Shown here piece by piece: positions 1-64,000 of a stretch of DNA of 64,000 nt. The stretch is from the NCBI GenBank assembly GCA_026707735.1, contig JAPOWH010000002.1, forward strand, positions 310,001-374,000, given 5' to 3'. Within the stretch, counting starts at the first letter, position 1, and the number at the start of each line of letters is the position of its first letter. The notes below the pieces were generated by a model. The model saw nothing but the letters and a program-made list of their open reading frames with translations. It searched no databases and had not been told where the DNA came from. The stretch is from Gammaproteobacteria bacterium (GTDB lineage: Bacteria; Pseudomonadota; Gammaproteobacteria; Pseudomonadales; Azotimanducaceae). Made by a program: the position numbers and the translations under genes.

Positions 1-2454
1 GAAGCTGGAGAGTGGTTGGTGTTCGCTCAGGACCTCAACGGCGATGGCCTGCCTGACCGAGACGTGAACGGCGACGGTATTGCACAGGACAACGAACTCA
101 ACAATCGAGAGGCTCAGCACAGTGCTCAGCACCGAGTGATCTTGCTACCTCTAGACAGCGATGTCGATGGCGATGGAATTCCTGATCGATTTGATCCCGA
201 TTCGCACGGAACCATCGGAGTGCGGCTGTTTGAAGATGCGAGGCTGAATCAATTGGCCGCCCATCCAAAGCAACCGTACGTTCATGAGAGCTATCCGTGG
301 CTGAATGGCGACATGAGCTTTGACCATCGGGCTCAACTGAGCGACATGCGTTTGCGGCTTGGCACAACTATCGAGATACCAGACACCGAGTGGTATATCA
401 ACGCCGACTGGGTGTGGGCTTTGAACAAGCGAGAAAATGACTGGCTAGAACCGATTTGGCACTGGGCTGTCAATTCGTTCAGGTGCTCGGGTGGTCGCGA
501 TGGGCAACAGTGTTTCAATCCATTCAGTACGAGCTGGTTAGCTAGCGATCCGGAGACGGGGGAGCTGCTGCCGCAATGGCGGGACAAGGGTGACGATGCG
601 TGGAATACAACTCTCGAGACTCGAAACGCGGGAATTATTCCTCGCGCCGACCAACGACTGGTGGGATTCGTTCTCTTCGATTTGATTGCATCAAACTCCA
701 ATCTGTTCAACTTGTGGTACAACGATGCACCAGTCGGATTCGCGATCGGTATGCATCATCGCATCGAGTCTGAGGAGTATCGTCCCAATCAAGTAGGGGC
801 CGCCTCGCTTGGCTCGTCGGTCGTTAGCTTCCAATACACAGAGGAGCAAACCGACGCAGTATTCACGGAGTTCCGTTGGCCACTGATTTCGCATCCTCGA
901 TGGGGCGAGATGGAAGTTCAAACTGCAATTCGATATGCGGAATTCACTGGTCGGGGCTCATTGGCTGCATCAGGAGAAGTCGCAAACTTCAATGTGACCA
1001 TTCCTAAGTTCGCAATGAGCTACACACCCACTCGTAACTTGTCATGGCGTTTCAGCCGAACCGAAGGCTTTGTGCTTCCAGGCATGTTCCAACTGTTTAA
1101 CGTTACTGACGGGGAATACTCATCCCAAGAAACCGTTCGCGACTATATTTGCGATGGTCTACCTGAACTGCCGCAATGTTCGGGCGTGGGCCCTGGTGGA
1201 GCGGTTCCTGACGTAACAGTGATTCCAAACTCGGCCAACCGAAATCTGTCCGCTGAAATTTCCGAACTCTGGAACACCGGATTCACGTTCCGTATGTTTG
1301 ACGATGACTTCACGATGGACATCGACTACACGGACGTCGCGTTTGAAGGTCGAGTGGAGCGAATTGGCGTGGGTGCTGTTGTCAATCAGAACGAAGCGGG
1401 ATTCGAGCAGTTCATCAAGGATCGGTGTGGGAATGACACTCTGGTTGACTATGACAACCAGAACAAGTATCCCATCGAACAGTATCCAGGCATTCCGCGG
1501 AACCCGTTGGACTACGTTGCTCAAACTCCATTGTCGGAGCAACAATGCAGGCTCGAGGCTGCAAATGAATGGATTGCTCAAGAGAGTACTGTATCTGGTG
1601 GAGTCATCGTACGTGAGAACGGTAGGCTCGTTCAGGCCTCAAATGCCTGGATCAATCAAGGCGAATATCGCACTCGTACGTTGATTGCTCAGGGCGGCTA
1701 TAGCTTCGAAGGTTCGGAAATACCGTTCATTGGTGGAGACTATGGCAACTTCAACGTGTCATTCTCGATGACGAAGATGCTAGAGCTCAGCCTGACTCGG
1801 TTCGCTGCGGGTTCAGGACATGGCTACGCGGGGGTCAAAGTCGACGGCGTTGGAAACCGAAATGCTGTCAATTTCTGGGCTGGCTCGAATTTGGGTACGC
1901 CGTTGCCTCCCACGCCTGAATACAGAATCAATCTCGGACTGCGATGGTTCAGTGGACCTCATACCGCACAGCTCAGCACGCGCTGGCATGACAGCATTAC
2001 AGATGTCAGTCCGGCGTATGACGAGATTACCGAATGGACAAAGTGTCGGCTTCGACCGGACGGAACCTATTCACGCAACAATGGCGACCAGTGTTCTGAA
2101 AACGAGTACTTGACCGATCCCAATGGCTGGAACAACAACGAGTTCAATGGCAGGCCGGTATTCAATATCGATGACACTGACGACATTCCGAATTTTGTGT
2201 GGAGCGAAGCGGAAGCTTGTATCGACCAAGACAGGAATCCCTACTGCAAGATTCCGTCAGCGGCTTACTGGGACTTCAGCTACACCTACAACCGCACGAA
2301 TTTCATGGGAATGTCCTCGTTCTCGATCAATGTTTCGATACGTAATCTCTTCGATTACTATCCAACACCGATTCCATCGGGCGTTGGCTTCGAGGCGTAC
2401 GTTGACAATGGAATGGGTCGACTTGGATTCGCGCGAGTATCCATGAGTCTGTAG
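1..2454 (+). CDS. TonB-dependent outer-membrane receptor, C-terminal part (5' end outside window)
   Basis: The frame is open from base 1, so the plug domain and N-terminus lie upstream; the TTG at 16 is just an internal codon. The visible part begins with calcium-type repeats of the thrombospondin type 3 kind (DLNGDGLPD, DVNGDGIAQD, DSDVDGDGIPD at about residues 10-60). A long beta-rich barrel region follows (for example FNVSFSMTK, YRINLGLRWF, WDFSYTYNRT). Paired cysteines in probable extracellular loops (about residues 155/164, 380/390, 675/690, 735/744) suggest loop disulfides. It ends in RVSMSL, so the last residue is Leu rather than the usual aromatic residue of outer-membrane barrels. 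Family role: TonB-energised uptake of a large or chelated ligand; the ligand is unknown. The call comes from barrel character and family resemblance of the last ~500 residues. A terminator follows directly. Confidence 0.8.
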   Translation, partial: EAGEWLVFAQDLNGDGLPDRDVNGDGIAQDNELNNREAQHSAQHRVILLPLDSDVDGDGIPDRFDPDSHGTIGVRLFEDARLNQLAAHPKQPYVHESYPWLNGDMSFDHRAQLSDMRLRLGTTIEIPDTEWYINADWVWALNKRENDWLEPIWHWAVNSFRCSGGRDGQQCFNPFSTSWLASDPETGELLPQWRDKGDDAWNTTLETRNAGIIPRADQRLVGFVLFDLIASNSNLFNLWYNDAPVGFAIGMHHRIESEEYRPNQVGAASLGSSVVSFQYTEEQTDAVFTEFRWPLISHPRWGEMEVQTAIRYAEFTGRGSLAASGEVANFNVTIPKFAMSYTPTRNLSWRFSRTEGFVLPGMFQLFNVTDGEYSSQETVRDYICDGLPELPQCSGVGPGGAVPDVTVIPNSANRNLSAEISELWNTGFTFRMFDDDFTMDIDYTDVAFEGRVERIGVGAVVNQNEAGFEQFIKDRCGNDTLVDYDNQNKYPIEQYPGIPRNPLDYVAQTPLSEQQCRLEAANEWIAQESTVSGGVIVRENGRLVQASNAWINQGEYRTRTLIAQGGYSFEGSEIPFIGGDYGNFNVSFSMTKMLELSLTRFAAGSGHGYAGVKVDGVGNRNAVNFWAGSNLGTPLPPTPEYRINLGLRWFSGPHTAQLSTRWHDSITDVSPAYDEITEWTKCRLRPDGTYSRNNGDQCSENEYLTDPNGWNNNEFNGRPVFNIDDTDDIPNFVWSEAEACIDQDRNPYCKIPSAAYWDFSYTYNRTNFMGMSSFSINVSIRNLFDYYPTPIPSGVGFEAYVDNGMGRLGFARVSMSL

Positions 2455-2481
2455 TAACGCACCTAGACTCTTAACCTCTAC

Positions 2482-2519
2482 ATTCGGCGCTGGAGTTTTC
2501 TCCGGCGCCGAATTTTTTT
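2482..2519 (+). terminator. Rho-independent terminator after the TonB receptor gene
   Basis: ATTCGGCGC at 2482-2490 pairs with GCGCCGAAT at 2505-2513. The stem continues through one T-G wobble into GGA/TCC, closing a short loop, and is followed by a run of seven T (2513-2519). It lies 27 bp after the receptor stop codon and separates it from the TPR/UnbV module. Confidence 0.9.
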
Positions 2520-2700
2520 GACCTGTAGTGAGTTTTCCAAACTGGGCACTTGAACCCAGAATTAGCTATAGTTTCACTCAGACCTCATTGGCGATTTGGT
2601 GTCGCGCTGTGTGGACTACAGAAGGACAACTCAAGGGTTGAAGTGTCGAATTGGCGAAATTTTCTGATTGAGGACACAAATTCATATCTTGCTTGAACAG

Positions 2701-4140
2701 ATGGAAAAAAAACAACAGTACCGACCTTCAGTCGCCGCAGGTGTAGGTATGACACTACTGCTGATATTGCTACTCGCTTCTTGCAATGGGGCACCGAGAA
2801 GTGCTTCAATTGACGAGCCAACTCTGATCGACGTTACAGACGTAGACTCAGAGCTCGCCGAATCAGTAGCAGAGACTATCGAACTGATTGACGCAACGCC
2901 CTATTCCTCTTCACTTAGAGGACGATTGGCAATGATGTATGAAGTCAATCACTTTCCAAGTGAAGCATTGGTGATGTATGAGCAAGCGGCTCTGCTCGAT
3001 CCGAAGGAATTCTCTTGGTGGTACCTAGGTGCGCTGATTGAAAAGAAGCAGGGGGACTTCGATGCGGCTCTAGCGAAGATACAACAAGCCATTGCTGTTG
3101 ATCCAGGCTATGTTCCCGCTTACTTGCACCAAGGCAACTGGTTGCTAGAACAGAATCGCTATGACGAAGCCGTCGCGGCATTCAACGAGGCGGCGTCATT
3201 AGGTGCGGGCTCGCCTGCGGCAGTGGGATTGGCACAGGTGTACTTACGGCAGGAAAATTTTCAATCTGTGATCGATGTTCTCACCCCTTATGCGCAAACA
3301 CTGCCTCACCCACAGATTTGGCGGCTTCTCGCAGCAGCGTATGCGCCATTGGGATTTCAGCAGGAAGCTGAGGTCGCTCGGGCATTGGGTCAAAAGGCAA
3401 TACCTTTGCTATGGCTGGATCCAATAACTCAACGGCCCAACAAGTACGTACGAGGATTTGGCAGACGGTTGGCATATGCACAGAGCCTTCTATCAGCTGA
3501 ACGGTACGCGGAAGCGCTTCGGGAACTGGAAAGGTTGCAAGCAATCCGACCAGACGACGAGATTCTTATTAACAACCTATCCGTAGCCTACGACAAGACA
3601 GGTCAGTTCGACAAGGCAGTTCAGACATTGGAGCGCGGGATTGACTTAGCGCCCAATCAGTTCCGCTTCTACGTTTACCTGGGTGATTTGCTATATCGCG
3701 CCGGAGGCAACGAGGAGGCCATTGATCTATTCAACCGCAGTTTACAGATTAACGACCGCAACGCTGAATGCTACGAACGCCTTGGTTCAGTACTCATGCG
3801 CTTGGAACGATTTAGCGAAGCCATTTCAGCCTTTGAGAAAGCAATCGAATTCGGGCATTCCAACGTAGCTGGCATTCGACTCCGAATGGGCACGATTCAA
3901 GGCTACAAGGAGAAATGGGAAGAGGCCATACATCAGTTTTCTCAGGTAGTGAGACTTGAGCCGGGTAATGCCGATGGTCATGTATTTTTGCTGCACGCGC
4001 TAGTCGGCGACGATAGGCTGCAGGAAGCTGACACCGCATTGCAATGGGCGATAAGGCTAGGCATAGATTCACAATCCCTTCAGCCTGTTGTGGATGCCAT
4101 AGCGCAGAAGAATGGACAAGTCGATCCGCAGTCACCATGA
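2701..4140 (+). CDS. TPR-repeat lipoprotein, module copy 1
   Basis: About 479 aa from the ATG at 2701; a TTG at 2668 is an alternative start. The N-terminus is a lipoprotein signal (MEKKQQYR, a hydrophobic stretch, then LLLASC with Cys as the lipidation site). The rest is made of tetratricopeptide repeats, for example WYLGALIEKKQGDFDAAL, YLHQGNWLLEQNRYDEAV and VYLGDLLYRAGGNEEAI. A non-TPR insert in the middle (WLDPITQRPNKYVRGFGRRL) is shared with the second copy at 5834-7378. TPR proteins act as protein-binding scaffolds. With a lipid anchor and a TonB receptor upstream, an envelope scaffold role is likely but inferred. Its stop overlaps the next gene's start as ATGA, implying coupled translation. 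Confidence 0.85.
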   Translation: MEKKQQYRPSVAAGVGMTLLLILLLASCNGAPRSASIDEPTLIDVTDVDSELAESVAETIELIDATPYSSSLRGRLAMMYEVNHFPSEALVMYEQAALLDPKEFSWWYLGALIEKKQGDFDAALAKIQQAIAVDPGYVPAYLHQGNWLLEQNRYDEAVAAFNEAASLGAGSPAAVGLAQVYLRQENFQSVIDVLTPYAQTLPHPQIWRLLAAAYAPLGFQQEAEVARALGQKAIPLLWLDPITQRPNKYVRGFGRRLAYAQSLLSAERYAEALRELERLQAIRPDDEILINNLSVAYDKTGQFDKAVQTLERGIDLAPNQFRFYVYLGDLLYRAGGNEEAIDLFNRSLQINDRNAECYERLGSVLMRLERFSEAISAFEKAIEFGHSNVAGIRLRMGTIQGYKEKWEEAIHQFSQVVRLEPGNADGHVFLLHALVGDDRLQEADTALQWAIRLGIDSQSLQPVVDAIAQKNGQVDPQSP

Positions 4141-5837
4141 GAGAAGCTTGTTCAACTAGCGGAGCGTTGGCAATAACATGCTTAGCGTTTTGTTATGGCT
4201 GCGGAAATTCGGACGACGCCACCGCTTCTGGATCCGCTGACGGTGTCGCTTGGTTTTCGGAGGAATCGATCCAACGAGGTGTCGAATTCGTTCATGTTTC
4301 TGGACATCGCGACAAGCACTTGCTGCCCGAAATCACAGGTAGTGGTGTCGCCTTGTTCGACATGAACGGCGATGGCTGGCTTGATATCTACTTAGTTCAA
4401 AGCGGCTCACTAACTCAATTGGAATCGGATGACATCTACTTGAATGAGCTTTATCTCAACCAAGGAGATGCAACATTTGCCAAGCAACAGTTTGCGACCA
4501 GCGCAGCGGACGCCGGCTACGGCATGGGTGTGGCAGTAGGAGACTATGACAACGATGGCGATAGCGATCTCTATGTCACTAACGTGGGAGAAAATCGACT
4601 CTATAGCAATGACGGCACAGGCATATTTACTGATGTTGGAAGCAGTGCCCTGTCGGATGCCAATTGGGGTACATCTGCCGCCTTCCTAGACTTGGACCGA
4701 GACGGCGACTTGGATCTATATCACGCAAACTACCTGTATTGGTCCGTGGAAGTGGAGCTTGATTGTTACTCAAGCGGCGTATTGACCTATTGTCCTCCGA
4801 TCAATTATCGTGCGCCTGCCATTGATCGCCTCTACAGAAACAACGGTGACGGAACATTCGAAGACATTACCTCCAACGCAGGGATCGACGTTGCGTTCGG
4901 CAATGGGTTTGGAGTGATCGGCTCCGACTACGACAACAATGGCTATGTCGACGTGTTTGTTGCCAATGACTTAACTGTAAACCAGCTTTGGATGAACCAA
5001 GGCAACCTCGTTTTCCAAGATGAAGCCATGACCCGCGGTTCTGGAGTCGATGGGTTTGGTATCGCCAAAGCAGGGATGGGGGTAGTCTCTGCCGACCCGG
5101 ACCGTGATGGTGACTTTGACATTTTGGTAGTGAACCTAACGGGCGAATCCGATTCGTACTTTCGAAACGATGGAACGCATTTCACGGATTCCACAAGCGA
5201 AGTTGGTCTCAGCGCACCAAGTCGCAAGTACACACGATTTGGGGTTGTACTAGCTGACTTCGACAACGACGGTTGGCTGGATCTGTATCACGCGAATGGT
5301 GGCGTTAGCCCAGTCAATCTTTCTGCCGAAGACGTATATGCCGAACCCAACGTGCTGTTTCGAGGAACGCAGGATGGAAGGTTTGCTGAGGTCAGACCGT
5401 TAGGGGGCACGAACACATCGCTAGTGCACACCAGCCGCGGGCTTGCGGTTGGAGACATTGACAACGATGGTGGACTGGATCTGGTCGTAGTCAATCGCGA
5501 TGCGCAAGCATATGTGCTCATGAACCGTTACCCAAATCGAGGGAATTGGATGTCGTTTTCCATCAAGACCAGCCATGGCGGATATGCCAATGGTGCGTTG
5601 GTGACTTTTGCATCGAACGGCAGACAGATCTACGGGACTGTGAGACCGGAAGGCAGCTATCTGTCATCTAACGATCCTCGAGTGCACTTTGGATTGGGTA
5701 AGGCGCTATCGGTTGAAGATGTCCGCGTAATGTGGACAACAGGGGAAGTCGAGGAGTATGGTGACTTTAGAGCTGGTCAATTCATAGAGTTGAGAGAAGG
5801 GCGCGGAAATCCATCGGAATGGCCGCATTCGCCATGA
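4137..5837 (+). CDS. CRTAC1-type FG-GAP/VCBS repeat protein with ASPIC/UnbV domain, module copy 1
   Basis: About 566 aa. I place the start at the ATG at 4137, overlapping the upstream stop as ATGA; the frame is open further upstream to 4044. The N-terminus (ITCLAFCYGCGNSDD) looks like a lipoprotein or secretion signal, but the lipobox is weak. Calcium-loop beta-propeller repeats follow: DMNGDGWLDIYLVQ, DYDNDGDSDLYVTN, DLDRDGDLDLYHAN, DPDRDGDFDILVVN, DFDNDGWLDLYHAN, DIDNDGGLDLVVVN. The C-terminal ~80 residues (NRGNWMSFSIK through RVHFGLG to VRVMWTTGEVEEY) match the ASPIC/UnbV domain. Family members are secreted or surface adhesion-like proteins without a defined enzyme activity. The partner is probably the TPR lipoprotein encoded just upstream. 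Confidence 0.88.
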   Translation: MREACSTSGALAITCLAFCYGCGNSDDATASGSADGVAWFSEESIQRGVEFVHVSGHRDKHLLPEITGSGVALFDMNGDGWLDIYLVQSGSLTQLESDDIYLNELYLNQGDATFAKQQFATSAADAGYGMGVAVGDYDNDGDSDLYVTNVGENRLYSNDGTGIFTDVGSSALSDANWGTSAAFLDLDRDGDLDLYHANYLYWSVEVELDCYSSGVLTYCPPINYRAPAIDRLYRNNGDGTFEDITSNAGIDVAFGNGFGVIGSDYDNNGYVDVFVANDLTVNQLWMNQGNLVFQDEAMTRGSGVDGFGIAKAGMGVVSADPDRDGDFDILVVNLTGESDSYFRNDGTHFTDSTSEVGLSAPSRKYTRFGVVLADFDNDGWLDLYHANGGVSPVNLSAEDVYAEPNVLFRGTQDGRFAEVRPLGGTNTSLVHTSRGLAVGDIDNDGGLDLVVVNRDAQAYVLMNRYPNRGNWMSFSIKTSHGGYANGALVTFASNGRQIYGTVRPEGSYLSSNDPRVHFGLGKALSVEDVRVMWTTGEVEEYGDFRAGQFIELREGRGNPSEWPHSP

Positions 5838-7378
5838 ACAGGGTCAGCACAGACTTTTCGTTCACTCTGTGCATAGCGGGTGAGGCACTCAGATGCAACG
5901 AACAAATGGAATGCGGTTTAACTTTCCTACCGGCTCCTCGGATAGTAAGTCCCAAACAAAGTGCCCGTTTTCTTGTAGTCCTCGTATTGGCTCTATTCGT
6001 CGGAATGTCAATCGTTGCTTGCTCTTCACCAAACGAGAACGTCATCCCATTTCCACAGGTTGAGCTACCAGTATTGCAAAACCTCGATGACGTGGACCCT
6101 GAATTGGCGGAGTACCTCTCTATCCGTCATGCCTCCGCGATGCAATACCCAACATCAGCTTCGGAGCGAGGTCGATTGGCGATGGCTTATGACGCCAATG
6201 GATGGTACGAAGCTGCAATTGACACTTACGATCAAGCACACACGCTCGATCCCTTCGAGTTCATGTGGCCCTACTTCGCCTCACTTCTTGAAGCTTCTCT
6301 AGGAGATTTTGAGAGCGCATTGCGAAGCCTGTCTGATGCGCTCGAGATTGATTCCGATTATGTAGCGGCATGGCTTGCAATGGGAACATGGTTGTTGCAA
6401 CTGGATCGTTTCGACGAGGCGACGATCGCATTTGAAAGAGCTTACGCAATCGATGGCAATAGGCACGCAATCATAGGAAAGGCACACGTCTTTCTGCGCA
6501 GAGGGGATTCAAGGTCTGCTATAGACCTTCTGGAACCGTTGAGTAGACGGACGCTACATCCATTTGTCCACAGGTTGCTCGCGCGAGCATTTGAAGACTT
6601 AGGCATGAGCGAAGAATCCCGGGTGTCAGAAGCTATTGGGAAGAAGGAAGGCTACTTAATCTGGCAGGATCCCCTGTTGCTTCGACGCGATCAGCACATC
6701 CGAGGGTTTGGCGGTCGTTTGTCTAAAGCTCAGCGGCTCCTTCAAGCACGGCGAGTCGAAGAAGCTCTTGTTGAATTGACAGCGTTACGGGAAACCTACA
6801 CGGAGAGACCCGCACTAGTCAGCACACTAGCTTGGGCTTATTCAACTCAAGGCAATACCGATCTTGCCATTGAAGCGCTGCAAATCGGCATTGAGGAACA
6901 TCCAGATCATCAACCGTTCTATACACAGCTGGGTGATCTACTGAGCATGACAGGAAGTTTCGATGTCGCATTGGGATTGTTGGAGAAGAGCGTCGAACTC
7001 AACCCATTGGATGCGGAAGCACACTTCAAGCTTGGGTATGCGCTCATGCAGCTTGGTGCTATGGATGAGGCAGTGTCTTCGTTTGAAGAAGCACTAGAGT
7101 TTGGTTCGGTTTCGGCCCCCCAAATTTACATTCACCTTGGCACTATCGCAGGCTATAGGAGGGATTGGAACGAAGCCATTGCGCACTTCAAGAAGACAAT
7201 TGATCTGGATCCGCGCAATGTCGTTGGACACGAGAGATTGTGTGTAGTCTACATTGAGGCAGGCAAGTTTGACGAACTGGATACTGCATTGGAATGGGCT
7301 GCAAAACTGGCGATTCCCGACGAGGAGTTCGAATTCGTTCGCCAATATCGAGATGAAGTGCTAGCAAATTCCCAATGA
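5834..7378 (+). CDS. TPR-repeat lipoprotein, module copy 2
   Basis: About 514 aa from the ATG at 5834 (ATGA overlap with the upstream stop). Other possible starts are ATG 5819 and ATG 5906; the last would leave a more normal signal peptide before the lipobox SIVAC. The body is TPR repeats (MAYDANGWYEAAIDTYDQA, LGDLLSMTGSFDVAL, LGYALMQLGAMDEAV). It carries the same central insert as copy 1 (WQDPLLLRRDQHIRGFGGRL), showing that the two genes are paralogues from a module duplication. The N-terminal extension before the signal is odd and may reflect the coupled start. Role as for copy 1: a probable envelope scaffold, inferred. Confidence 0.85.
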   Translation: MNRVSTDFSFTLCIAGEALRCNEQMECGLTFLPAPRIVSPKQSARFLVVLVLALFVGMSIVACSSPNENVIPFPQVELPVLQNLDDVDPELAEYLSIRHASAMQYPTSASERGRLAMAYDANGWYEAAIDTYDQAHTLDPFEFMWPYFASLLEASLGDFESALRSLSDALEIDSDYVAAWLAMGTWLLQLDRFDEATIAFERAYAIDGNRHAIIGKAHVFLRRGDSRSAIDLLEPLSRRTLHPFVHRLLARAFEDLGMSEESRVSEAIGKKEGYLIWQDPLLLRRDQHIRGFGGRLSKAQRLLQARRVEEALVELTALRETYTERPALVSTLAWAYSTQGNTDLAIEALQIGIEEHPDHQPFYTQLGDLLSMTGSFDVALGLLEKSVELNPLDAEAHFKLGYALMQLGAMDEAVSSFEEALEFGSVSAPQIYIHLGTIAGYRRDWNEAIAHFKKTIDLDPRNVVGHERLCVVYIEAGKFDELDTALEWAAKLAIPDEEFEFVRQYRDEVLANSQ

Positions 7379-9189
7379 CGGCGCATGAGAGGTTACTCAG
7401 TTGCTCGCCGATTAGATCGGGGGGCGGTGCTGACTGTGATGCTAGACGTTGTGCTGATTGGTTTGCTATTGGCTATTGGCGGCGCTCAATGAGCAACTGC
7501 AATGTGTCGTTTCGATCTGCGATGTTGATGTTGGTGTGTCTTCCGTCCTTGCTCTCCTGTACCGTGGATAGCAAGACTTCATCAACTCAATCGGTTTCCT
7601 GGTTTGAGGATCGACAGCAGGTTTTAGGGTTGAACTTTAGACACAATTCTGGCCATCGCAAAGTTCCGCTGCTTCCTGAGATCAATGGTAGTGGCGCGGC
7701 AGTAGTAGATTTCAACGGCGATGGCTGGTTGGACATCTACTTCGTGCAAAGCGGAAGTTTGTATTCAGAAGAGGCTGAGGAATGGCGGAATCAGGTATTC
7801 CTGAATGATGGAGACGGGAGTTTCACGAATGTGACCAATTCCGCTGGAGTGGCAGGCGACACTGGCTATGGCATGGGCGTTGCCGCAGGAGACTACGACA
7901 ACGACGGAGATGTCGATCTGTACGTAACCAATGTCGGTACAAATGTTCTACTCGAGAACGATGGTACCGGCAAGTTTGTCGATGTCGCTGCCAGAGCGGG
8001 AGTTGACGATTCGGGATTCGGAGCTTCCGCTTCATTTCAGGACTTTGACCGCGACGGTTATTTGGATTTGTTTGTTTCCAACTACGTTAATTGGCACAGG
8101 AATTCCGAGTTTGAATGCTACGAGCAAGGGATTCGGGCTTATTGTCCACCTGTACGCTACCGAGCCCCCGCTTCTAACCGACTTTACCGAAACAACCAAG
8201 ACGGCACTTTCAGCGACATTTCGGATGTATCGGGAATTGCCGTTGAATTTGGGCACAGCTTCGGCGTGGTGACGGCTGATTTCAACACTGACGAACTAGT
8301 GGACATATTCGTAGCAAATGATCGTACTCCCAACGAGCTTTGGATTAATCAAGGCAACATGCGGTTTGCGAATCTCGCGGACGAATTCGGTGCCGCCGCG
8401 GACGGCTATGGAAAGGTCAAGGCGGGCATGGGAGTTGACGTCGCGGATTTCGATCATGATGGTGATAGCGATCTTCTAGTCGTCAATCTTATTGGCGAGA
8501 CTGACACATTCTTTCGCAACCAAAACAATCACTTTGTTGACGTGACAAGCTGGATGGGAACCAACTCTGAGTCTAGCCGATTCACGCGATGGGGTGCCGT
8601 TCTTGAAGACTTCAACAATGACGGTCGGACAGATCTTTATGTGGCCAATGGAGGTGTCTATCCAGTTGACTTGAACCTGTCGGACATCTATGCCGAGCCG
8701 AATCTTCTCTACAGTGGTACGGAGAGTGGAGCATTCCGATTGGTTGGATCGTCAGATTCGACAGACAATCAGAGCAAGCATACAAGTCGAGGGGTTGCTG
8801 TTGGGGATTTGAACCGTGATGGCGGATTGGACTTGGTGGTCGTGAATCGAGATAGCGAACCCTATTTGCTCATGAATCAAGTGCAGAACCGCGGCAATTG
8901 GATTTCTTTGGAACTGAGGGAGAGCAACGGAAGAATCGCATTGGGTGCATCTATAACTTACACAGTGAATTCTTTGGACAGGTACGGTTTTGTGTCGCGC
9001 GATGGGAGTTTTATGTCTTCAAGCGATCCTCGCGTACATGTGGGTCTTGGAGAGATTGAATCGATTGTGGATGTTCGAGTCACTTGGCCAGATGGTCAAC
9101 AGGAACGATTTGGCGAATTGGCGGGCAATCAATTCGTGATCCTGCGTCAAGGAGAGGGGCTAGATTCAAATGACTCCGACGGAAATTAG
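7375..9189 (+). CDS. CRTAC1-type FG-GAP/VCBS repeat lipoprotein with ASPIC/UnbV domain, module copy 2
   Basis: Up to 604 aa from the ATG at 7375 (ATGA overlap). The better lipoprotein start is the ATG at 7489 (MSNCNVSFRSAMLML, then lipobox PSLLSC). Repeats include DFNGDGWLDIYFVQ, DYDNDGDVDLYVTN, DFDRDGYLDLFVSN, DFDHDGDSDLLVVN and DLNRDGGLDLVVVN. The C-terminal UnbV part contains NRGNWISLELRES, SSDPRVHVGLG and VRVTWPDGQQERFG. It is a full-length paralogue of 4137-5837: even the two-cysteine segment ECYEQGIRAYCPPVRYRAPA matches DCYSSGVLTYCPPINYRAPA. It ends convergently with the reductase gene, the two stop codons overlapping. Confidence 0.88.
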   Translation: MTAHERLLSCSPIRSGGGADCDARRCADWFAIGYWRRSMSNCNVSFRSAMLMLVCLPSLLSCTVDSKTSSTQSVSWFEDRQQVLGLNFRHNSGHRKVPLLPEINGSGAAVVDFNGDGWLDIYFVQSGSLYSEEAEEWRNQVFLNDGDGSFTNVTNSAGVAGDTGYGMGVAAGDYDNDGDVDLYVTNVGTNVLLENDGTGKFVDVAARAGVDDSGFGASASFQDFDRDGYLDLFVSNYVNWHRNSEFECYEQGIRAYCPPVRYRAPASNRLYRNNQDGTFSDISDVSGIAVEFGHSFGVVTADFNTDELVDIFVANDRTPNELWINQGNMRFANLADEFGAAADGYGKVKAGMGVDVADFDHDGDSDLLVVNLIGETDTFFRNQNNHFVDVTSWMGTNSESSRFTRWGAVLEDFNNDGRTDLYVANGGVYPVDLNLSDIYAEPNLLYSGTESGAFRLVGSSDSTDNQSKHTSRGVAVGDLNRDGGLDLVVVNRDSEPYLLMNQVQNRGNWISLELRESNGRIALGASITYTVNSLDRYGFVSRDGSFMSSSDPRVHVGLGEIESIVDVRVTWPDGQQERFGELAGNQFVILRQGEGLDSNDSDGN

Positions 9190-10223
9190 GGATCAGTGCC
9201 GCCATCTACTCCAAGTCTTTGCTGGAGCAAGGGGCTCGTTGTGGTGTATTGAAGGTGTACCTTCTCACCAGGATTAAGTCGCTCTTTGATCGCGAAGGCA
9301 GCCAACGCCGCCTCATGAAATCCAGAGAGAATCAGTTTTTTCTTTCCGGGATAAGAAGCTATGTCACCGATTGCATAAATGCCTGCCTTGCTTGACTCGA
9401 ACTTCTGGGTATCGGTAGTAATTTGATTTCGAACGAGATCTAGACCCCACTCGGAAATGGGTCCGAGACGAGGAGACAATCCGAAAAAGACAAGCAGGGC
9501 ATCGAGAGGAATTTTCACAACTTCGCGCGTAGGCTGAGTAATGTGAACTTCCGTCATCTTTCCGTCACTGATCGTCAATTCTGTCGCATTTCCTACCATG
9601 AATTGCATCTTGTGGTTCGCAATGTGCTGCTGCATTTGCTGCACGGAGGCATCGGCTGCACGAAACTTCTCGCTTCGGTGGACCAGCGTGAGAGTTTTCG
9701 CAGACGAAACCAATTCATTCGTCCAATCAAGTGCAGAGTCACCTCCACCTAGTATTACCAGTCGCTTGCCAGCGAATTCAGACGGATTTCTAATTCGATA
9801 GAAGATCTGGCTGTCAACTAGTTGTTCGACGCCGTCCACCCTAAGCGGCATAGGTTGAAATGATCCTACCCCACCCGCAATTACGATTGACTTTGCAACA
9901 AACTCGGTGTCTTTTGCCGTGCGAACCGTGAATGAGTCGTCATCGATTCGAGCCACGTGTGTCACCTGCTGATCCAAGTGAAAGACTGGATCGAACGGCT
10001 TGATTTGTTCAAGCAAGCGCTCAACGAGATCCATCGCAGTGCAGTAGGGAATACCTGGAATGTCGTAGATTGGTTTGTCTGGATAGAGTTCAGCACACTG
10101 ACCGCCCACTACCGGAAGTGCATCGATTATGTGTGAATTGACACCCTGCAAACCCAGTTCAAACACTTGAAACAGCCCGCAGGGTCCTGCACCGACAATT
10201 ACCGAATCTGTGTGAATTGTCAT
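9186..10223 (-). CDS. Thioredoxin-reductase-like ferredoxin--NADP+ reductase (type 2 FNR)
   Basis: 345 aa flavoprotein. FAD-binding VGAGPCGLFQVFELG lies at the N-terminus. VVGGQCAELYPDKPIYDIPG follows; it is typical of TrxR-like FNRs and lacks the CxxC redox motif of true thioredoxin reductase. NADPH-binding ILGGGDSALDW is at about residue 160, and the C-terminal FAD motif AIGDIASYPGKKKLILSGFHEA is present. Expected reaction: electron transfer between NADPH and ferredoxin or flavodoxin in the cytoplasm. The gene stands alone, with a 105-bp spacer to gatB. The start ATG is at 10223. Confidence 0.88.
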   Translation of the reverse strand: MTIHTDSVIVGAGPCGLFQVFELGLQGVNSHIIDALPVVGGQCAELYPDKPIYDIPGIPYCTAMDLVERLLEQIKPFDPVFHLDQQVTHVARIDDDSFTVRTAKDTEFVAKSIVIAGGVGSFQPMPLRVDGVEQLVDSQIFYRIRNPSEFAGKRLVILGGGDSALDWTNELVSSAKTLTLVHRSEKFRAADASVQQMQQHIANHKMQFMVGNATELTISDGKMTEVHITQPTREVVKIPLDALLVFFGLSPRLGPISEWGLDLVRNQITTDTQKFESSKAGIYAIGDIASYPGKKKLILSGFHEAALAAFAIKERLNPGEKVHLQYTTTSPLLQQRLGVDGGTDP

Positions 10224-10328
10224 GGATCTCTTAGCCGGAGGTCAGTGTCGTTAGCTCGCGTAGGGCCGGCGAGTTGTTCGTCGTAAGGGAGTCAATTAGG
10301 ATACAACACCTGCCATTGAGGAAGGGAT

Positions 10329-11789
10329 TTAGTCGGAGGCAAGAATCTCCGTGAGAGCTTGATTTACTTTCTTGGGATCTATTTTGCCTTTGGCAGCACT
10401 CATGACCTGCCCGACGAGATAGCCAAGAATTTTCTTCTTTCCCTTTCGGTATTCCTCCACTTGAATCGGATTTCCATCTAGCACGCGCTGAACGAGCGCT
10501 TTGAGGTCCCGTTCGTCAGACATCAACGACTCTCGCTGCTGCCCGATTGCGTCGGCAACATTGCTCTTGGTCGCGAGCACATGCTCGAATACTTGCTTTG
10601 CGCTGGCGTCGGAAACTATCCCATCGACGATATTCTTGACTATTTCGCCGAGTTGGGGTCCCGACAGTTGGAGATTTTCGATGGAAATTTCATTGCGGTT
10701 TAAGGTGGCTGCGACGTTTCCCAGCACCCAATTGGCAGTGAGCTTGGCGTTGCCTGCAATCGCAAAAGCACTCTCAAAGTAATCGGAAAACGCCTTTTCT
10801 TGTGTCAATCGATGTGCTGTTTCTGCGGGGAGACCAAGCTCGTCAATATAGCGGCTGCATCGCGCCTCCGGTAGTTCCGGCATGGCGGAACGCGCAGCGC
10901 GAATCATCTCTTGGGTAATGGCTACAGGCAAAAGATCGGGATCGGGAAAGTAACGGTAGTCGTGAGCGAGTTCCTTGCCTCGCATCGAACGAGTCTCGTC
11001 GCGCTCGACGTCGTACAGGCGCGTTTCGCGGACAATCTCTCCTCCAGTTTCAAGAATCGAGATCTGACGATCAATCTCGTGTTTGAGAGCTCGTTCAACG
11101 AACCGGAAAGAGTTCAGGTTTTTTATTTCCGTGCGTTCTCCCAATTGGGTCTCGCCGTGGCGTCGAACTGAGATGTTGGCATCGCATCGCATGGAACCCT
11201 CATTGAGGTTTCCATCGCAAATGTCCAACCAAGTCACAAGTCGATGTAGAGTTCGGAAGCAGGCTGATGCCTCGTCGGGAGTATTGAGCTGCGGAGCTGT
11301 GACCACTTCCAATAACGGCGTTCCGGCGCGATTTAGATCGATTCCGGTTTTTCCAGCGTATTTCCCGTGAATGGATTTGCCGGCATCTTCTTCGAGGTGT
11401 GCGCGCACGAGTTCCACCTGCCGAATCGATCCGTCGTCGACTCGCACTTCCAGGGTGCCCCCTTCAATGATCGGTTCGGTCAATTGCGTTATCTGATATC
11501 CCTTGGGGAGATCAGGGTAGAAGTAGTTTTTCCGATCGAATCTGCAACGGGATGCGATTCGTCCGGCCGTAGCCATCCCAAAGAGAATGGCTTTTTCCAC
11601 TACTTTTTTGTTGAGCACTGGTAAGGTTCCAGGCAACGCCAAATCCACAGCATTCGCGGCTCTGTTGGGTTCGACGCTCACGGTAACTGGAGCGGATGAA
11701 AAGATCTTTGAATTGGTGTTTAGTTGAACATGGACCTCTAGACCAATCACCGGTTCCCACAAGGAAGAGTTCACGTTTTTGGCAGGCAT
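10329..11789 (-). CDS. gatB: Asp-tRNA(Asn)/Glu-tRNA(Gln) amidotransferase subunit B
   Basis: 486 aa, the normal GatB length. Family landmarks are the N-terminal WEPVIGLEVHVQLNTNSKIF, the kinase-like cradle (YFYPDLPKGYQITQ, GIDLNRAGTPLLEVVT, GSMRCDANISVR) and the C-terminal YqeY-like domain ending IDPKKVNQALTEIL. GatB activates misacylated Glu-tRNA(Gln) or Asp-tRNA(Asn) with ATP so that ammonia from GatA can amidate it. It overlaps gatA by 19 bp at its start and is the last gene of gatC-gatA-gatB. Confidence 0.97.
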   Translation of the reverse strand: MPAKNVNSSLWEPVIGLEVHVQLNTNSKIFSSAPVTVSVEPNRAANAVDLALPGTLPVLNKKVVEKAILFGMATAGRIASRCRFDRKNYFYPDLPKGYQITQLTEPIIEGGTLEVRVDDGSIRQVELVRAHLEEDAGKSIHGKYAGKTGIDLNRAGTPLLEVVTAPQLNTPDEASACFRTLHRLVTWLDICDGNLNEGSMRCDANISVRRHGETQLGERTEIKNLNSFRFVERALKHEIDRQISILETGGEIVRETRLYDVERDETRSMRGKELAHDYRYFPDPDLLPVAITQEMIRAARSAMPELPEARCSRYIDELGLPAETAHRLTQEKAFSDYFESAFAIAGNAKLTANWVLGNVAATLNRNEISIENLQLSGPQLGEIVKNIVDGIVSDASAKQVFEHVLATKSNVADAIGQQRESLMSDERDLKALVQRVLDGNPIQVEEYRKGKKKILGYLVGQVMSAAKGKIDPKKVNQALTEILASD

Positions 11790-13219
11790 GGTTGTTGCTG
11801 ATGCCAGTCAGTCAGGTTCTGGTAGTCAATGCCCAACTCCAGCAATTCTGATTCCCTGAAGTGAGGTGCAATCATTTGAAGTCCTACCGGCAATCCATCC
11901 GAGAACCCACATGGAACAGACATTGCAGGCAGGCCGGACATGTTTACAGGCACAGTGAACTGATCTTGCTTGTACATGTCTGTGGGGTCCAGATCCATTG
12001 CGTTCAGCCGAAAAGCGGTCGTTGGAGTGGAGGGCGAAAGAATAACGTCTGTTTGGTGAAACGCACGAAGGTAGTCGTCTCGGATCAAGCGACGTATTTT
12101 TTGCGCTTTCATGTAATAGGAATCGTAGTGACCGACGGATAGCACATATGTCCCTGTCAGGATCCTGCGCTTGACTTCCATGCCGAATCCTTCCGATCGG
12201 GATTGGGCGTACATGTCTTCAACATTGCCGTCAAATTTGCTCCTATGTCCATAGCGAATTCCGTCGTAGCGGGCGAGATTTGTGGACGCCTCCGCGCATG
12301 CAATAACGTAATAAGCGGAGACAGCTACGTCAAAGTGCGGAAGCTCGATTTCGACTATGGTGTTTCCAGCAGCTTCTAGGGTGTGGCGTGCCTCTTCTAG
12401 AGGTCTGGCAATCGATTGAGGGAGATCGGCAAAAAGGCGTGTTGGATAGCCAAGTCGCCTAGGACGCGTAGAAGAAGACCAACCGATGGGCTCTTGACTC
12501 GCGCTTGTAGAGTCTTTGGTGTCATTTCCGGCCATGGCGGACAACATTCGTCCCGCATCTTCAACGGAGTTCGTGAGGCAACCTGGATGATCCAAGCTTG
12601 ACGCAAAGGCGACCATGCCGTAACGCGAGTTTCGGCCATAGGTGGGTTTGAATCCTGTGACCCCGCAAAAGGATGCCGGCTGGCGAATGGAGCCCCCCGT
12701 ATCGGAACCAGTACAGGCGGCAACCAATCTGGCAGCTACAGCAGCAGCGGACCCACCTGAAGAGCCGCCGGGAACATGTTGGAGATTCCATGGATTCCTC
12801 ACGGGTCCGTTTGCGCTGGTTTCATTCGACGATCCCATTGCAAACTCGTCCATGTTGGTGGTTCCTACGCAAATAGCGCCAGCATTTTCGAGATTCTCGA
12901 CGATTGTTGCGCTATAGGGAGCGACGTACGACTGCAGCATTCTCGAGCAGCATGTCGTTTTCTTCCCTTCGATGCAGAAAATGTCTTTATGAGCGATCGG
13001 AATTCCAGTTAGGGGCCGATCTCTTCCCCTTGCAATGTCGCTGTCTGCTTCTCGTGCCGCTTGCAGAGCCGAATCTTCGTGTAGCGACACGAAGCAGTTA
13101 AGCTGATGGGAGGTCGAGCGTATCCTGTGAAAATACTCCTCGGTCAACTCAACCGCACTGATTTCTCGCGATGTAAGCTGCGTTCGCAATTGCTCGATAG
13201 AGGGGAACGGCGTGTTCAA
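11771..13219 (-). CDS. gatA: Asp-tRNA(Asn)/Glu-tRNA(Gln) amidotransferase subunit A
   Basis: 482 aa amidase-signature enzyme that releases ammonia from glutamine for the GatCAB transamidase. The catalytic triad is visible: Lys in GIPIAHKDIFC (about residue 77), cis-Ser in PGGSSGGSAAAVAA (about 152) and the nucleophile Ser in TGSDTGGSIRQPASFCG (about 176). The start codon is TTG at 13219, overlapping the gatC stop as TTGA, so translation is probably coupled. The C-terminus reads through the first codons of gatB. Confidence 0.97.
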   Translation of the reverse strand: MNTPFPSIEQLRTQLTSREISAVELTEEYFHRIRSTSHQLNCFVSLHEDSALQAAREADSDIARGRDRPLTGIPIAHKDIFCIEGKKTTCCSRMLQSYVAPYSATIVENLENAGAICVGTTNMDEFAMGSSNETSANGPVRNPWNLQHVPGGSSGGSAAAVAARLVAACTGSDTGGSIRQPASFCGVTGFKPTYGRNSRYGMVAFASSLDHPGCLTNSVEDAGRMLSAMAGNDTKDSTSASQEPIGWSSSTRPRRLGYPTRLFADLPQSIARPLEEARHTLEAAGNTIVEIELPHFDVAVSAYYVIACAEASTNLARYDGIRYGHRSKFDGNVEDMYAQSRSEGFGMEVKRRILTGTYVLSVGHYDSYYMKAQKIRRLIRDDYLRAFHQTDVILSPSTPTTAFRLNAMDLDPTDMYKQDQFTVPVNMSGLPAMSVPCGFSDGLPVGLQMIAPHFRESELLELGIDYQNLTDWHQQQPCLPKT

Positions 13220-13500
13220 GGCTCTATCACACGCGGAACCAAGTAGTAGCCGTCGCCTATGTCTCGGGCAAGCTCTTGATATGTGGCTCGGTCGATTTCG
13301 TCTACAGTGCTGTCCTCTCTAAGCACTTGATCCATATCCAGAGGATGAGAAAGCGGTTCTACTTCGCGCGTGTCTACGCCATGTATGTTGTCGACGAATC
13401 GCTTAATAGTTTGTAGGTCGTGCAGAAGTTCGCCTTGCTCGCTTTCCAATAGCCGCAAGTTGCTCAGTTGGCACAGCCTAACAAGAATCTCTTCGTTCAA
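13216..13500 (-). CDS. gatC: Asp-tRNA(Asn)/Glu-tRNA(Gln) amidotransferase subunit C
   Basis: Small helper subunit that wraps around GatA/GatB. Matches to the family: LVRLCQLSNLRLLESEQGE, VDTREVEPLSHPLD and the C-terminal GYYLVPRVIE. The reading frame is open to 13563, but no ATG exists there and the upstream residues do not fit GatC. I choose the TTG at 13500, which has a purine-rich GGAGAGAG about 8 nt upstream and gives 94 aa, the usual size. TTG codons at 13518 and 13563 are alternatives. First gene of gatCAB, divergent from mreB. Confidence 0.9.
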   Translation of the reverse strand: MNEEILVRLCQLSNLRLLESEQGELLHDLQTIKRFVDNIHGVDTREVEPLSHPLDMDQVLREDSTVDEIDRATYQELARDIGDGYYLVPRVIEP

Positions 13501-13871
13501 TAGTTGATCTCTCTCCAATGAGTGTGTCGTTGCGGATGCGCATTGTAAGTTCAATCCATGCAATTTCTCTGCGAATCGCCGCGTCTATGCAGCGAAGTTG
13601 ATTGCCCAATAAACATGATCTGTCCCCTTTGTGTTTTCTGTGGTGTGCTATGTCGATTCGTAGGATCGAGATGCGTATATGACGAAATTAACATGGTAAA
13701 CTTTGGAACGTCGACGAAGTGCTTCTCCCAGCAAACGCTGGCTAGCGTGGCAATTGCGAATCGTCCTGCAAAAAACAGCACGAACGGCGAGTCCAATTGT
13801 GGAATGCAGCCTACGCGAGTGCTACAATCCGTCGTTACCTCGCGCGATTCTAGACTAGCAGAAAAACATAG
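13501..13871. other. Intergenic region between gatC and mreB
   Basis: 371 bp between divergent operons that should hold both promoters. The best mreB-side candidate is TTGTGG (13797) with TACAAT (13823), but the 20-bp spacer is long. I see no convincing hairpin or RNA gene. A cysteine-rich plus-strand frame (13558-13878) crosses it but looks accidental. Confidence 0.4.
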
Positions 13872-14897
13872 ATGTTGAAAGCCATCCGTGGCCTATTTTC
13901 GCCAGACATGTCTGTCGACTTGGGCACCGCAAATACCTTAATTTTCATCAAAAATCAAGGGATTGTCCTTAATGAACCCTCAGTAGTGGCTATTCGTCCC
14001 AACCAAAAGGTTGAAGCTGTGGGGGCAGCAGCCAAATCCATGCTGGGAAAGACGCCAAAGGAAATCACCGTCATCCGTCCAATGAAGGATGGCCAAATTG
14101 CCGATTTCGACATCACCAGCCGCATGCTGCGCTACTTCATCGAGAAAGCCATTGGCGGCAAATTTTTTGCGGGAAGTCCAAGAGTATTGGTGTGCATTCC
14201 GTGCAAGTCAACGGCAGTGGAAAAACGCGCAATTCGGGACTCAGTGGATGCTGCCGGCGCTCGAGAGGTTCTCCTGATCGAGGAACCGCTTGCCGCTGCC
14301 GTGGGTGCAGACCTTAACATCCAGGAAGCGCGTGGCTCGATGGTGGTGGACATTGGCGGAGGCACGACAGATATTGCGATCATGGCTTTGAACGGTGTGG
14401 TTGTTTCGGAAAGCATCAGAGTTGGTGGCGACGAGTTTGATAATTCTGTGCAGCTTTACATACGTCAACGGGAAGGGTGTGTTATTGGCGAATCTACAGC
14501 GGAGGCGATAAAGAAACAGATCGGTACGGCAATTGCACTGAACGATGTCAAGGAAATGACCGTGACAGGCCATTACCTAGCGGCAGGAGTGCCGCGCCGA
14601 TTCGTGTTGACCAGCGATCATATGATCGAAGCTCTCAACGTTGCCACCCAAAAGTTGATGGATGCCGTGAAGTCCGCTTTGCAGCGTTGTCCTCCTGAAT
14701 TGTCTGCGGATATCGCTGAAAGCGGGATCGTTCTAACCGGCGGAGGCGCACTGCTGCATGGGTTGGACGAATTGATACAGCAGGAGACTGGGTTGCCTGT
14801 AATGGTTGCAGAAAACCCCCTTACTTGCGTCGCTCGAGGATGCGGAAAAATACTTGACTCCGACTACGTTGAGCATCTAGTAATGAAATCCCGCTGA
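13872..14897 (+). CDS. mreB: Rod-shape-determining actin homologue MreB
   Basis: 341 aa cytoplasmic ATPase that polymerises under the inner membrane and guides the lateral-wall elongasome. Actin-fold motifs: phosphate 1 loop MSVDLGTANTLIFIKNQGIVLNEPS-like start, SPRVLVCIPCKSTAVEKRAI, phosphate 2 MVVDIGGGTTDIAIMAL and the adenosine motif IVLTGGGALLHGLDELI. The N-terminal amphipathic MLKAIRGLF suits membrane binding. The ATG at 13872 is the only sensible start. mreC and mreD follow on the same strand. Confidence 0.98.
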   Translation: MLKAIRGLFSPDMSVDLGTANTLIFIKNQGIVLNEPSVVAIRPNQKVEAVGAAAKSMLGKTPKEITVIRPMKDGQIADFDITSRMLRYFIEKAIGGKFFAGSPRVLVCIPCKSTAVEKRAIRDSVDAAGAREVLLIEEPLAAAVGADLNIQEARGSMVVDIGGGTTDIAIMALNGVVVSESIRVGGDEFDNSVQLYIRQREGCVIGESTAEAIKKQIGTAIALNDVKEMTVTGHYLAAGVPRRFVLTSDHMIEALNVATQKLMDAVKSALQRCPPELSADIAESGIVLTGGGALLHGLDELIQQETGLPVMVAENPLTCVARGCGKILDSDYVEHLVMKSR

Positions 14898-14991
14898 GGG
14901 TGCGCTAGTCCGTACTGGCAAAAAACAAAAGAGCATGACGTCAAACTGCTCGAACCATCAAGTCCTTCGGCATCCAAGCCAGTGAATCGAT

Positions 14992-15837
14992 TTGGCACTA
15001 CGTCGAGACAAGCGCTTTAACGCGGCCACTGTATTAGCCTCATTGATCTTCGTTTCTTTGACGTTGGTTGTGGTCGACTTGAACGGACGGTTCCTTCACA
15101 CTCCACGTCAAGTCGCCACCTGGGTGACCAACGGTCTCTACGCCATTGTCAATACACCCAGCCGATGGATAGAGCGTTCATCGTTGTACTTTCAGGATCG
15201 ACAAAGACTTCTCGACCGATACGACAATCGTGAATCAGAGATACAGGACTTAGCCGTTCAAGTACAGAGAACTGAAGCGATTCACGCGGAGAACTCGGAA
15301 TTGCGCCAACTGCTGGCTTTGACGCAGCACGAAACCGAACTTGCATTTGTTCCGGCGGAATTGAGTGCGGTAAATTCTCGCGCAGGTAGGAACGAGATCG
15401 TCATCAATCGCGGTCAAACTCATGGAGTGAGAGACGGCATGGCCGTGATCGACAGCTCCGGAGTGTATGGCCAAATAGTCGAGGCTCTACCGTATACAAG
15501 CAGAGTGATTCTCATTACCGACCAACGACTGCCCGTGCCAGTAAGAGTTGCTAGAACTGGGCTCAACGCGGTTGCTGTCGGCGTGGGAAATTCCACTGAA
15601 TTGGTGCTAGAGCATGCGGACATCACTGCCGACATACAAGTGGGCGACCAAATGATTGCTTCAGGTTTGGGAGGGATTTATCCCGTTGGCTATCCCGTCG
15701 GAGTGGTGACTGCGATCGAGCCTGACGCAGCTGGCGTCGAAGCACGCGTCACTGTCGAACCCTCTGCGACTATGCATCGTCGCAATTGGCTGCTTGTTGT
15801 CACCAGTGGGAGCACCAATGAAGTTGCTCAAGAATAA
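14992..15837 (+). CDS. mreC: Rod-shape-determining protein MreC
   Basis: 281 aa single-pass periplasmic elongasome protein. It has a membrane anchor at about residues 11-30 (ATVLASLIFVSLTLVVVDL) and a coiled-coil at about 65-105. The beta-barrel domain has typical INRGQTHGVRDGMAVID, GVYGQIVEALPYTSRVILIT and IASGLGGIYPVGYPVGVV. The start is TTG at 14992: an in-frame stop lies just upstream and there is no ATG or GTG between. The 94-bp gap to mreB shows no terminator. The 3' end overlaps mreD by 20 bp. Confidence 0.95.
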   Translation: MALRRDKRFNAATVLASLIFVSLTLVVVDLNGRFLHTPRQVATWVTNGLYAIVNTPSRWIERSSLYFQDRQRLLDRYDNRESEIQDLAVQVQRTEAIHAENSELRQLLALTQHETELAFVPAELSAVNSRAGRNEIVINRGQTHGVRDGMAVIDSSGVYGQIVEALPYTSRVILITDQRLPVPVRVARTGLNAVAVGVGNSTELVLEHADITADIQVGDQMIASGLGGIYPVGYPVGVVTAIEPDAAGVEARVTVEPSATMHRRNWLLVVTSGSTNEVAQE

Positions 15838-16330
15838 CGTTGGCGTTGCGGTCACATTGACCGTTGCTTTGTTGGTGACTATGTTGGATGTGCCGTCATT
15901 TCTTCCTGATGTGTTGAAGTACTTTAGTGCCGATCTAGCACTGCTCGTTTGCTACTACTGGGCCACCAATCGGCCCGATCAGATCTCGTTGGTTGTACCG
16001 TGGTCCTTTGGGTTTTTCTTTGATGTGTTGCATGCGGAACCGCTTGGGCTTAATGGACTCATCCTGAGTATCGTTGTGTTTGTTGGACTGAACATTCCAA
16101 ATCGGTCCAATCGTCCAATTGTTGGCTATCAGTTGTTGGGATTGTTCGTCCTTGTGATCTTTGCCCAAATTACGCGTCTAATAGCAATGCAGTATGTGGA
16201 ATTTCCGGTTGAGGTATCCATTTTGGGCTCGATATGGTCGATTGTTGCTACTTTGCTAATCTGGTTCATCGTGGTGCTGGTGCTCGATAGGCTTGTCGCC
16301 AACGAGTCTGCGAACGTATCGTTCTCTTAG
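15818..16330 (+). CDS. mreD: Rod-shape-determining protein MreD
   Basis: 170 aa hydrophobic inner-membrane protein. The ATG at 15818 (MKLLKNNVGVAVTL) lies inside the 3' end of mreC. Upstream residues in the same frame (from 15794) do not fit the family. Several membrane segments are evident (VTLTVALLVTMLDVPSF, LILSIVVFVGLNI, LLGLFVLVIFAQITRLIA, LLIWFIVVLVLDRLV). It works with MreB, MreC, RodA and PBP2 in cell-wall elongation. Here the rng and maf genes that often follow mreD are absent and yhdP comes next. Confidence 0.93.
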   Translation: MKLLKNNVGVAVTLTVALLVTMLDVPSFLPDVLKYFSADLALLVCYYWATNRPDQISLVVPWSFGFFFDVLHAEPLGLNGLILSIVVFVGLNIPNRSNRPIVGYQLLGLFVLVIFAQITRLIAMQYVEFPVEVSILGSIWSIVATLLIWFIVVLVLDRLVANESANVSFS

Positions 16331-16354
16331 CATGACGGCCACAACCCACTATGC

Positions 16355-16373
16355 AATACCGGAGGGCGGTATT
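16355..16373 (+). other. Short perfect hairpin between mreD and yhdP
   Basis: AATACCG and CGGTATT pair perfectly around a 5-nt loop. No T-run follows, so it is not a standard terminator. It could be an mRNA-processing or attenuation structure. Confidence 0.35.
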
Positions 16374-16459
16374 CGGTGACGCTAAAGTGGAGCTCGCAGT
16401 CTGACGCGAACTCCTGCAAGTTGGCTGTTTGAGCTAGTTGCTCTATTGAAAGCATCTCT

Positions 16460-19400
16460 ATGCAATCTCGCTTAGGAAAAATATTGGTGCTAACAGTAAC
16501 GGTGCTTGCCGTTGCGTTCGCGACTTTGTGTGTTGCGGGGAGAATTGTCGCGTGGCGTGTTCCACACCACGAGCAAGCAATAAATCAATGGTTTTCGTCC
16601 CATGGGATCCAGGTGGAAGGACCACGCTTGCGGTGGGCTGGATTGAACGCCATTGTCGAATTTGACAAACTCACTTCTCACTCTGTAGATGCGCATAGCG
16701 TTCGACTTGAGCTTGATTTTCTGCGCTCGCTCTGGCGCAATCACATCTCCCTAGCCGCGTTGGAAATTGAAGATCTTCAGTTCGCACTGGAGCGCACGAG
16801 CGACGGTTGGGCGTCGGTAGGTGCTGACTCATCCTCTGGTGATGCCAATGTGTTGGGCTGGTTGTGGAATGCCTCATCGGTCAACGTTCAATTGCAGGGG
16901 ACTCTTACAAGTGGTGAAGTCAGCCAGCGTATCGAGGGTGCGATTCAGACCAAAACGGAGAGAGGCTTGCAGCACTCCTACATCACATTGCAATCACCTC
17001 AAGCATGTGACCAATGTGGATTGCATATGCACGTCGAAAGGCGAAAATCAATAATTTTTTCCGACGATGTCTTTGCACTTGAGGTCCGTGCAATTGAATT
17101 GAGTCTGGAGCCCAGCCTTTGGGGATTTGACTATCTGCGCGCTTTTGACTTGAACGGTACCCTGAGCGTGGTAATGCGAAACAATGTAGGAAAAGCAAGG
17201 CTTGTTTTCGACCTGCAGGGTTTAGATTCAGAGTCGGGTTCGGTGGCATTCTCGGGAGAACTCATCGGGAGCGTTGTGAAAGACGAAGCACATGGAGTTA
17301 TTAGGCATTCCGCTGTGTCGCTAGGTCCTGAAAAAATCCCTTTGCCAGATCTTCATGGCGTTGTTCGGACGCAACCATTCACGACCCACGTATGGATGCT
17401 TAATGATGACTCAAGAGGCATTGTGGAATTGGTAAGAGGATTCGCCGAGCCCACGCACGCCTTACACACATGGGTCACTGAACTGTCTCCATCCGCTAGC
17501 GTTGAGCTGTTTCAAGCGGCTTACGATCAAAGTGGCCTGACAATGCGAACCGTTGTCGAAGACCTCCGCACGCAATCGTTCGGTGCAGTGCCCAGCATTC
17601 GAGCCGAAGCGATCGAGTTAACGGGGAAGGGGCGCAACATACTTATAGAGTCGCGCCGCCGACCTGTGGAAATCGAATTCGAGTCTCTGTTCGATGACGC
17701 CAAACTGTTCGACCAATTTGACGGATCCATGCTAATTGCGTTCACAGTCGATGGGGTTGGCGTTCGTTTAGACATGCCCAATGCCCATTTCCAGGACTCT
17801 CACGTTGAGGCCAAATTTGGATTCTTTCATGATTCGCGGGAGCTAGAGTCGTCTCTTGGAGTTGCCATCCGATCCGATGGGTTTGATGTAGGCGAATTGC
17901 AAGGGCTCGTACCGACCAATATTCCCGACGCTGCGCAATCGTGGCTTGAGACGAATATTCAGGCGGGGCGTACTTTTGATACTCAAGTCGTAGTGCAATC
18001 AATAATGTTGGAAGACTTTGAAGCCCGTCCAGTTGTTGTGGAAGCCTATGGTCGATTGGCCGAGGTCGAGGTTTCCTATGATTCGAATTGGCCAATCTTG
18101 AATGATCTGAGTGGGGAACTGTGGTTGTCTCGAGAAGCGCTCGAGGTAGCTGTCGAGTCGACGCATTCACAGGGAATTGCGGTAAATTCCGGACGAGTTT
18201 TCATTCCGTTTGATGAATCTGAAATTGAGGTGAGCTTCGCCGCAGACTCACCAGCTACGCTTGCACTCGACTTTGTCCGTAGTACTCCGTTGCGGGAAGC
18301 ACTGAAATTCGACACCAGAGACTACTCGGCATCAGGTCCGTTAGACATCGAAGCTAGCATGCGTTTGTCAGCAAACGGAGTGTCGTCGCTAGATGTGTCC
18401 GTTGGCTTTGTAGATGTTGACATAGATCTTGCACGTATCGGCATGGGAGTACGAGACCTATCGGGAACCATTCGTTTTGCTAGCCCATTTGAAATTGTGG
18501 GAACTGGATTGAACGCGACTCTGTTTGATCGAGAGATAGACATACAGATTGACACTACCAATCCCCACGACGACGATGCCATTGTTGCGATGACTTTGAA
18601 TGGAAAGTTCTCGCCAGAAAATATTTCTCCCCTTGTTGGGGAGTGGCTAACGAATGTGGCAAGCGGGGAATCTGAATTTCGCATGCAGCTGAAGGTTGCC
18701 ACCGGCGGCGCGACCCCAGCGGAATTGTTTGCCACCAGCGACTTGCAAGGCATTCACCTGAATCTTCCCCACCCGTTCGGAAAAGAAGCCGACGAAGTAC
18801 GTCCATCAAATTTCGTCATGCACTTCGAGGAGACTCCCACAGTGCGGTTCGAATCAGGGGAAATGGACTCGCTATTCTTGCTGAAGCCAAATAGTGATCC
18901 AATTGGAAGCATTGGATTAAATGTTCCGCCCCACCCGATAACTTCCTTGGATTCAGGATTGCACGTGACTGGGTCGTTGGATGCTGTTGTAGTAGGAACT
19001 CAACTCGCGCAAGGTGGTGGTTTCCCATCTGATTTGACTATACGAGAGTTGTCTATTCAAAAAGTCGAAATTGACGCGCTCTCCTTTGCAAATGTCCGTC
19101 TCGATGGACACATTTCGGGCACCGACATTGACTTGACAGTTCACTCGGATGAATTGATTGGTACTGCCAAACGCTCCGGCGAAGGGCGACTTGCCGTTGA
19201 TATAGATCGACTACAAATTAGCGAGAACGGGTCTGACGAGGAAGATCCCCTAAAACCAGAAATCACTTCAGTTCTGCCAGACGTGGATTTGTCCATAGAA
19301 GACATCGTGATTGTGGACAACGAAGGAACGCCCGCAAGTTACGGTTCATGGTCAATGGCAATTGATGTGGACGAACACAATGTGTCCGTATCCAATCTGC

Positions 19401-20167
19401 GAGGCGTAGTAAGAGGCTTGACTATCGAGGGGCAAGTCGCCTGGGACACTAGTGCCAACTCTAGCAACTTCGTGGGTTCGGTCCATGCCACCAAACTTCA
19501 GGACGTGTTAGAGCAGTGGGACTACGATCCAAACGTTGAGAGCGAGTCCGTTACTGTTGCAGCTAACTTGAGTTGGTTGGGTTCTCCCTTGTACGCTGAC
19601 CTGTACTCAACGCGAGGGTCGCTAGTTGGCGACTTGGAGGATGGACGATTCATCGATGTCAATGCTGGAGGTGGCGCACTGCGCATCATTGGATTGTTGA
19701 GCTTCACCGCGATGCTAGATCGATTGCGATTGAATTTCCGTGACGTGTTCGGTGAGGGTACAAGGTTCAATCGGATACTGTTCGTCGTTGACCTTGAGGA
19801 AGGAGTGCTCAAAGCAAATCAACCTGTTGTAATCAAGACAAACGGACCTGAGGTCTCCTTTGCTGGGGACTTGGACATGAAGCAGGAAACCGTAGAGATG
19901 GAGGTGGTTGTGACGTTGCCGGTCGCCGGCAGCATTCCTTGGTACGTCGCCCTAGCTACGGGAAGCCCCGTGGCAGTGATTACCACCTTGGCGGCGAAGA
20001 AGCTCTTTGAAGGTCAAATCGACCAAATGTCCTCGAGCAAGTATCGAATTACTGGCACAATAGACGACCCGAAAATTGAACTCATCGGAGTTTTCCGAGA
20101 TAGCCTCGATCCGGCCGAAGAAGAATCGGAAGACCAACCTGTCCCCATGGAGGAATCAGACCAATGA
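16460..20167 (+). CDS. yhdP: YhdP-family AsmA-like protein (DUF3971), phospholipid transport to the outer membrane
   Basis: 1235 aa, the normal size for YhdP. It has an N-terminal membrane anchor ([24 protein letters not shown]) followed by a long beta-rich periplasmic region with typical statements such as [14 protein letters not shown] and, near the C-terminus, [31 protein letters not shown] and [26 protein letters not shown] split by short linkers. The family forms periplasm-spanning bridges with TamB and YdbH that move phospholipids outward. The C-terminus is acidic. It overlaps tldD as ATGA, consistent with the conserved yhdP-tldD order in Gammaproteobacteria. Confidence 0.92.
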
Positions 20168-21609
20168 ATCAGGATGTAGCTAATAGTGCAAAGAGTCACT
20201 TGCTAGACCCCGGAGACATTACGGACGTCAAGCTACAAGATTTGATGGGACACATGATGTCCCGTCAAATAGATCGAGGCGAGCTCTATTTTCAGAGCAA
20301 TCGAAACGAATCGTGGGCTCTTGAGGAGGGATTGGTAAAAGATGCTGGATTTAGCGTGTCGAGAGGAATTGGGGCACGAGCCGTTGCTGGCGAGAAAAGT
20401 GGCTTTGCTTATGCGGATGACATTAGGCCGGAAGCCCTAGAGCAGACGGCGAGCGCTGCGCGGTCCATTGCACGGCAGGGAAGCAGCGAATCGGCACATG
20501 TAGTGGTCCGACAAGATGTGCCGCAGGTCTATCAGGACGTCGACCCAATCAGCTCGGTTTCCTACGAGGACAAGGTTGCCCTTCTCTCGCGAATCGATCG
20601 GTTCACTCGAGGACTGGATCCGCGAGTGAAGGAAGTAAACGTGCGAATTTCAGCAACCCACGAAACCATATTCATACATTCGAGCGATGGCGTGAGTAGC
20701 GGAGACATTCGACCGTTGGTGAGATTTGGGGTCTCGGTAATCGTAGAGCAGGATGGTCGTCGTGAGCAAGGAGTTGGCGGAGGAGGCGGACGCCACGACT
20801 TGAGGTGGCTATTTGAGGATGAGAATGCGGAATCGTTTGCCCGAGAAGCCGTCAGGCAAGCGCTGGTGAATCTCGAAGCTATCGACGCACCGGCTGGTCC
20901 GATGACCGTAGTTCTTGGTCCAGGTTGGCCGGGAGTGCTGCTGCACGAAGCAGTGGGCCACGGATTGGAGGGCGACTTCAATCGCAAGGGCACTTCGGCA
21001 TTTTCCAATCGAATTGGCCAAAAAGTAGCGTCCTCCCTGTGCACTATCGTCGACGATGCAACCCTGCAAGATCGACGTGGGTCGCTCACGGTGGACGACG
21101 AAGGCACACCGGGACAAAGAACGGTCCTCATCGAGGATGGAATCCTCAAGGGTTACATGCACGACAAACTAAACGCAGCCTTGATGGGAACGGCAAGCAC
21201 CGGAAATGGACGAAGGGAATCGTACGCCCACCAACCCATGCCGCGAATGACCAACACCTTTATGTTGGCTGGAAAGAGCGATCCAGACGAAATTATTGGA
21301 AGTGTTGACCAAGGAATATACGCCGTGTCCTTTGGCGGCGGACAGGTCGACATCACTTCTGGGCAGTTCGTTTTTTCAGCTACGGAAGCGTACCTGATTG
21401 AGAACGGGAAGACATCGGCACCCATACGGGGCGCAACGCTCATTGGTAATGGACCAGACGTAATGACAAGAGTGTCGATGATTGGGAACAATCTCGAGTT
21501 AGACACGGGAGTTGGTGTTTGTGGGAAAGACGGCCAGGGCGTTCCAGTTGGTCTGGGTCAACCTACGCTTAAGGTTGACGAGATTACGGTTGGAGGAACC
21601 TCGGCATGA
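20164..21609 (+). CDS. tldD: Metalloprotease subunit TldD
   Basis: 481 aa. The zinc site is visible as [18 protein letters not shown] (HExxxH, about residue 260). With PmbA/TldE it forms a heterodimer that degrades unfolded peptides and processes peptide antibiotics such as microcin B17. Other family motifs: [28 protein letters not shown] and [20 protein letters not shown]. The start ATG overlaps the yhdP stop, and its own stop overlaps pmbA, both as ATGA. Confidence 0.97.
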
Positions 21610-22991
21610 CAAAGGCAGCAACCGCAGACGTTGTTGGACATGAAGCCGACATCAAAGAACCACACACACGGGAGGATGAAGAGTCTCTGAAAGGATTCGT
21701 GTCAAGGATCCTTGACGAAGCCAAGCTTCAGGGAGCAGATGCTGCAGAAGTCTCCGCAGGGGACGATATTGGTCTATCAGTGGTCGTCCGTGCGGGCGAT
21801 CTGGAGACGGTGGAGTTCAGTCGAGACCGAGGGTTTGGCATTACCGTGTACATCGGCAACCGCAAGGGTGGTTCGTCTACAACCGACACCAGCGAAGAGT
21901 CCATTCGCGAGTCGGTAAGGGCTGCTGTAAACATAGCTCGCCACACTGAATCGGATCCGCATAGCGGTCTGGCTGATCCGGATCGATTGGCCACCGAATT
22001 TCCGAATTTGGATCTCTATCATCCGCAACCCATGGACGTAGAAGTGGCGAAAGAACGCGCCCTCGTCGCAGACTCCGCGGCGATGGATTTCGATTCTCGC
22101 GTATTCAAGACGGATGGTGCCCGCATCGATGCTTCTTCGTCGTGCGCCGCCTACGGAAACAGCTTGGGGTTTCTCAACGCGGAAAGGGGTTCTCGTTACA
22201 GCGTGTTTTCCGACGTTATAGCCAAGAGTGACAATGGCATGCAACGCGACTACTGGTTCTCAACCGCACGACACGCCGGCGAATTGGATTCGCCCACCGA
22301 AGTTGGCGAAACGGCAGCGCGAAGGGCAGTGATGAAGCTCGATCCGCGTCCCATTCCCACCGGCGAATATCCCGTCTTGTTTGACAGCAACATGGCTAGC
22401 GGCTTGATATCGCATCTAATCAGTGCGCTTGGTGGTCGAGCACAGTACTTGAAGGCCTCTTATCTTCTCGACTCTCTGGAAGAAACTGTGACAACTAGCG
22501 AATTGACGTTGCACGAATATCCGCACGTGAAACGTGCACTTGGCAGTCGGACACATGACTCTGAGGGTGTGGCCACTACGGAAAAAGCGTTCGTCGAAAA
22601 CGGCACTGTTCGAAATTACGTGCTTAGCAGCTACTCGGGGCGGCACCTCAACATGCCAACGACGGGCAACGCTTCAGGTGTCTGCAACCTGACCGTCGAA
22701 GCCAAGACGCAACCCGTGGAAGAGATTCTGAAACAAATGGGAACCGGGTTCGTGGTCCACTCCTTGATGGGTCAGGGGGTCAACATTGTGACCGGCGATT
22801 ATTCTCGAGGTGCGTCAGGCTACTGGGTCGAAAACGGCGAACTAGCTCATCCTGTGGACGAGCTCACAATAGCTGGAAATTTGAGGGACATATTCTGTCG
22901 CATGGTCGCTTTCGGAGACGACATCGACTTGCGAAGACCAGTTCGCACGGGATCGATTCTTGTGGAGGCCATGACTGTAGCCGCGAACTGA
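21606..22991 (+). CDS. pmbA: TldE/PmbA metalloprotease partner subunit
   Basis: 461 aa. Non-zinc partner of TldD: it lacks HExxxH but has the family fold with [37 protein letters not shown] and the C-terminal [20 protein letters not shown]. Adjacent tldD and pmbA, translationally coupled through ATGA, fits the obligate TldD/TldE complex. In E. coli the genes are separate. It ends convergently with npr, 8 bp apart. Confidence 0.96.
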
Positions 22992-22999
22992 GCTGTAAT

Positions 23000-23272
23000 C
23001 TACTCTTGCTCGCCGAATCTACTGTCTATCAATTCGCTGAGTTGCTTGTAGGCCTGCTCTGACTCGTCGCCTTGCGTCTGTAGCACGAGTTCGGTGCCTT
23101 CGGCAGCGCCTAGTGTCATGATGTTCATGATGCTCTTGCCGTTCACCAGACTAGACTCGTCGTGCCCCAGTTGCACTGTGCAGGGAAACGATTTAGAGAC
23201 TTGGATGAACTTGGCCGCGGCTCGGGCGTGTAGGCCCAGCTTGTTTACGATCGTTACTCGTCCAACTGCCAC
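23000..23272 (-). CDS. npr: HPr-like phosphocarrier NPr of the nitrogen PTS
   Basis: 90 aa from a GTG at 23272. The frame is open further to 23386, but those residues do not fit HPr. The active-site His is in KLGLHARAAAKF (about residue 15), and the regulatory Ser region reads NGKSIMNIMTLGA. NPr passes phosphate from EINtr to PtsN. The GTG overlaps the rapZ stop (TAGTG), so expression is tied to rapZ. Last gene of the rpoN block. Confidence 0.94.
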   Translation of the reverse strand: MAVGRVTIVNKLGLHARAAAKFIQVSKSFPCTVQLGHDESSLVNGKSIMNIMTLGAAEGTELVLQTQGDESEQAYKQLSELIDSRFGEQE

Positions 23273-24132
23273 TAGCTCGAACCATCCTGCTCTCGATGAC
23301 GGACGAGAACATTGGGATAGGAATCTCGAAAAGCATGAGCGAGGCGTTCGGCCATGTAGACCGACCGATGGCGTCCGCCCGTACATCCTGTAGCCACCGT
23401 CATGTAGACGCGATTTTGCCGCTCAAATTGCGGCAGCCATTCGTGTAAAAATCCAACAATTTGTTGAAACATGTGATTGACTACCTCGTGCTTTGCGAAG
23501 AACGCTTTGACAGGCTCGTCAAATCCCGTCAATTCACGAAGTTCAGCATCCCAGTGCGGGTTGGGAAGACATCTCAGATCAAATACAAAATCGGCATCCA
23601 CAGGAACCCCATGTCGATACGCAAATGACCTGAATAGAAGAGACACGCTTCTCTCGTCGACATCCACTAGTCGTTCCTTGGCAATTTGCACAAGGTCGTG
23701 ACCGGAAAGTTGTGTTGTATCAATCTTTAGGTCGGCTCTCTCGGCAAGATGCTGGAGCAACCTTGTCTCGAGATCAATTGCCTGTCGCAAGTCGGTCTCG
23801 TTCTTTTCGAGAGGATGTCGTCGACGAGTTTCGCTGAATCGTTTCACGAGTACCGGGCCGCTCGCATCCAAGTAGATAACTCTTGGCGTAATGTCGTCCC
23901 CGACGAGTGCTTGTAGGATTTCCGGCAACTGAGACAAAGCCGAAGGGGGGCTGCGCGCATCTATCGACACTGCAAATCCTTGCGTTACTTGATCGTTGGT
24001 GGTTTCTTCAACATAACGCTCGAGCAAGCTGGCAGGGAAATTATCGATGCAATTGAACCCCTCGTCTTCCAAGGCGTGCAGCACCGTGCTCTTTCCAGAT
24101 CCCGATCGGCCAGTAATTACGAAGAGCTTCAT
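23272..24132 (-). CDS. rapZ: RNase adapter / nucleotide-binding protein RapZ
   Basis: 286 aa. Walker A GRSGSGKSTVLHALED is at the N-terminus, with family features NFPASLLERYV, DARSPPSAL, FLDA-type YLDASGPVLVKRFSETRRRHPL and the C-terminal RNA-binding domain with ATGCTGGRHRSVYMAERLA. In enterobacteria RapZ targets the GlmZ sRNA to RNase E and senses glucosamine-6-phosphate; whether it does so here is not shown. The start overlaps the ptsN stop as ATGA. Confidence 0.95.
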   Translation of the reverse strand: MKLFVITGRSGSGKSTVLHALEDEGFNCIDNFPASLLERYVEETTNDQVTQGFAVSIDARSPPSALSQLPEILQALVGDDITPRVIYLDASGPVLVKRFSETRRRHPLEKNETDLRQAIDLETRLLQHLAERADLKIDTTQLSGHDLVQIAKERLVDVDERSVSLLFRSFAYRHGVPVDADFVFDLRCLPNPHWDAELRELTGFDEPVKAFFAKHEVVNHMFQQIVGFLHEWLPQFERQNRVYMTVATGCTGGRHRSVYMAERLAHAFRDSYPNVLVRHREQDGSS

Positions 24133-24614
24133 GAGGCTGAGACCTCATTGACTAACTGCATGAACGTTGAGTGCAACTCGGTCGAAGACGACGCTTCAAG
24201 TAGTCGAACCATATTTGATTCTTGACTGCAGACTAAGGCGACGGTTTTCAAGATTTCCAAGTGCGAGCTCGTTTCCTTATTGGGTACGACTAGTGCCATT
24301 ATGAGCTTGACATACTCGTCTGGACCAAATTGAACATCTGGCTCCACACGAAGCAACACTGCGGCAGGAAAGCTACAGTGGTCGTCTCTGCAATGTGGAA
24401 TGGCCACTCCACTATCGTCGAGTGCGGTGCTACCCAGCTCTTCGCGGGCCGTTAATTTCTCAAGTAGATCACGCGCATCTAGTTGTTCGCACCGCCGGCT
24501 CAATAAGTTCGAAGCGGATTCCAACGCGGACTTTCGAGACTTGCACTCTTGAACAAACTCCACGCTAGTAGGCTGGAGAATGGAATTGAAATCGATCACA
24601 AAGGTATTTTGCAA
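24129..24614 (-). CDS. ptsN: PTS IIA-like nitrogen-regulatory protein PtsN (EIIANtr)
   Basis: Up to 161 aa. The phospho-accepting His is in DSGVAIPHCR (about residue 94). The family end of the PTS_EIIA fold is clear (VVPNKETSSHLEILKTVALVCSQ). The first codon of the frame is TTG at 24614 and a GTG at 24599 is an alternative; neither has a strong ribosome site. A stable hairpin sits right at the start. PtsN phosphorylation state regulates potassium uptake and nitrogen-linked processes. Confidence 0.94.
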   Translation of the reverse strand: MQNTFVIDFNSILQPTSVEFVQECKSRKSALESASNLLSRRCEQLDARDLLEKLTAREELGSTALDDSGVAIPHCRDDHCSFPAAVLLRVEPDVQFGPDEYVKLIMALVVPNKETSSHLEILKTVALVCSQESNMVRLLEASSSTELHSTFMQLVNEVSAS

Positions 24615-24630
24615 GCGAGTGGAACTCGCT
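24614..24630 (-). other. Stable hairpin at the ptsN start
   Basis: AGCGAGT and ACTCGCT pair perfectly across a 3-nt loop in the 27-bp hpf-ptsN gap, touching the TTG start of ptsN. No T-run follows in the direction of transcription, so translational control or mRNA processing between hpf and ptsN is more likely than termination. Confidence 0.45.
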
Positions 24631-24641
24631 CATCGCGGATC

Positions 24642-24932
24642 TTAACGATGGCGAGTTGATTTTTCCTTGTGTTTGATTACTTGGCGATCCAACTTGTCTA
24701 CAAGTGAATCAACAGCTGTATGAATGTCGGAAGCGCGTGAGTTGGCGAATAACTCATTGCCGTTTACGTGCACTGTTGCTTCCGCACAATATTCTATTTT
24801 ATCGACCGACAGAATCACACGTACGGATGTAATGTGATCGTAGTGGCGTTGAAGCCGGGATAGTTTCTTCTGAATGGTGTTGCGTATGTGGTTGTTGACT
24901 TCAACGCGATTGCCTGTGATAGCAAGTTGCAT
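24642..24932 (-). CDS. hpf: Ribosome hibernation-promoting factor, short form
   Basis: 96 aa sigma-54 modulation/S30EA protein: MQLAITGNRVEVNNHIRNTI, YDHITSVRVILSVDK, ADIHTAVDSLVDKLDRQVIKHK-type ending. The length fits short HPF, which promotes 100S ribosome dimers in stationary phase. A clear ribosome site (AGGTGAGGAG) lies upstream of the ATG. The 88-bp gap to rpoN may hold its own promoter (TTGAAC ... TAAGAT, 19-bp spacer, weak). Confidence 0.95.
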   Translation of the reverse strand: MQLAITGNRVEVNNHIRNTIQKKLSRLQRHYDHITSVRVILSVDKIEYCAEATVHVNGNELFANSRASDIHTAVDSLVDKLDRQVIKHKEKSTRHR

Positions 24933-25020
24933 CCTTCAACTCCTCACCTAAAACCGGGTCCGTTTGTATCTATCTTACAAAGGAACTCTATGGCTTGTTC
25001 AAGATTGCCTTAAGAGTCCC

Positions 25021-26535
25021 TCATGCTTGTCGCAATCTTGAAGCTGGAATGGACAGGGATTCGCGGTACTTTGCAACGGTTCGACGCGCAATGCGTATGT
25101 TTTGTTTGCGGAGATGCAGAGCAATTGCGCTATCAGACAGGGGCATTCCCGGGTTTTCCTCGCTAGTGAGTTTACGAATGATTGCCTTGATCGCCCGGCT
25201 GGAAACTTCGTTGCCCTGATTAGTGAGAACATGACTGGAGAAGAAGTACGAAAGTTCATAGATTCCTCTCGGGGAATCCAAGTACTTGTGCGTGGTGATT
25301 CGTGAAATCGTTGACTCGTGCATTCCCACTGTTCTGGCTATGTCGGAGCGAAGCAATGGTCGCATTGCGGAATCTCCCTGTTCGAAAAAAGCCTGTTGTT
25401 CCGATACGATGGCCGCGGCAGTCTTCAGGAGCGTGAGTCGGCGATGTTTCAAGCCTTCAAGAATTGCTTTTGCTTCGCGATGTTGCTTTTGAAGCAGTGA
25501 CTTTTGACTGCCCGCTTCCATTTGATCCATGCATTGTTTGTAAAGGGGGTTGATGCGCACGGAGGGCAGAGCGTCGTCATTCAAGTCCACGATCCATTCG
25601 CCTTTGACTTTGCGAATTACAACGTCGGGTACAACATACGAAGCATCAATCGAACAGAATGAAGCTCCCGGTCTGGGATTGAGCGAACGTATCAATTCAA
25701 TTGCGACATCCAATTCGTCCGAGTCTGCGTTTGTCACTCGCTGCATGTGCTCATAGTTGCGAGCCGTCAAGGCGTCAAAGCACTCGTCTACCAATTGCAA
25801 TGCGAGCTCATGGACCGGGCTAGCGGCTTCGAATTCGCGTAGTTGCAGTCTTAAGCATTCGCGGAGGTTTCTAGCGCCAACTCCCGGCGGATTCATGCTT
25901 TGAATCGTCTTCAAACCAAGTTCAAGACCTTGTTCGTCAGTCCCAGTCAACGACGATAGATCTTCGCTTATTTCTTGAATCGAGTGCCGCAAATAACCAT
26001 CTTCGTCAAGAAAGTCGACAACGAACTGGGCCATGAGTCGTTGCTGCTCGGTCAGGTTAGCCAGTTCGATTTGTTCCATCAGGTGGTCAGAGAGCGTAGT
26101 CCGATACGTTTGCAGGTCGAGAATATCGGCGTTAGGACTTGCAGCAACGACCTCTCCAGCGTAGGTTTCCGACCACTCTATATCACTGCGGCCTTCAATT
26201 GCAGAGAGGTCGATTCCAGGATCATTGATGAGTGCTTCAGAAAGAGAATCGAGTTCTGCTGTTGAATTGTGACTCTCCACTTCCTCACCGTCTTCATCGA
26301 AGGCCTCGTCGGCATTGTCACCATCGCTTGTATCCATCAGAGGTTCTTCGAAGTTCACGTCTTCGTCAGTTTGGTTGGTGTCATCGTTCCACTCAAGCAT
26401 CGCGTTCGATTCGCAAGCCGAATGTAGTTCCTGCGTAAGTTCAAGCGAGGAAAGTTGAAGCAAGCGTATTGCTTGTTGCAGCTGGGGAGATACCTTGAGA
26501 AGTTGCCGCTGATTAAGCGAAAGAGACTGTTTCAT
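25021..26535 (-). CDS. rpoN: RNA polymerase sigma-54 factor RpoN
   Basis: 504 aa from ATG 26535; a TTG two codons upstream at 26541 is less likely. Region I is the Gln/Leu-rich activator-interaction segment LNQRQLLKVSPQLQQAIRLL. An acidic region II (residues ~55-120) follows, then the core-binding domain, the HTH (MHESTISRITTHKYLDSPRG) and the RpoN box ARRTVAKYRE near the C-terminus, which reads the -24 element. It directs transcription of activator-dependent promoters. It sits 13 bp downstream of lptB, the standard proteobacterial order. Confidence 0.97.
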   Translation of the reverse strand: MKQSLSLNQRQLLKVSPQLQQAIRLLQLSSLELTQELHSACESNAMLEWNDDTNQTDEDVNFEEPLMDTSDGDNADEAFDEDGEEVESHNSTAELDSLSEALINDPGIDLSAIEGRSDIEWSETYAGEVVAASPNADILDLQTYRTTLSDHLMEQIELANLTEQQRLMAQFVVDFLDEDGYLRHSIQEISEDLSSLTGTDEQGLELGLKTIQSMNPPGVGARNLRECLRLQLREFEAASPVHELALQLVDECFDALTARNYEHMQRVTNADSDELDVAIELIRSLNPRPGASFCSIDASYVVPDVVIRKVKGEWIVDLNDDALPSVRINPLYKQCMDQMEAGSQKSLLQKQHREAKAILEGLKHRRLTLLKTAAAIVSEQQAFFEQGDSAMRPLLRSDIARTVGMHESTISRITTHKYLDSPRGIYELSYFFSSHVLTNQGNEVSSRAIKAIIRKLTSEENPGMPLSDSAIALHLRKQNIRIARRTVAKYRESLSIPASRLRQA

Positions 26536-26548
26536 GGCCAACAGCGGA

Positions 26549-27292
26549 TCAAAGCTTAAAGTCTTCGCCTAGATAGGATCGTCTCACGGCCGGATTCTGG
26601 AGGATTGCTTCGGTGTCGCCCTCAGCGATTACATGCCCTTCGTTCACAATATAGGCACGATCACATAGATCCAGCGTATCCCTTACATTGTGATCAGTGA
26701 TTAGGACTCCAATGCCTCTGGATGTCAAATGTCTGACGTTGTGCTTGATATCCGCTACGGAGATTGGATCCACGCCCGCAAAAGGTTCGTCAAGCAGCAT
26801 GAATTTGGGTTCTGAAGCTAGGGAACGCGCAATTTCCAGTCTTCTTCGCTCACCTCCTGAGAGCTGCTCTCCCATTGTGTTTCTAACTTCTTGCAATCCA
26901 AATTCGTCGAGTAGTGCTTCGGTTCGTTTGCGTTTCTGTTGGCGGGTCAACCCCGTCTGCAACTCTACGATAGCCAAAACATTCTTGTAAGCTGTCAGTC
27001 GACGAAAAACACTTGCTTCCTGAGGCAAGTATCCAAGGCCATGCCGTGCCCGGACGTGCATGGGCGCTTTGGTGGCATTGAATTCATCGATGTGAACAGA
27101 TCCGGAATCCATTCTCACGATCCCCACGATGCAGTAGAAGCATGTAGTCTTTCCAGCGCCATTTGGACCCAGAAGACCGACTACTTCTCCGGTGGCTACA
27201 GCAAGTGAAATGTCTTCGACTACTTTTCGCTTGCCATAGCGCTTAGAAAGGTGCTCGGCTCTAAGAAGGCTCGATTTCTGTGGCGAATTCAT
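26549..27292 (-). CDS. lptB: LPS export ABC transporter ATP-binding protein LptB
   Basis: 247 aa ATPase powering the Lpt bridge that carries lipopolysaccharide to the cell surface. Walker [19 protein letters not shown], signature [17 protein letters not shown], Walker [16 protein letters not shown], switch His in [15 protein letters not shown]. Neighbours lptA and lptC supply the periplasmic bridge and membrane-anchored subunit. LptF/G are not in the window. Confidence 0.97.
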
Positions 27293-27312
27293 TGAAGAAA
27301 CCGAGTCGCACG

Positions 27313-27834
27313 TCAGTCGTTCTCGGTCTCCCCTAAGGAACCAATGTCAAGGATTGTGATTTCTACTTGCTTGTCTGGGTTCGTTGATTTCGCTTCGAAT
27401 TGGTTGTTTTGAAGATCAAATCGAATGATGTCGCCGACTATCGACATCTCGTCGCTGAGAATTTCGGCATCGCCTCGAAATTCAATCCAGTTGTCGTCCA
27501 ACCGGAAGACGAGAGAGGCAGCCTCACCATTAAGCGTTTGCAATTCGTCGTCCTGTCCGACTTGGAATCGAAATCTAATGGGCGAACCGGTGGCCTCGAA
27601 ACTAACAAATGTTCCGTCTTCGGTATGAAGCAGAACTTTGTCAGCATCAAGTTGCATGGGGCCTTGCTGTAGCACAACATTGCCCGACGCCTCGGCGGCA
27701 CCATCGAGCGAACCGCGAATGTCATCCGCTGAGATGATTAACGGATCTTGGACTTCCCGGCTATCGGCTCCGATGCACAGGCATAGACCGATTGCAATTG
27801 CGCCGAAAGCAACTGCTCGAACGCGATCACTCAT
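27313..27834 (-). CDS. lptA: LPS transport periplasmic protein LptA
   Basis: 173 aa from ATG 27834; the frame is open to 27888 but the upstream residues do not fit. A signal peptide ([21 protein letters not shown]) leads into the OstA-like beta-jellyroll: [57 protein letters not shown]. It polymerises into the periplasmic LPS bridge between LptC and LptD. Overlaps the lptC 3' end by 8 bp. Confidence 0.9.
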
Positions 27835-28423
27835 GCCTGTAGACGACTTGGACACGCTGCTCAGTGTTGCTTGACAGGTGGAACTCATCGCTAGCTAGAT
27901 CAAATTCAAATCTCGGCGCTGTAAACGTGGCGTTTTCGTTCTTGATAGTAACAGGATGATCACTGCCAAGCTTGCGTTGATGGGGGTACAGGACTAGGTT
28001 GCTGCCCACCAGCGAGAGGCGTGTCGCATCCGCATCGCGAGAGGTCACCTGAACGTTGCCAAGTAGGTCTATTCGCTGCTCTTTGTCAATCGACGGAGCA
28101 TCGCCGACCGGTTGCAGAACTCCTGCCGACGCAGTCATTTGCCATTGTGTACCTGTATCCAAGTACACCTCTAATTGTATGTCCTTCATGGTAACGGACT
28201 GGTCTTCGGTGGAATGCTCTACAACGGAAGCCGTGGCTTTGTAGGCAAGCGATCCATCGTCGGCAAATTCTAGGATCTCAGCAGATTGGATGAATAGGTT
28301 GGGTTCGTCACTCAGATCCTGCGACGTAGAGGGGGATGATTCCTGTCTCGGTACTAGGAAGAGCCACAGAATCACTCCGCCGATAGCTGCAAGACACATT
28401 CCTAGGACCGTCCAGCGTTTCAA
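27827..28423 (-). CDS. lptC: LPS export inner-membrane-anchored protein LptC
   Basis: 198 aa from a TTG at 28423 that overlaps the kdsC stop as TTGA and has a strong purine tract (GGAAGGAAG) just upstream; a TTG at 28453 is the alternative. One transmembrane helix (WTVLGMCLAAIGGVILWLFLV) precedes a periplasmic LptC jellyroll (YKATASVVEHS, IQLEVYLDTGTQWQMTASAG, IDLLGNVQVTSRD). It docks LptB2FG to LptA. Confidence 0.9.
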   Translation of the reverse strand: MKRWTVLGMCLAAIGGVILWLFLVPRQESSPSTSQDLSDEPNLFIQSAEILEFADDGSLAYKATASVVEHSTEDQSVTMKDIQLEVYLDTGTQWQMTASAGVLQPVGDAPSIDKEQRIDLLGNVQVTSRDADATRLSLVGSNLVLYPHQRKLGSDHPVTIKNENATFTAPRFEFDLASDEFHLSSNTEQRVQVVYRHE

Positions 28424-28935
28424 AGCTTTCTTCCTTCCAGCAAGAGGTCGCAAAACTCTCTAACAGCGCCTCGACCTCCCCGTCGGTCAGTTACTAAATC
28501 GGCAGCAGCTTTAGCAGTCTTTACGGCGTCCGCCACCGCGACGGCAAGTCCTACCGCCTTGAAGACTGGAATGTCGGGTACATCGTCGCCAATGTGGGCG
28601 ACTTGATCCAGGCTCAAGCCTTGACGAGCACAATATTCGTTCAAAACAGCCAGCTTGTCCTCTATACCTTGATAGACATCCACGATGTCCAACTCGCGTG
28701 CGCGCAATTCCACTGCTAAAGAGTTGCGCCCAGAAATGATCGCCACGCCAATTCCGGCGGCTTGGACAGCTTTGACCCCGTAGCCATCATGCACATGGAA
28801 CGATTGGATCACCATGCCGTTGCTGTCGTAGGTGATTCGACCGTCCGTAAGAACGCCGTCTACGTCAAGTGTGAGTGCGCGTATGGCAGAAACGCGAGAT
28901 TGCAGGTCGGGGTTCAGATTTTGGATCTGTGTCAT
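28420..28935 (-). CDS. kdsC: 3-deoxy-D-manno-octulosonate 8-phosphate phosphatase KdsC
   Basis: 171 aa HAD-superfamily phosphatase (C0, tetrameric type). The nucleophile motif is LTLDVDGVLTDGRITYD, with Thr/Ser in AIISGRNS, and Lys and Asp motifs in GIEDKL and HIGDDVPDIPVF. The start ATG at 28935 overlaps the yrbG stop as ATGA; the longer frame to 29088 is spurious. It removes phosphate from KDO8P for LPS core synthesis. The usual partner kdsD is not beside it. Confidence 0.93.
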   Translation of the reverse strand: MTQIQNLNPDLQSRVSAIRALTLDVDGVLTDGRITYDSNGMVIQSFHVHDGYGVKAVQAAGIGVAIISGRNSLAVELRARELDIVDVYQGIEDKLAVLNEYCARQGLSLDQVAHIGDDVPDIPVFKAVGLAVAVADAVKTAKAAADLVTDRRGGRGAVREFCDLLLEGRKL

Positions 28936-29918
28936 CCATCCTGCCAGAACACCAGCACGATGTAGCAGCAGTATGAGACTAGCAGCACTGCACCTTCGCT
29001 TCTCGTGATGATCTTCTTTGCCCCAATTCCATTGGCGAACAGTGCCACGAGAATGGTTAGAGCAAACATAGTTCCAAAATCTCGCCAAAACTCGATTGCG
29101 GTTATTGCGGTGCCGGCGGGTTTCATGAGAGCGGGAACGGCGAGGACGGCGAGGAGATTGAGAATGTTGGAGCCCACTATGTTGCCCACGGCGATTCCAG
29201 GGCTCTTGCGCAGTGCTGCGGCCATCGTTGCCGCAAGTTCTGGCAAGCTTGTTCCCGCTGCAACTACTGTCAACCCAATGAGCATCTCGCTCACGCCCAT
29301 TTGGCTGGCCAAGTGCTCTGCGGCAGTCACGATTGCCCTTGCTGAGAAGAGAAGTACGATCAGCCCAACGATCAGTTGGATCCAGGCTCTACGGCGCGAC
29401 ATCCCTGAGAGGTTTTCTATTTCGCTTTCTATTTCCTCGGGCAATTGCCCCGTGGACTTTGACTCGCGAACAAGCCTATACAGGATGAAACCGAGTAGAC
29501 CAAGAAGCAGGATGCCATCGACATAGCCCACAACTTGGTTGGCGAGACAAAACGCTGTCAGGAAGGTGGCTAGAAGCAACAGAGGCAGTTCGTGACGCAG
29601 AACCCGATTTCCAAAGGGAAGTGGAACAACAATGGCAGTCAGCCCCAGCACAAGCCCTATGTTGGCGATGTTCGATCCGATCGCATTGCCAATGGCGACA
29701 TCTGGACTTTCCGTTAGTGAGTCCATGATGGCGACGAATATTTCCGGCGCGGACGTGCCGATGGACACTGCCGTCAATCCAATGATGAGTTCCGATACGC
29801 GGAGGTAGTGCGCCGTGACCTTGGCACCGTCGACGAAGTATGAAGCGCTCACGACGAGCACTACGAATCCACCGGCGAGCACGGCGATCCAAACCAGCAT
29901 ACCTTCCAGAGCTACCAC
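28932..29918 (-). CDS. yrbG: CaCA-family Na+/Ca2+ (K+-independent) antiporter YrbG
   Basis: 328 aa, about 10 membrane helices in two inverted halves. Both alpha-repeats are visible: IGLTAVSIGTSAPEIFVAIM with IGNAIGSNIANIGLVLG, and IGLTVVAAGTSLPELAATM with VGNIVGSNILNLLAVL. The Glu and Asn residues in these repeats bind the cations. First gene of the minus-strand lpt block and divergent from ibaG. Confidence 0.93.
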   Translation of the reverse strand: MVALEGMLVWIAVLAGGFVVLVVSASYFVDGAKVTAHYLRVSELIIGLTAVSIGTSAPEIFVAIMDSLTESPDVAIGNAIGSNIANIGLVLGLTAIVVPLPFGNRVLRHELPLLLLATFLTAFCLANQVVGYVDGILLLGLLGFILYRLVRESKSTGQLPEEIESEIENLSGMSRRRAWIQLIVGLIVLLFSARAIVTAAEHLASQMGVSEMLIGLTVVAAGTSLPELAATMAAALRKSPGIAVGNIVGSNILNLLAVLAVPALMKPAGTAITAIEFWRDFGTMFALTILVALFANGIGAKKIITRSEGAVLLVSYCCYIVLVFWQDG

Positions 29919-30038
29919 ACGAATTGGATTTCGATTGTATCAGTCGAGTTTGCGGCAGATGCTCTACTATGTTGAGGCGTATTTGAGCCACAATTCGGTG
30001 CTCGCGCCATAATTGTCTAGGAGTTTAAGGACAACTTC

Positions 30039-30269
30039 ATGGATTTGCAGAGTGCAATTGAAAGTAGATTGGCAGATCGGTTTAGAGATGCCGCATTCAG
30101 CGTGGAAGTTAGTGGTAACCATGCTCAGATTTCTATTGCGACTAGTCAATTCGAAGGCCTGACGCCTGTGAAGCGTCAGCAACTGGTCTACGGTTGCCTC
30201 ACTGAGCTCATACGCACCGGAGAACTGCACGCAGTGACGATCAAGGCTAAGACAGCGGAAAGCAGTTGA
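30039..30269 (+). CDS. ibaG: BolA-family iron-sulfur/acid-stress protein IbaG
   Basis: 76 aa BolA-like: MDLQSAIESRLADRF, SVEVSGNHAQISIATSQFEG and PVKRQQLVYGCLTELI. It pairs with monothiol glutaredoxins in Fe-S handling. AAGGA precedes the ATG, and a candidate promoter (TTGAGC at 29983, CATAAT at 30008, long 19-bp spacer) lies upstream. It sits 15 bp before murA, as in enterobacteria. Confidence 0.93.
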   Translation: MDLQSAIESRLADRFRDAAFSVEVSGNHAQISIATSQFEGLTPVKRQQLVYGCLTELIRTGELHAVTIKAKTAESS

Positions 30270-30284
30270 GAGTAGGTCTTTTCC

Positions 30285-31550
30285 GTGGATAGGTTGCTCA
30301 TTCACGGCGGTCGACCGCTTGAGGGCACGACTCGAGCATCGGGATCCAAGAATTCTTCACTGCCCATTCTTGCCGCAACATTGCTGGCTTCTGAGCCGGT
30401 CTGCCTCAACAGTTTGCCTCATCTTCGAGACATTACAACCATGGTGGAGTTGTTGGTGGAATTGGGAGCGAATGTCAGCGTCGACGAACGCCTCGGGGTG
30501 ACTGTGGACACCAACACCATTCGTGTTCTCCGGGCTCCTTACGATCTGGTGAGGAAAATGCGAGCGTCGTTCCTTGTGTTGGGGCCGCTTCTCGCCCGCT
30601 ATGGAAAGGTAGAAGTATCGTTGCCGGGAGGGTGCGCTATAGGCACCCGTCCTGTGGACCAGCATCTGAAAGCGCTAGAGCAAATGGGAGCGGACCTTGT
30701 CATCGAGGACGGCTATGTTAAGGCTTCCTGCGACAAGGGTCTTGTCGGCGCCAATATACGGATGGACCTTGTGACCGTGGGCGGTACTCAAAACGTCATG
30801 ATGGCGGCGACGCTTGCAAAGGGCACTACCGTTATCGAGAATGCCGCCCGGGAACCAGAAATAGTTGAACTGGCCAGCTGTTTACGTGCGATGGGAGCCC
30901 AGATTTCCGGTGAAGGCACCGAGACCATAGTAGTAGAGGGTCGAGAACAACTTGGCGGATGCATGTATCGGGTCATGTCAGACCGAATTGAGGTGGGCAC
31001 CTACTTGATAGCCGCCGCGGCTACTGGAGGTCATCTAAGAGTCGATGAGGCATGTCCTGAAACACTTGGCGCAGTGCTCGCAAAATTAGGTGATTTCGGT
31101 TGTCGTGTGATCGTCGATGGTTCTACTATTGAATTGGATGCACGAGGCTTCACGCCGAGCGCGGCAGACGTACGCACGGAAGCGTATCCTGGAATTCCTA
31201 CCGATCTTCAAGCCCAGTTCATGGCATTGAATTGTGTCTCCGAAGGACAGGGACGAATAACAGAAACCGTGTTCGAAAATCGGTTCATGCACGTTCAGGA
31301 GCTAGTACGACTTGGAGCCAGTATTCGGCTTGAGAATCCTACAACGGCGGTCGTGACTGGTGTGAAGGAACTGCGTGGCGCACAAGTTATGGCGACTGAT
31401 TTGCGGGCGTCCTCGAGCCTCGTCATTGGCGCCTTGGCCGCGGTAGGAACCACCACGATCAGCCGCATCTACCATATCGATAGAGGCTATGAGTGCATAG
31501 AGGAAAAGCTGCGTTGGCTGGGTGCGGACATCGAGCGGCTGCACGTATGA
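30285..31550 (+). CDS. murA: UDP-N-acetylglucosamine 1-carboxyvinyltransferase MurA
   Basis: 421 aa. First committed step of peptidoglycan synthesis: transfer of enolpyruvate from PEP to UDP-GlcNAc. The catalytic Cys is in LPGGCAIGTRPVDQHL (fosfomycin-sensitive form), with Lys in ASGSKNSSLPILAATLL near the N-terminus and SDRIEVGTYLIAAA in the second domain. The start is GTG at 30285 with upstream AGAGTAGG. The stop overlaps hisD as ATGA. Confidence 0.97.
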   Translation: MDRLLIHGGRPLEGTTRASGSKNSSLPILAATLLASEPVCLNSLPHLRDITTMVELLVELGANVSVDERLGVTVDTNTIRVLRAPYDLVRKMRASFLVLGPLLARYGKVEVSLPGGCAIGTRPVDQHLKALEQMGADLVIEDGYVKASCDKGLVGANIRMDLVTVGGTQNVMMAATLAKGTTVIENAAREPEIVELASCLRAMGAQISGEGTETIVVEGREQLGGCMYRVMSDRIEVGTYLIAAAATGGHLRVDEACPETLGAVLAKLGDFGCRVIVDGSTIELDARGFTPSAADVRTEAYPGIPTDLQAQFMALNCVSEGQGRITETVFENRFMHVQELVRLGASIRLENPTTAVVTGVKELRGAQVMATDLRASSSLVIGALAAVGTTTISRIYHIDRGYECIEEKLRWLGADIERLHV

Positions 31551-32884
31551 GCATCAAGTTTAGGCGATATATTGCCGATGCGCCCGGCTTCGAAGAGTCA
31601 TTGAACGAACTGACGAGCTGGGACGCTAGGGAGGACCCGGGCGTGCTAAGCGAGGTTCGCACGGTCGTAGAAGCAGTCAGGGAGGGCGGCGACAAAGCTG
31701 TTCTAGATTTTGCAGCCGAATTCGACAATGCCACTGTGTCCAGCATCAGCGAGCTGAAAGTTACTAAACAAGCGTTGCTACGTTCTTGGGAGCGAATTTC
31801 AAGGCAGCAACGAGAAGCCCTAGAGTTGGCTGCGGACAGAATACGGAGTTTTCATGCCTCCCAAGTGGAAGAGGGGTTCGAAATTGCTGACGATCACGGC
31901 AATTTGGTTGGACAACGCGTCTCCCCCTTGTCGCGAGTGGGAGTGTATGTACCAGGAGGATCGGCATCCTATCCCTCGACCGTGCTAATGACGGTAATTC
32001 CGGCACGAGTTGCGAATGTGGACGACATCATCGTATGCACTCCCCCAACCCGTGAAGGGAATAACGATCTGCTCTTTGCGTCTCTCCATCTTTCCAATCC
32101 AAATGAAATTTACTGCATTGGCGGAGCCCATGCCATTGCAGCGATGGCGCAGGGTACGGAGTCGATTCCTTCTGTAGACAAGATTGTCGGACCTGGAGGA
32201 CCTTGGGTCGCTGCAGCAAAAAGGCTTGTTTTTGGTCAGGTAGGAATTGATTCGATAGCCGGTCCCAGCGAGGTGCTGGTGATTGCAGATGGCACGGCTT
32301 CTGCTCGTTGGGTCGCGTTGGATCTCATGTCGCAGGCCGAACATGATGTGTCGGCACAGGCCATTTTGATCTGTTTGAGCGAGTCATTTCTAGCAAGCGT
32401 GGAACTGGAATTGAATGAGCTCTTGCTTGAGCAGCCGAGGCAAGAGGTCATCAGTGAATCCATCCGCCGTCGTGGAGCAGCCATCCTAGTATCAACTCTT
32501 GAGCAGGCTACGCAAATCGCCAACCGCATCGCACCTGAACATCTGCAGCTAGCGGTAGCAAATCCTCGAGAAATTGCTAAGGGAGTGAGAAACGCCGGAG
32601 CGATTTTCTTGGGTGCCTCGAGCTCCGAAGTCCTAGGTGATTACGTTGCAGGGCCAAGTCACGTGTTGCCAACCTACGGTACAGCAAAATATGCGTCTCC
32701 ATTGGGTGTGTACGACTTCGTCAAGCGCACTTCAATTGTTGAACTACAGCGCAGGGGAATAGATAACTTGAGCAGGGCGGCTTCGGTCCTGGCGGAAGGC
32801 GAGGGTCTACTGGCTCATGCAGCGGCAGCAAGGGCTCGAATCCCCGGTATGGACCACAACCGTGACCGCACTCCGTCGACATAG
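31547..32884 (+). CDS. hisD: Histidinol dehydrogenase HisD
   Basis: 445 aa zinc enzyme performing the last two oxidations of histidine synthesis (L-histidinol to L-histidine, NAD+). Family motifs: VYVPGGSASYPSTVLMTVIPA, DKIVGPGGPWVAAAKRLVF, IAGPSEVLVIADGTA, EAEHD-type QAEHDVSAQAIL, and the zinc/active-site region APEHLQLAV with YVAGPSHVLPT. The ATG at 31547 overlaps the murA stop; the longer frame from 31493 reads backwards into murA and is not used. hisG, usual between murA and hisD in relatives, is missing. Confidence 0.96.
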   Translation: MSIKFRRYIADAPGFEESLNELTSWDAREDPGVLSEVRTVVEAVREGGDKAVLDFAAEFDNATVSSISELKVTKQALLRSWERISRQQREALELAADRIRSFHASQVEEGFEIADDHGNLVGQRVSPLSRVGVYVPGGSASYPSTVLMTVIPARVANVDDIIVCTPPTREGNNDLLFASLHLSNPNEIYCIGGAHAIAAMAQGTESIPSVDKIVGPGGPWVAAAKRLVFGQVGIDSIAGPSEVLVIADGTASARWVALDLMSQAEHDVSAQAILICLSESFLASVELELNELLLEQPRQEVISESIRRRGAAILVSTLEQATQIANRIAPEHLQLAVANPREIAKGVRNAGAIFLGASSSEVLGDYVAGPSHVLPTYGTAKYASPLGVYDFVKRTSIVELQRRGIDNLSRAASVLAEGEGLLAHAAAARARIPGMDHNRDRTPST

Positions 32885-32911
32885 TCTGATTATCTCTAGC
32901 GGCGCCTCTAC

Positions 32912-33955
32912 ATGAGGTTGGATCCTCAACAACTAGAGGCTAAACGTCACTTCGATGAGTTAGCGAAGCGAATTCAAAGCTCTTGGAAGCAAGTAGGTTT
33001 ATTCGAACAATTGATCCGATTGGTGTCGAATAACCATTCAACGCCGCAGGGGCTCTATGTGTGGGGCGGTGTAGGTCGCGGCAAGACCATGTTGCTGGAC
33101 GAGTTCTACGAGGTTCTGGCAACGCCTCGCAAGCAACGTTCGCATTTTCACAGCTTCATGCAGGATATTCACGCCGCTCTCAAGTCAAAATCGGGCCGGA
33201 CTAATCCGTTGCGGGAAGTCGCAGACCAAATCGCACAAGATGTTGACGTATTGTGTCTGGACGAGTTCTTCGTTTCCGACATCGGCGACGCCATGATCCT
33301 AGGCGAGCTCCTCCGTAGGCTTGACGAATTTCACGTTGTGTTGGTGACGACGTCGAACATAGAGCCAAACAGACTCTATGAGAACGGTTTACAGAGGCGC
33401 AGATTTCTTCCCGCAATCGAATTGATCGAGAATCGCATGAAGGTGGTGTTCCTTGGCGGGCAAACCGACTATCGGCTTCGAGCGTTACAAACCCGAGATC
33501 TCTATCGAATTGGGTCATGTGCAAGCGGCGAATTGTTGAAAATGGATATACGTGAATTCATTGGCCGGGACAAGTGCTATCCCAGCCCGATTCGTGTCAA
33601 CAGTAGAGACATTTCTACTCTGTATCGTAGCGATGGCGTAGTGGCCTTTCGATTTCAGCACTTATGCGGAGGACCTCGCAGCGCTTTAGACTACATCGAA
33701 ATTGCCCGCACGCACCATACTTTGGTGGTATACGAAGTACCGGAATTGGGTCCTCACCTGGAGGAATCAGCCCGAAGGTTCATTTCATTGGTTGATGTCT
33801 TGTACGACCGAAACGTGAATCTAGTCTTGCATGCGGCGAAACCGGTGCACGAACTCTATTCAGGAGAACGCCATAGTTTTGAGTTTGAGCGAACCACGAG
33901 CCGAATTGTCGAAATGAGCTCCGCGGAATATCTCTCAAAGGCGCACCTCGCATGA
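32912..33955 (+). CDS. zapE: AFG1-like ATPase ZapE
   Basis: 347 aa P-loop ATPase. Walker A WGGVGRGKTMLLDEFY, Walker B VLCLDEFFVSDIGDAMIL, sensor VLVTTSNIEPNRLYENGLQR and a downstream FLPAIELIENR. In E. coli it is linked to Z-ring constriction under stress; mitochondrial homologues support respiratory complex turnover. ATG at 32912, 27 bp after hisD, probably the last gene of ibaG-murA-hisD-zapE. Confidence 0.94.
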   Translation: MRLDPQQLEAKRHFDELAKRIQSSWKQVGLFEQLIRLVSNNHSTPQGLYVWGGVGRGKTMLLDEFYEVLATPRKQRSHFHSFMQDIHAALKSKSGRTNPLREVADQIAQDVDVLCLDEFFVSDIGDAMILGELLRRLDEFHVVLVTTSNIEPNRLYENGLQRRRFLPAIELIENRMKVVFLGGQTDYRLRALQTRDLYRIGSCASGELLKMDIREFIGRDKCYPSPIRVNSRDISTLYRSDGVVAFRFQHLCGGPRSALDYIEIARTHHTLVVYEVPELGPHLEESARRFISLVDVLYDRNVNLVLHAAKPVHELYSGERHSFEFERTTSRIVEMSSAEYLSKAHLA

Positions 33956-34057
33956 AACGGGGCTTAGTTTTGCGGTACAACGTTCGAACTGTCTGGAGTA
34001 TTCTGACACGAGCAATTTCTTGATGAACGACAAGAGGTTGCTGTTCAGCATGAAATG

Positions 34058-34079
34058 TGTTCTCGGGTATAGGAGAACA
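34058..34079 (+). promoter_or_regulatory. Perfect inverted repeat over the ribosome site of the PQQ dehydrogenase gene
   Basis: TGTTCTC and GAGAACA flank an 8-nt spacer. The right arm contains the AGGAGA ribosome-binding site of the ATG at 34085. A three-codon ATGAAATGA (Met-Lys-stop) at 34080-34088 overlaps that ATG. The repeat could be an operator or an RNA hairpin that hides the ribosome site. Confidence 0.5.
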
Positions 34080-34084
34080 ATGAA

Positions 34085-36313
34085 ATGAAATTCAATTCGC
34101 GGCGTGCGGGTCTTCAGCTAGTGCTTAACTCAGCATTGCTAGCAGCGGCTTCGCTTGTTCACGCGAAACCAGAGTACTTCGCTGCTGCGATGGACTACGG
34201 GGCTGAGGACTGTGCGTTCTGCCATGCAACCGCGAAAGGTGGAGAAAGTGTCAATGAAAGGGGACAATGGCTTATAGACGAACGCGTTCGTCGTAACGTG
34301 GAAGATATTGACGTCGACTGGCTTAAATCTAGGGAAGATGCTCTCTCGGACGACCCAACGGGGAACATCGAGGATTCTGACACATTGCCGGAGGTGGAGG
34401 ATGCCGCGCCCGCTGAACGAGTGGAAGATCCCGAACGCCCCTTCGACTTCACGACAGACTTTGGTGAGTGGCCGGCCTACAGTGGCGACATCGGTGCTCA
34501 AAAATACTCCCCCCTGAACCAAATCACCCGAGAAAACTTAGACGATCTCCAGGTCGCGTGGATTTGGACTTCCGAGATCGACACGGGCGTTACCGATAGG
34601 GCGAATGCTCGTCGCGCCCCCGACAGTTTCAAAGGAACGCCTCTCATGGTGGATGGGCGCATATTCGTACGCACTCGCTACTCGACCGTAGAGGCGGTTG
34701 ACGCACAAACAGGTGAGACGCTGTGGGCTTTTGACCCAGGCACTAAGAATGGACCAAGACCAGCAATGTTTGGTTTTTCCACTCGAGGTCTAGCGTTTCA
34801 CAAAGACAAGGAGGGAAGTCGAATCCTGCTTACAACCTCTCGTGGCTGGTTGATCGCGCTGGATCCTGAAACGGGAGAACCGATAGAAAGCTTTGGGGCA
34901 AAGGGCCGTGTGGATTTGACAAAGGGATTGCGACGCCCACTTGATCGACGCAGGGTGACATGGAGTCAAGCGCCCAATGTTTGCGGAAATGTTGTTGTGG
35001 TAGGAAGCCAAACCGACGATGGATCCCATTCTTGGACGTTTTCTGGAGAGTGGAACAGCAACCTCCCACTTGGCGATGTTAGGGGTTTTGACGTCAAGAC
35101 AGGTGAACAGGTGTGGACGTTCGAGACTGTGCCGCAAGAAGGCGATTTCGGCAACGATACTTGGGGCAACGAGTCGTGGAAATGGATGGGAAACACCAAT
35201 GTCTGGTCGACTACCAGCTGTGACCCTGCGCTGAACATGGTGTATTTGCCGGTGACTGCCCCCTCCAATCATTTCTATGGAGGCGACCGACCGGGAGACA
35301 ATCTCTTTGGAACGAGTCTTGTCGCCGTGGATGCATCAAACGGAAGCTACGCATGGCATTTCCAAAATGTGCGGCATGACATTTGGGATTACGATAATCC
35401 CGCCGCTCCTGTTGTGGCTGACATCATTCACGACGGAAAGGCACGAAAAGTTGTCGCTCAGGTGACCAAGACCGGATTCCTGTATGTTTTCGACAGAATC
35501 ACCGGCAAGCCATTGTGGGAGATCGAAGAGGTTGAAGTCTCAGGAAGCGACTTGGAGGGAGAGAAACCGGCGCCAACGCAACCGCGCCCCACTTGGCCAC
35601 CGCCATTTGAAATGCAGGGAGTTACCGACGAGACCATCATCGATCTCACGCCCGAGATTAGGGAGAGTGCCGAGTTGCAATTGGCCAAGTGGAAAACGGG
35701 GCCGCTGTTCAGTACGCCCTCCACCAACGGAACACTCATACTTCCAGGAATCGGCGGCGGAGCGAATTGGGGAGGAGCTGCCTTTGATCCAAACGACCGA
35801 CAGCTTTTCGTTGCATCACGCCGAATGCCGACTCTCATTACGTCCCACAGGCTTGACGAGGCAAAACGCGGTATCAAGTACGATGCGGGCTTCCAGATGC
35901 CCACTATGGCTCAAGGCCTTCCCTTTATCAAGCCGCCATGGTCAAGCATTACCGCGTATGACTTGGATACGGGCGAAATCGAGTGGACGGTCCCTAACGG
36001 AAGAGGTCCCGTGAATCATCCAATGCTTAAGGACTTGGATCTGCCCGATTTGGGTCAGATTGGAGCGGCACCGGGACTACTGGTAACTCCCACAGCGATT
36101 TTTTATGGTGCCGGTCGAGGTGCGAAAGGAGAAATGAGGGCCATGGACAAGTCAAGTGGCAAGGTGCTTTGGAAATTCGATCTACCAAGCTTCTTTAGTG
36201 ACGCTCCGCCGATTACGTATCTAGCTGGAGGAAGGCAGTATCTGGTCATTGGCCTTGGGGGCACGTGGGAGCCAGCCACGCTAGTCGCATTTGCATTGCC
36301 GGCAGTGCATTGA
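34085..36313 (+). CDS. PQQ-dependent quinoprotein dehydrogenase with N-terminal CXXCH haem site
   Basis: 742 aa, with a signal peptide (LVLNSALLAAASLVHA). Residues ~30-85 form a small cytochrome-c-like module with CAFCHATAKGGES. The PQQ beta-propeller follows, opening EWPAYSGDIGAQKYSPLNQI, with tryptophan-docking-type repeats (AQTGETLWAFDPGT, GEQVWTFETVPQ, SGKVLWKFDLPS) and the active region NNVRHDIWDYDNPAAPVVAD-like VRHDIWDYDNPAAP. Expected periplasmic oxidation of an alcohol or sugar, passing electrons to a haem. The substrate is unknown. A fused single haem at the N-terminus rather than the C-terminus is uncommon. No pqq biosynthesis genes are in the window. Spacing to zapE is 129 bp with a hairpin. 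Confidence 0.9.
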   Translation: MKFNSRRAGLQLVLNSALLAAASLVHAKPEYFAAAMDYGAEDCAFCHATAKGGESVNERGQWLIDERVRRNVEDIDVDWLKSREDALSDDPTGNIEDSDTLPEVEDAAPAERVEDPERPFDFTTDFGEWPAYSGDIGAQKYSPLNQITRENLDDLQVAWIWTSEIDTGVTDRANARRAPDSFKGTPLMVDGRIFVRTRYSTVEAVDAQTGETLWAFDPGTKNGPRPAMFGFSTRGLAFHKDKEGSRILLTTSRGWLIALDPETGEPIESFGAKGRVDLTKGLRRPLDRRRVTWSQAPNVCGNVVVVGSQTDDGSHSWTFSGEWNSNLPLGDVRGFDVKTGEQVWTFETVPQEGDFGNDTWGNESWKWMGNTNVWSTTSCDPALNMVYLPVTAPSNHFYGGDRPGDNLFGTSLVAVDASNGSYAWHFQNVRHDIWDYDNPAAPVVADIIHDGKARKVVAQVTKTGFLYVFDRITGKPLWEIEEVEVSGSDLEGEKPAPTQPRPTWPPPFEMQGVTDETIIDLTPEIRESAELQLAKWKTGPLFSTPSTNGTLILPGIGGGANWGGAAFDPNDRQLFVASRRMPTLITSHRLDEAKRGIKYDAGFQMPTMAQGLPFIKPPWSSITAYDLDTGEIEWTVPNGRGPVNHPMLKDLDLPDLGQIGAAPGLLVTPTAIFYGAGRGAKGEMRAMDKSSGKVLWKFDLPSFFSDAPPITYLAGGRQYLVIGLGGTWEPATLVAFALPAVH

Positions 36314-36426
36314 CTCGTGCCCAATGTTTGGAGGACTGAATTAAGACCGCACAGAAGTCTTGAGTTCACTTGGTGAAGCTAGGTCCACTCACTTACGCTG
36401 TGAACCGAAAAAAGCACGATGCGACG

Positions 36427-36831
36427 TTAGCTCGCCTTTTTCCGAACATATAGCACAAGTTTGTGGTCGATCAGCTCAAATCCTCGGGACTCGACGATTT
36501 TTTTCTGCAATTCTTCGATGTCTTGGTCGACAAACTCATACACACGACCCGTTTCGATATCCACCATGTGATCGTGGTGTTCATCTGGTTTCAATTCGTA
36601 GATGGCGTGTCCATCGTCGAAATTGTGTCTTTCGACAAGCTTGGCTGACTCGAACTGGGTCAACACTCTATATACGGTTGCAAGACCTATCGATTCCCCA
36701 GCATCGAGCAACCGTCGATACACATCCTCCGCGGAAAGGTGGTGCGGTTCCGCTTCCTCAAGAACCTCAAGGACCTGAAGGCGAGGCACCGTAACCTTTA
36801 ATCCGGCTTTTTTTAGGTCCAACTTTGGCAT
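36427..36831 (-). CDS. fur: Ferric uptake regulator Fur
   Basis: 134 aa from ATG 36831 (a TTG at 36846 is an alternative). DNA-binding winged helix: KVTVPRLQVLEVLEEAEPHHLSAEDVY in two parts, ESIGLATVYRVLTQFESAKLVERH. Metal-site residues HHDHMVDIETGRVYEF and ELIDHKLVLYVRKK match Pseudomonas-type Fur. The CxxC structural zinc motif of E. coli Fur is absent, with Asp in the place of the first Cys. A short palindrome (ACACATATTGTGT, 36854-36866) lies just upstream. Convergent with the PQQ dehydrogenase and divergent from yejF. Confidence 0.96.
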   Translation of the reverse strand: MPKLDLKKAGLKVTVPRLQVLEVLEEAEPHHLSAEDVYRRLLDAGESIGLATVYRVLTQFESAKLVERHNFDDGHAIYELKPDEHHDHMVDIETGRVYEFVDQDIEELQKKIVESRGFELIDHKLVLYVRKKAS

Positions 36832-37055
36832 CGTGACCGCCTGCAAGCGTGCGACACATATTGTGTAGTGTAATTCGAATTTGATGTGCTGTGGTGACCA
36901 GAGACTAGATCGGATTGAACCGAACCAATTTCGTTGTTACTTTGCCAATTCCTTTAGTGTTTCGATTAGCATAAGGCACGGTTGGTTGGCGATGCCGTGG
37001 AGTTGGCAGGACCAAATCTCTATGTTGGTGTAGCGATGCTGCGTGAGGAGAAGTA

Positions 37056-38663
37056 GTGGCAAGAATATTGGAAGTGAACGATCTTTGCGTGAACTTCGGA
37101 AGCGAAGAAGCAGTCCGAGGCGTTTCGTTTCACATTGAGGAAGGAGAGACCGTTGCACTAGTAGGAGAGTCCGGGTCAGGAAAGTCAGTCACAGCTCTCT
37201 CCGTCCTTCAATTATTGCCGTATCCTCTCGCCAGCCACCCTAAGGGAAGCGTTCTTGTGGAAGGTGAGGAAGTAATCAACGCTTCGCAAAGCACCCTGCT
37301 CGACATACGTGGCGGCAAAGTCAGCATGATTTTCCAAGAGCCCATGACGTCGCTGAATCCCCTGCACAAGATATCCAAGCAAGTGGGAGAAGCCTTGCGA
37401 GTGCACAAGGGGCTCAGCAAGTCGGAAGCTCTAAGACGCACCTTGGAATTGCTTGAGCTCGTAGGTCTGCAGAATGCTGCAAGCCGGCTGGGTGCTTATC
37501 CGCATGAACTCTCTGGGGGGCAACGACAACGCGTAATGATCGCTATGGCGCTTGCCAATGAACCCAAGCTGCTGATCGCCGACGAACCTACGACTGCGCT
37601 GGATGTGACGATACAGGCTCAAATACTGAGTCTGCTCAAGGATCTTCAAAAGGAAATGAACATGGCAATGCTTCTGATCACGCATGATCTTGGCATTGTC
37701 CGTTCAGTGGCAAATCGAGTCTGTGTGATGACAGACGGCCTTATTGTCGAACATGGATCGAACGAACAGATCTTTGGTTCGCCCCAGCACGAATACACGC
37801 GCCACTTACTCGCAGCAGAGCCCTCCGGCGATCCTGCACCAACGAACAACCAAGCGCCAGTCACGGCGGAAGCGCGAAACTTCACTGTCAAGTATCCAAT
37901 TGGGAAAGGATGGCTTGGAGGCAGCAAGTACATGACCGCCGTTGACGACGTCGAGGTAATTGTTCGAGCTGGCCAGACGGTCGGTGTGGTGGGCGAGTCA
38001 GGATCGGGAAAGACGACGCTTGGGCTGGCGATGCTTCGGCTGCTCGCAAGCGAAGGTGAGTTGGAATTCGATGGTGCCAACATTACGACTCTGAAAGGCA
38101 GGTCTCTCACACGTTTGCGCAAGGACATGCAGGTGGTTTTCCAAGATCCTTACGGCAGCTTGTCTCCGCGGATGACGGTGCAACACATCATCGAAGAAGG
38201 TCTCGGGGTGCACCAACCCGAACTTTCTCGCGGCGACCGCCAGCGACGAGTTGCCGAAGTGATGACTGAAGTTGGCCTAGACCCAACCACGATGGTGCGC
38301 TATCCGCATGAGTTTTCGGGTGGGCAGCGCCAGAGGATATCTATAGCGAGAGCAATGGTTCTAAGACCGCGGTTTGTCGTGCTTGACGAGCCCACATCCG
38401 CATTGGACATGTCTGTTCAGGCCCAGATTGTTGACCTATTGCGAGAGCTGCAGGACAAGCACAATTTGGCGTACTTATTCGTCAGCCATGACTTGAAGGT
38501 TGTTCGAGCGTTGGCAAATTGGTTGATCGTTATGCGTGATGGCCAGATCGTGGAGCAAGGGCCTGCCCGTGAGGTGTTCGAGTCTCCCAAGAGCGAGTAC
38601 GCCGACGCGCTCTTCGGAGCAGCACTTGACATGCGAGTTGACGAAGAATTCGTGCGGCAATAG
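37056..38663 (+). CDS. Double ABC ATPase of a peptide/nickel importer (YejF-like)
   Basis: 535 aa with two complete OPN-type ABC domains. Walker [19 protein letters not shown] and [15 protein letters not shown]. Signatures: [15 protein letters not shown] and [15 protein letters not shown]. Walker [17 protein letters not shown] and [17 protein letters not shown]-loops: [11 protein letters not shown] and [11 protein letters not shown]. It would power an oligopeptide importer. The permease and binding-protein genes are not beside it, so the partner is encoded elsewhere. The start is GTG at 37056 with GAGGAGAAG upstream. Confidence 0.93.
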
Positions 38664-38745
38664 CTACCCATTTTCAGCACCCATCCATGGAGCCTATTTC
38701 CTTGAGTAGAGGAACGGCGACACTACAGCTGCAGGCATTGGGTAT

Positions 38746-39615
38746 ATGGAACCAATGAGACCCGTTGCCGACGGTTACGGTTTGATAGAAGGACCGGTAT
38801 GGCACCCAACACTTGGACTGATCTTTAGCGACGTCATAAATGGCGGGGTGTTCCATCTGGACCCGACTGACCGTGCACACGTTGTCTTTCCCTACCGTCG
38901 AGGCATCGGTGGCATGGTGTTGCACGAGCAAAACGGATTGGTTGTAAGTGGAAGGAACATTGCCTACAAAGAATTCGGGCAAGAGAGTTCGTTGGTCATT
39001 CTGGACAGCGATCCAGACAACGACAACGTTGGATACAACGACATAACTGCGGATTCGCAAGGAAGGATCTACGCAGGGTCCTTGGGTTCCAGCCCGGTGT
39101 TTGACGATGGACGAGAGCCAACGGCCGGAAATCTCCACTTAATAGACGTGGACGGCACCTCGAGGATTGTCGCGGAGGACATTCTGCTTACAAATGGGCT
39201 GGGATTCTCGCCTGATGGCACCACCCTCTATCACTCCGACTCTCGACGTGGGCACGTAGTAAAGTACGCCACAAAGCCGAACGGTGAATTGGGACCAAAG
39301 AAGTTGTTTGCGCAATTCAGTTCAGGTGCTCCCGATGGGCTCGCCGTTGCTCAAGATGGCTCGATTTGGGTTGCGCTGGCAGGCGGCGGCGGGGTGTGCA
39401 CTCTTTCTCCTGCTGGAGAACAAACTGGATTCATCCCAATTCCCCTCCCCATGTGCACTAGTGTGTGCTTTGGTGGGGACGACATGAAGACTCTCTACAT
39501 TGTCACAGGGTCAGATGGGGTCGATGGCAATGATCGAGGGGCGATATTCCGCCATACAGTCTCGGTGCCTGGATTGGCTGTGCCTGCCGCCCGCATTGAC
39601 ATACTGCGTATTTGA
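38746..39615 (+). CDS. SMP-30/gluconolactonase-family protein
   Basis: 289 aa six-bladed beta-propeller. Metal-site residues: Glu in LIEGPVWHPTLGLIFSDV near the N-terminus, the NDITADSQGRIYAGSLG blade, and TNGLGFSPDGTTLYHSDS with the Asn/Asp pair. The family hydrolyses lactones of sugars or organophosphates with a divalent metal. No sugar-operon partners are adjacent, so the substrate is unknown. ATG at 38746, with ATG 38755 as an alternative; no strong ribosome site. Confidence 0.9.
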   Translation: MEPMRPVADGYGLIEGPVWHPTLGLIFSDVINGGVFHLDPTDRAHVVFPYRRGIGGMVLHEQNGLVVSGRNIAYKEFGQESSLVILDSDPDNDNVGYNDITADSQGRIYAGSLGSSPVFDDGREPTAGNLHLIDVDGTSRIVAEDILLTNGLGFSPDGTTLYHSDSRRGHVVKYATKPNGELGPKKLFAQFSSGAPDGLAVAQDGSIWVALAGGGGVCTLSPAGEQTGFIPIPLPMCTSVCFGGDDMKTLYIVTGSDGVDGNDRGAIFRHTVSVPGLAVPAARIDILRI

Positions 39616-39653
39616 GAAATTGCCAATCAAGTGGCGTAGAGATGCGCCGGAAC

Positions 39654-40430
39654 TTACGTGTCCTCGGAGGTGCTTTCCGTGCTACCTGTGAGCTTGTGTA
39701 GCGATTCCATTAGATTTACCGGCAACGGAAACACGATGGTTGATGATTTCTCGCCTGCGATCTCGGTTAGCGTTTGCAGGTAGCGCAGTTGCATGGAGCC
39801 GGATTGCGTCGCCAACTTTTGAGCTGCATCTACAAGCCGCTCCGAGGCCTCAAACTCGCCATCCGCGTGAATGATTTTCGCTCGTCTTTCGCGTTCAGCT
39901 TCCGCTTGCTTGGCGATTGCGCGAACCATCGTCGGGTCGATATCCACGTGTTTGATTTCGACGTTGGCAACCTTAATGCCCCATTGATCCGTTTGTTGGT
40001 CCAATATGCCCTGAATGTTCTCATTCAACCTTTCGCGCTCTGCAAGAAGTTGGTCTAGTTCATGCTGTCCAAGCACGGAACGAAGAGTTGTCTGAGCTAA
40101 TTGTTCCGTCGCCAGCATGTAGTCTTCCACGTTTATGATTGCTTCCTTTGGTTGCAATACACGGAAATAGAGCACTGCATTGACTTGTACGGAGACGTTG
40201 TCCCTAGTTATGAGATCCTGTGTAGGCACATCCATGGTCACGGTACGAAGATCCACCTTGATCATTTGCTGAATGATCGGAACGACAATGATCAATCCTG
40301 GTCCCTTCACGCTTTGAAAGCGCCCAAGAAACAGAACCACCGCACGTTCGTACTCTCTCATGATTCTCAATGAGGAAATGAGGAACACCACTAGGATGAA
40401 ACCAAGGGCAGACAGAAAAATAATTGGCAT
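39654..40430 (-). CDS. SPFH/band-7 stomatin-like protein (slipin)
   Basis: 258 aa from ATG 40430; the frame extends to 40529 but runs into nfeD. An N-terminal membrane segment ([19 protein letters not shown]) precedes the SPFH core ([56 protein letters not shown]). A coiled-coil follows, with a C-terminal [14 protein letters not shown]. Such slipins scaffold membrane microdomains and are substrates or partners of the NfeD protease. The start is 2 bp after the nfeD stop, a conserved pair. Confidence 0.94.
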
Positions 40431-40432
40431 GG

Positions 40433-41818
40433 CTAACTTACCTTTTCGACTTTGAGTGTTAATCCGTCCATTGCCTTTACGACAACGGTTTCGTCTTTCG
40501 CTAGTGGTCCTTCGCATTCCGCTGACCATATCTCGCCAGCCGCACGTACTCTTCCTTTGCCCGAGAAGTTCTCTACAACTGTGGCTTCAACGCCAATCAC
40601 CGCGTCTACTCCCGATACTGGACCTCGTTTCCAATGTTTGTACGCGCCTCTAGCGATAAATATCACCAGCGCTACAGTAGCGAATGTAAAAGCCAGAACA
40701 ACCCCAATAGAAACTCTAAACCCTTCGACATCTGTATCGAACAGCAAGAGTGATCCTGCCAAGAAGGCAACCACTCCACCAAGGCCTAGAACCCCGTAGG
40801 TTGGTGTTAACGCCTCCGCGATTATCAAACCAAAACCAACTACAAGCAACGCGAGTCCGGCGAAACTAACGGGCAGCATTTGCAGCGCGTATGCCGCCAG
40901 CAGAAGACAGATCACTCCAACTATGCCACCTGCGCCCAATCCGGGGCTATAGAACTCAAACAAGAACGCATTGATGCCAATAATCAGAAGCAAGTATGCA
41001 ATGTTCGGATCCGTGATAATTTTCAAGAATTCGTAGCGCCAATCGGTTTCGACCTCAACAACGGTGGCCCCAGCGGTCTCCAATGTAACCTCTTGACCAT
41101 TGACTTCAGAAATCGTTTTTCCATCGATTTGCTGTAGCAGGTCACTTAGGTCTTTGGCAACGTAGTCGATGACATTGATCTCCAGCGCTTCATTCGCTGT
41201 GATATTGGTAGCTTCTCTCACAGTGAGTTCGGCCCAATCGGCATTGCGTCCTCGAAGTTCCGCCAAGCTTCGAAGATATGCAACGGCATCATTGATAACC
41301 TTCTTGTCCATGGCACTCGGGTCGTTGGGAGCGGGGCTCTCGGATTCTTGTCCTTCGTCGCCAGTTTCAGTGGGCTCGTCGAATCCACCTGGCGAAGGCA
41401 CAATTCCGCCTTCGCCGCCAATGGAGACAGGTGTGCTGGATCCAATGTGTGTGACCGGCGCCATGGCGGCGACATGGCTTGCGTAAGTCAAGTACGTTCC
41501 TGCGCTTGCCGCGCGAGCGCCATTCGGCGCGACGTATACAGCTACGGGAACTGGTGAAGCCAATATCTCCTTGACCATATCCCTCAACGAACTTACCAGC
41601 CCGCCGGGCGTGTCCAATCTCATGACGATCAGCTCAGCATCGCTTGCCGCAGCATCTTCAAGAGCTCGAATGAAGTAGTCCGACGTCGCGGGACCAATTG
41701 CGCCGTTGATGTCGATCAAGCGAACTTCCTGACCGGTTGCAACCGCACCGCAGAACAATAGTGCAGTCACGACAGACACAACTCTAGCAAGGCAATCAGT
41801 TCGCCGACGCAGTTTCAT
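40433..41818 (-). CDS. NfeD-family membrane serine protease
   Basis: 461 aa. Signal peptide, then a ClpP-like protease domain ([20 protein letters not shown], nucleophile Ser in [16 protein letters not shown], Lys in [17 protein letters not shown] about residue 170). A long acidic/Gly-Pro insert ([18 protein letters not shown]) follows, then four membrane helices, and a C-terminal OB-like NfeD domain ([20 protein letters not shown]). The archaeal homologue cleaves the C-terminus of stomatin, and the adjacent slipin is the likely substrate. Confidence 0.94.
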
Positions 41819-41873
41819 CGCGAATCTCCTGTCTGTAGGTCAATTGTGGGCGGTTTCTGGGCCTGAAACATTT

Positions 41874-41932
41874 GCATTGTTGCCACGCAAATTCATTTAA
41901 GCACCGTTTGCATTTGCGTGCAACCACAATGC
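41874..41932. repeat. Imperfect inverted repeat between nfeD and a PhyH gene
   Basis: GCATTGT-TGCCACGCAAAT at 41874-41892 is the near inverse of ATTTGCGTGCAACCACAATGC at 41912-41932, with a 19-nt loop. No T-run follows on either strand. A separate perfect 15-nt palindrome TGGAGCTAAGCTCCA lies at 41986-42000, directly after the PhyH stop codon. Confidence 0.5.
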
Positions 41933-42000
41933 TGGGAAGTTCTATCAAAGCACTCGACTACGCCACATTGAGAAGGTTTTCTTTATGGAGCTAAGCTCCA

Positions 42001-42642
42001 CTACTTCGCGCAACTGTAGAAATAAGAGATGCCACGCCGCGGATATTGGGATTTGTTTGGATTGGACCAGTGAACGGTCAGACTCGAATGGATCGCGGCA
42101 TCGCCGGGATTCAATTCTGCTGCGACGGCACTTGGGTTGGATTCGTCAAAGTACTCAAGCCCTATTCGTGAAGGATGCACTTCCTTGTGGCTCCCCCTAG
42201 CGTAGTAAAGGCAGCCGTTTGTAGTTCTTGCCCGGTCTAAAGATATCCAAATCGTTGCGCCCGGACCGCGATCCATTATTGAATCGAAGTGCGGAGCGAT
42301 GCCTTCGGCTTCGCCGGGGACGCGCTCGAAATAAGCAGCGGTCATAGCCTTCAACTCTGCGTTTAGCAGGGAATGCACCGTTTCAAATGGCCTACCGGCT
42401 CGGAGCTGGACATCGAACCACGGCAAGACCTTTTGTAAGTTCTTGCGAGTGCCTCCAAACTTCCTGCCGTCTGCCGATTCTGCAGATCTCGTGTAGTTGA
42501 TACACTTCAGGTACTGATCGGTATTTGCTCTGAGTTCTGCGAGCTCTTCGTGCTTCAAGTATCCTCGCATGACCACAAAACCGTCTCTCTCGAAGGTGTC
42601 GCGCAGAGAATCCATGTCGAACTGACGTGGGATTTCGTTCAT
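42001..42642 (-). CDS. Phytanoyl-CoA dioxygenase (PhyH) family protein
   Basis: 213 aa Fe(II)/2-oxoglutarate-dependent oxygenase. Iron ligands H-x-D in APHFDSIMDRGP and the distal His in SSLTVHWSNPNK; a 2-oxoglutarate-binding Arg is likely in YPRRGISYFY. The N-terminal FERDGFVVMRGYLKHEELAEL is typical. Shorter than many relatives (about 260-300 aa) but with the core complete. The substrate is unknown. A 7-nt stem palindrome follows its stop. Upstream neighbour on the other strand is an ADP-ribosylglycohydrolase. Confidence 0.88.
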   Translation of the reverse strand: MNEIPRQFDMDSLRDTFERDGFVVMRGYLKHEELAELRANTDQYLKCINYTRSAESADGRKFGGTRKNLQKVLPWFDVQLRAGRPFETVHSLLNAELKAMTAAYFERVPGEAEGIAPHFDSIMDRGPGATIWISLDRARTTNGCLYYARGSHKEVHPSRIGLEYFDESNPSAVAAELNPGDAAIHSSLTVHWSNPNKSQYPRRGISYFYSCAK

Positions 42643-42720
42643 ATCGGGATTGCAGCGGTAGAGCGGACTATTCTAGCTATGCGACTGGAAACACAGAAAA
42701 GAACAGGTATACGCTAGGAA

Positions 42721-43632
42721 ATGGGTACATCTTTGAATTCAAGGCGAGCGATTGGGTCCTTAGTCGGTCTCGCAGTAGGAGATGCGCTCGGTACCACATT
42801 GGAGTTTTCGGAGCGCGACACACAGCCGCTCCATACCGAATTGCTTGGTGGTGGACCATTTGGATTGCAGCCGGGAGAATGGACCGACGACACCAGCATG
42901 GCACTTTGCCTAGCAGATTCTCTGTTGGCGAACGATGGACTTGATCCTAAGGATGCAATGGACCGTTACCTTCGTTGGTGGAGAAACGGGGAGAATTCCG
43001 TGAGCGGCAGGTGTGTCGATATTGGGATTACTACCCAACGCGCATTGAGTCGTTATGAGCGTTTGCGAGACCCGCTCTGCGGCGACTCTCACCCAGAATC
43101 TGCTGGCAATGGCTCCCTAATGCGGCTCGCACCGATCCCAATTTTCTATTGTCGGCAACGGGAAACAGCCAAGGAAATGGCGATCCTTCAGAGCCGTTCG
43201 ACACATGCAGCTCGTGAGGCAATGGAGGCATGTGAATATTTCACGGAACTGCTGGTCGAGGCATTAAATGGTTGCACTAAGGATGATGTTCTGCAGATTC
43301 GTCGTTGGCACGGATGTCCTGCGATTGAGGATATCGCCAAAGGCGGTTGGAAGCACAAGACGCGAAACCAAATCCAATCAACTGGCTACGTTGTCCAAAG
43401 TTTGGAGGCAGCAGTGTGGTGCGTTTACAAAGCGAATTCGTTTGAAGAAGCGCTTGTCGCGGCCGTCAATCTTGGTCGTGATGCTGATACGGTGGGCGCG
43501 ATCACGGGACAGCTGGCCGGTGCATTGTGGTCATACGATTCCATCCCGCAGCGTTGGCTTCAGGCTCTGCAGTGGAGGGAACACATTGAGGGTTTGGCAG
43601 AGAAACTTCTCGTTGCGCAGCAGAACGGTTAA
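42721..43632 (+). CDS. ADP-ribosylglycohydrolase family protein
   Basis: 303 aa all-alpha DraG/ARH-like enzyme. Mg-binding motifs: GLAVGDALGTTLEF, EWTDDTSMALCLADSLL, NGSLMRLAPIPI and GRDADTVGAITGQLAGALW. Such enzymes remove ADP-ribose from proteins or nucleic acids or split ADP-ribosylated small molecules. No ADP-ribosyltransferase is next to it, so its partner is unknown. It is followed 29 bp later by surE on the same strand. Confidence 0.92.
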   Translation: MGTSLNSRRAIGSLVGLAVGDALGTTLEFSERDTQPLHTELLGGGPFGLQPGEWTDDTSMALCLADSLLANDGLDPKDAMDRYLRWWRNGENSVSGRCVDIGITTQRALSRYERLRDPLCGDSHPESAGNGSLMRLAPIPIFYCRQRETAKEMAILQSRSTHAAREAMEACEYFTELLVEALNGCTKDDVLQIRRWHGCPAIEDIAKGGWKHKTRNQIQSTGYVVQSLEAAVWCVYKANSFEEALVAAVNLGRDADTVGAITGQLAGALWSYDSIPQRWLQALQWREHIEGLAEKLLVAQQNG

Positions 43633-43661
43633 ATAGCAAGGACGAAACGGAGAACCAATCG

Positions 43662-44513
43662 ATGAACCAAAGCATCGTAGTAACCAATGACGATGGCGTT
43701 GAGTCCCCGGGTATACAGGTCTTGGCACAATCACTTGAGGCAGCTGGCTATGACGTCATGGTGATCGCGCCCAACCACGACGCATCCGGAACTGGAACGT
43801 CTCTGGGAAGCTACTCGGCGACAGAACCCATTGAATACACACGAACCTCTTTCGCTGGGTTATCGGGACCGGTCTATGCCATTGGCGGCCCGCCTGCATT
43901 GTGTTCGTTGCTCGCTGCCAACGAAGCGTTTGGCTCTATTCCTGACGTCGTGGTGTCGGGCATAAATGCAGGAATGAACACGGGTAGATCGGTCGTGCAT
44001 AGCGGCACGGTCGGAGCAGCGCTCGCAGCGCAGAATTTTGGAATACGTGGGATGGCAGTAAGTGTGGGTGGTGGGCAACGATGGTACTGGGAGACAGCCG
44101 CGAGTGTTGCCACGGATGTATTGCCTGCAGTTATTCGAGGTCCAAGCAGGTGTGTGGTCAACGTCAACGTACCCGGTCTTCCATTAAATCAAATCAAAGG
44201 CGTTCGATGGTCTCACTTGGCCAAGTTTGGAAGTGTCAAAGCGGAAGTGAGGGAAGTCTCAGACTCGAACATTCAAATAGCCAACGTGACGCGATCCGAT
44301 TATGTTCCAGAGTGGAACACCGATTTGGCGACAACAAGAGAAGGGATGGTTGCGCTTACGCCACTTCAGGGAGCCTGTGAAGTGTGGAGGTCGGAGAGCC
44401 GAGCCGGGGCGTGGTTCGATCCGGAAGAACGAGTAAGCGGATGCATGGCAGGTGATTCACTACTTCCACCAATACTGTATCGGTCGAAGCGGCAAGGATT
44501 GAGTCAGCTATGA
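43662..44513 (+). CDS. surE: 5'/3'-nucleotidase SurE family
   Basis: 283 aa. Metal-binding VTNDDGVESPGIQVLAQ at the N-terminus, Ser in APNHDASGTGTSLG, Asn in VVSGINAGMNTGRSVVHSGTVGAAL. SurE dephosphorylates nucleoside monophosphates, with an exopolyphosphatase side activity. The usual partners pcm and truB are absent; it sits behind an ADP-ribosylglycohydrolase, which might suggest nucleotide clean-up (inference). Slightly longer than the typical 250 aa. Confidence 0.88.
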   Translation: MNQSIVVTNDDGVESPGIQVLAQSLEAAGYDVMVIAPNHDASGTGTSLGSYSATEPIEYTRTSFAGLSGPVYAIGGPPALCSLLAANEAFGSIPDVVVSGINAGMNTGRSVVHSGTVGAALAAQNFGIRGMAVSVGGGQRWYWETAASVATDVLPAVIRGPSRCVVNVNVPGLPLNQIKGVRWSHLAKFGSVKAEVREVSDSNIQIANVTRSDYVPEWNTDLATTREGMVALTPLQGACEVWRSESRAGAWFDPEERVSGCMAGDSLLPPILYRSKRQGLSQL

Positions 44514-44570
44514 AACTGCGAGTCTTGAATTGTTGAAGCCAAGCAAGGTGTCAAGCCAAGAGTTCGCCGA

Positions 44571-45050
44571 CTATGGCTCGTCATTGTCTTCAGATGATTC
44601 TGTCGAATCTTGTGGTTCTGATGTGTCAGGGTCTCTCACCGACGGTTGCGGATCGGAGACCAACTCTCCTTCTGGATTCTGCCTTACCAACTGAGCTCGA
44701 CGAACTCGTTGAGTAGACGAACTGCCCTCGTTGCCATAGAAGTCGACGAGATAGTCAAGAATCTTTGGTTGCGTGTCTCCTAGGTCCCAAAGTTCCTCTT
44801 CGGCTTGCATGCGCTGTATTGACTTCAGCCACCCCGTTCTGTCCAAACCGTGCTGAGTCAACAGGCGACCGGAGTGGCATGAGGCACAGTTGTTCCTGAC
44901 CAGTTTCCAATTCTCGTCTTCGTCAATATACAAGCCAGAGTCTGGGTCCGTGGCTGGAGAAGAGGTTTCAGTCTCTTCTGCCAGGCAAAGCAACGCGATT
45001 CCGCAGACTAAGAGGCTAGCTAACGTACACCGCGATCCTATGGCATGCAT
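44571..45050 (-). CDS. Monohaem c-type cytochrome, probable SorB subunit of sulfite dehydrogenase
   Basis: 159 aa with a signal peptide (LASLLVCGIALLCLAEE). One haem site NNCASCHSGRLLTQHGLDRTGW, then a region with Met residues (IQRMQAEEEL) that could supply the axial ligand. The C-terminal ~45 residues are acidic and low in complexity (DTSEPQDSTESSEDNDEP). Its first 35 bases overlap the end of the sulfite oxidase gene. Context makes it the electron acceptor of that enzyme; this is inference from the known SorAB pair. Confidence 0.82.
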   Translation of the reverse strand: MHAIGSRCTLASLLVCGIALLCLAEETETSSPATDPDSGLYIDEDENWKLVRNNCASCHSGRLLTQHGLDRTGWLKSIQRMQAEEELWDLGDTQPKILDYLVDFYGNEGSSSTQRVRRAQLVRQNPEGELVSDPQPSVRDPDTSEPQDSTESSEDNDEP

Positions 45051-46323
45051 TGTTCAAATAACCTTTGGGATTCCAGTTGGGTAGCACCATGGGTTGTGTG
45101 CGCCCTAGATCGTCGGTTGCCCGTGCCCAGACTTCGTAGTAGCCTGTGGTCGGAAAACTGATTGTGTGTTCCCAATGTTGCCACGCCATTCGATTGGCTG
45201 GCGGCTCAAGCTTCGCATTAGTCCAAGTACGACCGAAATCCAATGAGAGCTTCACATTCTCGATCGATGCATCGCCTGACCATGCGTGGCCACGAATGTC
45301 GAGATTGCTGCCGACACTGTGCTTAATGCCGGATTTTGGCGAGGTAATAAGTGACTTGACCGGCATCGCGTGAATGATGCACATGTCCTCGTCCTCTACG
45401 ACGGATCCTGGAGCAACGGGTTCACAGGGCACGCGGTAGGACGGACTAGCCATTTTCGGACCGTCGTGCACTACATCGCGAACGGAAACTCGAGTCAACC
45501 ATTTTCCCGAGACGGATCCGGGCCAGCCACCAAATACGAGTCGAAGAGGGTGGCCATTCATCTCGTGCAATTCGCCGCCGTTCATACCCCATACGATCAT
45601 CGAATCTTCGTCTAGAGCTTTCTTGATGGGAACGCCGCGCGAGATCGGAATGCGATCACGCGAGCCACTAATGTGCGTATCCGCTCCATAGAACGCAACA
45701 TAGACTGCACTGTCGTGGTTGAAGCCCGTGTCCTCCAATACGTCCTTAAGTCGAACTCCATTCCATTGTGGACAACCAACGGCCCCAAGAGTCCATTGAT
45801 TGCCGGAAACCGGCGGGTCGAATTCGGCGCGCCCATTTCCTCCGCATTCAAGCACTAATTGGCGTTCTATATTTTCGAAACGAGTCTTGAGTTCTTCGAT
45901 TGTGTATTTCTTGGTGTGCTCGACGGACTCTCCGTCAATTGTCAAGGTCCAACTCTTTGGATCTACTGAAAGTGGTGGAATTCCGTTGTTGCGGATGAAG
46001 AGCCGATTGGCAGGAGTTACGTCGTCGTTCAATAGATGTGCAGGAGTCTCCGCGTTAAGCGGGCGATCATTCAAGAGCGTTAACCCGTCTTTACCTTCGA
46101 TTGTGAAGGACTCAGTCGAATCTGCGAGCGACGCCGGGATAAGTCCTTGGGGTACTGTCGCCGGATAGGCGACTCGTGCTCCAACCAATGCGCTAAAGGA
46201 GGCTAACCCCGCCACGAATCCTCTTCGGCTTAAGGGATGGGACTTGCGCCCAAAGATCTCCCAGTCGGCGCGCTCAGGGTCGCGTGCGAAAAACTCGTGA
46301 ATACCACGTACTCTACGCTTCAT
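45016..46323 (-). CDS. Sulfite oxidase-type molybdenum enzyme, probable SorA
   Basis: 435 aa. A twin-arginine signal is visible (SRRGFVAGLASFSALVGARV). The Mo-binding core includes the Cys ligand in LVLECGGNGRAEFDPP, GAVGCPQWNGVRLKDVL, and the dimerisation domain from about residue 320 (GHAWSGDASIENVKLSLDFG, WEHTISFPTTGYYEVWARATD). It should oxidise sulfite to sulfate in the periplasm and pass electrons to the neighbouring cytochrome. Divergent from the Gfo/Idh gene over 280 bp; an AATGCA-AC-TGCATT repeat at 46402-46415 lies there. Confidence 0.92.
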   Translation of the reverse strand: MKRRVRGIHEFFARDPERADWEIFGRKSHPLSRRGFVAGLASFSALVGARVAYPATVPQGLIPASLADSTESFTIEGKDGLTLLNDRPLNAETPAHLLNDDVTPANRLFIRNNGIPPLSVDPKSWTLTIDGESVEHTKKYTIEELKTRFENIERQLVLECGGNGRAEFDPPVSGNQWTLGAVGCPQWNGVRLKDVLEDTGFNHDSAVYVAFYGADTHISGSRDRIPISRGVPIKKALDEDSMIVWGMNGGELHEMNGHPLRLVFGGWPGSVSGKWLTRVSVRDVVHDGPKMASPSYRVPCEPVAPGSVVEDEDMCIIHAMPVKSLITSPKSGIKHSVGSNLDIRGHAWSGDASIENVKLSLDFGRTWTNAKLEPPANRMAWQHWEHTISFPTTGYYEVWARATDDLGRTQPMVLPNWNPKGYLNNACHRIAVYVS

Positions 46324-46603
46324 TTCACCTGCAGTGCTTTGATGTTGGTCCTGCTGAATCTATCCAGAGGTTCGAACTTTGTACGGAACACTTAATTCGC
46401 AAATGCAACTGCATTCTAAGTGATGATTTTGGATTAGGAAAGGCGTTGACGGAGCCAATTAGTGAAACCCATTGCCACTCGTATACTTCATGGGACGGCG
46501 ACCAGACACAAGTGCTGCAAGACTTCTGAGCTGCATTCTGATCGAGAACGACGAAATCATGCTGACCTCCGAGTGAGGCATCGCAATTAGCGGGTCAAGG
46601 GAT

Positions 46604-47668
46604 ATGGGTGATTCGAAAACTGAGAGGCTACAGATTGCATTCATTGGCGCGGGCGGGATCGCACGTACGCACATGCGCTACTTGCACAAGATGGACGATG
46701 TGGACATTGTTTCCGTCGCAGATGTCGTCGAGAGCAGTGCCGCAAAACTACAGGAGGAGTTCGGGATTCCGTCGTGCTACACAGACTATCAGCAAATGCT
46801 TTCCGAAGTTCGACCTCAAGCTGTTAGCGTCTGCACACCCAACGGACTCCATGCCCCGTGTACGTTGGCATCTCTGGAAGCTGGGGCTGACGTCTTGGTC
46901 GAAAAGCCTTTGGCAATGAATGCCATTGAGGGCACGCAAATGGTCGAAGCAGCCAAAGCCAACAGTCGCAAGCTTGTCATCGGGTTTCAACATCGATTCG
47001 AGCCTCGCACTCGATTTCTTAGAAATGCCGTACGCGATGGAAAGTTGGGTGAAATACTGTATGGCCGTGTTCAAGCGCTGAGGCGACGGGGCATCCCAAA
47101 TTGGGGTGTGTTTGGCAGAAAAGAACTCCAAGGAGGCGGTCCGCTCATTGACATTGGCGTTCATGTCTTAGAGACCGCACACTTCGTCATGGGATCTCCA
47201 AATCCAATAGCTGCTCTAGGACAAACTTACCGGTACTTGGGTGACAAACCATCTACCGTCGAGTCCGAATGGCCAAATTGGGACTTCAAGACGTACGATG
47301 TCGAGGATTTGGCGGTGGGCATGATCAGGTTCGAGAATGGAGCGACACTCAGCGTAGAGGCTAGTTTTGCGGCACATGTAGAGAAAGACAATTGGAACTT
47401 CGCGTTGATGGGTACGAAAGGAGGCGCCACCTGGGGACCTCCGCGAATATTTCACGACGAACACAACCACATGGTGAACACGGAACCGCACTGGTTGCCC
47501 GAGAGGGTAAGAGGGGACGCATTTCGACTGAAAATGCGGAATTTCGTCGACCATGCGTTGCATGATCATGAGACGTTGGCTCCGGCGGAGCACGGTCTGA
47601 TGGTCCAAAAGATGCTTGATGGCATCTACCGTTCGGCAGAACAGGGAAGAGAGGTGCGAATAGAATGA
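46604..47668 (+). CDS. Gfo/Idh/MocA-family NAD(P)-dependent oxidoreductase
   Basis: 354 aa. Rossmann GAGGIARTHMRYLHK, the EKPLAMN lysine motif (catalytic region VLVEKPLAMNAIEGTQM) and GGGPLIDIGVHVLETAHFVMG with the active His. Family enzymes oxidise sugars, inositols or their derivatives. The substrate is unknown. The next gene (hydrolase at 47727) follows after 58 bp on the same strand. Confidence 0.92.
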   Translation: MGDSKTERLQIAFIGAGGIARTHMRYLHKMDDVDIVSVADVVESSAAKLQEEFGIPSCYTDYQQMLSEVRPQAVSVCTPNGLHAPCTLASLEAGADVLVEKPLAMNAIEGTQMVEAAKANSRKLVIGFQHRFEPRTRFLRNAVRDGKLGEILYGRVQALRRRGIPNWGVFGRKELQGGGPLIDIGVHVLETAHFVMGSPNPIAALGQTYRYLGDKPSTVESEWPNWDFKTYDVEDLAVGMIRFENGATLSVEASFAAHVEKDNWNFALMGTKGGATWGPPRIFHDEHNHMVNTEPHWLPERVRGDAFRLKMRNFVDHALHDHETLAPAEHGLMVQKMLDGIYRSAEQGREVRIE

Positions 47669-47726
47669 CTGAAATTTCTAACAAGCACCTACGCTTCCTA
47701 GAGCATTTGCAGGATTCGGGAGCAGC

Positions 47727-48890
47727 ATGACAGCAGCCAAGACGGTTCGAATTGACAATATTGCGAAATCGGGAATTGACAAAGCGAAGCTAGACATTCT
47801 TCGAACTCGTGCACGCAAGGAGGTGGAAGAGGGACTTTTGCCCTCCGTTCAGTTCGCTGTAGCTCGAAGCGGAGAGATTGTCTGGTCCGAGGCGATTGGA
47901 GCCGCAGGCATTGAAACGCTGTATCCCATATTTTCGTGTACGAAAGCTGTACTCGCCTCAGCCGCATGGCTGCTTATACAAGAAGGGCAATTGGACAAAG
48001 ATGAGCATGTTGTGGACGTCATTCCGGAATTTGCCACAAATGGCAAGCACGAAGTTCGGGTGGCCGACCTCTTTCTGCACACCGCCGGATTTCCCATGGC
48101 ACCCTTTCGCCCTCTCGATTGGGATGAGCGTGAGAAACGAATTGCGCGCTTCGCGCAGTGGAGGCTCAATTGGCCAACGCGTGAACGCTACGAATACCAT
48201 CCTTCGTCCTCAATGTGGGTCGTCGCCGAAATAATCGAAAGAAAGACGGGGCAGGATTTCCGAACCTTTATTCACGAGCGAATATTGGACCCACTTCGAT
48301 TGAACGATCTCTTTGTCGGTTTGCCGGATTCCCAAAACTATCGAGTAGCCACGCTGGAAATGGTTGGCGACCCATTAACCAGTGAAGACTACGCTAGGCT
48401 GAATCTGCCCGAACCGCCGGAAACGGAAGTTACCCCGGATGCCATATTGAGTTTCAATCGTCCGGACATCCGCGCAGTTGGGGTTCCAGGTGGAGGAGCC
48501 CTCGCCACCGCTGCGGCACTGGCGTTGTTCTACCAAGCATTACTGCATGGCGGCGCAAACGGGGGCGATAGAGTCTGGACTCGCCGGACACTGGAGTTTG
48601 GACTGAAAGTCATAAGCGGCGACTACAAAGAGCAACTAACGGGTGTTCCCGTGAATCGATCTTTAGGAGTGATCATTTCTGGAGATGAGCGTAGGAATTT
48701 TCGCGGATTCGGACATACGAATTCGGAAAAGGCGTTTGGACATGGAGGCGCCGGTGGCCAGATTGCCTGGGCTGATCCAAGGACGGGACTATCGTTTGCC
48801 TATGTGACAAACGGTCACGACAGAAATCCATTGCGTATGGGGAGACGAGGTGTCTCTCTATCTACCAAAGCAGCCGCTTTGGCCACCTAG
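47727..48890 (+). CDS. Beta-lactamase-fold serine hydrolase (class C / esterase VIII type)
   Basis: 387 aa. The nucleophile SxxK is [15 protein letters not shown] (about residue 70), with a Tyr-containing second motif [16 protein letters not shown] near 155 and a C-terminal [15 protein letters not shown] (HGG in place of KTG). These features fit esterase/carboxypeptidase-type members rather than a drug-resistance enzyme. Cytoplasmic by lack of a signal peptide. GGGAG precedes the ATG at 47727. Substrate unknown. Confidence 0.9.
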
Positions 48891-48907
48891 ACGTTTTAGG
48901 CCTTCAT

Positions 48908-49198
48908 TTGACTAGAACGCGCACAATCAAAGGCCGGGGAGCAACGAACAGCCCCTCACCGCGGTACTTGAACACGTCAACGATACCCGAAGACGACGGG
49001 TGGGAGATTGATGCGCTCCTAGCCAAGAAATTTCCCTCTGACGAACCCACTACCGAGCTGTTCCCAGACCAAACAAAGAACCTAATCACTAGGAACCAGT
49101 CTCCGGACGTGCCGTTTGACCGTTCGATTAATCCCTACAAGGGCTGCGAGCACGGGTGCGTCTACTGCTTTGCTAGGGGAATTATAAAGAATACTTGA
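48908..49198 (+). pseudogene. PA0069-family radical SAM protein, 5' part, cut by an IS1595-type element
   Basis: Start at TTG 48908 (no ATG in this frame nearby). The N-terminal part has [13 protein letters not shown] and the complete cluster motif CEHGCVYC, three residues before the break. The native frame ends at FAR (49176); the ORF then runs through the transposon end to a TGA. The rest of the gene resumes at 51864. The native coding pieces, 269 + 865 nt, make 1134 nt (377 aa), a normal length, and read on in frame as PTHAFLDLSPGLDFE. Family enzymes are uncharacterised radical SAM proteins, sometimes annotated as splB-like. Confidence 0.9.
49169..49176 (+). repeat. Left copy of 8-bp target-site duplication
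   Basis: TTTGCTAG stands directly before the left terminal repeat and again directly after the right terminal repeat (51856-51863). The 8-bp length is characteristic of the IS1595 family. Confidence 0.92.
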
Positions 49199-49200
49199 CA
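49177..49200 (+). repeat. Left terminal inverted repeat of the IS1595-type element
   Basis: Begins GGGAATTATAAAG and ends ACTTGACA. All 24 bases match the reverse complement of 51832-51855; the match stops after this point. Its last six bases (TTGACA) form the -35 box of the transposase promoter. Confidence 0.95.
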
Positions 49201-49222
49201 AACTCGTCTCAATCACTACAAT
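49195..49222 (+). promoter_or_regulatory. Sigma-70-like promoter of the transposase, -35 box in the left terminal repeat
   Basis: TTGACA at 49195-49200, 16-bp spacer, TACAAT at 49217-49222. Seven nucleotides separate the -10 box from the ATG at 49230, so transcripts would begin at or next to the start codon (leaderless). The right end has the same arrangement. Confidence 0.8.
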
Positions 49223-49229
49223 CATCAGT

Positions 49230-50234
49230 ATGGAAAATGAGGTTGTAGCAATGAAGAAAGCACCCGGAAAGGCGCATAGAACAGGACTTACGCTTATGCA
49301 ACTGTTCGAGATGTTCCCGGACGAAACGGAGGCGTCCAAGTGGTTCGAGTCGATCTATTGGGAAGATGGTCGCAAGTGCGGAAAGTGCCACAGCGAGAAC
49401 ACAAGAGAGGTCAAGAGCAGAAAACCAATGCCCTACTGGTGCAAGGACTGCCGAAGCTACTTCAGCGTCAAGACGGGAACAGTGCTAGCCAACTCCAATG
49501 TGCCTTTGCGAAAGTGGGCTATTGCCATCTATCTCTGCCTGACCAGTCTCAAGAGCGTTTCAAGCATGAAGCTACATAGAGACATCGGCGTGTCGCAACC
49601 GACGGCGTGGTTCATGCTCCATCGCATTCGAGAAGCATGGTCGAACGAACCAGCGGAGGAATTTGACGGACCTGTCGAAGTGGACGAAACCTACATGGGT
49701 GGCAAACGCAAGAACATGAGCAATTCCAAACGAAAGGAATTGACAGGGCGCGGTCCGGTTGGCAAGACCGCCGTTGTGGGAGCGAAGGACAGAGCCAGCA
49801 ACGAAGTCAGGGCACAGGTTGTGGCTTCAACGGACTCGAGAACGCTGGTCGGGTTCGTTGAGGAGAACACATCGAAGGGTGCTATCGTCTACACGGACGA
49901 CTCGCCTTCCTACAACAGACTGTCAACGATGTTCAACAAGTACATTCACGAGAGCGTGAAGCACTCGGTTGGCGAGTATGTCAGAATGCAGGCTCACACC
50001 AATGGCGTGGAGAGCTTTTGGTCAATGCTGAAACGAGCGCACAAGGGGACGTTTCACAAGATTAGCCCGAAGCACCTGAACCGATACGTTCAGGAATTCG
50101 CGGGCAAGCACAACATCAGAGAGCTAGGAACGATCGGTCAGATGAGAGACACGGTTCTCCGGCTTGTCGGTCGGAACCTTCTCCACAGACGACTTGTCTC
50201 GGACAACGGATTGAGCTCCATGTCGAGGTCGTAG
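49230..50234 (+). CDS. IS1595-family (ISXO2-like) DDE transposase
   Basis: 334 aa. N-terminal zinc ribbon CGKCHSENTREV ... YWCKDCRSYFS, then the ISXO2-like catalytic domain with Asp in VEVDETYMGGKRK, Asp in VYTDDSPSYNRL and the final Asn/Glu motif AHTNGVESFWSMLKRAHKG. Full length with no frameshift, so it is likely active. Two starts are possible: ATG 49230, which lies 7 nt after the -10 box (leaderless), or ATG 49251, which has GAGG 8 nt upstream. Confidence 0.95.
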   Translation: MENEVVAMKKAPGKAHRTGLTLMQLFEMFPDETEASKWFESIYWEDGRKCGKCHSENTREVKSRKPMPYWCKDCRSYFSVKTGTVLANSNVPLRKWAIAIYLCLTSLKSVSSMKLHRDIGVSQPTAWFMLHRIREAWSNEPAEEFDGPVEVDETYMGGKRKNMSNSKRKELTGRGPVGKTAVVGAKDRASNEVRAQVVASTDSRTLVGFVEENTSKGAIVYTDDSPSYNRLSTMFNKYIHESVKHSVGEYVRMQAHTNGVESFWSMLKRAHKGTFHKISPKHLNRYVQEFAGKHNIRELGTIGQMRDTVLRLVGRNLLHRRLVSDNGLSSMSRS

Positions 50235-50303
50235 CAGAGCCTTCGCCAGCTTCTCCGGTGTCGCGCCCGCCAAATGCTTTTTGGGATCAAGCATCGCTTT
50301 CAT
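50124..50303 (-). CDS. Possible small ORF antisense to the transposase 3' end
   Basis: About 59 aa from ATG 50303: MKAMLDPKKHLAGATPEKLA and a basic rest. The composition looks protein-like rather than random and a similar small hypothetical protein seems to occur elsewhere, but this is memory, not a search. It overlaps the transposase end by 111 bp in antisense and has no strong ribosome site. It may be a third cargo gene or a shadow. Confidence 0.3.
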   Translation of the reverse strand: MKAMLDPKKHLAGATPEKLAKALLRPRHGAQSVVRDKSSVEKVPTDKPENRVSHLTDRS

Positions 50304-50338
50304 GACAACGATTTTAACATGGAAGCGGTATGTCAGAA

Positions 50339-50608
50339 TCACTCGTAGACGAAAGTAGGTGGAGTGAGCCTACGGAAATAGCCCTTGCGGTACTGGATGA
50401 ATTTAGAGCGTTGGGTCATCCTTTGGAGAGCCTTTTGGTGCTCTTCGATGAGTTGGTGCGACATATACTCGTTAGCGAGTTTGAGGACATGTTCACGCTC
50501 ACCACTAATACCACAACGCGGACAGCGAAGGCGATTGAGCTGACCTTCCACGACGACCTCTTCAGGAAGCGTCTTGCAGATGCGGCAAACAAGCGTCTTG
50601 GTACTCAT
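50339..50608 (-). CDS. Small zinc-ribbon protein, cargo of the element
   Basis: 89 aa. Two CxxC pairs (LVCRICKTL and LRCPRCGIS) form a zinc ribbon, followed by a helical basic tail (HQKALQRMTQRSKFIQY). The ATG at 50608 lies 10 nt after the methyltransferase stop with a good AGGAG ribosome site, so both form one transcript. Same family as a DNA- or protein-binding partner cannot be told from sequence. It may help target or regulate the MTase/HNH enzyme (inference). Confidence 0.75.
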   Translation of the reverse strand: MSTKTLVCRICKTLPEEVVVEGQLNRLRCPRCGISGEREHVLKLANEYMSHQLIEEHQKALQRMTQRSKFIQYRKGYFRRLTPPTFVYE

Positions 50609-50618
50609 ATTGAATCTC

Positions 50619-51802
50619 CTATTGATTGAGCTTGGCGACGAGGTATTCCATGCCTCGGTCTCCCTTGATGCTGTTGCAGGAACCACACAACAGCTGGAGA
50701 TTTGATATGTGGTCGGTGCCTCCCTGCGCCCTCGCAATGATGTGATCCACTTCGAGGTGCCGAGGCTCGAAGTGGGTCTTGCACCCGTTGCAGTCTCCGC
50801 CTTGCTCGCCATAGAGAGCCTTGCGGTTGTCAAGCGATCTGTACAGAGGAATCCTGCCAATGTCCGTGCGCTTGGGTATGTCGGTCCTGTGAACGATGCG
50901 GCGCATGAGATCGTCGATTCTCTGCCTGACGAGTTGAGCCGCCTTCTCTGAAACGTCGATTCCCACCCATTGGCGATTGAGAGCGTCGGCGGCCACGCAT
51001 GCGGTGGCGCACCCGCAAAACGGGTCCAGCACCATGTCGTCGTCGTTTGAACTCGCCTTGACAATACGGTCCAAAAGAGCAATCGGCTTCTGAGTCGGAT
51101 AGCCAACTCTTTCTCTTGCCATGTTGTTAATAGTCGGAATTCTCCAAACATCGTGCATACGCTTACCGAGCGGATTGGGTTTGTATTTATCTTTGTAGCC
51201 AGCGGGATTTCGAACGAAATTGCTAGTAGCAAGATAAGGCTCTCTAGCCCTGTCTTCGATGTAGGTGGCTAAGTCGAAACTCTTAACGTAAAACAGAAGC
51301 ACGTCATGCTTCCGACAATACGCTTTCTTGATATTGGAGGTTCCGTTGTAGTAGTGCCAAATGATTTCATTCCGAAAGGCCGCACGGGGGGGGTAAATAC
51401 ACAGTCCATGAGGAGCTTCAAGTAGTGGCTCATGGTCGGGTCGCAATGCAGGTAGATCGAGCCAGTGGGCTTCAAGAGCCGATGCATTTCGAGCAATCGC
51501 ACCGCCATGTAGATCAGGTACGACTTGTCGGAATTGGTCATGGCCGCCTGGATGACCCGGTTCAGCTTCGGGTGCTTTGCCTCTATCAGATCGAGCCAAG
51601 CAATGTCCACGTCCTGCAGCGACCAAGTGTCCTTGAACTCGGCGCCCGCCGCCTGCGAGCCTATCGGTGCGGCGTAGTTGGCGTTGCTATTGAAAGGCGG
51701 GTCGAGATAGATGAGATCAACCGACTCCGAGTTCATGCCTCGCATGATCGGGAGATTGTCGCCTGTCCATATGGTACGATTGACCCAATTCGCTTCGCTC
51801 AT
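50619..51802 (-). pseudogene. DNA adenine-type methyltransferase fused to HNH nuclease, frame broken at a homopolymer
   Basis: The 5' part starts at ATG 51802 (MSEANWVNRTIWTGDNLPIM) and carries the catalytic motif YLDPPFNSNANY (DPPF) and LLKPTGSIYLHCDP. At 51386-51393 eight G on the plus strand (eight C in the gene) shift the frame. The downstream frame continues with FRNEIIWHYYNGTSNIKKAY, the SAM-binding MVLDPFCGCATACVAA and, at the C-terminus, an HNH domain with CNGCKTHF, LEVDHIIARAQGG and LLCGSCNSIKGDRG. Motif order (IV before I) makes it a beta-class MTase, probably N6-adenine. Restored with six or nine C it would be about 394 aa. Either it has decayed, or it is switched by slippage, or the run is a sequencing error. 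Confidence 0.85.
51386..51393 (-). repeat. Poly-G/C run in the methyltransferase gene
   Basis: Eight consecutive G on the plus strand. The upstream and downstream coding frames join only if the run has six or nine bases. Homopolymer runs of this kind are classic slippage sites for phase variation. Confidence 0.8.
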
Positions 51803-51809
51803 GGAAGCG

Positions 51810-51837
51810 ATTGTAGGAATCAGGAATTGTCTGTCAA
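51810..51837 (-). promoter_or_regulatory. Sigma-70-like promoter of the cargo operon, -35 box in the right terminal repeat
   Basis: On the minus strand: TTGACA (51832-51837), 16-bp spacer, TACAAT (51810-51815), then 7 nt to the ATG at 51802. This mirrors the left end exactly (same boxes, spacer and start distance) although the spacer sequences differ. Transcripts would be leaderless. Confidence 0.8.
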
Positions 51838-51855
51838 GTATTCTTTATAATTCCC
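51832..51855 (-). repeat. Right terminal inverted repeat of the IS1595-type element
   Basis: Reverse complement identical over 24 bases to 49177-49200. It carries the cargo -35 box at its inner end. Confidence 0.95.
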
Positions 51856-52728
51856 TTTGCTAGGCCCACGCACGCTTTTCTCGATCTCTCTCCGGGGTTG
51901 GATTTTGAAACGAAGATTTTCTACAAGACGGCTCCCGTAGATCGGCTTCACGAAGCATTGAATGACCCCAAGTACGAATGTAAGCCGATAGCCATAGGAA
52001 CAAATACGGATCCCTATCAGCCCGCAGAGAAGAGTCTTAAAGTCACACGCAGCATTCTTGAGACATTGCTTGAATACAAGCATCCAGTAAGTGTCGTTTC
52101 CAAGGGAGTACTGATTTTGCGAGACTTGGACCTATTTCAGGAATTCGCCAAGCTGAATCTCATTAGCGTGGCCATTAGCGTCACCACTCTTCAGAACGAT
52201 CTAAAGGCGAGACTTGAGCCTAGGACTGCATCTCCTGGAGCACGGCTTCGTGTGTTGAGGACTTTGTCGCAAGCCAATGTACCCGTGGGAGTAATGGTCG
52301 CTCCCATCATTCCAATGCTTAACGATCATGAATTGGAGGAAATCATAGATCGTTCGACAGACGCGGGCGCAGAATTTGCAGGGTACGTCTTGATTCGATT
52401 GCCATTGGAGGTGCGACCGATGTTCGAAGACTGGCTCGACGAGCATTTTCCTCTGAAGGCTGGAAGAGTCATGAGTCGCATAAGAGACCTGCACGAGGGC
52501 AAGGCATATGATCCTCGGTTTGGTCACAGAATGCGCGGCACCGGCGTCTACGCGGAGTTGATTAGAAAACGGTTTGACATCGCGCGGTCCAATTGTGGAC
52601 TAAGCGTCAACGAAAGTGGCGACTTGGCCGCAGGCGAAGCAGGCAATCTTTTTGTAAATGCGAAAGGCGTAAAGCCGCTACGTACTGATTTGTTTAAACC
52701 GAGATATCAACAAACCTATCTGTTCTAG
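51856..52728 (+). pseudogene. PA0069-family radical SAM protein, 3' part after the insertion
   Basis: The first 8 bases are the right target duplication; native reading resumes as PTHAFLDLSPGLDFETKIFY and runs to the stop at 52728. It contains SAM-binding residues of the radical SAM barrel (TNTDPYQPAEKSLKVT, PISVVSKG-like PVSVVSKGVLILRDL, VAISVTTLQNDLKARLEPR) and a family C-terminus. An internal ATG-free start exists at 51898 (TTG), but a fragment without the Cys cluster would be inactive. Confidence 0.9.
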
Positions 52729-52866
52729 ATTGGTTCAATATTCCTTGAATACCTCCGGTGCCTGTAGCGAAATGACAGCTGCTAATGGCAGACGAAGATG
52801 AATGAGTCCCGGGAGGTAGGAAGGCGACCCCACTGAGCCTAGCTAGATTGTCGTAGGTACAAGCTG

Positions 52867-53199
52867 CTAGTTGAGCAGTACTAGAGCCGACACGAGTGCA
52901 GCAACGATGCCAAGCAAAACGACGAATCCGGAAGAACACACTACTGCCACAACCGGGGAAGTACAACTAACGTAGACTTCCGCGAGTTTATTTGCCGTGT
53001 AGCCTGCGACTATCACTGATCCTAGAACACACAAAATCAGTGCTTCGACGTGCAGTCCCCAAGTCGCACGCAAAAAACTGGCATACGACGCGAACACAAG
53101 CAAGAACACTCCGCCGAAATTGAGCAGCTTGTTGCTGTATAGAAGTTCTCGAACCTGATCGGCCGAAAACTTGCGGGTTGAGTTGGAGGTTTCGTACAT
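52867..53199 (-). CDS. Small three-helix membrane protein of unknown function
   Basis: 110 aa. A polar N-terminus (YETSNSTRKFSADQVREL) is followed by three hydrophobic segments (NFGGVFLLVFASYASFL, ALILCVLGSVIVAGYTA, VVAVVCSSGFVVLLGIVAAL). Not a family I recognise. The ribosome site at ATG 53199 is weak. It stands between the interrupted radical SAM gene and a PhyH gene with 197 bp to the latter. Confidence 0.55.
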   Translation of the reverse strand: MYETSNSTRKFSADQVRELLYSNKLLNFGGVFLLVFASYASFLRATWGLHVEALILCVLGSVIVAGYTANKLAEVYVSCTSPVVAVVCSSGFVVLLGIVAALVSALVLLN

Positions 53200-53396
53200 C
53201 CTACACTGTGCTTTTTAAGAGAACATGCGGTTTTTTGTTGAGCGTCGCGCGCCGGGTGCGACTAAGAGCATATTATCGAATAGTTAGCGATTTGTATTAG
53301 CGTTAGGGTGTTCGTCCAACGTTTCCTGAAGGCACCCCAATGAGTACAGGGTCATCCCAAAACATATGGCTAAACGATCTTGTAAGTGGAGAAACT

Positions 53397-54254
53397 CTAT
53401 CGACTTTGCTGGTCAGCAATTACTTCGACCTGGTCGCGAGGTCCATAGAAGTAAGAGCCGGGGCGGAACTCATATCCCAAATCGCCAAGTAGGCGCCGTT
53501 GCCGTGGTGAACACCATTCAGCCAGAGCTGGCGTAAATTCAAAGTCGTATTGCCGCATGAACATTTGGCAATAGTTGTAGAGTATGGTTTTGCGCGCTCT
53601 CCCCGATCGATTCTTGCACGGACCGTGCCACATGGAATGAGGAAACAGTATGCAATCGCCTGCTTCACCGAGGATCTGAAGGGAGCCGGGCGAGTCTGGC
53701 GTTATGGGAGTGTCGGTCTCGAACGGAATTTGCTTTCTGTGACAACCCGGAAATAGTGTCAAGTTTCCTGAATCTCTCTCGGTGGTGTCCGTCAATAAGT
53801 ACATTGCTTTCATAGCCAACGGAGGACTTGACTCGGAAGGTCGGATAAGTCGCAATGCTTCTCCACCATCAGTGTGCGTATAGCCTGGAAAGGAGTCGGA
53901 TGACGGGCGAACAATGGCTTGTGTCATGCTCAAACAGATGTACGGTCCCATAATGTCGACGATCAGATCGAATATGTTGGGTCGATCCATCAAGTCAACG
54001 AAGTGCTTGCCGTATGGGAGCAAATCTCGGCGGTCCATCCAGCCGTCGATGTTCATTGCGTCTGCGTGGGGCAACCAACCGTAGTGTCCTATCGGTAGGT
54101 TTTGCTCCCTAACGGGCTCAAATCCCGGAACTCGTCGCAAACGATCGATTTCCGAATTAAATAGCGCGACTTCATTTGGGCTCAAAGCATTCCTAATGAC
54201 AAGATAGCCGTTCTTTTCCCAATGGTCGCGTTGTTCACTGGTTAGCTTATTCAT
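53397..54254 (-). CDS. Phytanoyl-CoA dioxygenase (PhyH) family protein, second copy type
   Basis: 285 aa from ATG 54254; the frame continues to 54284 but the extra residues do not fit. Iron ligands H-x-D in YTHTDGGEALRL and the distal His in FPHSMWHGPCKNR, with Arg in GRARKTILYNY for 2-oxoglutarate. The start WEKNGYLVIRNALSPNEVALF matches the family. Only distantly similar to the 42001-42642 gene, so it probably has a different substrate. Monocistronic, with 267 bp upstream that hold no clear signal. Confidence 0.88.
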   Translation of the reverse strand: MNKLTSEQRDHWEKNGYLVIRNALSPNEVALFNSEIDRLRRVPGFEPVREQNLPIGHYGWLPHADAMNIDGWMDRRDLLPYGKHFVDLMDRPNIFDLIVDIMGPYICLSMTQAIVRPSSDSFPGYTHTDGGEALRLIRPSESSPPLAMKAMYLLTDTTERDSGNLTLFPGCHRKQIPFETDTPITPDSPGSLQILGEAGDCILFPHSMWHGPCKNRSGRARKTILYNYCQMFMRQYDFEFTPALAEWCSPRQRRLLGDLGYEFRPGSYFYGPRDQVEVIADQQSR

Positions 54255-54551
54255 GCCATTCACACAAGACTTGCATCGGAGCAAAGTTTACTCAAGAACG
54301 TCGAACCTGTTGAATCTTACGGATCGCGCTTTTTCCAGAAACTACTCCGACGCCTCGAGTGTCCCTTTGGTTCGCGACACTTTTGAAAACTCAAGCTGGA
54401 TGAACTTTCAAATCGTGGTATCTCAGGTGTCGAGACTTGGAAGATTTAACTCTCACTTCAAGCGGGAGTCAGAGGCGAGTTCCACACATCAGTCTTGATG
54501 ATGCAGATTTCACGCAATTTGACTTGTTTTGCGTGCCACTAGCTTCCTGAA

Positions 54552-56438
54552 CTATTCGTTTTCGTTTTCGTCCGTATTTTGCCCTTCCTGTAGCAGTTCA
54601 AGATACCTGTTGAGGGCGTTTTGCTTGCGAATTTCTCGATTCGCACTCTCGTACTGCTCTACCTCTCTTAGAACAGAAATTTGCTCTGTCGTAAAAGTGT
54701 TGTCGTGTTCGTGGAATCTGAGTAGTTCTTTTGCAACTCGTCTCTTGAAACCCATGGGTTCGAATCTGTCGAGAGCAAAAAACAAGCCTCGAGGAACACG
54801 CAAAGCCAAATCCGTTAAGAGGTGTGCATCTTTTGGAATTTCTTCTTCCTTGGCCAATTGAATCAACAAATCGATAGCTCGGTCGCCATCGTTGTTTATT
54901 GCCGTAAGCATTTGAATGACCGACTCGTAAGCCTCTACTTTTGTTTTGCCCTCTCTCACACTCGGGAGAAGTGCTATGGCAGTGTCCATATCACTAAATG
55001 TGGCACCACTAACGACCGCTGCTTCGGGCCCAACTCCATCTTCGTTGAGCGGCTGGTCTAAAGCAACTTGCAGCGCTTGGCGGGGGTCCGCATGCGCCAA
55101 TCCGCTAAACGCGGCATCGATCAGTACGTCTCGATTGTGATCAAAGCTAGGCTCGTTTTCAATCCAGTGGAGTGTACTTCTAATATCCGAGATCGACCAG
55201 CTTGTAGCGATGGCTAGCGCGATCCGATCTCGGCTGGATTGGTCTTTGATTTCATACAGCATTTCCGATGCCCGTTGAGGCGAGGTCCATGAGAGGGAGC
55301 GAATCGCCTTTTTTAATGCAATTTGTTGCAAGTTATCGGGCAATCGTCCAATCTGCTCTAAGAGTGCGTTGGGATCAGAGACCGCCCAAGTTTCTAGCAC
55401 TCTGGAGTGTAGGTCTCGGCGCATATTTCTTGCTTCGATAGTGGACACAGCATTGAGCGCGGACCAAGGCTCAACTTTGGCCCACTCGCTTGTAGCTTGT
55501 TCGAGCAATCCGATTATGCCTTGTTCTCTCAGGTGGATTGCAACCTCAAAGGCTCGTTGGGGTTCGATAGCTGCAATATGTTTGACCATGCGGTCAAGGG
55601 CATTCCACACAGCGGTTTGGGTGGGGAGCGTTTCTATTACTTTGTCAAGTGCATTGACGCCCTCATTCTGAATCCAAGCGGCAATGATGTGCGTCATCAT
55701 TCGTAGTTGGGCGTCGTTTGGACTGTCAAGATTTCCACTGTTGTGCTTCAAGAATGCTGTCCATTCGGATTGGGGATCCAAGATTAGTGGTGTATTAGTA
55801 GTCCGTTTAATCGCGTCAACGCCTAACCACTCAGTGTTTAGCTGCCGAGCTATTTCGCGACGTTGCTCTGCCGACAGGTCCTCTCGAGACAGTACCATGC
55901 TTTCAACTGCAGCATTCCTCGCTTCGAGGTCCAAGGTGCGGGCGTATTCAATTGCCTGGTTCAGGTTCTTTAGCGACCACTCTCGAAAGGTAGCCGCAAC
56001 AAGTGCGATTTGCTCGACCGATTGATATTCGCTGACAATATGCAATGCGGCCGTTGGGTCGAGAGCTGCGAGTCGCTGAATCACTACAACCTGAGTTTCT
56101 TCTCTCAGACTAGGTGTCAATCTGGATGTTTCTTCCCAAAGCTGCAACAGAGTCTCTTCGTCCGCGCTGCCAACTAGCCCATGAATTGCGACCGTGCGGT
56201 GAAAAGGACTGGCAACGCTCTCAAGCTCTGCAAGGGTGGTTACTCCCCGGATCGCAGCTCCCTTGAATTGTTCCGACTGGGAGTGCGATTGGTCGCCTGC
56301 TAGACCGTGAGGATTAGCTAGACTAGGATCAATATCTGTTGCATTCTGGCCTCCACCGTTTGCAATGACATACCCGAGCGAGAAGGACACCGCGACTACG
56401 ACTAATCCTACAAACCCGAGTACAAGCAAGTTCTTCAT
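54552..56438 (-). CDS. Membrane-anchored alpha-helical repeat protein, intact paralogue
   Basis: 628 aa. One N-terminal anchor (LVLGFVGLVVVAVSFSLGYVI), then a long periplasmic or cytoplasmic helical region with loose ~33-residue repeats around W-A-x-x-D/E-P-x-x-A-L (EWAKVEPWSALNAVST, TWAVSDPNALLEQIG, AIATSWSISDIRSTLHWIEN). The repeats resemble HEAT/SEL1-like solenoids, but I do not assign a family. It is a close paralogue of the split gene at 56568-58436 over its whole length, so a tandem duplication occurred. Upstream (56439-56567) holds a perfect 12-nt palindrome TGCAATATTGCA (56545-56556). Confidence 0.75.
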   Translation of the reverse strand: MKNLLVLGFVGLVVVAVSFSLGYVIANGGGQNATDIDPSLANPHGLAGDQSHSQSEQFKGAAIRGVTTLAELESVASPFHRTVAIHGLVGSADEETLLQLWEETSRLTPSLREETQVVVIQRLAALDPTAALHIVSEYQSVEQIALVAATFREWSLKNLNQAIEYARTLDLEARNAAVESMVLSREDLSAEQRREIARQLNTEWLGVDAIKRTTNTPLILDPQSEWTAFLKHNSGNLDSPNDAQLRMMTHIIAAWIQNEGVNALDKVIETLPTQTAVWNALDRMVKHIAAIEPQRAFEVAIHLREQGIIGLLEQATSEWAKVEPWSALNAVSTIEARNMRRDLHSRVLETWAVSDPNALLEQIGRLPDNLQQIALKKAIRSLSWTSPQRASEMLYEIKDQSSRDRIALAIATSWSISDIRSTLHWIENEPSFDHNRDVLIDAAFSGLAHADPRQALQVALDQPLNEDGVGPEAAVVSGATFSDMDTAIALLPSVREGKTKVEAYESVIQMLTAINNDGDRAIDLLIQLAKEEEIPKDAHLLTDLALRVPRGLFFALDRFEPMGFKRRVAKELLRFHEHDNTFTTEQISVLREVEQYESANREIRKQNALNRYLELLQEGQNTDENENE

Positions 56439-56567
56439 CAGTGATGATTCTCCAAGACACTACTCCACACGTCACAGGTTTGATCATTACTACTGAACGT
56501 TAGAGTATCCACGTCTACTTCTAGCAGATACATATAGATTTCGCTGCAATATTGCACGAGTGTTGGT

Positions 56568-57671
56568 TCAATCCATAGTCTCTATGAGTTTTTCGAATGC
56601 TGCTTCCATTTCAGGCGATCTTCGAATACGTGGAGTGCGGTCGGTTTCCTGAAGTCTTGCTAGTTGCTCATCTGTGAATAAGCCCGACGATTCGTGGCTG
56701 TTCAACAGTAGGCGTGCAGCTTGACTCTTCAACTCATCTGTCGGCAGTTCGTGGAGAGTCTGGTACAACTGCATTGGGGCATGCCACATCAGAGTAAAGA
56801 GTCCCTTATCGGGAGTTCCCACGTCCTCAGCAAGTTGAATGAACAAGTCCAGCGCCTGCTGAAAGTCATTGTGGTCGTACAACAGGTCTGCGATCACCGA
56901 GTCGTAAGCATCTGACTTAGTTTTGTGGTCTCGTGCAAGAGGTAAGAGTTCAATCGCCATATCCATGTCGAGGTCTTTAAGCACTCTGATCGCTTGAACT
57001 TCCAATCCTCTGCCAAAATCGTTTGGCGGAAGTCTCTTTGCTACCAACAGAGCGAGTTGAGGATTGATACGTACGAGTGAGGTTACAGCTGCTGCTCTCA
57101 AATTGACTTTCGAGGAACTATATTCGTCATTCTCGATCCACTCGAGTGCAGCATCGACGTCTAGGCGAGCCCAACTAGATGCAATGCCACTCGCAATTCG
57201 GTCTCGTGCATCCATGTCTGCTATGTCGCCCAACAATCCCCCCGCACGTTGTGGCGACGACTGTGCTATAGCCAACAAAGCCTTTTCTTGACCAATTGCT
57301 TGCACATCCACTGGCATGTTACGAGAGGCATCTAGCAGTTCGTAAGGGTCTGAAGCGGCCCACGATTCCATAATTCGAGACTGTAGCGATTTACGTAGCG
57401 AGGGTCCCTCAAGTGTGGAAACGGCATTGAGCGCTTCGACGGGATCAGTTTTGGCCCACTCGCGCACAGTTTGATATGCAAGTCCACCAATTCCAACTGA
57501 CCTCATACTGACAGCTAGCTGCAGGGCGAACTCAGGATTATCCTGAGCAATCTCCCTACCTATGGAAAAAACCCTCTCTTGCTTCCAAACATAGCTTTCT
57601 GGCAGCGAGTCCTCAATCTCTTCGTATGCCTCAATTCCATGTTGAACCAACCATGATCTGAGAATCTGGGT
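56568..57671 (-). pseudogene. Helical repeat protein, C-terminal part after an in-frame TAG
   Basis: Continues the frame of 57672-58436 directly after an amber codon at 57672-57674: reading on gives TQILRSWLVQHGIEAYEEIE. It aligns with the intact paralogue (THIIAAWIQNEGVNALDKVI). The first internal start gives 360 aa from 57650 (MVQHGIEAY), which would lack the membrane anchor. Same W-A-x-x-D-P-x-x-A-L repeats (EWAKTDPVEALNAVST, SWAASDPYELLDASR). No other lesion is seen, so the stop is recent, read through, or an error. Confidence 0.8.
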
Positions 57672-58436
57672 CTACATTGCCAACTGTGCTTCATTAAAGT
57701 CATCAAGTGAGCTTGCATTTTGGTCAAGAAATTCTTTCAGTTCTCTCTTGGGATCCTTGATTGCTGCCAGGCCAAAGTGCTCCTGGAGCACTTTGACGGC
57801 GATCCATTCGTGGCCAAGGCTTTTTGCGATGTCTCGTAGTTGTTCTGCGGGCAAATCTGCCCGAGACAGCACAATGCTTTCCACCACGCTTCTTTTTTGG
57901 TCGACTTCGAAACTTTGCGCATGGGCAATAGCTTGATCCAAGTTTGACACGGCCCATTCCCGATACACTAGTGGAATCAGTGATTGCTGCCTTGGTTCTG
58001 AGAAGTTCCTTGCTTCGGTTAATGCAACGATTGGATTGAGCAGAGACAACCGCTGGATGATTGCGTTTTGCAATTCCGATTGCCAGCTGCCCGGATGCAT
58101 GCTCTTCGACTGCTCTAAGAATTGTCGAAGAGTGCTCTCGCTTGAGCCTGCAAGGCTTCTAAACAATGCTGCGGTTCGTGCTATTCGACTTTCGAACTTC
58201 GAGGGGTCACTCAAGTCTGCGATGGTGAGCAATGTTTCGTTGTATGAGGCTCGAATCTGGCCTCGATCCGACAAATTAGCTCTGCCTTGCAAGGAGCTTT
58301 CGACTGCGTTCGTCAGATCTATCGTCCCGTTTGAGTTAGCGCTAATGAAAAATCCAAGCGTGAACGAACCCAATCCAAGAAGTAGGACGACAACTGTTAA
58401 CAGAGTCCATTTGAGTGCTCGCTGAGTTAAGTCCAT
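57672..58436 (-). pseudogene. Helical repeat protein, anchored N-terminal part ending at an in-frame TAG
   Basis: 254 aa. Anchor (LLTVVVLLLGLGSFTLGFFI) and the first repeats (YREWAVSNLDQAIAHAQSF), ending DFNEAQLAM before TAG. In the paralogue the residue at the stop is the second Met of AQLRMMTHI. Anchor, spacing and total length (about 622 with the downstream part) match the 628-aa paralogue. Preceded by a good sigma-70 promoter. Whether the short form is functional alone is unknown. Confidence 0.8.
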
Positions 58437-58472
58437 GATTGCAGGGATTTGAATCGGAACGCTTTAAGTCAA

Positions 58473-58500
58473 ATAGTATGTTGGCACTACCAAGAGTCAA
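58473..58500 (-). promoter_or_regulatory. Sigma-70-like promoter upstream of the split repeat-protein gene
   Basis: On the minus strand TTGACT (58495-58500), 16-bp spacer, TACTAT (58473-58478), with the ATG at 58436 about 36 bp downstream. A perfect 14-nt palindrome CAAGAAATTTCTTG (58590-58603) lies further upstream. Confidence 0.65.
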
Positions 58501-58663
58501 ATACCTTGAGTGCTACACAGCACACACACAGAAAGTGCTACTCTCAAGTGCGCCTCTACTTTGTAGTTCGCAGACTTTTGTCATCTCATCAAGAAATTTC
58601 TTGCAGGTTGCTTAGGTAGCGCGATTGCGCGACAGAGAATCGTGGCTTTGAGCAAGCCATGCT

Positions 58664-61600
58664 TTAGTCATGAACATTGGTCCAGCGAATAGCATCAGCG
58701 TACACAATCAATCCATCTGATCGATTTGAGACCAGCACCTCCACGTCAGAAGCATCCATTTCAAACGCTCCCAACCGATTCCAACCCAGTGTTCCACTCA
58801 TCGCATCGAATTCAATTTTCTCGGTCCTACCGGACTGCACCATCGAAATGTTGTAGGTTGCCTGACTATGCATAGTCCTTGATAGTCGTTCGGACGTCAA
58901 CCAACTGTGGGATCCCCGATTCAGTAGTTGTACAACTTTTGGGTTTACGGGCATGTGAAAGTCCAATTGCCATTTGCCGGACTCTGGCAATGAGCACTTG
59001 AACGATGCGACAACCTCCTTGCGACCGGAAATTCCAATTGCAGCCGTTCGTCGGTATTTGCCATATGCCCCTTCCAACCTAACCCTAGACCAAGTGGGTG
59101 GCAAAGGATCGTTTTCGATGTAGATTGGTAAGCCGACATCTGTATCCCTATCGCTTTTTCGTCTATTTAAGCCAAATAGGTTTTCTTCATTGTGTGTAGT
59201 GGAGGCGTTTACTGTGAAATGACGGTCTAGGTCGTCTACAACAATGCCCTTGTCAGTTTCCCAGGCTTCATCGACAATCTCGGTCTCGTTCCCAGCAATC
59301 CCCACTTGGTGTGAATCGTCACTACTGGGGAGCAGCACGATTAGCCTTCCTTGGTTCAAGGAGACGAAAGTATTGATACGCGCAGCGGTAGGACGGTATG
59401 AGCTTGTATTTCGAATACGCATAGTAGTGTTAGCGGGAACTATGTATGTTCGAGGAGGGACTTCATTTGAGAACAAGTGAAAACCAGATTCACCTCGCGC
59501 TAGGTGGATGGAAATCGCGCCCGAAATGTTCTGATCGTTCCTGACCAGTAGAGTTGTCTCATAGCCATCCAGTCCTTCTTGATCAACAACCCTAGCGACT
59601 GCGACGGCTTTTATAAGAAACCCCGGTAGACCGGGTTTTTCGATCCAATCAATCAGATAGGAGAGTTCAGGTAATTCAAGCTCGCGCGATATTTTCGCGA
59701 TATCACTCAATGAATAGCTATTGCCTGAGAAACGCGTGCGTAATTCACTCAAGAAGTTGGCGATTGTGTCGGGGCCTAAGGCGTCAAGTAGCGACGAAGC
59801 CACGGTCTTGCACTTCATTGTTGCGATTCTGAGGGAACGCTCAGAATCATTGCGAAAGTCAAGTGTCGTTAGGGCTTGTTGTAGTTCGTGCCAACCTGTA
59901 CTGCTATTTTCGAATAGCAGGTTCATGAGATCCACATTGTCATCAATCAATTGATAGCGTGAAGGGGAAAACAGGCGGGCTTCTACGAATCCCCGAACCT
60001 TACTCTTCGCAAGGTACGTGGCTGAGAAGTGAGCACGTGAATTTGCGAGAGTGAATTGTTTGCCCGGCATTACTCTGTATGCCAGTTCATTCACAATGCA
60101 GTTGATTGCGCTCGCCCCAGGCCCGGTTGCCTGGGACCAGTGGTCGAGCAAGTTGCGAGCGCCTTCTCGAATGACATCGCCTCCGTACAGATCCTGTGTA
60201 AAGAAAGTTCTCAATAGGCGAACTGCCCAATCATGTCGTCTACTGTCTCCTCTGTCGAAGTTGTAGCGATCTAAGATCTGATTGAGTTTGTTGCCGGGGA
60301 GAGTCCACTCTCGCAACATCAGCAAACCCGGTGCAGCAATGATGCTGCCCATCTCCCAGCCTCCGCCGTAGGTGCGTAGATTGGATGGAACCTCAACTAG
60401 TGATAGAACTGACAATGGATAGGAAAAACCGCTCTTCTCTAGCTCTTCAATCATTACCTCCAACGTCTCTCGAAATGCAGGAGCATGCTCTGCCAAGTAG
60501 CTAAGCCTCTGGGCGTGTTTAGGGTGCAGCAGTATTTCGACATTGACTCCACTTAGGTCCCAGCCGAATTCAACAAATTCCGACGCAATCAACGTAACAC
60601 TAGCCACTGGGACTTGCGGTGAGACTTTGAAGCGATTTTGGTGTCTTCCAGACTGGATCAATGCTTTATCCGAACTCGCAATAGTCCAGTTGCTTGGCAC
60701 AGCAACGGTTAGATCGACATCAAAAAAGTCGCGTGCCTTGTCCTCCAATAATTCTTCGTGAACCGACGCTCCAAGTGTCGGCAGCCACTTGATTGTGGGA
60801 AGAAGTGCCACATAACGCCTGTCGAAAAGCGAAGCATCAGTCCCTAGTCCTCTCGTGAAGTAGGAGCTTGAGTTCCAATCGTTTTGGAGATCCATGGATT
60901 CGTCGAGATATGCAAAACGAATATCTGGTATACCTTGTGCGCGTAGTTGAATTGCTAACGTCTGTTGAGTTCTTAGTTCGTTGCTAAGCTGAATGGACAG
61001 CAGTCCATGTTTGAATACATAAGGTTGATCGTGATCGTTTACAGTGAGCAGGTCAATGTTCATGCCCGGATTGAACGACAACTGAACTTGCTCGTTGTCT
61101 TCAAATCCACGCAATTGAACATGCATTGTCAGATTCACGCTCAGCCGCTCGCCGGGTTCAATGCTTACCTGGCCTCCTATGGCGAGTAGGTCACTACTTG
61201 ATTGAGCGTACTGCTCCTCATGAATACCCCTCCATTTCTCTTGAAGTTGGTTTTCGAGTATCTCAAGGACTAGTGGCCAAACCACGCTAAACGTTCCCAA
61301 TGCAGCGACAAGCGAACAGAAGATTAACGTGGGGGGTCTTGGTTGATTTTGAAACCGCTTTAGCGCAACCCCCGACACAAAAATCAATGCAAGCGCAAGA
61401 GAGGTCCCACCAATACGGTGGAATACGATCCCGGTACCTATTGGGTTTGTCAGTATGTCAGACGGGAGGGATACCGAGTGCATTCCTACTACCCCCAAGT
61501 ACGGACCAAGACTCATGGGCAGTTGCTGACAAAACAAGTAGGCGGTTGCAGCCAACGCTGTAATGAGGAATACAACGATTACGCTTGAACGCACATACAC

Positions 61601-62200
61601 AAACAAGAAAGCGCTAACTCCGGCCCACACTATCAAAGCAGGAAACACATCAAGAATTGCGAGCCTGAGTAGGTACAAGACATTGATGCCGCCTCCCCAA
61701 GTGCCCAATTTAGCCACATCCAGAAAGAGCCCAACGACACAAAGCAACCCAAAACACATCAAAAACTGAAAAAATACGGCTGTAGCAACACCTAATGCGC
61801 GTCCAAGTAACAATTGAAAATTAGTGATTGGTTGTGAGTCAACGACTTCGACAATGTAGTCTCTATTCAACCTACCGTTCATGTACGCCGCTAAAGTAGA
61901 GATAGAAATTATTGAAAACAAGAGAAAAACTTGAAGCACAAGAGAAGGTATTGTGTATTCAGTATTCACAATACCACTAGCAGGAGAGATTGTGTAATCA
62001 ATCGAAAACTTTGTGGATACATTTAAGTAACACGAGAATAAAATTACTAATTGACCAATGAAAATTAGCCAGTATCCAAAGGATCTAACGAGATTTTTCA
62101 ATTCGACAATGGTTAAAGTCTTAGTGACTGTGAAATAATCTAGTGATAGGATTGCGCGGCAAGTCAAAGATCTGTATGTCTCACTCGAAAGACTTGTCAT
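58664..62200 (-). CDS. Very large ABC-2-type permease with M1-like extracytoplasmic domain
   Basis: 1178 aa. The N-terminal ~320 residues contain an ABC-2-like membrane domain of about six helices (IGQLVILFSCYLN, SLVLQVFLLFSIISISTLAAYM, FFQFLMCFGLLCVVGLF and others). A long soluble region follows with M1-peptidase-like segments (RYVALLPTIKWLPTL, VLSLVEVPSNLRTYGGGWEMGS) but no HExxH zinc motif, so peptidase activity is not expected. The C-terminal third is beta-rich. Permease/M1 fusions usually pair with an ABC ATPase, and none is adjacent here. The 5' end is notably AT-rich. Function unknown, perhaps envelope transport or lipoprotein export. Confidence 0.75.
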   Translation of the reverse strand: MTSLSSETYRSLTCRAILSLDYFTVTKTLTIVELKNLVRSFGYWLIFIGQLVILFSCYLNVSTKFSIDYTISPASGIVNTEYTIPSLVLQVFLLFSIISISTLAAYMNGRLNRDYIVEVVDSQPITNFQLLLGRALGVATAVFFQFLMCFGLLCVVGLFLDVAKLGTWGGGINVLYLLRLAILDVFPALIVWAGVSAFLFVYVRSSVIVVFLITALAATAYLFCQQLPMSLGPYLGVVGMHSVSLPSDILTNPIGTGIVFHRIGGTSLALALIFVSGVALKRFQNQPRPPTLIFCSLVAALGTFSVVWPLVLEILENQLQEKWRGIHEEQYAQSSSDLLAIGGQVSIEPGERLSVNLTMHVQLRGFEDNEQVQLSFNPGMNIDLLTVNDHDQPYVFKHGLLSIQLSNELRTQQTLAIQLRAQGIPDIRFAYLDESMDLQNDWNSSSYFTRGLGTDASLFDRRYVALLPTIKWLPTLGASVHEELLEDKARDFFDVDLTVAVPSNWTIASSDKALIQSGRHQNRFKVSPQVPVASVTLIASEFVEFGWDLSGVNVEILLHPKHAQRLSYLAEHAPAFRETLEVMIEELEKSGFSYPLSVLSLVEVPSNLRTYGGGWEMGSIIAAPGLLMLREWTLPGNKLNQILDRYNFDRGDSRRHDWAVRLLRTFFTQDLYGGDVIREGARNLLDHWSQATGPGASAINCIVNELAYRVMPGKQFTLANSRAHFSATYLAKSKVRGFVEARLFSPSRYQLIDDNVDLMNLLFENSSTGWHELQQALTTLDFRNDSERSLRIATMKCKTVASSLLDALGPDTIANFLSELRTRFSGNSYSLSDIAKISRELELPELSYLIDWIEKPGLPGFLIKAVAVARVVDQEGLDGYETTLLVRNDQNISGAISIHLARGESGFHLFSNEVPPRTYIVPANTTMRIRNTSSYRPTAARINTFVSLNQGRLIVLLPSSDDSHQVGIAGNETEIVDEAWETDKGIVVDDLDRHFTVNASTTHNEENLFGLNRRKSDRDTDVGLPIYIENDPLPPTWSRVRLEGAYGKYRRTAAIGISGRKEVVASFKCSLPESGKWQLDFHMPVNPKVVQLLNRGSHSWLTSERLSRTMHSQATYNISMVQSGRTEKIEFDAMSGTLGWNRLGAFEMDASDVEVLVSNRSDGLIVYADAIRWTNVHD

Positions 62201-62613
62201 ATTGCTTTTCGAATTTACTCCATACCGGTTTCTAGATTATCGTACTTATCGTATCTATGATTGCAGCGGTTGTACGACGAATTATCGAGTTGGATAAGAA
62301 GAATGGGAGACGATTTGTTGAATTCTACTACGACCATTGCAATCGGCTGTTGAGGTGGCGATTGGCTTGTAGAACAATCGTTCCCAAGGATTTCTGACAG
62401 GAGTCGGTCGGTTTTTCGTCGAGGTGGGGCACGCCAGTGCCGAAACTGCAATTGCTCCAATTGCAAACTACGTCACCTCTGGGTGTCGTGTGGAATGATG
62501 GATGTAGAATCCTGCGCTGTTTTGGAAATTGCCTACTTCTGACGCATGTGCACGCATAATTGCTATCGTGCAGTTTGTCGTGATTTGACTCTGTTGCAAT
62601 TCTCGGAGGCCCA
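62201..62613. other. Intergenic region between the large permease and the DUF1932 gene
   Basis: 413 bp, divergent promoter region, AT-rich near the permease (TACGATAA repeated directly). A 46-codon plus-strand frame (ATG 62257 to TGA 62397, IELDKKNGRRFVEFYYDHC) and an 83-codon minus frame exist; neither is supported by other evidence. GGAGG precedes the downstream ATG. Confidence 0.35.
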
Positions 62614-63438
62614 ATGCCAGAAGTACTAATCCTTCACCCCGGTGAGATGGGTGCATCCCTTGGATACGCGTTGAAGACCAAAGTTAACCGGGCACATTGG
62701 GTGAGCGCTAATCGTTCGGAGTCTACCCATTATCGGGCGGGCCAATCAAGCATGATTCCCCATGGAACGCTGGAAGAAGCTCTGGATCAAGTTGGAATCG
62801 TAATCTCGGTATGCCCGCCAGAGCATGCTGTAGCAGTGGGCAACTCGGTATTTGAATCAGGTTTTTCTGGGCTCTTTTGCGATGCGAATGCCATTGCACC
62901 GTCGACGGCGCGACACCATCTTGAGAGTTTTGGTGACAGGTATGTCGATGGAGGGATAGTGGGACCTCCTGCGTATAGGCAAGGTACGACGCGGTTGTAT
63001 CTATCGGGCGCTCAGGCGACTGAGGTGGGCAGACTGTTCTCGGGAACGGCTGTGGATGCGCGTGTTGTGGATGGCGACGAACTGTCAGCCTCTGCAGTAA
63101 AGATGTGCTATGCCGCATACACTAAGGGAACTTCCGCAATGCTGCTGGCAATACGGAGTCTGGCTGATGCACATGGAGTTTCCAGTGCAATCCACACTGA
63201 ATGGGACCTTTCGCAACCTGCGCTTTGGGAACGCTCCGAAAGAACTGGACTTGGCACTACTCGCAAAGCCTGGAGATTCGCACCTGAGATGAGGGAAATC
63301 GCGATGTCGTTCAGTGATGCTGGACTGCCCTCAGGATTTCATGAAGCCGCCGCGGAAATCTACTCACGTATGGCTTCGTTGAAGGATTCGGAACCCGTCG
63401 CGACTCGTTTGCTTGCAAAGCAGCTACGCGGAGAGTAG
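62614..63438 (+). CDS. NAD(P)-binding phosphogluconate dehydrogenase-like protein with DUF1932 C-terminus
   Basis: 274 aa. N-terminal Rossmann region LHPGEMGASLGYAL and VGIVISVCPPEHAVAVG (NAD(P) binding of the 6-phosphogluconate-dehydrogenase fold), DGGIVGPPAYRQGTTRLYLSG in the middle, and a DUF1932 domain after about residue 170 (KMCYAAYTKGTSAMLLAIRS). Family members are annotated as 6PGDH-like reductases of unproven substrate. A good GGAGG ribosome site precedes ATG 62614. Confidence 0.85.
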   Translation: MPEVLILHPGEMGASLGYALKTKVNRAHWVSANRSESTHYRAGQSSMIPHGTLEEALDQVGIVISVCPPEHAVAVGNSVFESGFSGLFCDANAIAPSTARHHLESFGDRYVDGGIVGPPAYRQGTTRLYLSGAQATEVGRLFSGTAVDARVVDGDELSASAVKMCYAAYTKGTSAMLLAIRSLADAHGVSSAIHTEWDLSQPALWERSERTGLGTTRKAWRFAPEMREIAMSFSDAGLPSGFHEAAAEIYSRMASLKDSEPVATRLLAKQLRGE

Positions 63439-63532
63439 TGGACACATACAAACGATTTAGGCGAATAATGCCACCGGTCGACCAAATTCAAATGGCTGAC
63501 TGGGAGGTGATGCGATTCTTGGTTAGGTCGCT

Positions 63533-64000
63533 CTAGGGAAGCAACGCGCCACCTTCGACATCGATTGTTGACCCAGTCATGTAGTCGTTCTGAATGGCAA
63601 AGACTATAGCCGAGGCAACTTCTTCCGCCGTGCCAGCTCGGGAAATGAGAGTTCGTTCCGTCGCGCGATTCAGAAATTCTTGGCGGGCCTCTCCTACATG
63701 CGGAAACATCGGAGTGTCAATCATGCCTGGACAAACCACGTTTATTCGGCGTGGAGCAATTTCAACGGCAAGCGCGCGAGCAAATCCCTCCACAGCATTT
63801 CCAACTGTGGAGATGGCTAGGGACCCGGGATTGCACTTACGCGCAGGAAATCCACTCACGAGAACAATTGCACCCTCCTCCGACATGTATTCCGCACCTA
63901 TCCGAACTGAATTGGTATAGCCCCAGAGCTTGCGAAAGGAGAGTTGAAAGGCATCCAAATCCATTTGCAGAAACGGACCTGATGCACGCGCTCCGCCCGT
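63533..64000 (-). CDS. SDR-family protein, C-terminal part (runs off right edge), catalytic YxxxK missing
   Basis: The frame is open across the right edge (upstream residues GGARASGPFLQ before the apparent ATG at 63964), so the N-terminal Rossmann region is outside. Visible family features: EEGAIVLVSGFPARK, ALAVEIAPRRINVVCPGMIDTPMF, GTAEEVASAIVFAI, YMTGSTIDVEGGALLP. At the YxxxK position the sequence reads ISTVG, so both Tyr and Lys are replaced. It may be a non-catalytic or divergent SDR. Convergent with the DUF1932 gene. Confidence 0.8.
   Translation of the reverse strand, partial: TGGARASGPFLQMDLDAFQLSFRKLWGYTNSVRIGAEYMSEEGAIVLVSGFPARKCNPGSLAISTVGNAVEGFARALAVEIAPRRINVVCPGMIDTPMFPHVGEARQEFLNRATERTLISRAGTAEEVASAIVFAIQNDYMTGSTIDVEGGALLP

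Follow-up and report, generated by a model that had tools for sequence, protein, structure and literature searches.

An IS1595-family element carrying a putative, probably phase-variable single-chain restriction–modification enzyme

IS1595-family tIS elements such as tISCpe8 and MTnSag1 combine an IS1595 DDE transposase with terminal repeats (TIRs) of approximately 25 bp, an 8-bp target duplication (TSD) and a passenger gene (PMC5704250). The element described here shares this organization, but whereas tISCpe8 is a lincomycin resistance element (PMC5704250), its passenger resembles a phase-variable restriction–modification (RM) enzyme. One such enzyme is Cj0031 of Campylobacter jejuni, a phase-variable Type IIG protein described as uniting modification and restriction in one chain, with a coding polyG run and a variable TRD, and whose OFF state is predicted to abolish both activities together (PMC4889913), as would be the case here. 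Cj0031 is nevertheless a protein of 1,243 aa with Eco57I/TaqI_C domains (PMC4889913), whereas the present cargo corresponds to approximately 390–490 aa, with a beta-class methyltransferase (MTase) and a C-terminal HNH, and is located on a transposon.

Type IIC/IIG enzymes likewise hold endonuclease and methyltransferase in one protein; the majority are described with an N-terminal PD-D/EXK nuclease and a gamma-class MTase, and BtgZI with an alpha-class MTase and a C-terminal PD-D/EXK variant (PMC4081073). The cargo family departs from this majority, its MTase being beta-class and its C-terminal module of HNH, GIY-YIG-type or Mrr-type. In sequence and fold, the MTase part is similar to the N6-adenine MTases MboIIA, CcrM and M.BceJIV, in whose entries, judged by titles and lengths, no fused nuclease is apparent. 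We consider, with a probability of about two in three, that the locus is an IS1595-family tIS carrying a compact single-chain RM enzyme, probably phase-variable, and that the copy analysed here is OFF.

The inserted element and its transposase

The element occupies positions 49177–51855 (2,679 bp) of the window, i.e. of the whole 64,000-nucleotide stretch of DNA that was analysed. Its features and surroundings are as follows:

48908–49176, + strand: host radical-SAM gene split by the insertion, N-terminal part
49169–49176, no strand: left copy of the TSD, TTTGCTAG
49177–49200, + strand: left 24-bp TIR, GGGAATTATAAAGAATACTTGACA
49230–50234, + strand: IS1595-family transposase, 334 aa, open frame (NF033547, PF12762)
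50339–50608, − strand: small CxxC..CxxC (zinc-ribbon-like) ORF, 89 aa, starting 10 bp past the stop of the HNH frame
50619–51386, − strand: C-terminal part of the MTase–HNH gene in a second frame, with TRD, motif I (DPFCGC) and HNH (PF01555, 111 bits; PF01844 HNH, 51 bits)
51269–51802, − strand: ORF with the N-terminal part of the MTase–HNH gene (DPPF motif IV) in a first frame (PF01555, 34 bits), its homology reaching only to the run
51386–51393, no strand: G8 (+) / C8 (MTase sense) run, site of the frame change and proposed phase-variable switch, now out of frame
51832–51855, − strand: right 24-bp TIR, identical over 24 bp to the left TIR
51856–51863, no strand: right copy of the TSD, TTTGCTAG, an exact match to the left copy
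51856–52728, + strand: remainder of the split radical-SAM gene, counted from the right TSD copy (PF04055 at 51898–52725)

The TIRs and the 8-bp target duplication are those of the IS1595 family, and they are backed by an empty site, the radical-SAM gene being uninterrupted at this position in all 10 sister genomes in which it could be located. As non-transposase genes lie between one pair of IS ends, the element has the structure of a tIS. The transposase scored 193.3 bits against the NCBIfam IS1595 model NF033547 (cut-off 75) and 133.9 bits against Pfam DDE_Tnp_IS1595, PF12762 (cut-off 27). A candidate N-terminal zinc ribbon (PF12760) scored 22.6 bits, below the cut-off of 25.4, and C50, C53 and C71 are invariant across 14 related transposases. 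The initial annotation, which described a cargo-bearing IS1595-type element with an intact transposase, perfect 24-bp terminal repeats and an 8-bp duplication, is thus borne out: the ends are exactly identical, the transposase ORF is open with both family matches above cut-off, and the cargo domains are present.

The three cargo features (MTase of the N6_N4_Mtase type, HNH domain and small CxxC..CxxC ORF) are all opposite in orientation to the transposase. The last of these had been listed as a zinc-ribbon gene of the cargo. The ORF and its CxxC..CxxC pattern do exist, but it does not form a conserved part of the cargo: no Pfam match above cut-off and no NCBIfam or PHROGs match was obtained for it, and tblastn over 118 loci returned no match beyond the window's own element, so that a role as conserved partner was rejected. 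Other convergent elements have a third small ORF as well, which by eye seems unrelated to it.

The MTase–HNH gene and its homopolymer run

The MTase and HNH domains, proposed at the outset to form a fusion running against the transposase, are confirmed together with their orientation, but not as a single intact frame. Indeed, the TRD/motif I/HNH part falls within an ORF at 50619–51626 whose frame differs from that of the N-terminal ORF, the shift taking place at the G8/C8 run. This run is the only G or C run of at least 8 in the 64-kb window, and a coding-region homopolymer at a frame change (51386–51393) is one of the features expected of a phase-variable gene. Among the copies aligned at the same site, only those of the window and of L066 (L323 being the same locus) are clearly out of frame, ambiguous rows having been left unjudged. 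A second such element in the window's genome, L027, has its frame shifted at a C10 run; one TGA was counted in the relative search within its aligned stretch, which spans the run.

The MTase regions of the loci, 191.9 kb in all, contain 47 G/C runs of at least 8 (40 once seven from re-fetched copies were removed), versus 12 in the remaining 1,091 kb; the density is thus approximately 20 times higher in MTase genes than in their surroundings, for a run length of 8 that was picked after the window's own run had been seen. Of the MTase genes whose coding region holds a run, 17/31 were frameshifted (16 of them beside the run), versus 12/100 of those without (Fisher p = 3.1e-6). Among internal runs, 16/23 were located at a frameshift and 7/23 were in frame, close to the expected one third. 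When the codons of the 51 intact genes were shuffled, up to 7 runs were obtained (mean 1.8); as this reaches the 7 observed, it is the contrast with flanking DNA and the association with frameshifts that carry the argument. MTase genes without a run also displayed stops within the aligned stretch (20/100), which, along with the 12/100 frameshifts, indicates that real decay occurs too. Run enrichment and the frameshift link suggest, at the level of sequence, phase variation over plain decay, which had been our initial idea for the cause of the frameshift and is weakened by both.

Relatives of the cargo and enzyme architecture

Relatives of the MTase–HNH gene were sought in 83 loci (80 from genomes, one from a viral contig and an overlapping pair from the genome that contains the window). 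Under a strict rule (TIR of at least 18/22 with an exact TSD), 20/83 lay within TIR/TSD-bounded elements versus 0/70 controls, in which the two flanks were taken from different loci; under a looser rule for the ends, the values were 25/83 and 2/70. The bounded elements occur in several phyla and in one archaeon. Other transposases accompany the cargo in L054 (IS1-type) and L096 (IS240-type), and L050 (1,251 bp) and L259 (1,322 bp) are mini-elements devoid of transposase. For 55 of the 80 MTase–HNH genome loci, no IS1595 transposase was found in the available stretch and most had no ends, as might be the case if copies were solo or decayed or contigs were cut. Around the transposase-less loci, searching for short TIRs gave no general pattern, and beside the MTase no neighbour other than transposases was conserved in more than five loci. 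The initial annotation had named cargo without terminal repeats as evidence against its reading, and this partly applies to those loci. Its other such case, relatives of the element never carrying these genes, is clearly contradicted, and the recurrence inside related repeats at other sites that it proposed to look for holds for the MTase–HNH gene, not for the zinc-ribbon ORF.

Phages and plasmids were rejected as carriers, since all plasmid matches (22 records) and phage matches (29 records) were below 60% identity; in each group, none of the 15 listed extends beyond residue 327 of 397, and all thus stop short of the HNH. The viral contig search gave one relative, 49% identical over residues 64–157.

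The 51 non-redundant intact relatives (387–491 aa) combine the MTase with a nuclease domain on a single polypeptide, the window copy itself being out of frame. They are beta-class, with the order DPPF – TRD – FCGC and a C-terminal HNH, and do not have the gamma-class MTase and N-terminal PD-D/EXK of the majority IIC/IIG form; because of this order and of the position of the HNH, we do not file the enzyme as a classical IIG member. One MTase core was found with HNH, T5orf172 (GIY-YIG-type) or Mrr_cat modules. The module changes five times on the MTase tree, a count that omits 12 rows labelled short, of which some (L101, L102, L107, L306) have long Mrr- or HNH-like C-termini. Other relatives have short C-termini and no nuclease module (e.g. 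L090, L091, L093). Conversely, the TRD was exchanged while core and HNH were kept in the pairs L257/L258, L072/L078 and L041/L045. Such interchangeable modules, together with a swapped TRD, would be as expected of a single-chain RM enzyme. In L044/L084, the closest intact pair, dN lies well below dS (dN/dS values of 0.086/1.04 for the whole gene and 0.108/1.22 for the HNH). The HNH residues are invariant in an alignment of 42 sequences, some of the motif having been required for inclusion, and the unimposed C338, C341, H365, Q370, K380 and G381 are invariant too.

Competing readings and RM genes on related elements

In the favoured reading, the transposase would mobilize the unit via its TIRs with an 8-bp target duplication, as supported by the ends and empty sites. 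The cargo, putatively a beta-class N6/N4 DNA methyltransferase equipped with a TRD and extended by a C-terminal HNH, would modify the host's DNA and cleave DNA lacking the mark, one TRD directing both; this would shield the carrier from incoming DNA and penalize loss of the element. Slippage in the intragenic G/C run would probably flip the frame and make expression phase-variable. Both activities, held in one chain, would then be switched off together and self-killing avoided. The window copy can be read as OFF. Its being out of frame would equally suit a pseudogene, or an assembly error in the homopolymer, with no switch at all. Assembly errors are possible at homopolymers, and genes without a run also carry frameshifts (12/100) and stops (20/100), but an error process would not be expected to concentrate runs in these genes, across bins with many naming schemes, and dN is far below dS in the closest intact pair; we regard this explanation as quite unlikely.

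The protein could also be an orphan methyltransferase that marks element or host to evade resident restriction systems or tune transposition, its HNH fold binding DNA without cutting. The relatives devoid of nuclease module, and the structural role described for HNH-type Cys4 zinc sites (PMC4081073), favour this possibility, which still appears unlikely: binding alone would not explain the replacement of HNH by other nuclease folds, and the invariant HNH residues, including the six unimposed ones, argue against it. A homing-like element, in which the HNH would cut empty targets and drive insertion, had been raised in the initial annotation and is very improbable. Homing nucleases do use both HNH and GIY-YIG folds, but insertion at a conserved site of the nuclease's own was not found: complete elements are TIR-bounded insertions at different sites with differing 8-bp TSDs, an IS transposase with matching TIRs is present in all but the mini-elements, and the nuclease, itself replaceable by other folds, shares its chain with an MTase whose TRD varies. 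More conceivable, if doubtful, is that the same enzyme and switch serve the host, protecting symbionts in phage- and MGE-rich sponges, with no selfish stabilization. An enrichment and lateral transfer of RM genes have been described for sponge MAGs (PMC8163846), and this reading, which differs in the beneficiary, is inseparable by sequence from the selfish one; against it, SocA_Panacea and PemK-type genes, which are other possible stabilization modules, occur on control IS1595 elements.

The text of PMC8163846 considered here names no vehicle for that transfer, which is described between symbiont taxa, and a transposon with its own switchable enzyme would be one. In the favoured reading, the cargo is shared, in many phyla, by IS1595 elements, by elements of the IS1 and IS6/IS240 types and by mini-elements with no transposase. 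The carriers of related elements are very different microbes, many apparently sponge-dwelling. We tentatively suggest, as a less secure extension, that IS1595 elements, with IS1-type, IS6-type and transposase-less derivatives, could deliver phase-variable single-chain restriction enzymes across phyla, and from bacteria to archaea, among sponge symbionts. The enzymes would be of a new architecture (beta-class MTase with an exchangeable C-terminal HNH, GIY-YIG-type or Mrr-type module) and form a community pool of switchable barriers. Such spread between phyla is not free, as phylum labels on the MTase tree (a quick tree with no bootstrap) are more clustered than shuffled ones (0/200 shuffles as low). 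With both activities in a single chain, turning the enzyme on or off would be safe for the cell that carries it, and this could account for the spread of a selfish cutter among unrelated hosts. In native populations, the methylation motif and restriction are predicted to vary together with tract length.

Related IS1595 elements also carry other RM genes. DNA methyltransferase cargo was present in 17/30 complete elements of the window's genus versus 1/24 of a phylum-wide control (Fisher p = 3.4e-5), the two sets having been collected by different transposase searches. The genus search tallied 72 transposase matches, and no ends were found by the set criteria in 33/63 transposase groups. In PADLOC, the methyltransferases of L255 and L200 fall under Type II or III rather than IIG, among the best 25 of 73 and of 63 matches, respectively. 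The earlier notion of a selfish modification/nuclease unit gains support from the MTase core with its three kinds of nuclease module and from the several kinds of RM gene on these elements: a HaeIII-type endonuclease as RM partner in L231 and L236, Methylase_S with HSDR_N/N6_Mtase in L211, PDDEXK_5 in L246, PDDEXK_11 in L316 and a C5 methylase in L254.

The element, its insertion site and its recurrent cargo

The unit at 49177-51855 ends in inverted repeats identical over 24 bp, lies between two exact copies of an 8-bp target duplication (TSD), TTTGCTAG, and encodes a 334-aa transposase scoring above the IS1595 cut-off, in agreement with the initial annotation. The fusion of a DNA methyltransferase (MTase) to an HNH nuclease, also proposed there, stands as regards the presence of both domains and their orientation opposed to the transposase, but not as a single intact frame.

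49177-51855: IS1595 element with transposase
within 49177-51855, opposed to the transposase: MTase-HNH reading region (beta-class N6/N4 DNA methyltransferase with C-terminal HNH domain)
within 49177-51855: CxxC..CxxC ORF, 89 aa

The host gene is a radical-SAM gene, the duplicated 8 bp lying within the codons for FAR in ...YCFARPTHAF...; it is present in 11 of the 18 genomes of the genus (own included; E<=1e-60) and uninterrupted at the insertion point in all 10 sister genomes having it. A PF00144 (beta-lactamase family) gene, at window 47727-48890, adjoins this gene. The element's own genome yielded a single full-length copy of it and also carries a second MTase-HNH element (L027; terminal inverted repeat (TIR) 22/22, TSD TTCAACAG) and a 5,069-bp IS1595 element with perfect TIR and TSD and different cargo (L028, 1395-6463). 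Here and below, L numbers denote loci, each the stretch around one MTase or transposase relative.

Relatives were obtained by scanning genome contigs with the C-terminal part of the window MTase-HNH, the best 80 of 103 being kept; one viral contig and two overlapping own-genome loci were added for the search for ends. The expectation that the MTase-HNH gene would recur inside terminal repeats elsewhere was borne out: a TIR of at least 18/22 with an exact TSD surrounds the MTase in 20/83 loci, versus 0/70 for mismatched flanks (left and right from different loci), and a looser rule gives 25/83 versus 2/70. The MTase is convergent with the transposase in the window, L039, L066 and L094, in tandem with it in L051, L055, L060 and L065, and divergent in L073; two elements lack a transposase (L050, 1,251 bp; L259, 1,322 bp), and that of L054 is IS1-type. 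Cargo standing without the element would have spoken against the association, and here the picture is mixed: 25 of the 80 fetched loci hold an IS1595 transposase or fragment, and 55 hold none within the fetched stretch, several contigs ending near the gene. In a Nitrososphaerota record (L096, 2061-4891), an IS240/IS6-type transposase and an MTase-HNH relative lie together between TIRs.

Restriction-modification partners in related IS1595 elements

The window transposase has 72 matches across the 18 genomes of the genus. Apart from its own locus, 62 were examined (L027, L028 and 60 fetched regions), and the nine weakest were excluded. These form 63 transposase groups, 30 complete and 33 without detected ends. 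A DNA MTase is present in 17 of the 30 complete elements, contrary to the possibility that relatives never carry such cargo, and three are bare. The partners include HaeIII-type nucleases (L231, L236), Methylase_S with HSDR_N/N6_Mtase (L211), PDDEXK_5 (L246), HNH (L200) and T5orf172 (L198) nucleases, and, beside a C5 methylase, a protein without identified family (L254). Cargo likewise without identified family occurs in L209, L220, L222 and L230 (one protein tested per element); that of L028 comprises several small ORFs, one of which was tested against Pfam and gave no match.

A second set comprised 22 genomes chosen for having MTase-HNH, of which 18 had IS1595 matches (61 in total, 40 regions fetched); an MTase is present in 22/30 complete elements, or 15/23 once seven bait elements are removed by hand. 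As a control, the Pfam family was run against 299 genomes of the phylum, and the 40 regions taken covered 42 of the 64 matches outside the own genome; these gave 41 groups, 24 complete, only one with an MTase (L356: N6_Mtase and Methylase_S). The difference from the control is marked both for the genus (17/30 versus 1/24; Fisher p=3.4e-5) and for the second set without bait (15/23; p=8.5e-6), in a comparison where test and control transposases came from different searches, TIR types differ and habitat is not matched. MTase calling relied on phmmer, with seeds drawn from the first two sets, and may have missed cases in the control, in which Pfam covered only 10 proteins. Passengers as such are common, since 20/24 complete control elements exceed 1.7 kb. 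Control cargo includes SocA_Panacea antitoxin-like (L370, L371) and PemK toxin-like (L387) proteins, with ParA-like proteins also among L370, L371, L387 and L369; stabilisation modules are perhaps a general theme of IS1595 cargo. One IS1595 element (L309, 39-3005) carries a KilA-N domain protein.

Frame changes at G/C runs

In the window MTase-HNH, motif IV (DPPF) lies in one frame and the target-recognition domain (TRD), motif I and HNH in another, the change falling at eight C (sense strand, 51386-51393), the sole G/C run of at least 8 within the 64-kb window. In L027 the gene changes frame at a C10 run; one TGA was counted in the aligned stretch containing that run. With a cut-off of 8 chosen post hoc, once the window's run was known, 47 runs were found in 191.9 kb of MTase regions (150 bp upstream and re-fetched copies included; 40 without seven from such copies), versus 12 in 1,091 kb for the rest of the same loci and 4 in 312.5 kb of control loci. 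Support from codon shuffling of 51 intact genes is weaker (7 runs observed; shuffled mean 1.8, maximum 7). Three runs (10, 10, 19) just upstream of the MTase in L052, where the contig ends, may have a regulatory role or reflect faulty assembly.

Run enrichment is tied to frame changes. A set of 131 MTase loci was compared, known duplicates (12) having been excluded beforehand; 31 have a coding run, and 17 of these are frameshifted, 16 beside the run, versus 12/100 without a run (Fisher p=3.1e-6). By a hand count, 7/23 internal runs are in frame, near the third that drifting run lengths would give; in the remaining eight genes the run lies at the 5' end, where the frame state is not readable. 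Read from assemblies, these data suggest frame switching by run length.

The most plausible reading, to which we give odds of about two in three, is an IS1595-family transposon with passenger genes carrying a single-chain restriction-modification (RM) enzyme, probably phase-variable through its G/C run; the different searches for test and control and the post hoc cut-off slightly lower this figure. The enzyme would both mark and cut DNA, changes in run length would turn it on and off, and the cargo would stabilise the element in its host. The nearest working precedent is Cj0031, described in PMC4889913 as a one-chain Type IIG enzyme with a polyG run, a variable TRD and both activities predicted to be lost together. 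The present enzyme probably works like a Type IIG enzyme; however, it differs in class and domain order and rides on a transposon, and is therefore not filed as a classical one. Insertion sequences or transposons bearing RM systems are mentioned in PMC4176335; PMC5704250, which cites Siguier 2009, describes mobilizable elements that carry RM as well as passenger genes on IS1595 elements. Among the titles and abstract openings listed, mostly of open-access papers, none dealt with phase-variable RM on IS1595 elements.

Nuclease modules and hosts of the relatives

The MTase core carries several nuclease modules. Among 51 non-redundant intact MTase-HNH proteins (387-491 aa), a conserved core is followed by variable columns 141-220, where the mean majority share per block of 20 is 0.30-0.48, and conservation returns at HNH (0.61-0.82, some residues being imposed by the selection pattern). 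When HNH is not imposed, 96 distinct complete cores end in strict HNH (51), an HNH variant (13), an Mrr-like domain (17), a T5orf172/GIY-YIG-type domain (3) or no assigned type (12). Among the C-termini scanned, Mrr_cat is above cut-off in L117, L324 and L099 and below it in L335 and L253, and T5orf172 is above it in L199. In three close pairs the TRD has strongly diverged while core and HNH are kept, dN being far below dS wherever dS is computable. An AlphaFold2 model of one relative (L042; pLDDT 85.7, pTM 0.86) resembles the N6-adenine MTases CcrM, MboIIA and M.BceJIV.

Hosts include Pseudomonadota, Actinomycetota, Chloroflexota, Acidobacteriota, Rhodothermota, Cyanobacteriota, Poribacteria, Latescibacterota, Nitrososphaerota and others. 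On the core tree (62/96 rows labelled), phylum labels require 34 changes (minimum 16; shuffled mean 44.1, 0/200 as low), so hosts are mixed, though not at random. One clade (SH-aLRT 98) unites members of three phyla (L041, L050, L051 and L054), their carriers being IS1595, IS1-type or a mini-element, or not detected. An MTase match at E<=1e-30, a threshold that also admits relatives without HNH, occurs in 15/18 genomes of the genus (own included), 1/19 in the family's other genera and 0/21 elsewhere in the order. Record names like Synechococcus spongiarum, together with the bin prefixes APA, CAR, COS and RHO, which presumably denote sponge species of PMC8163846, suggest that many close relatives are sponge symbionts, some distant ones being of another kind. 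RM enrichment and lateral transfer in sponges are reported in PMC8163846. In a Poribacteria record (L099, 3793-8802), three adjacent MTase genes have Mrr-like C-termini, one of them above the Mrr_cat cut-off.
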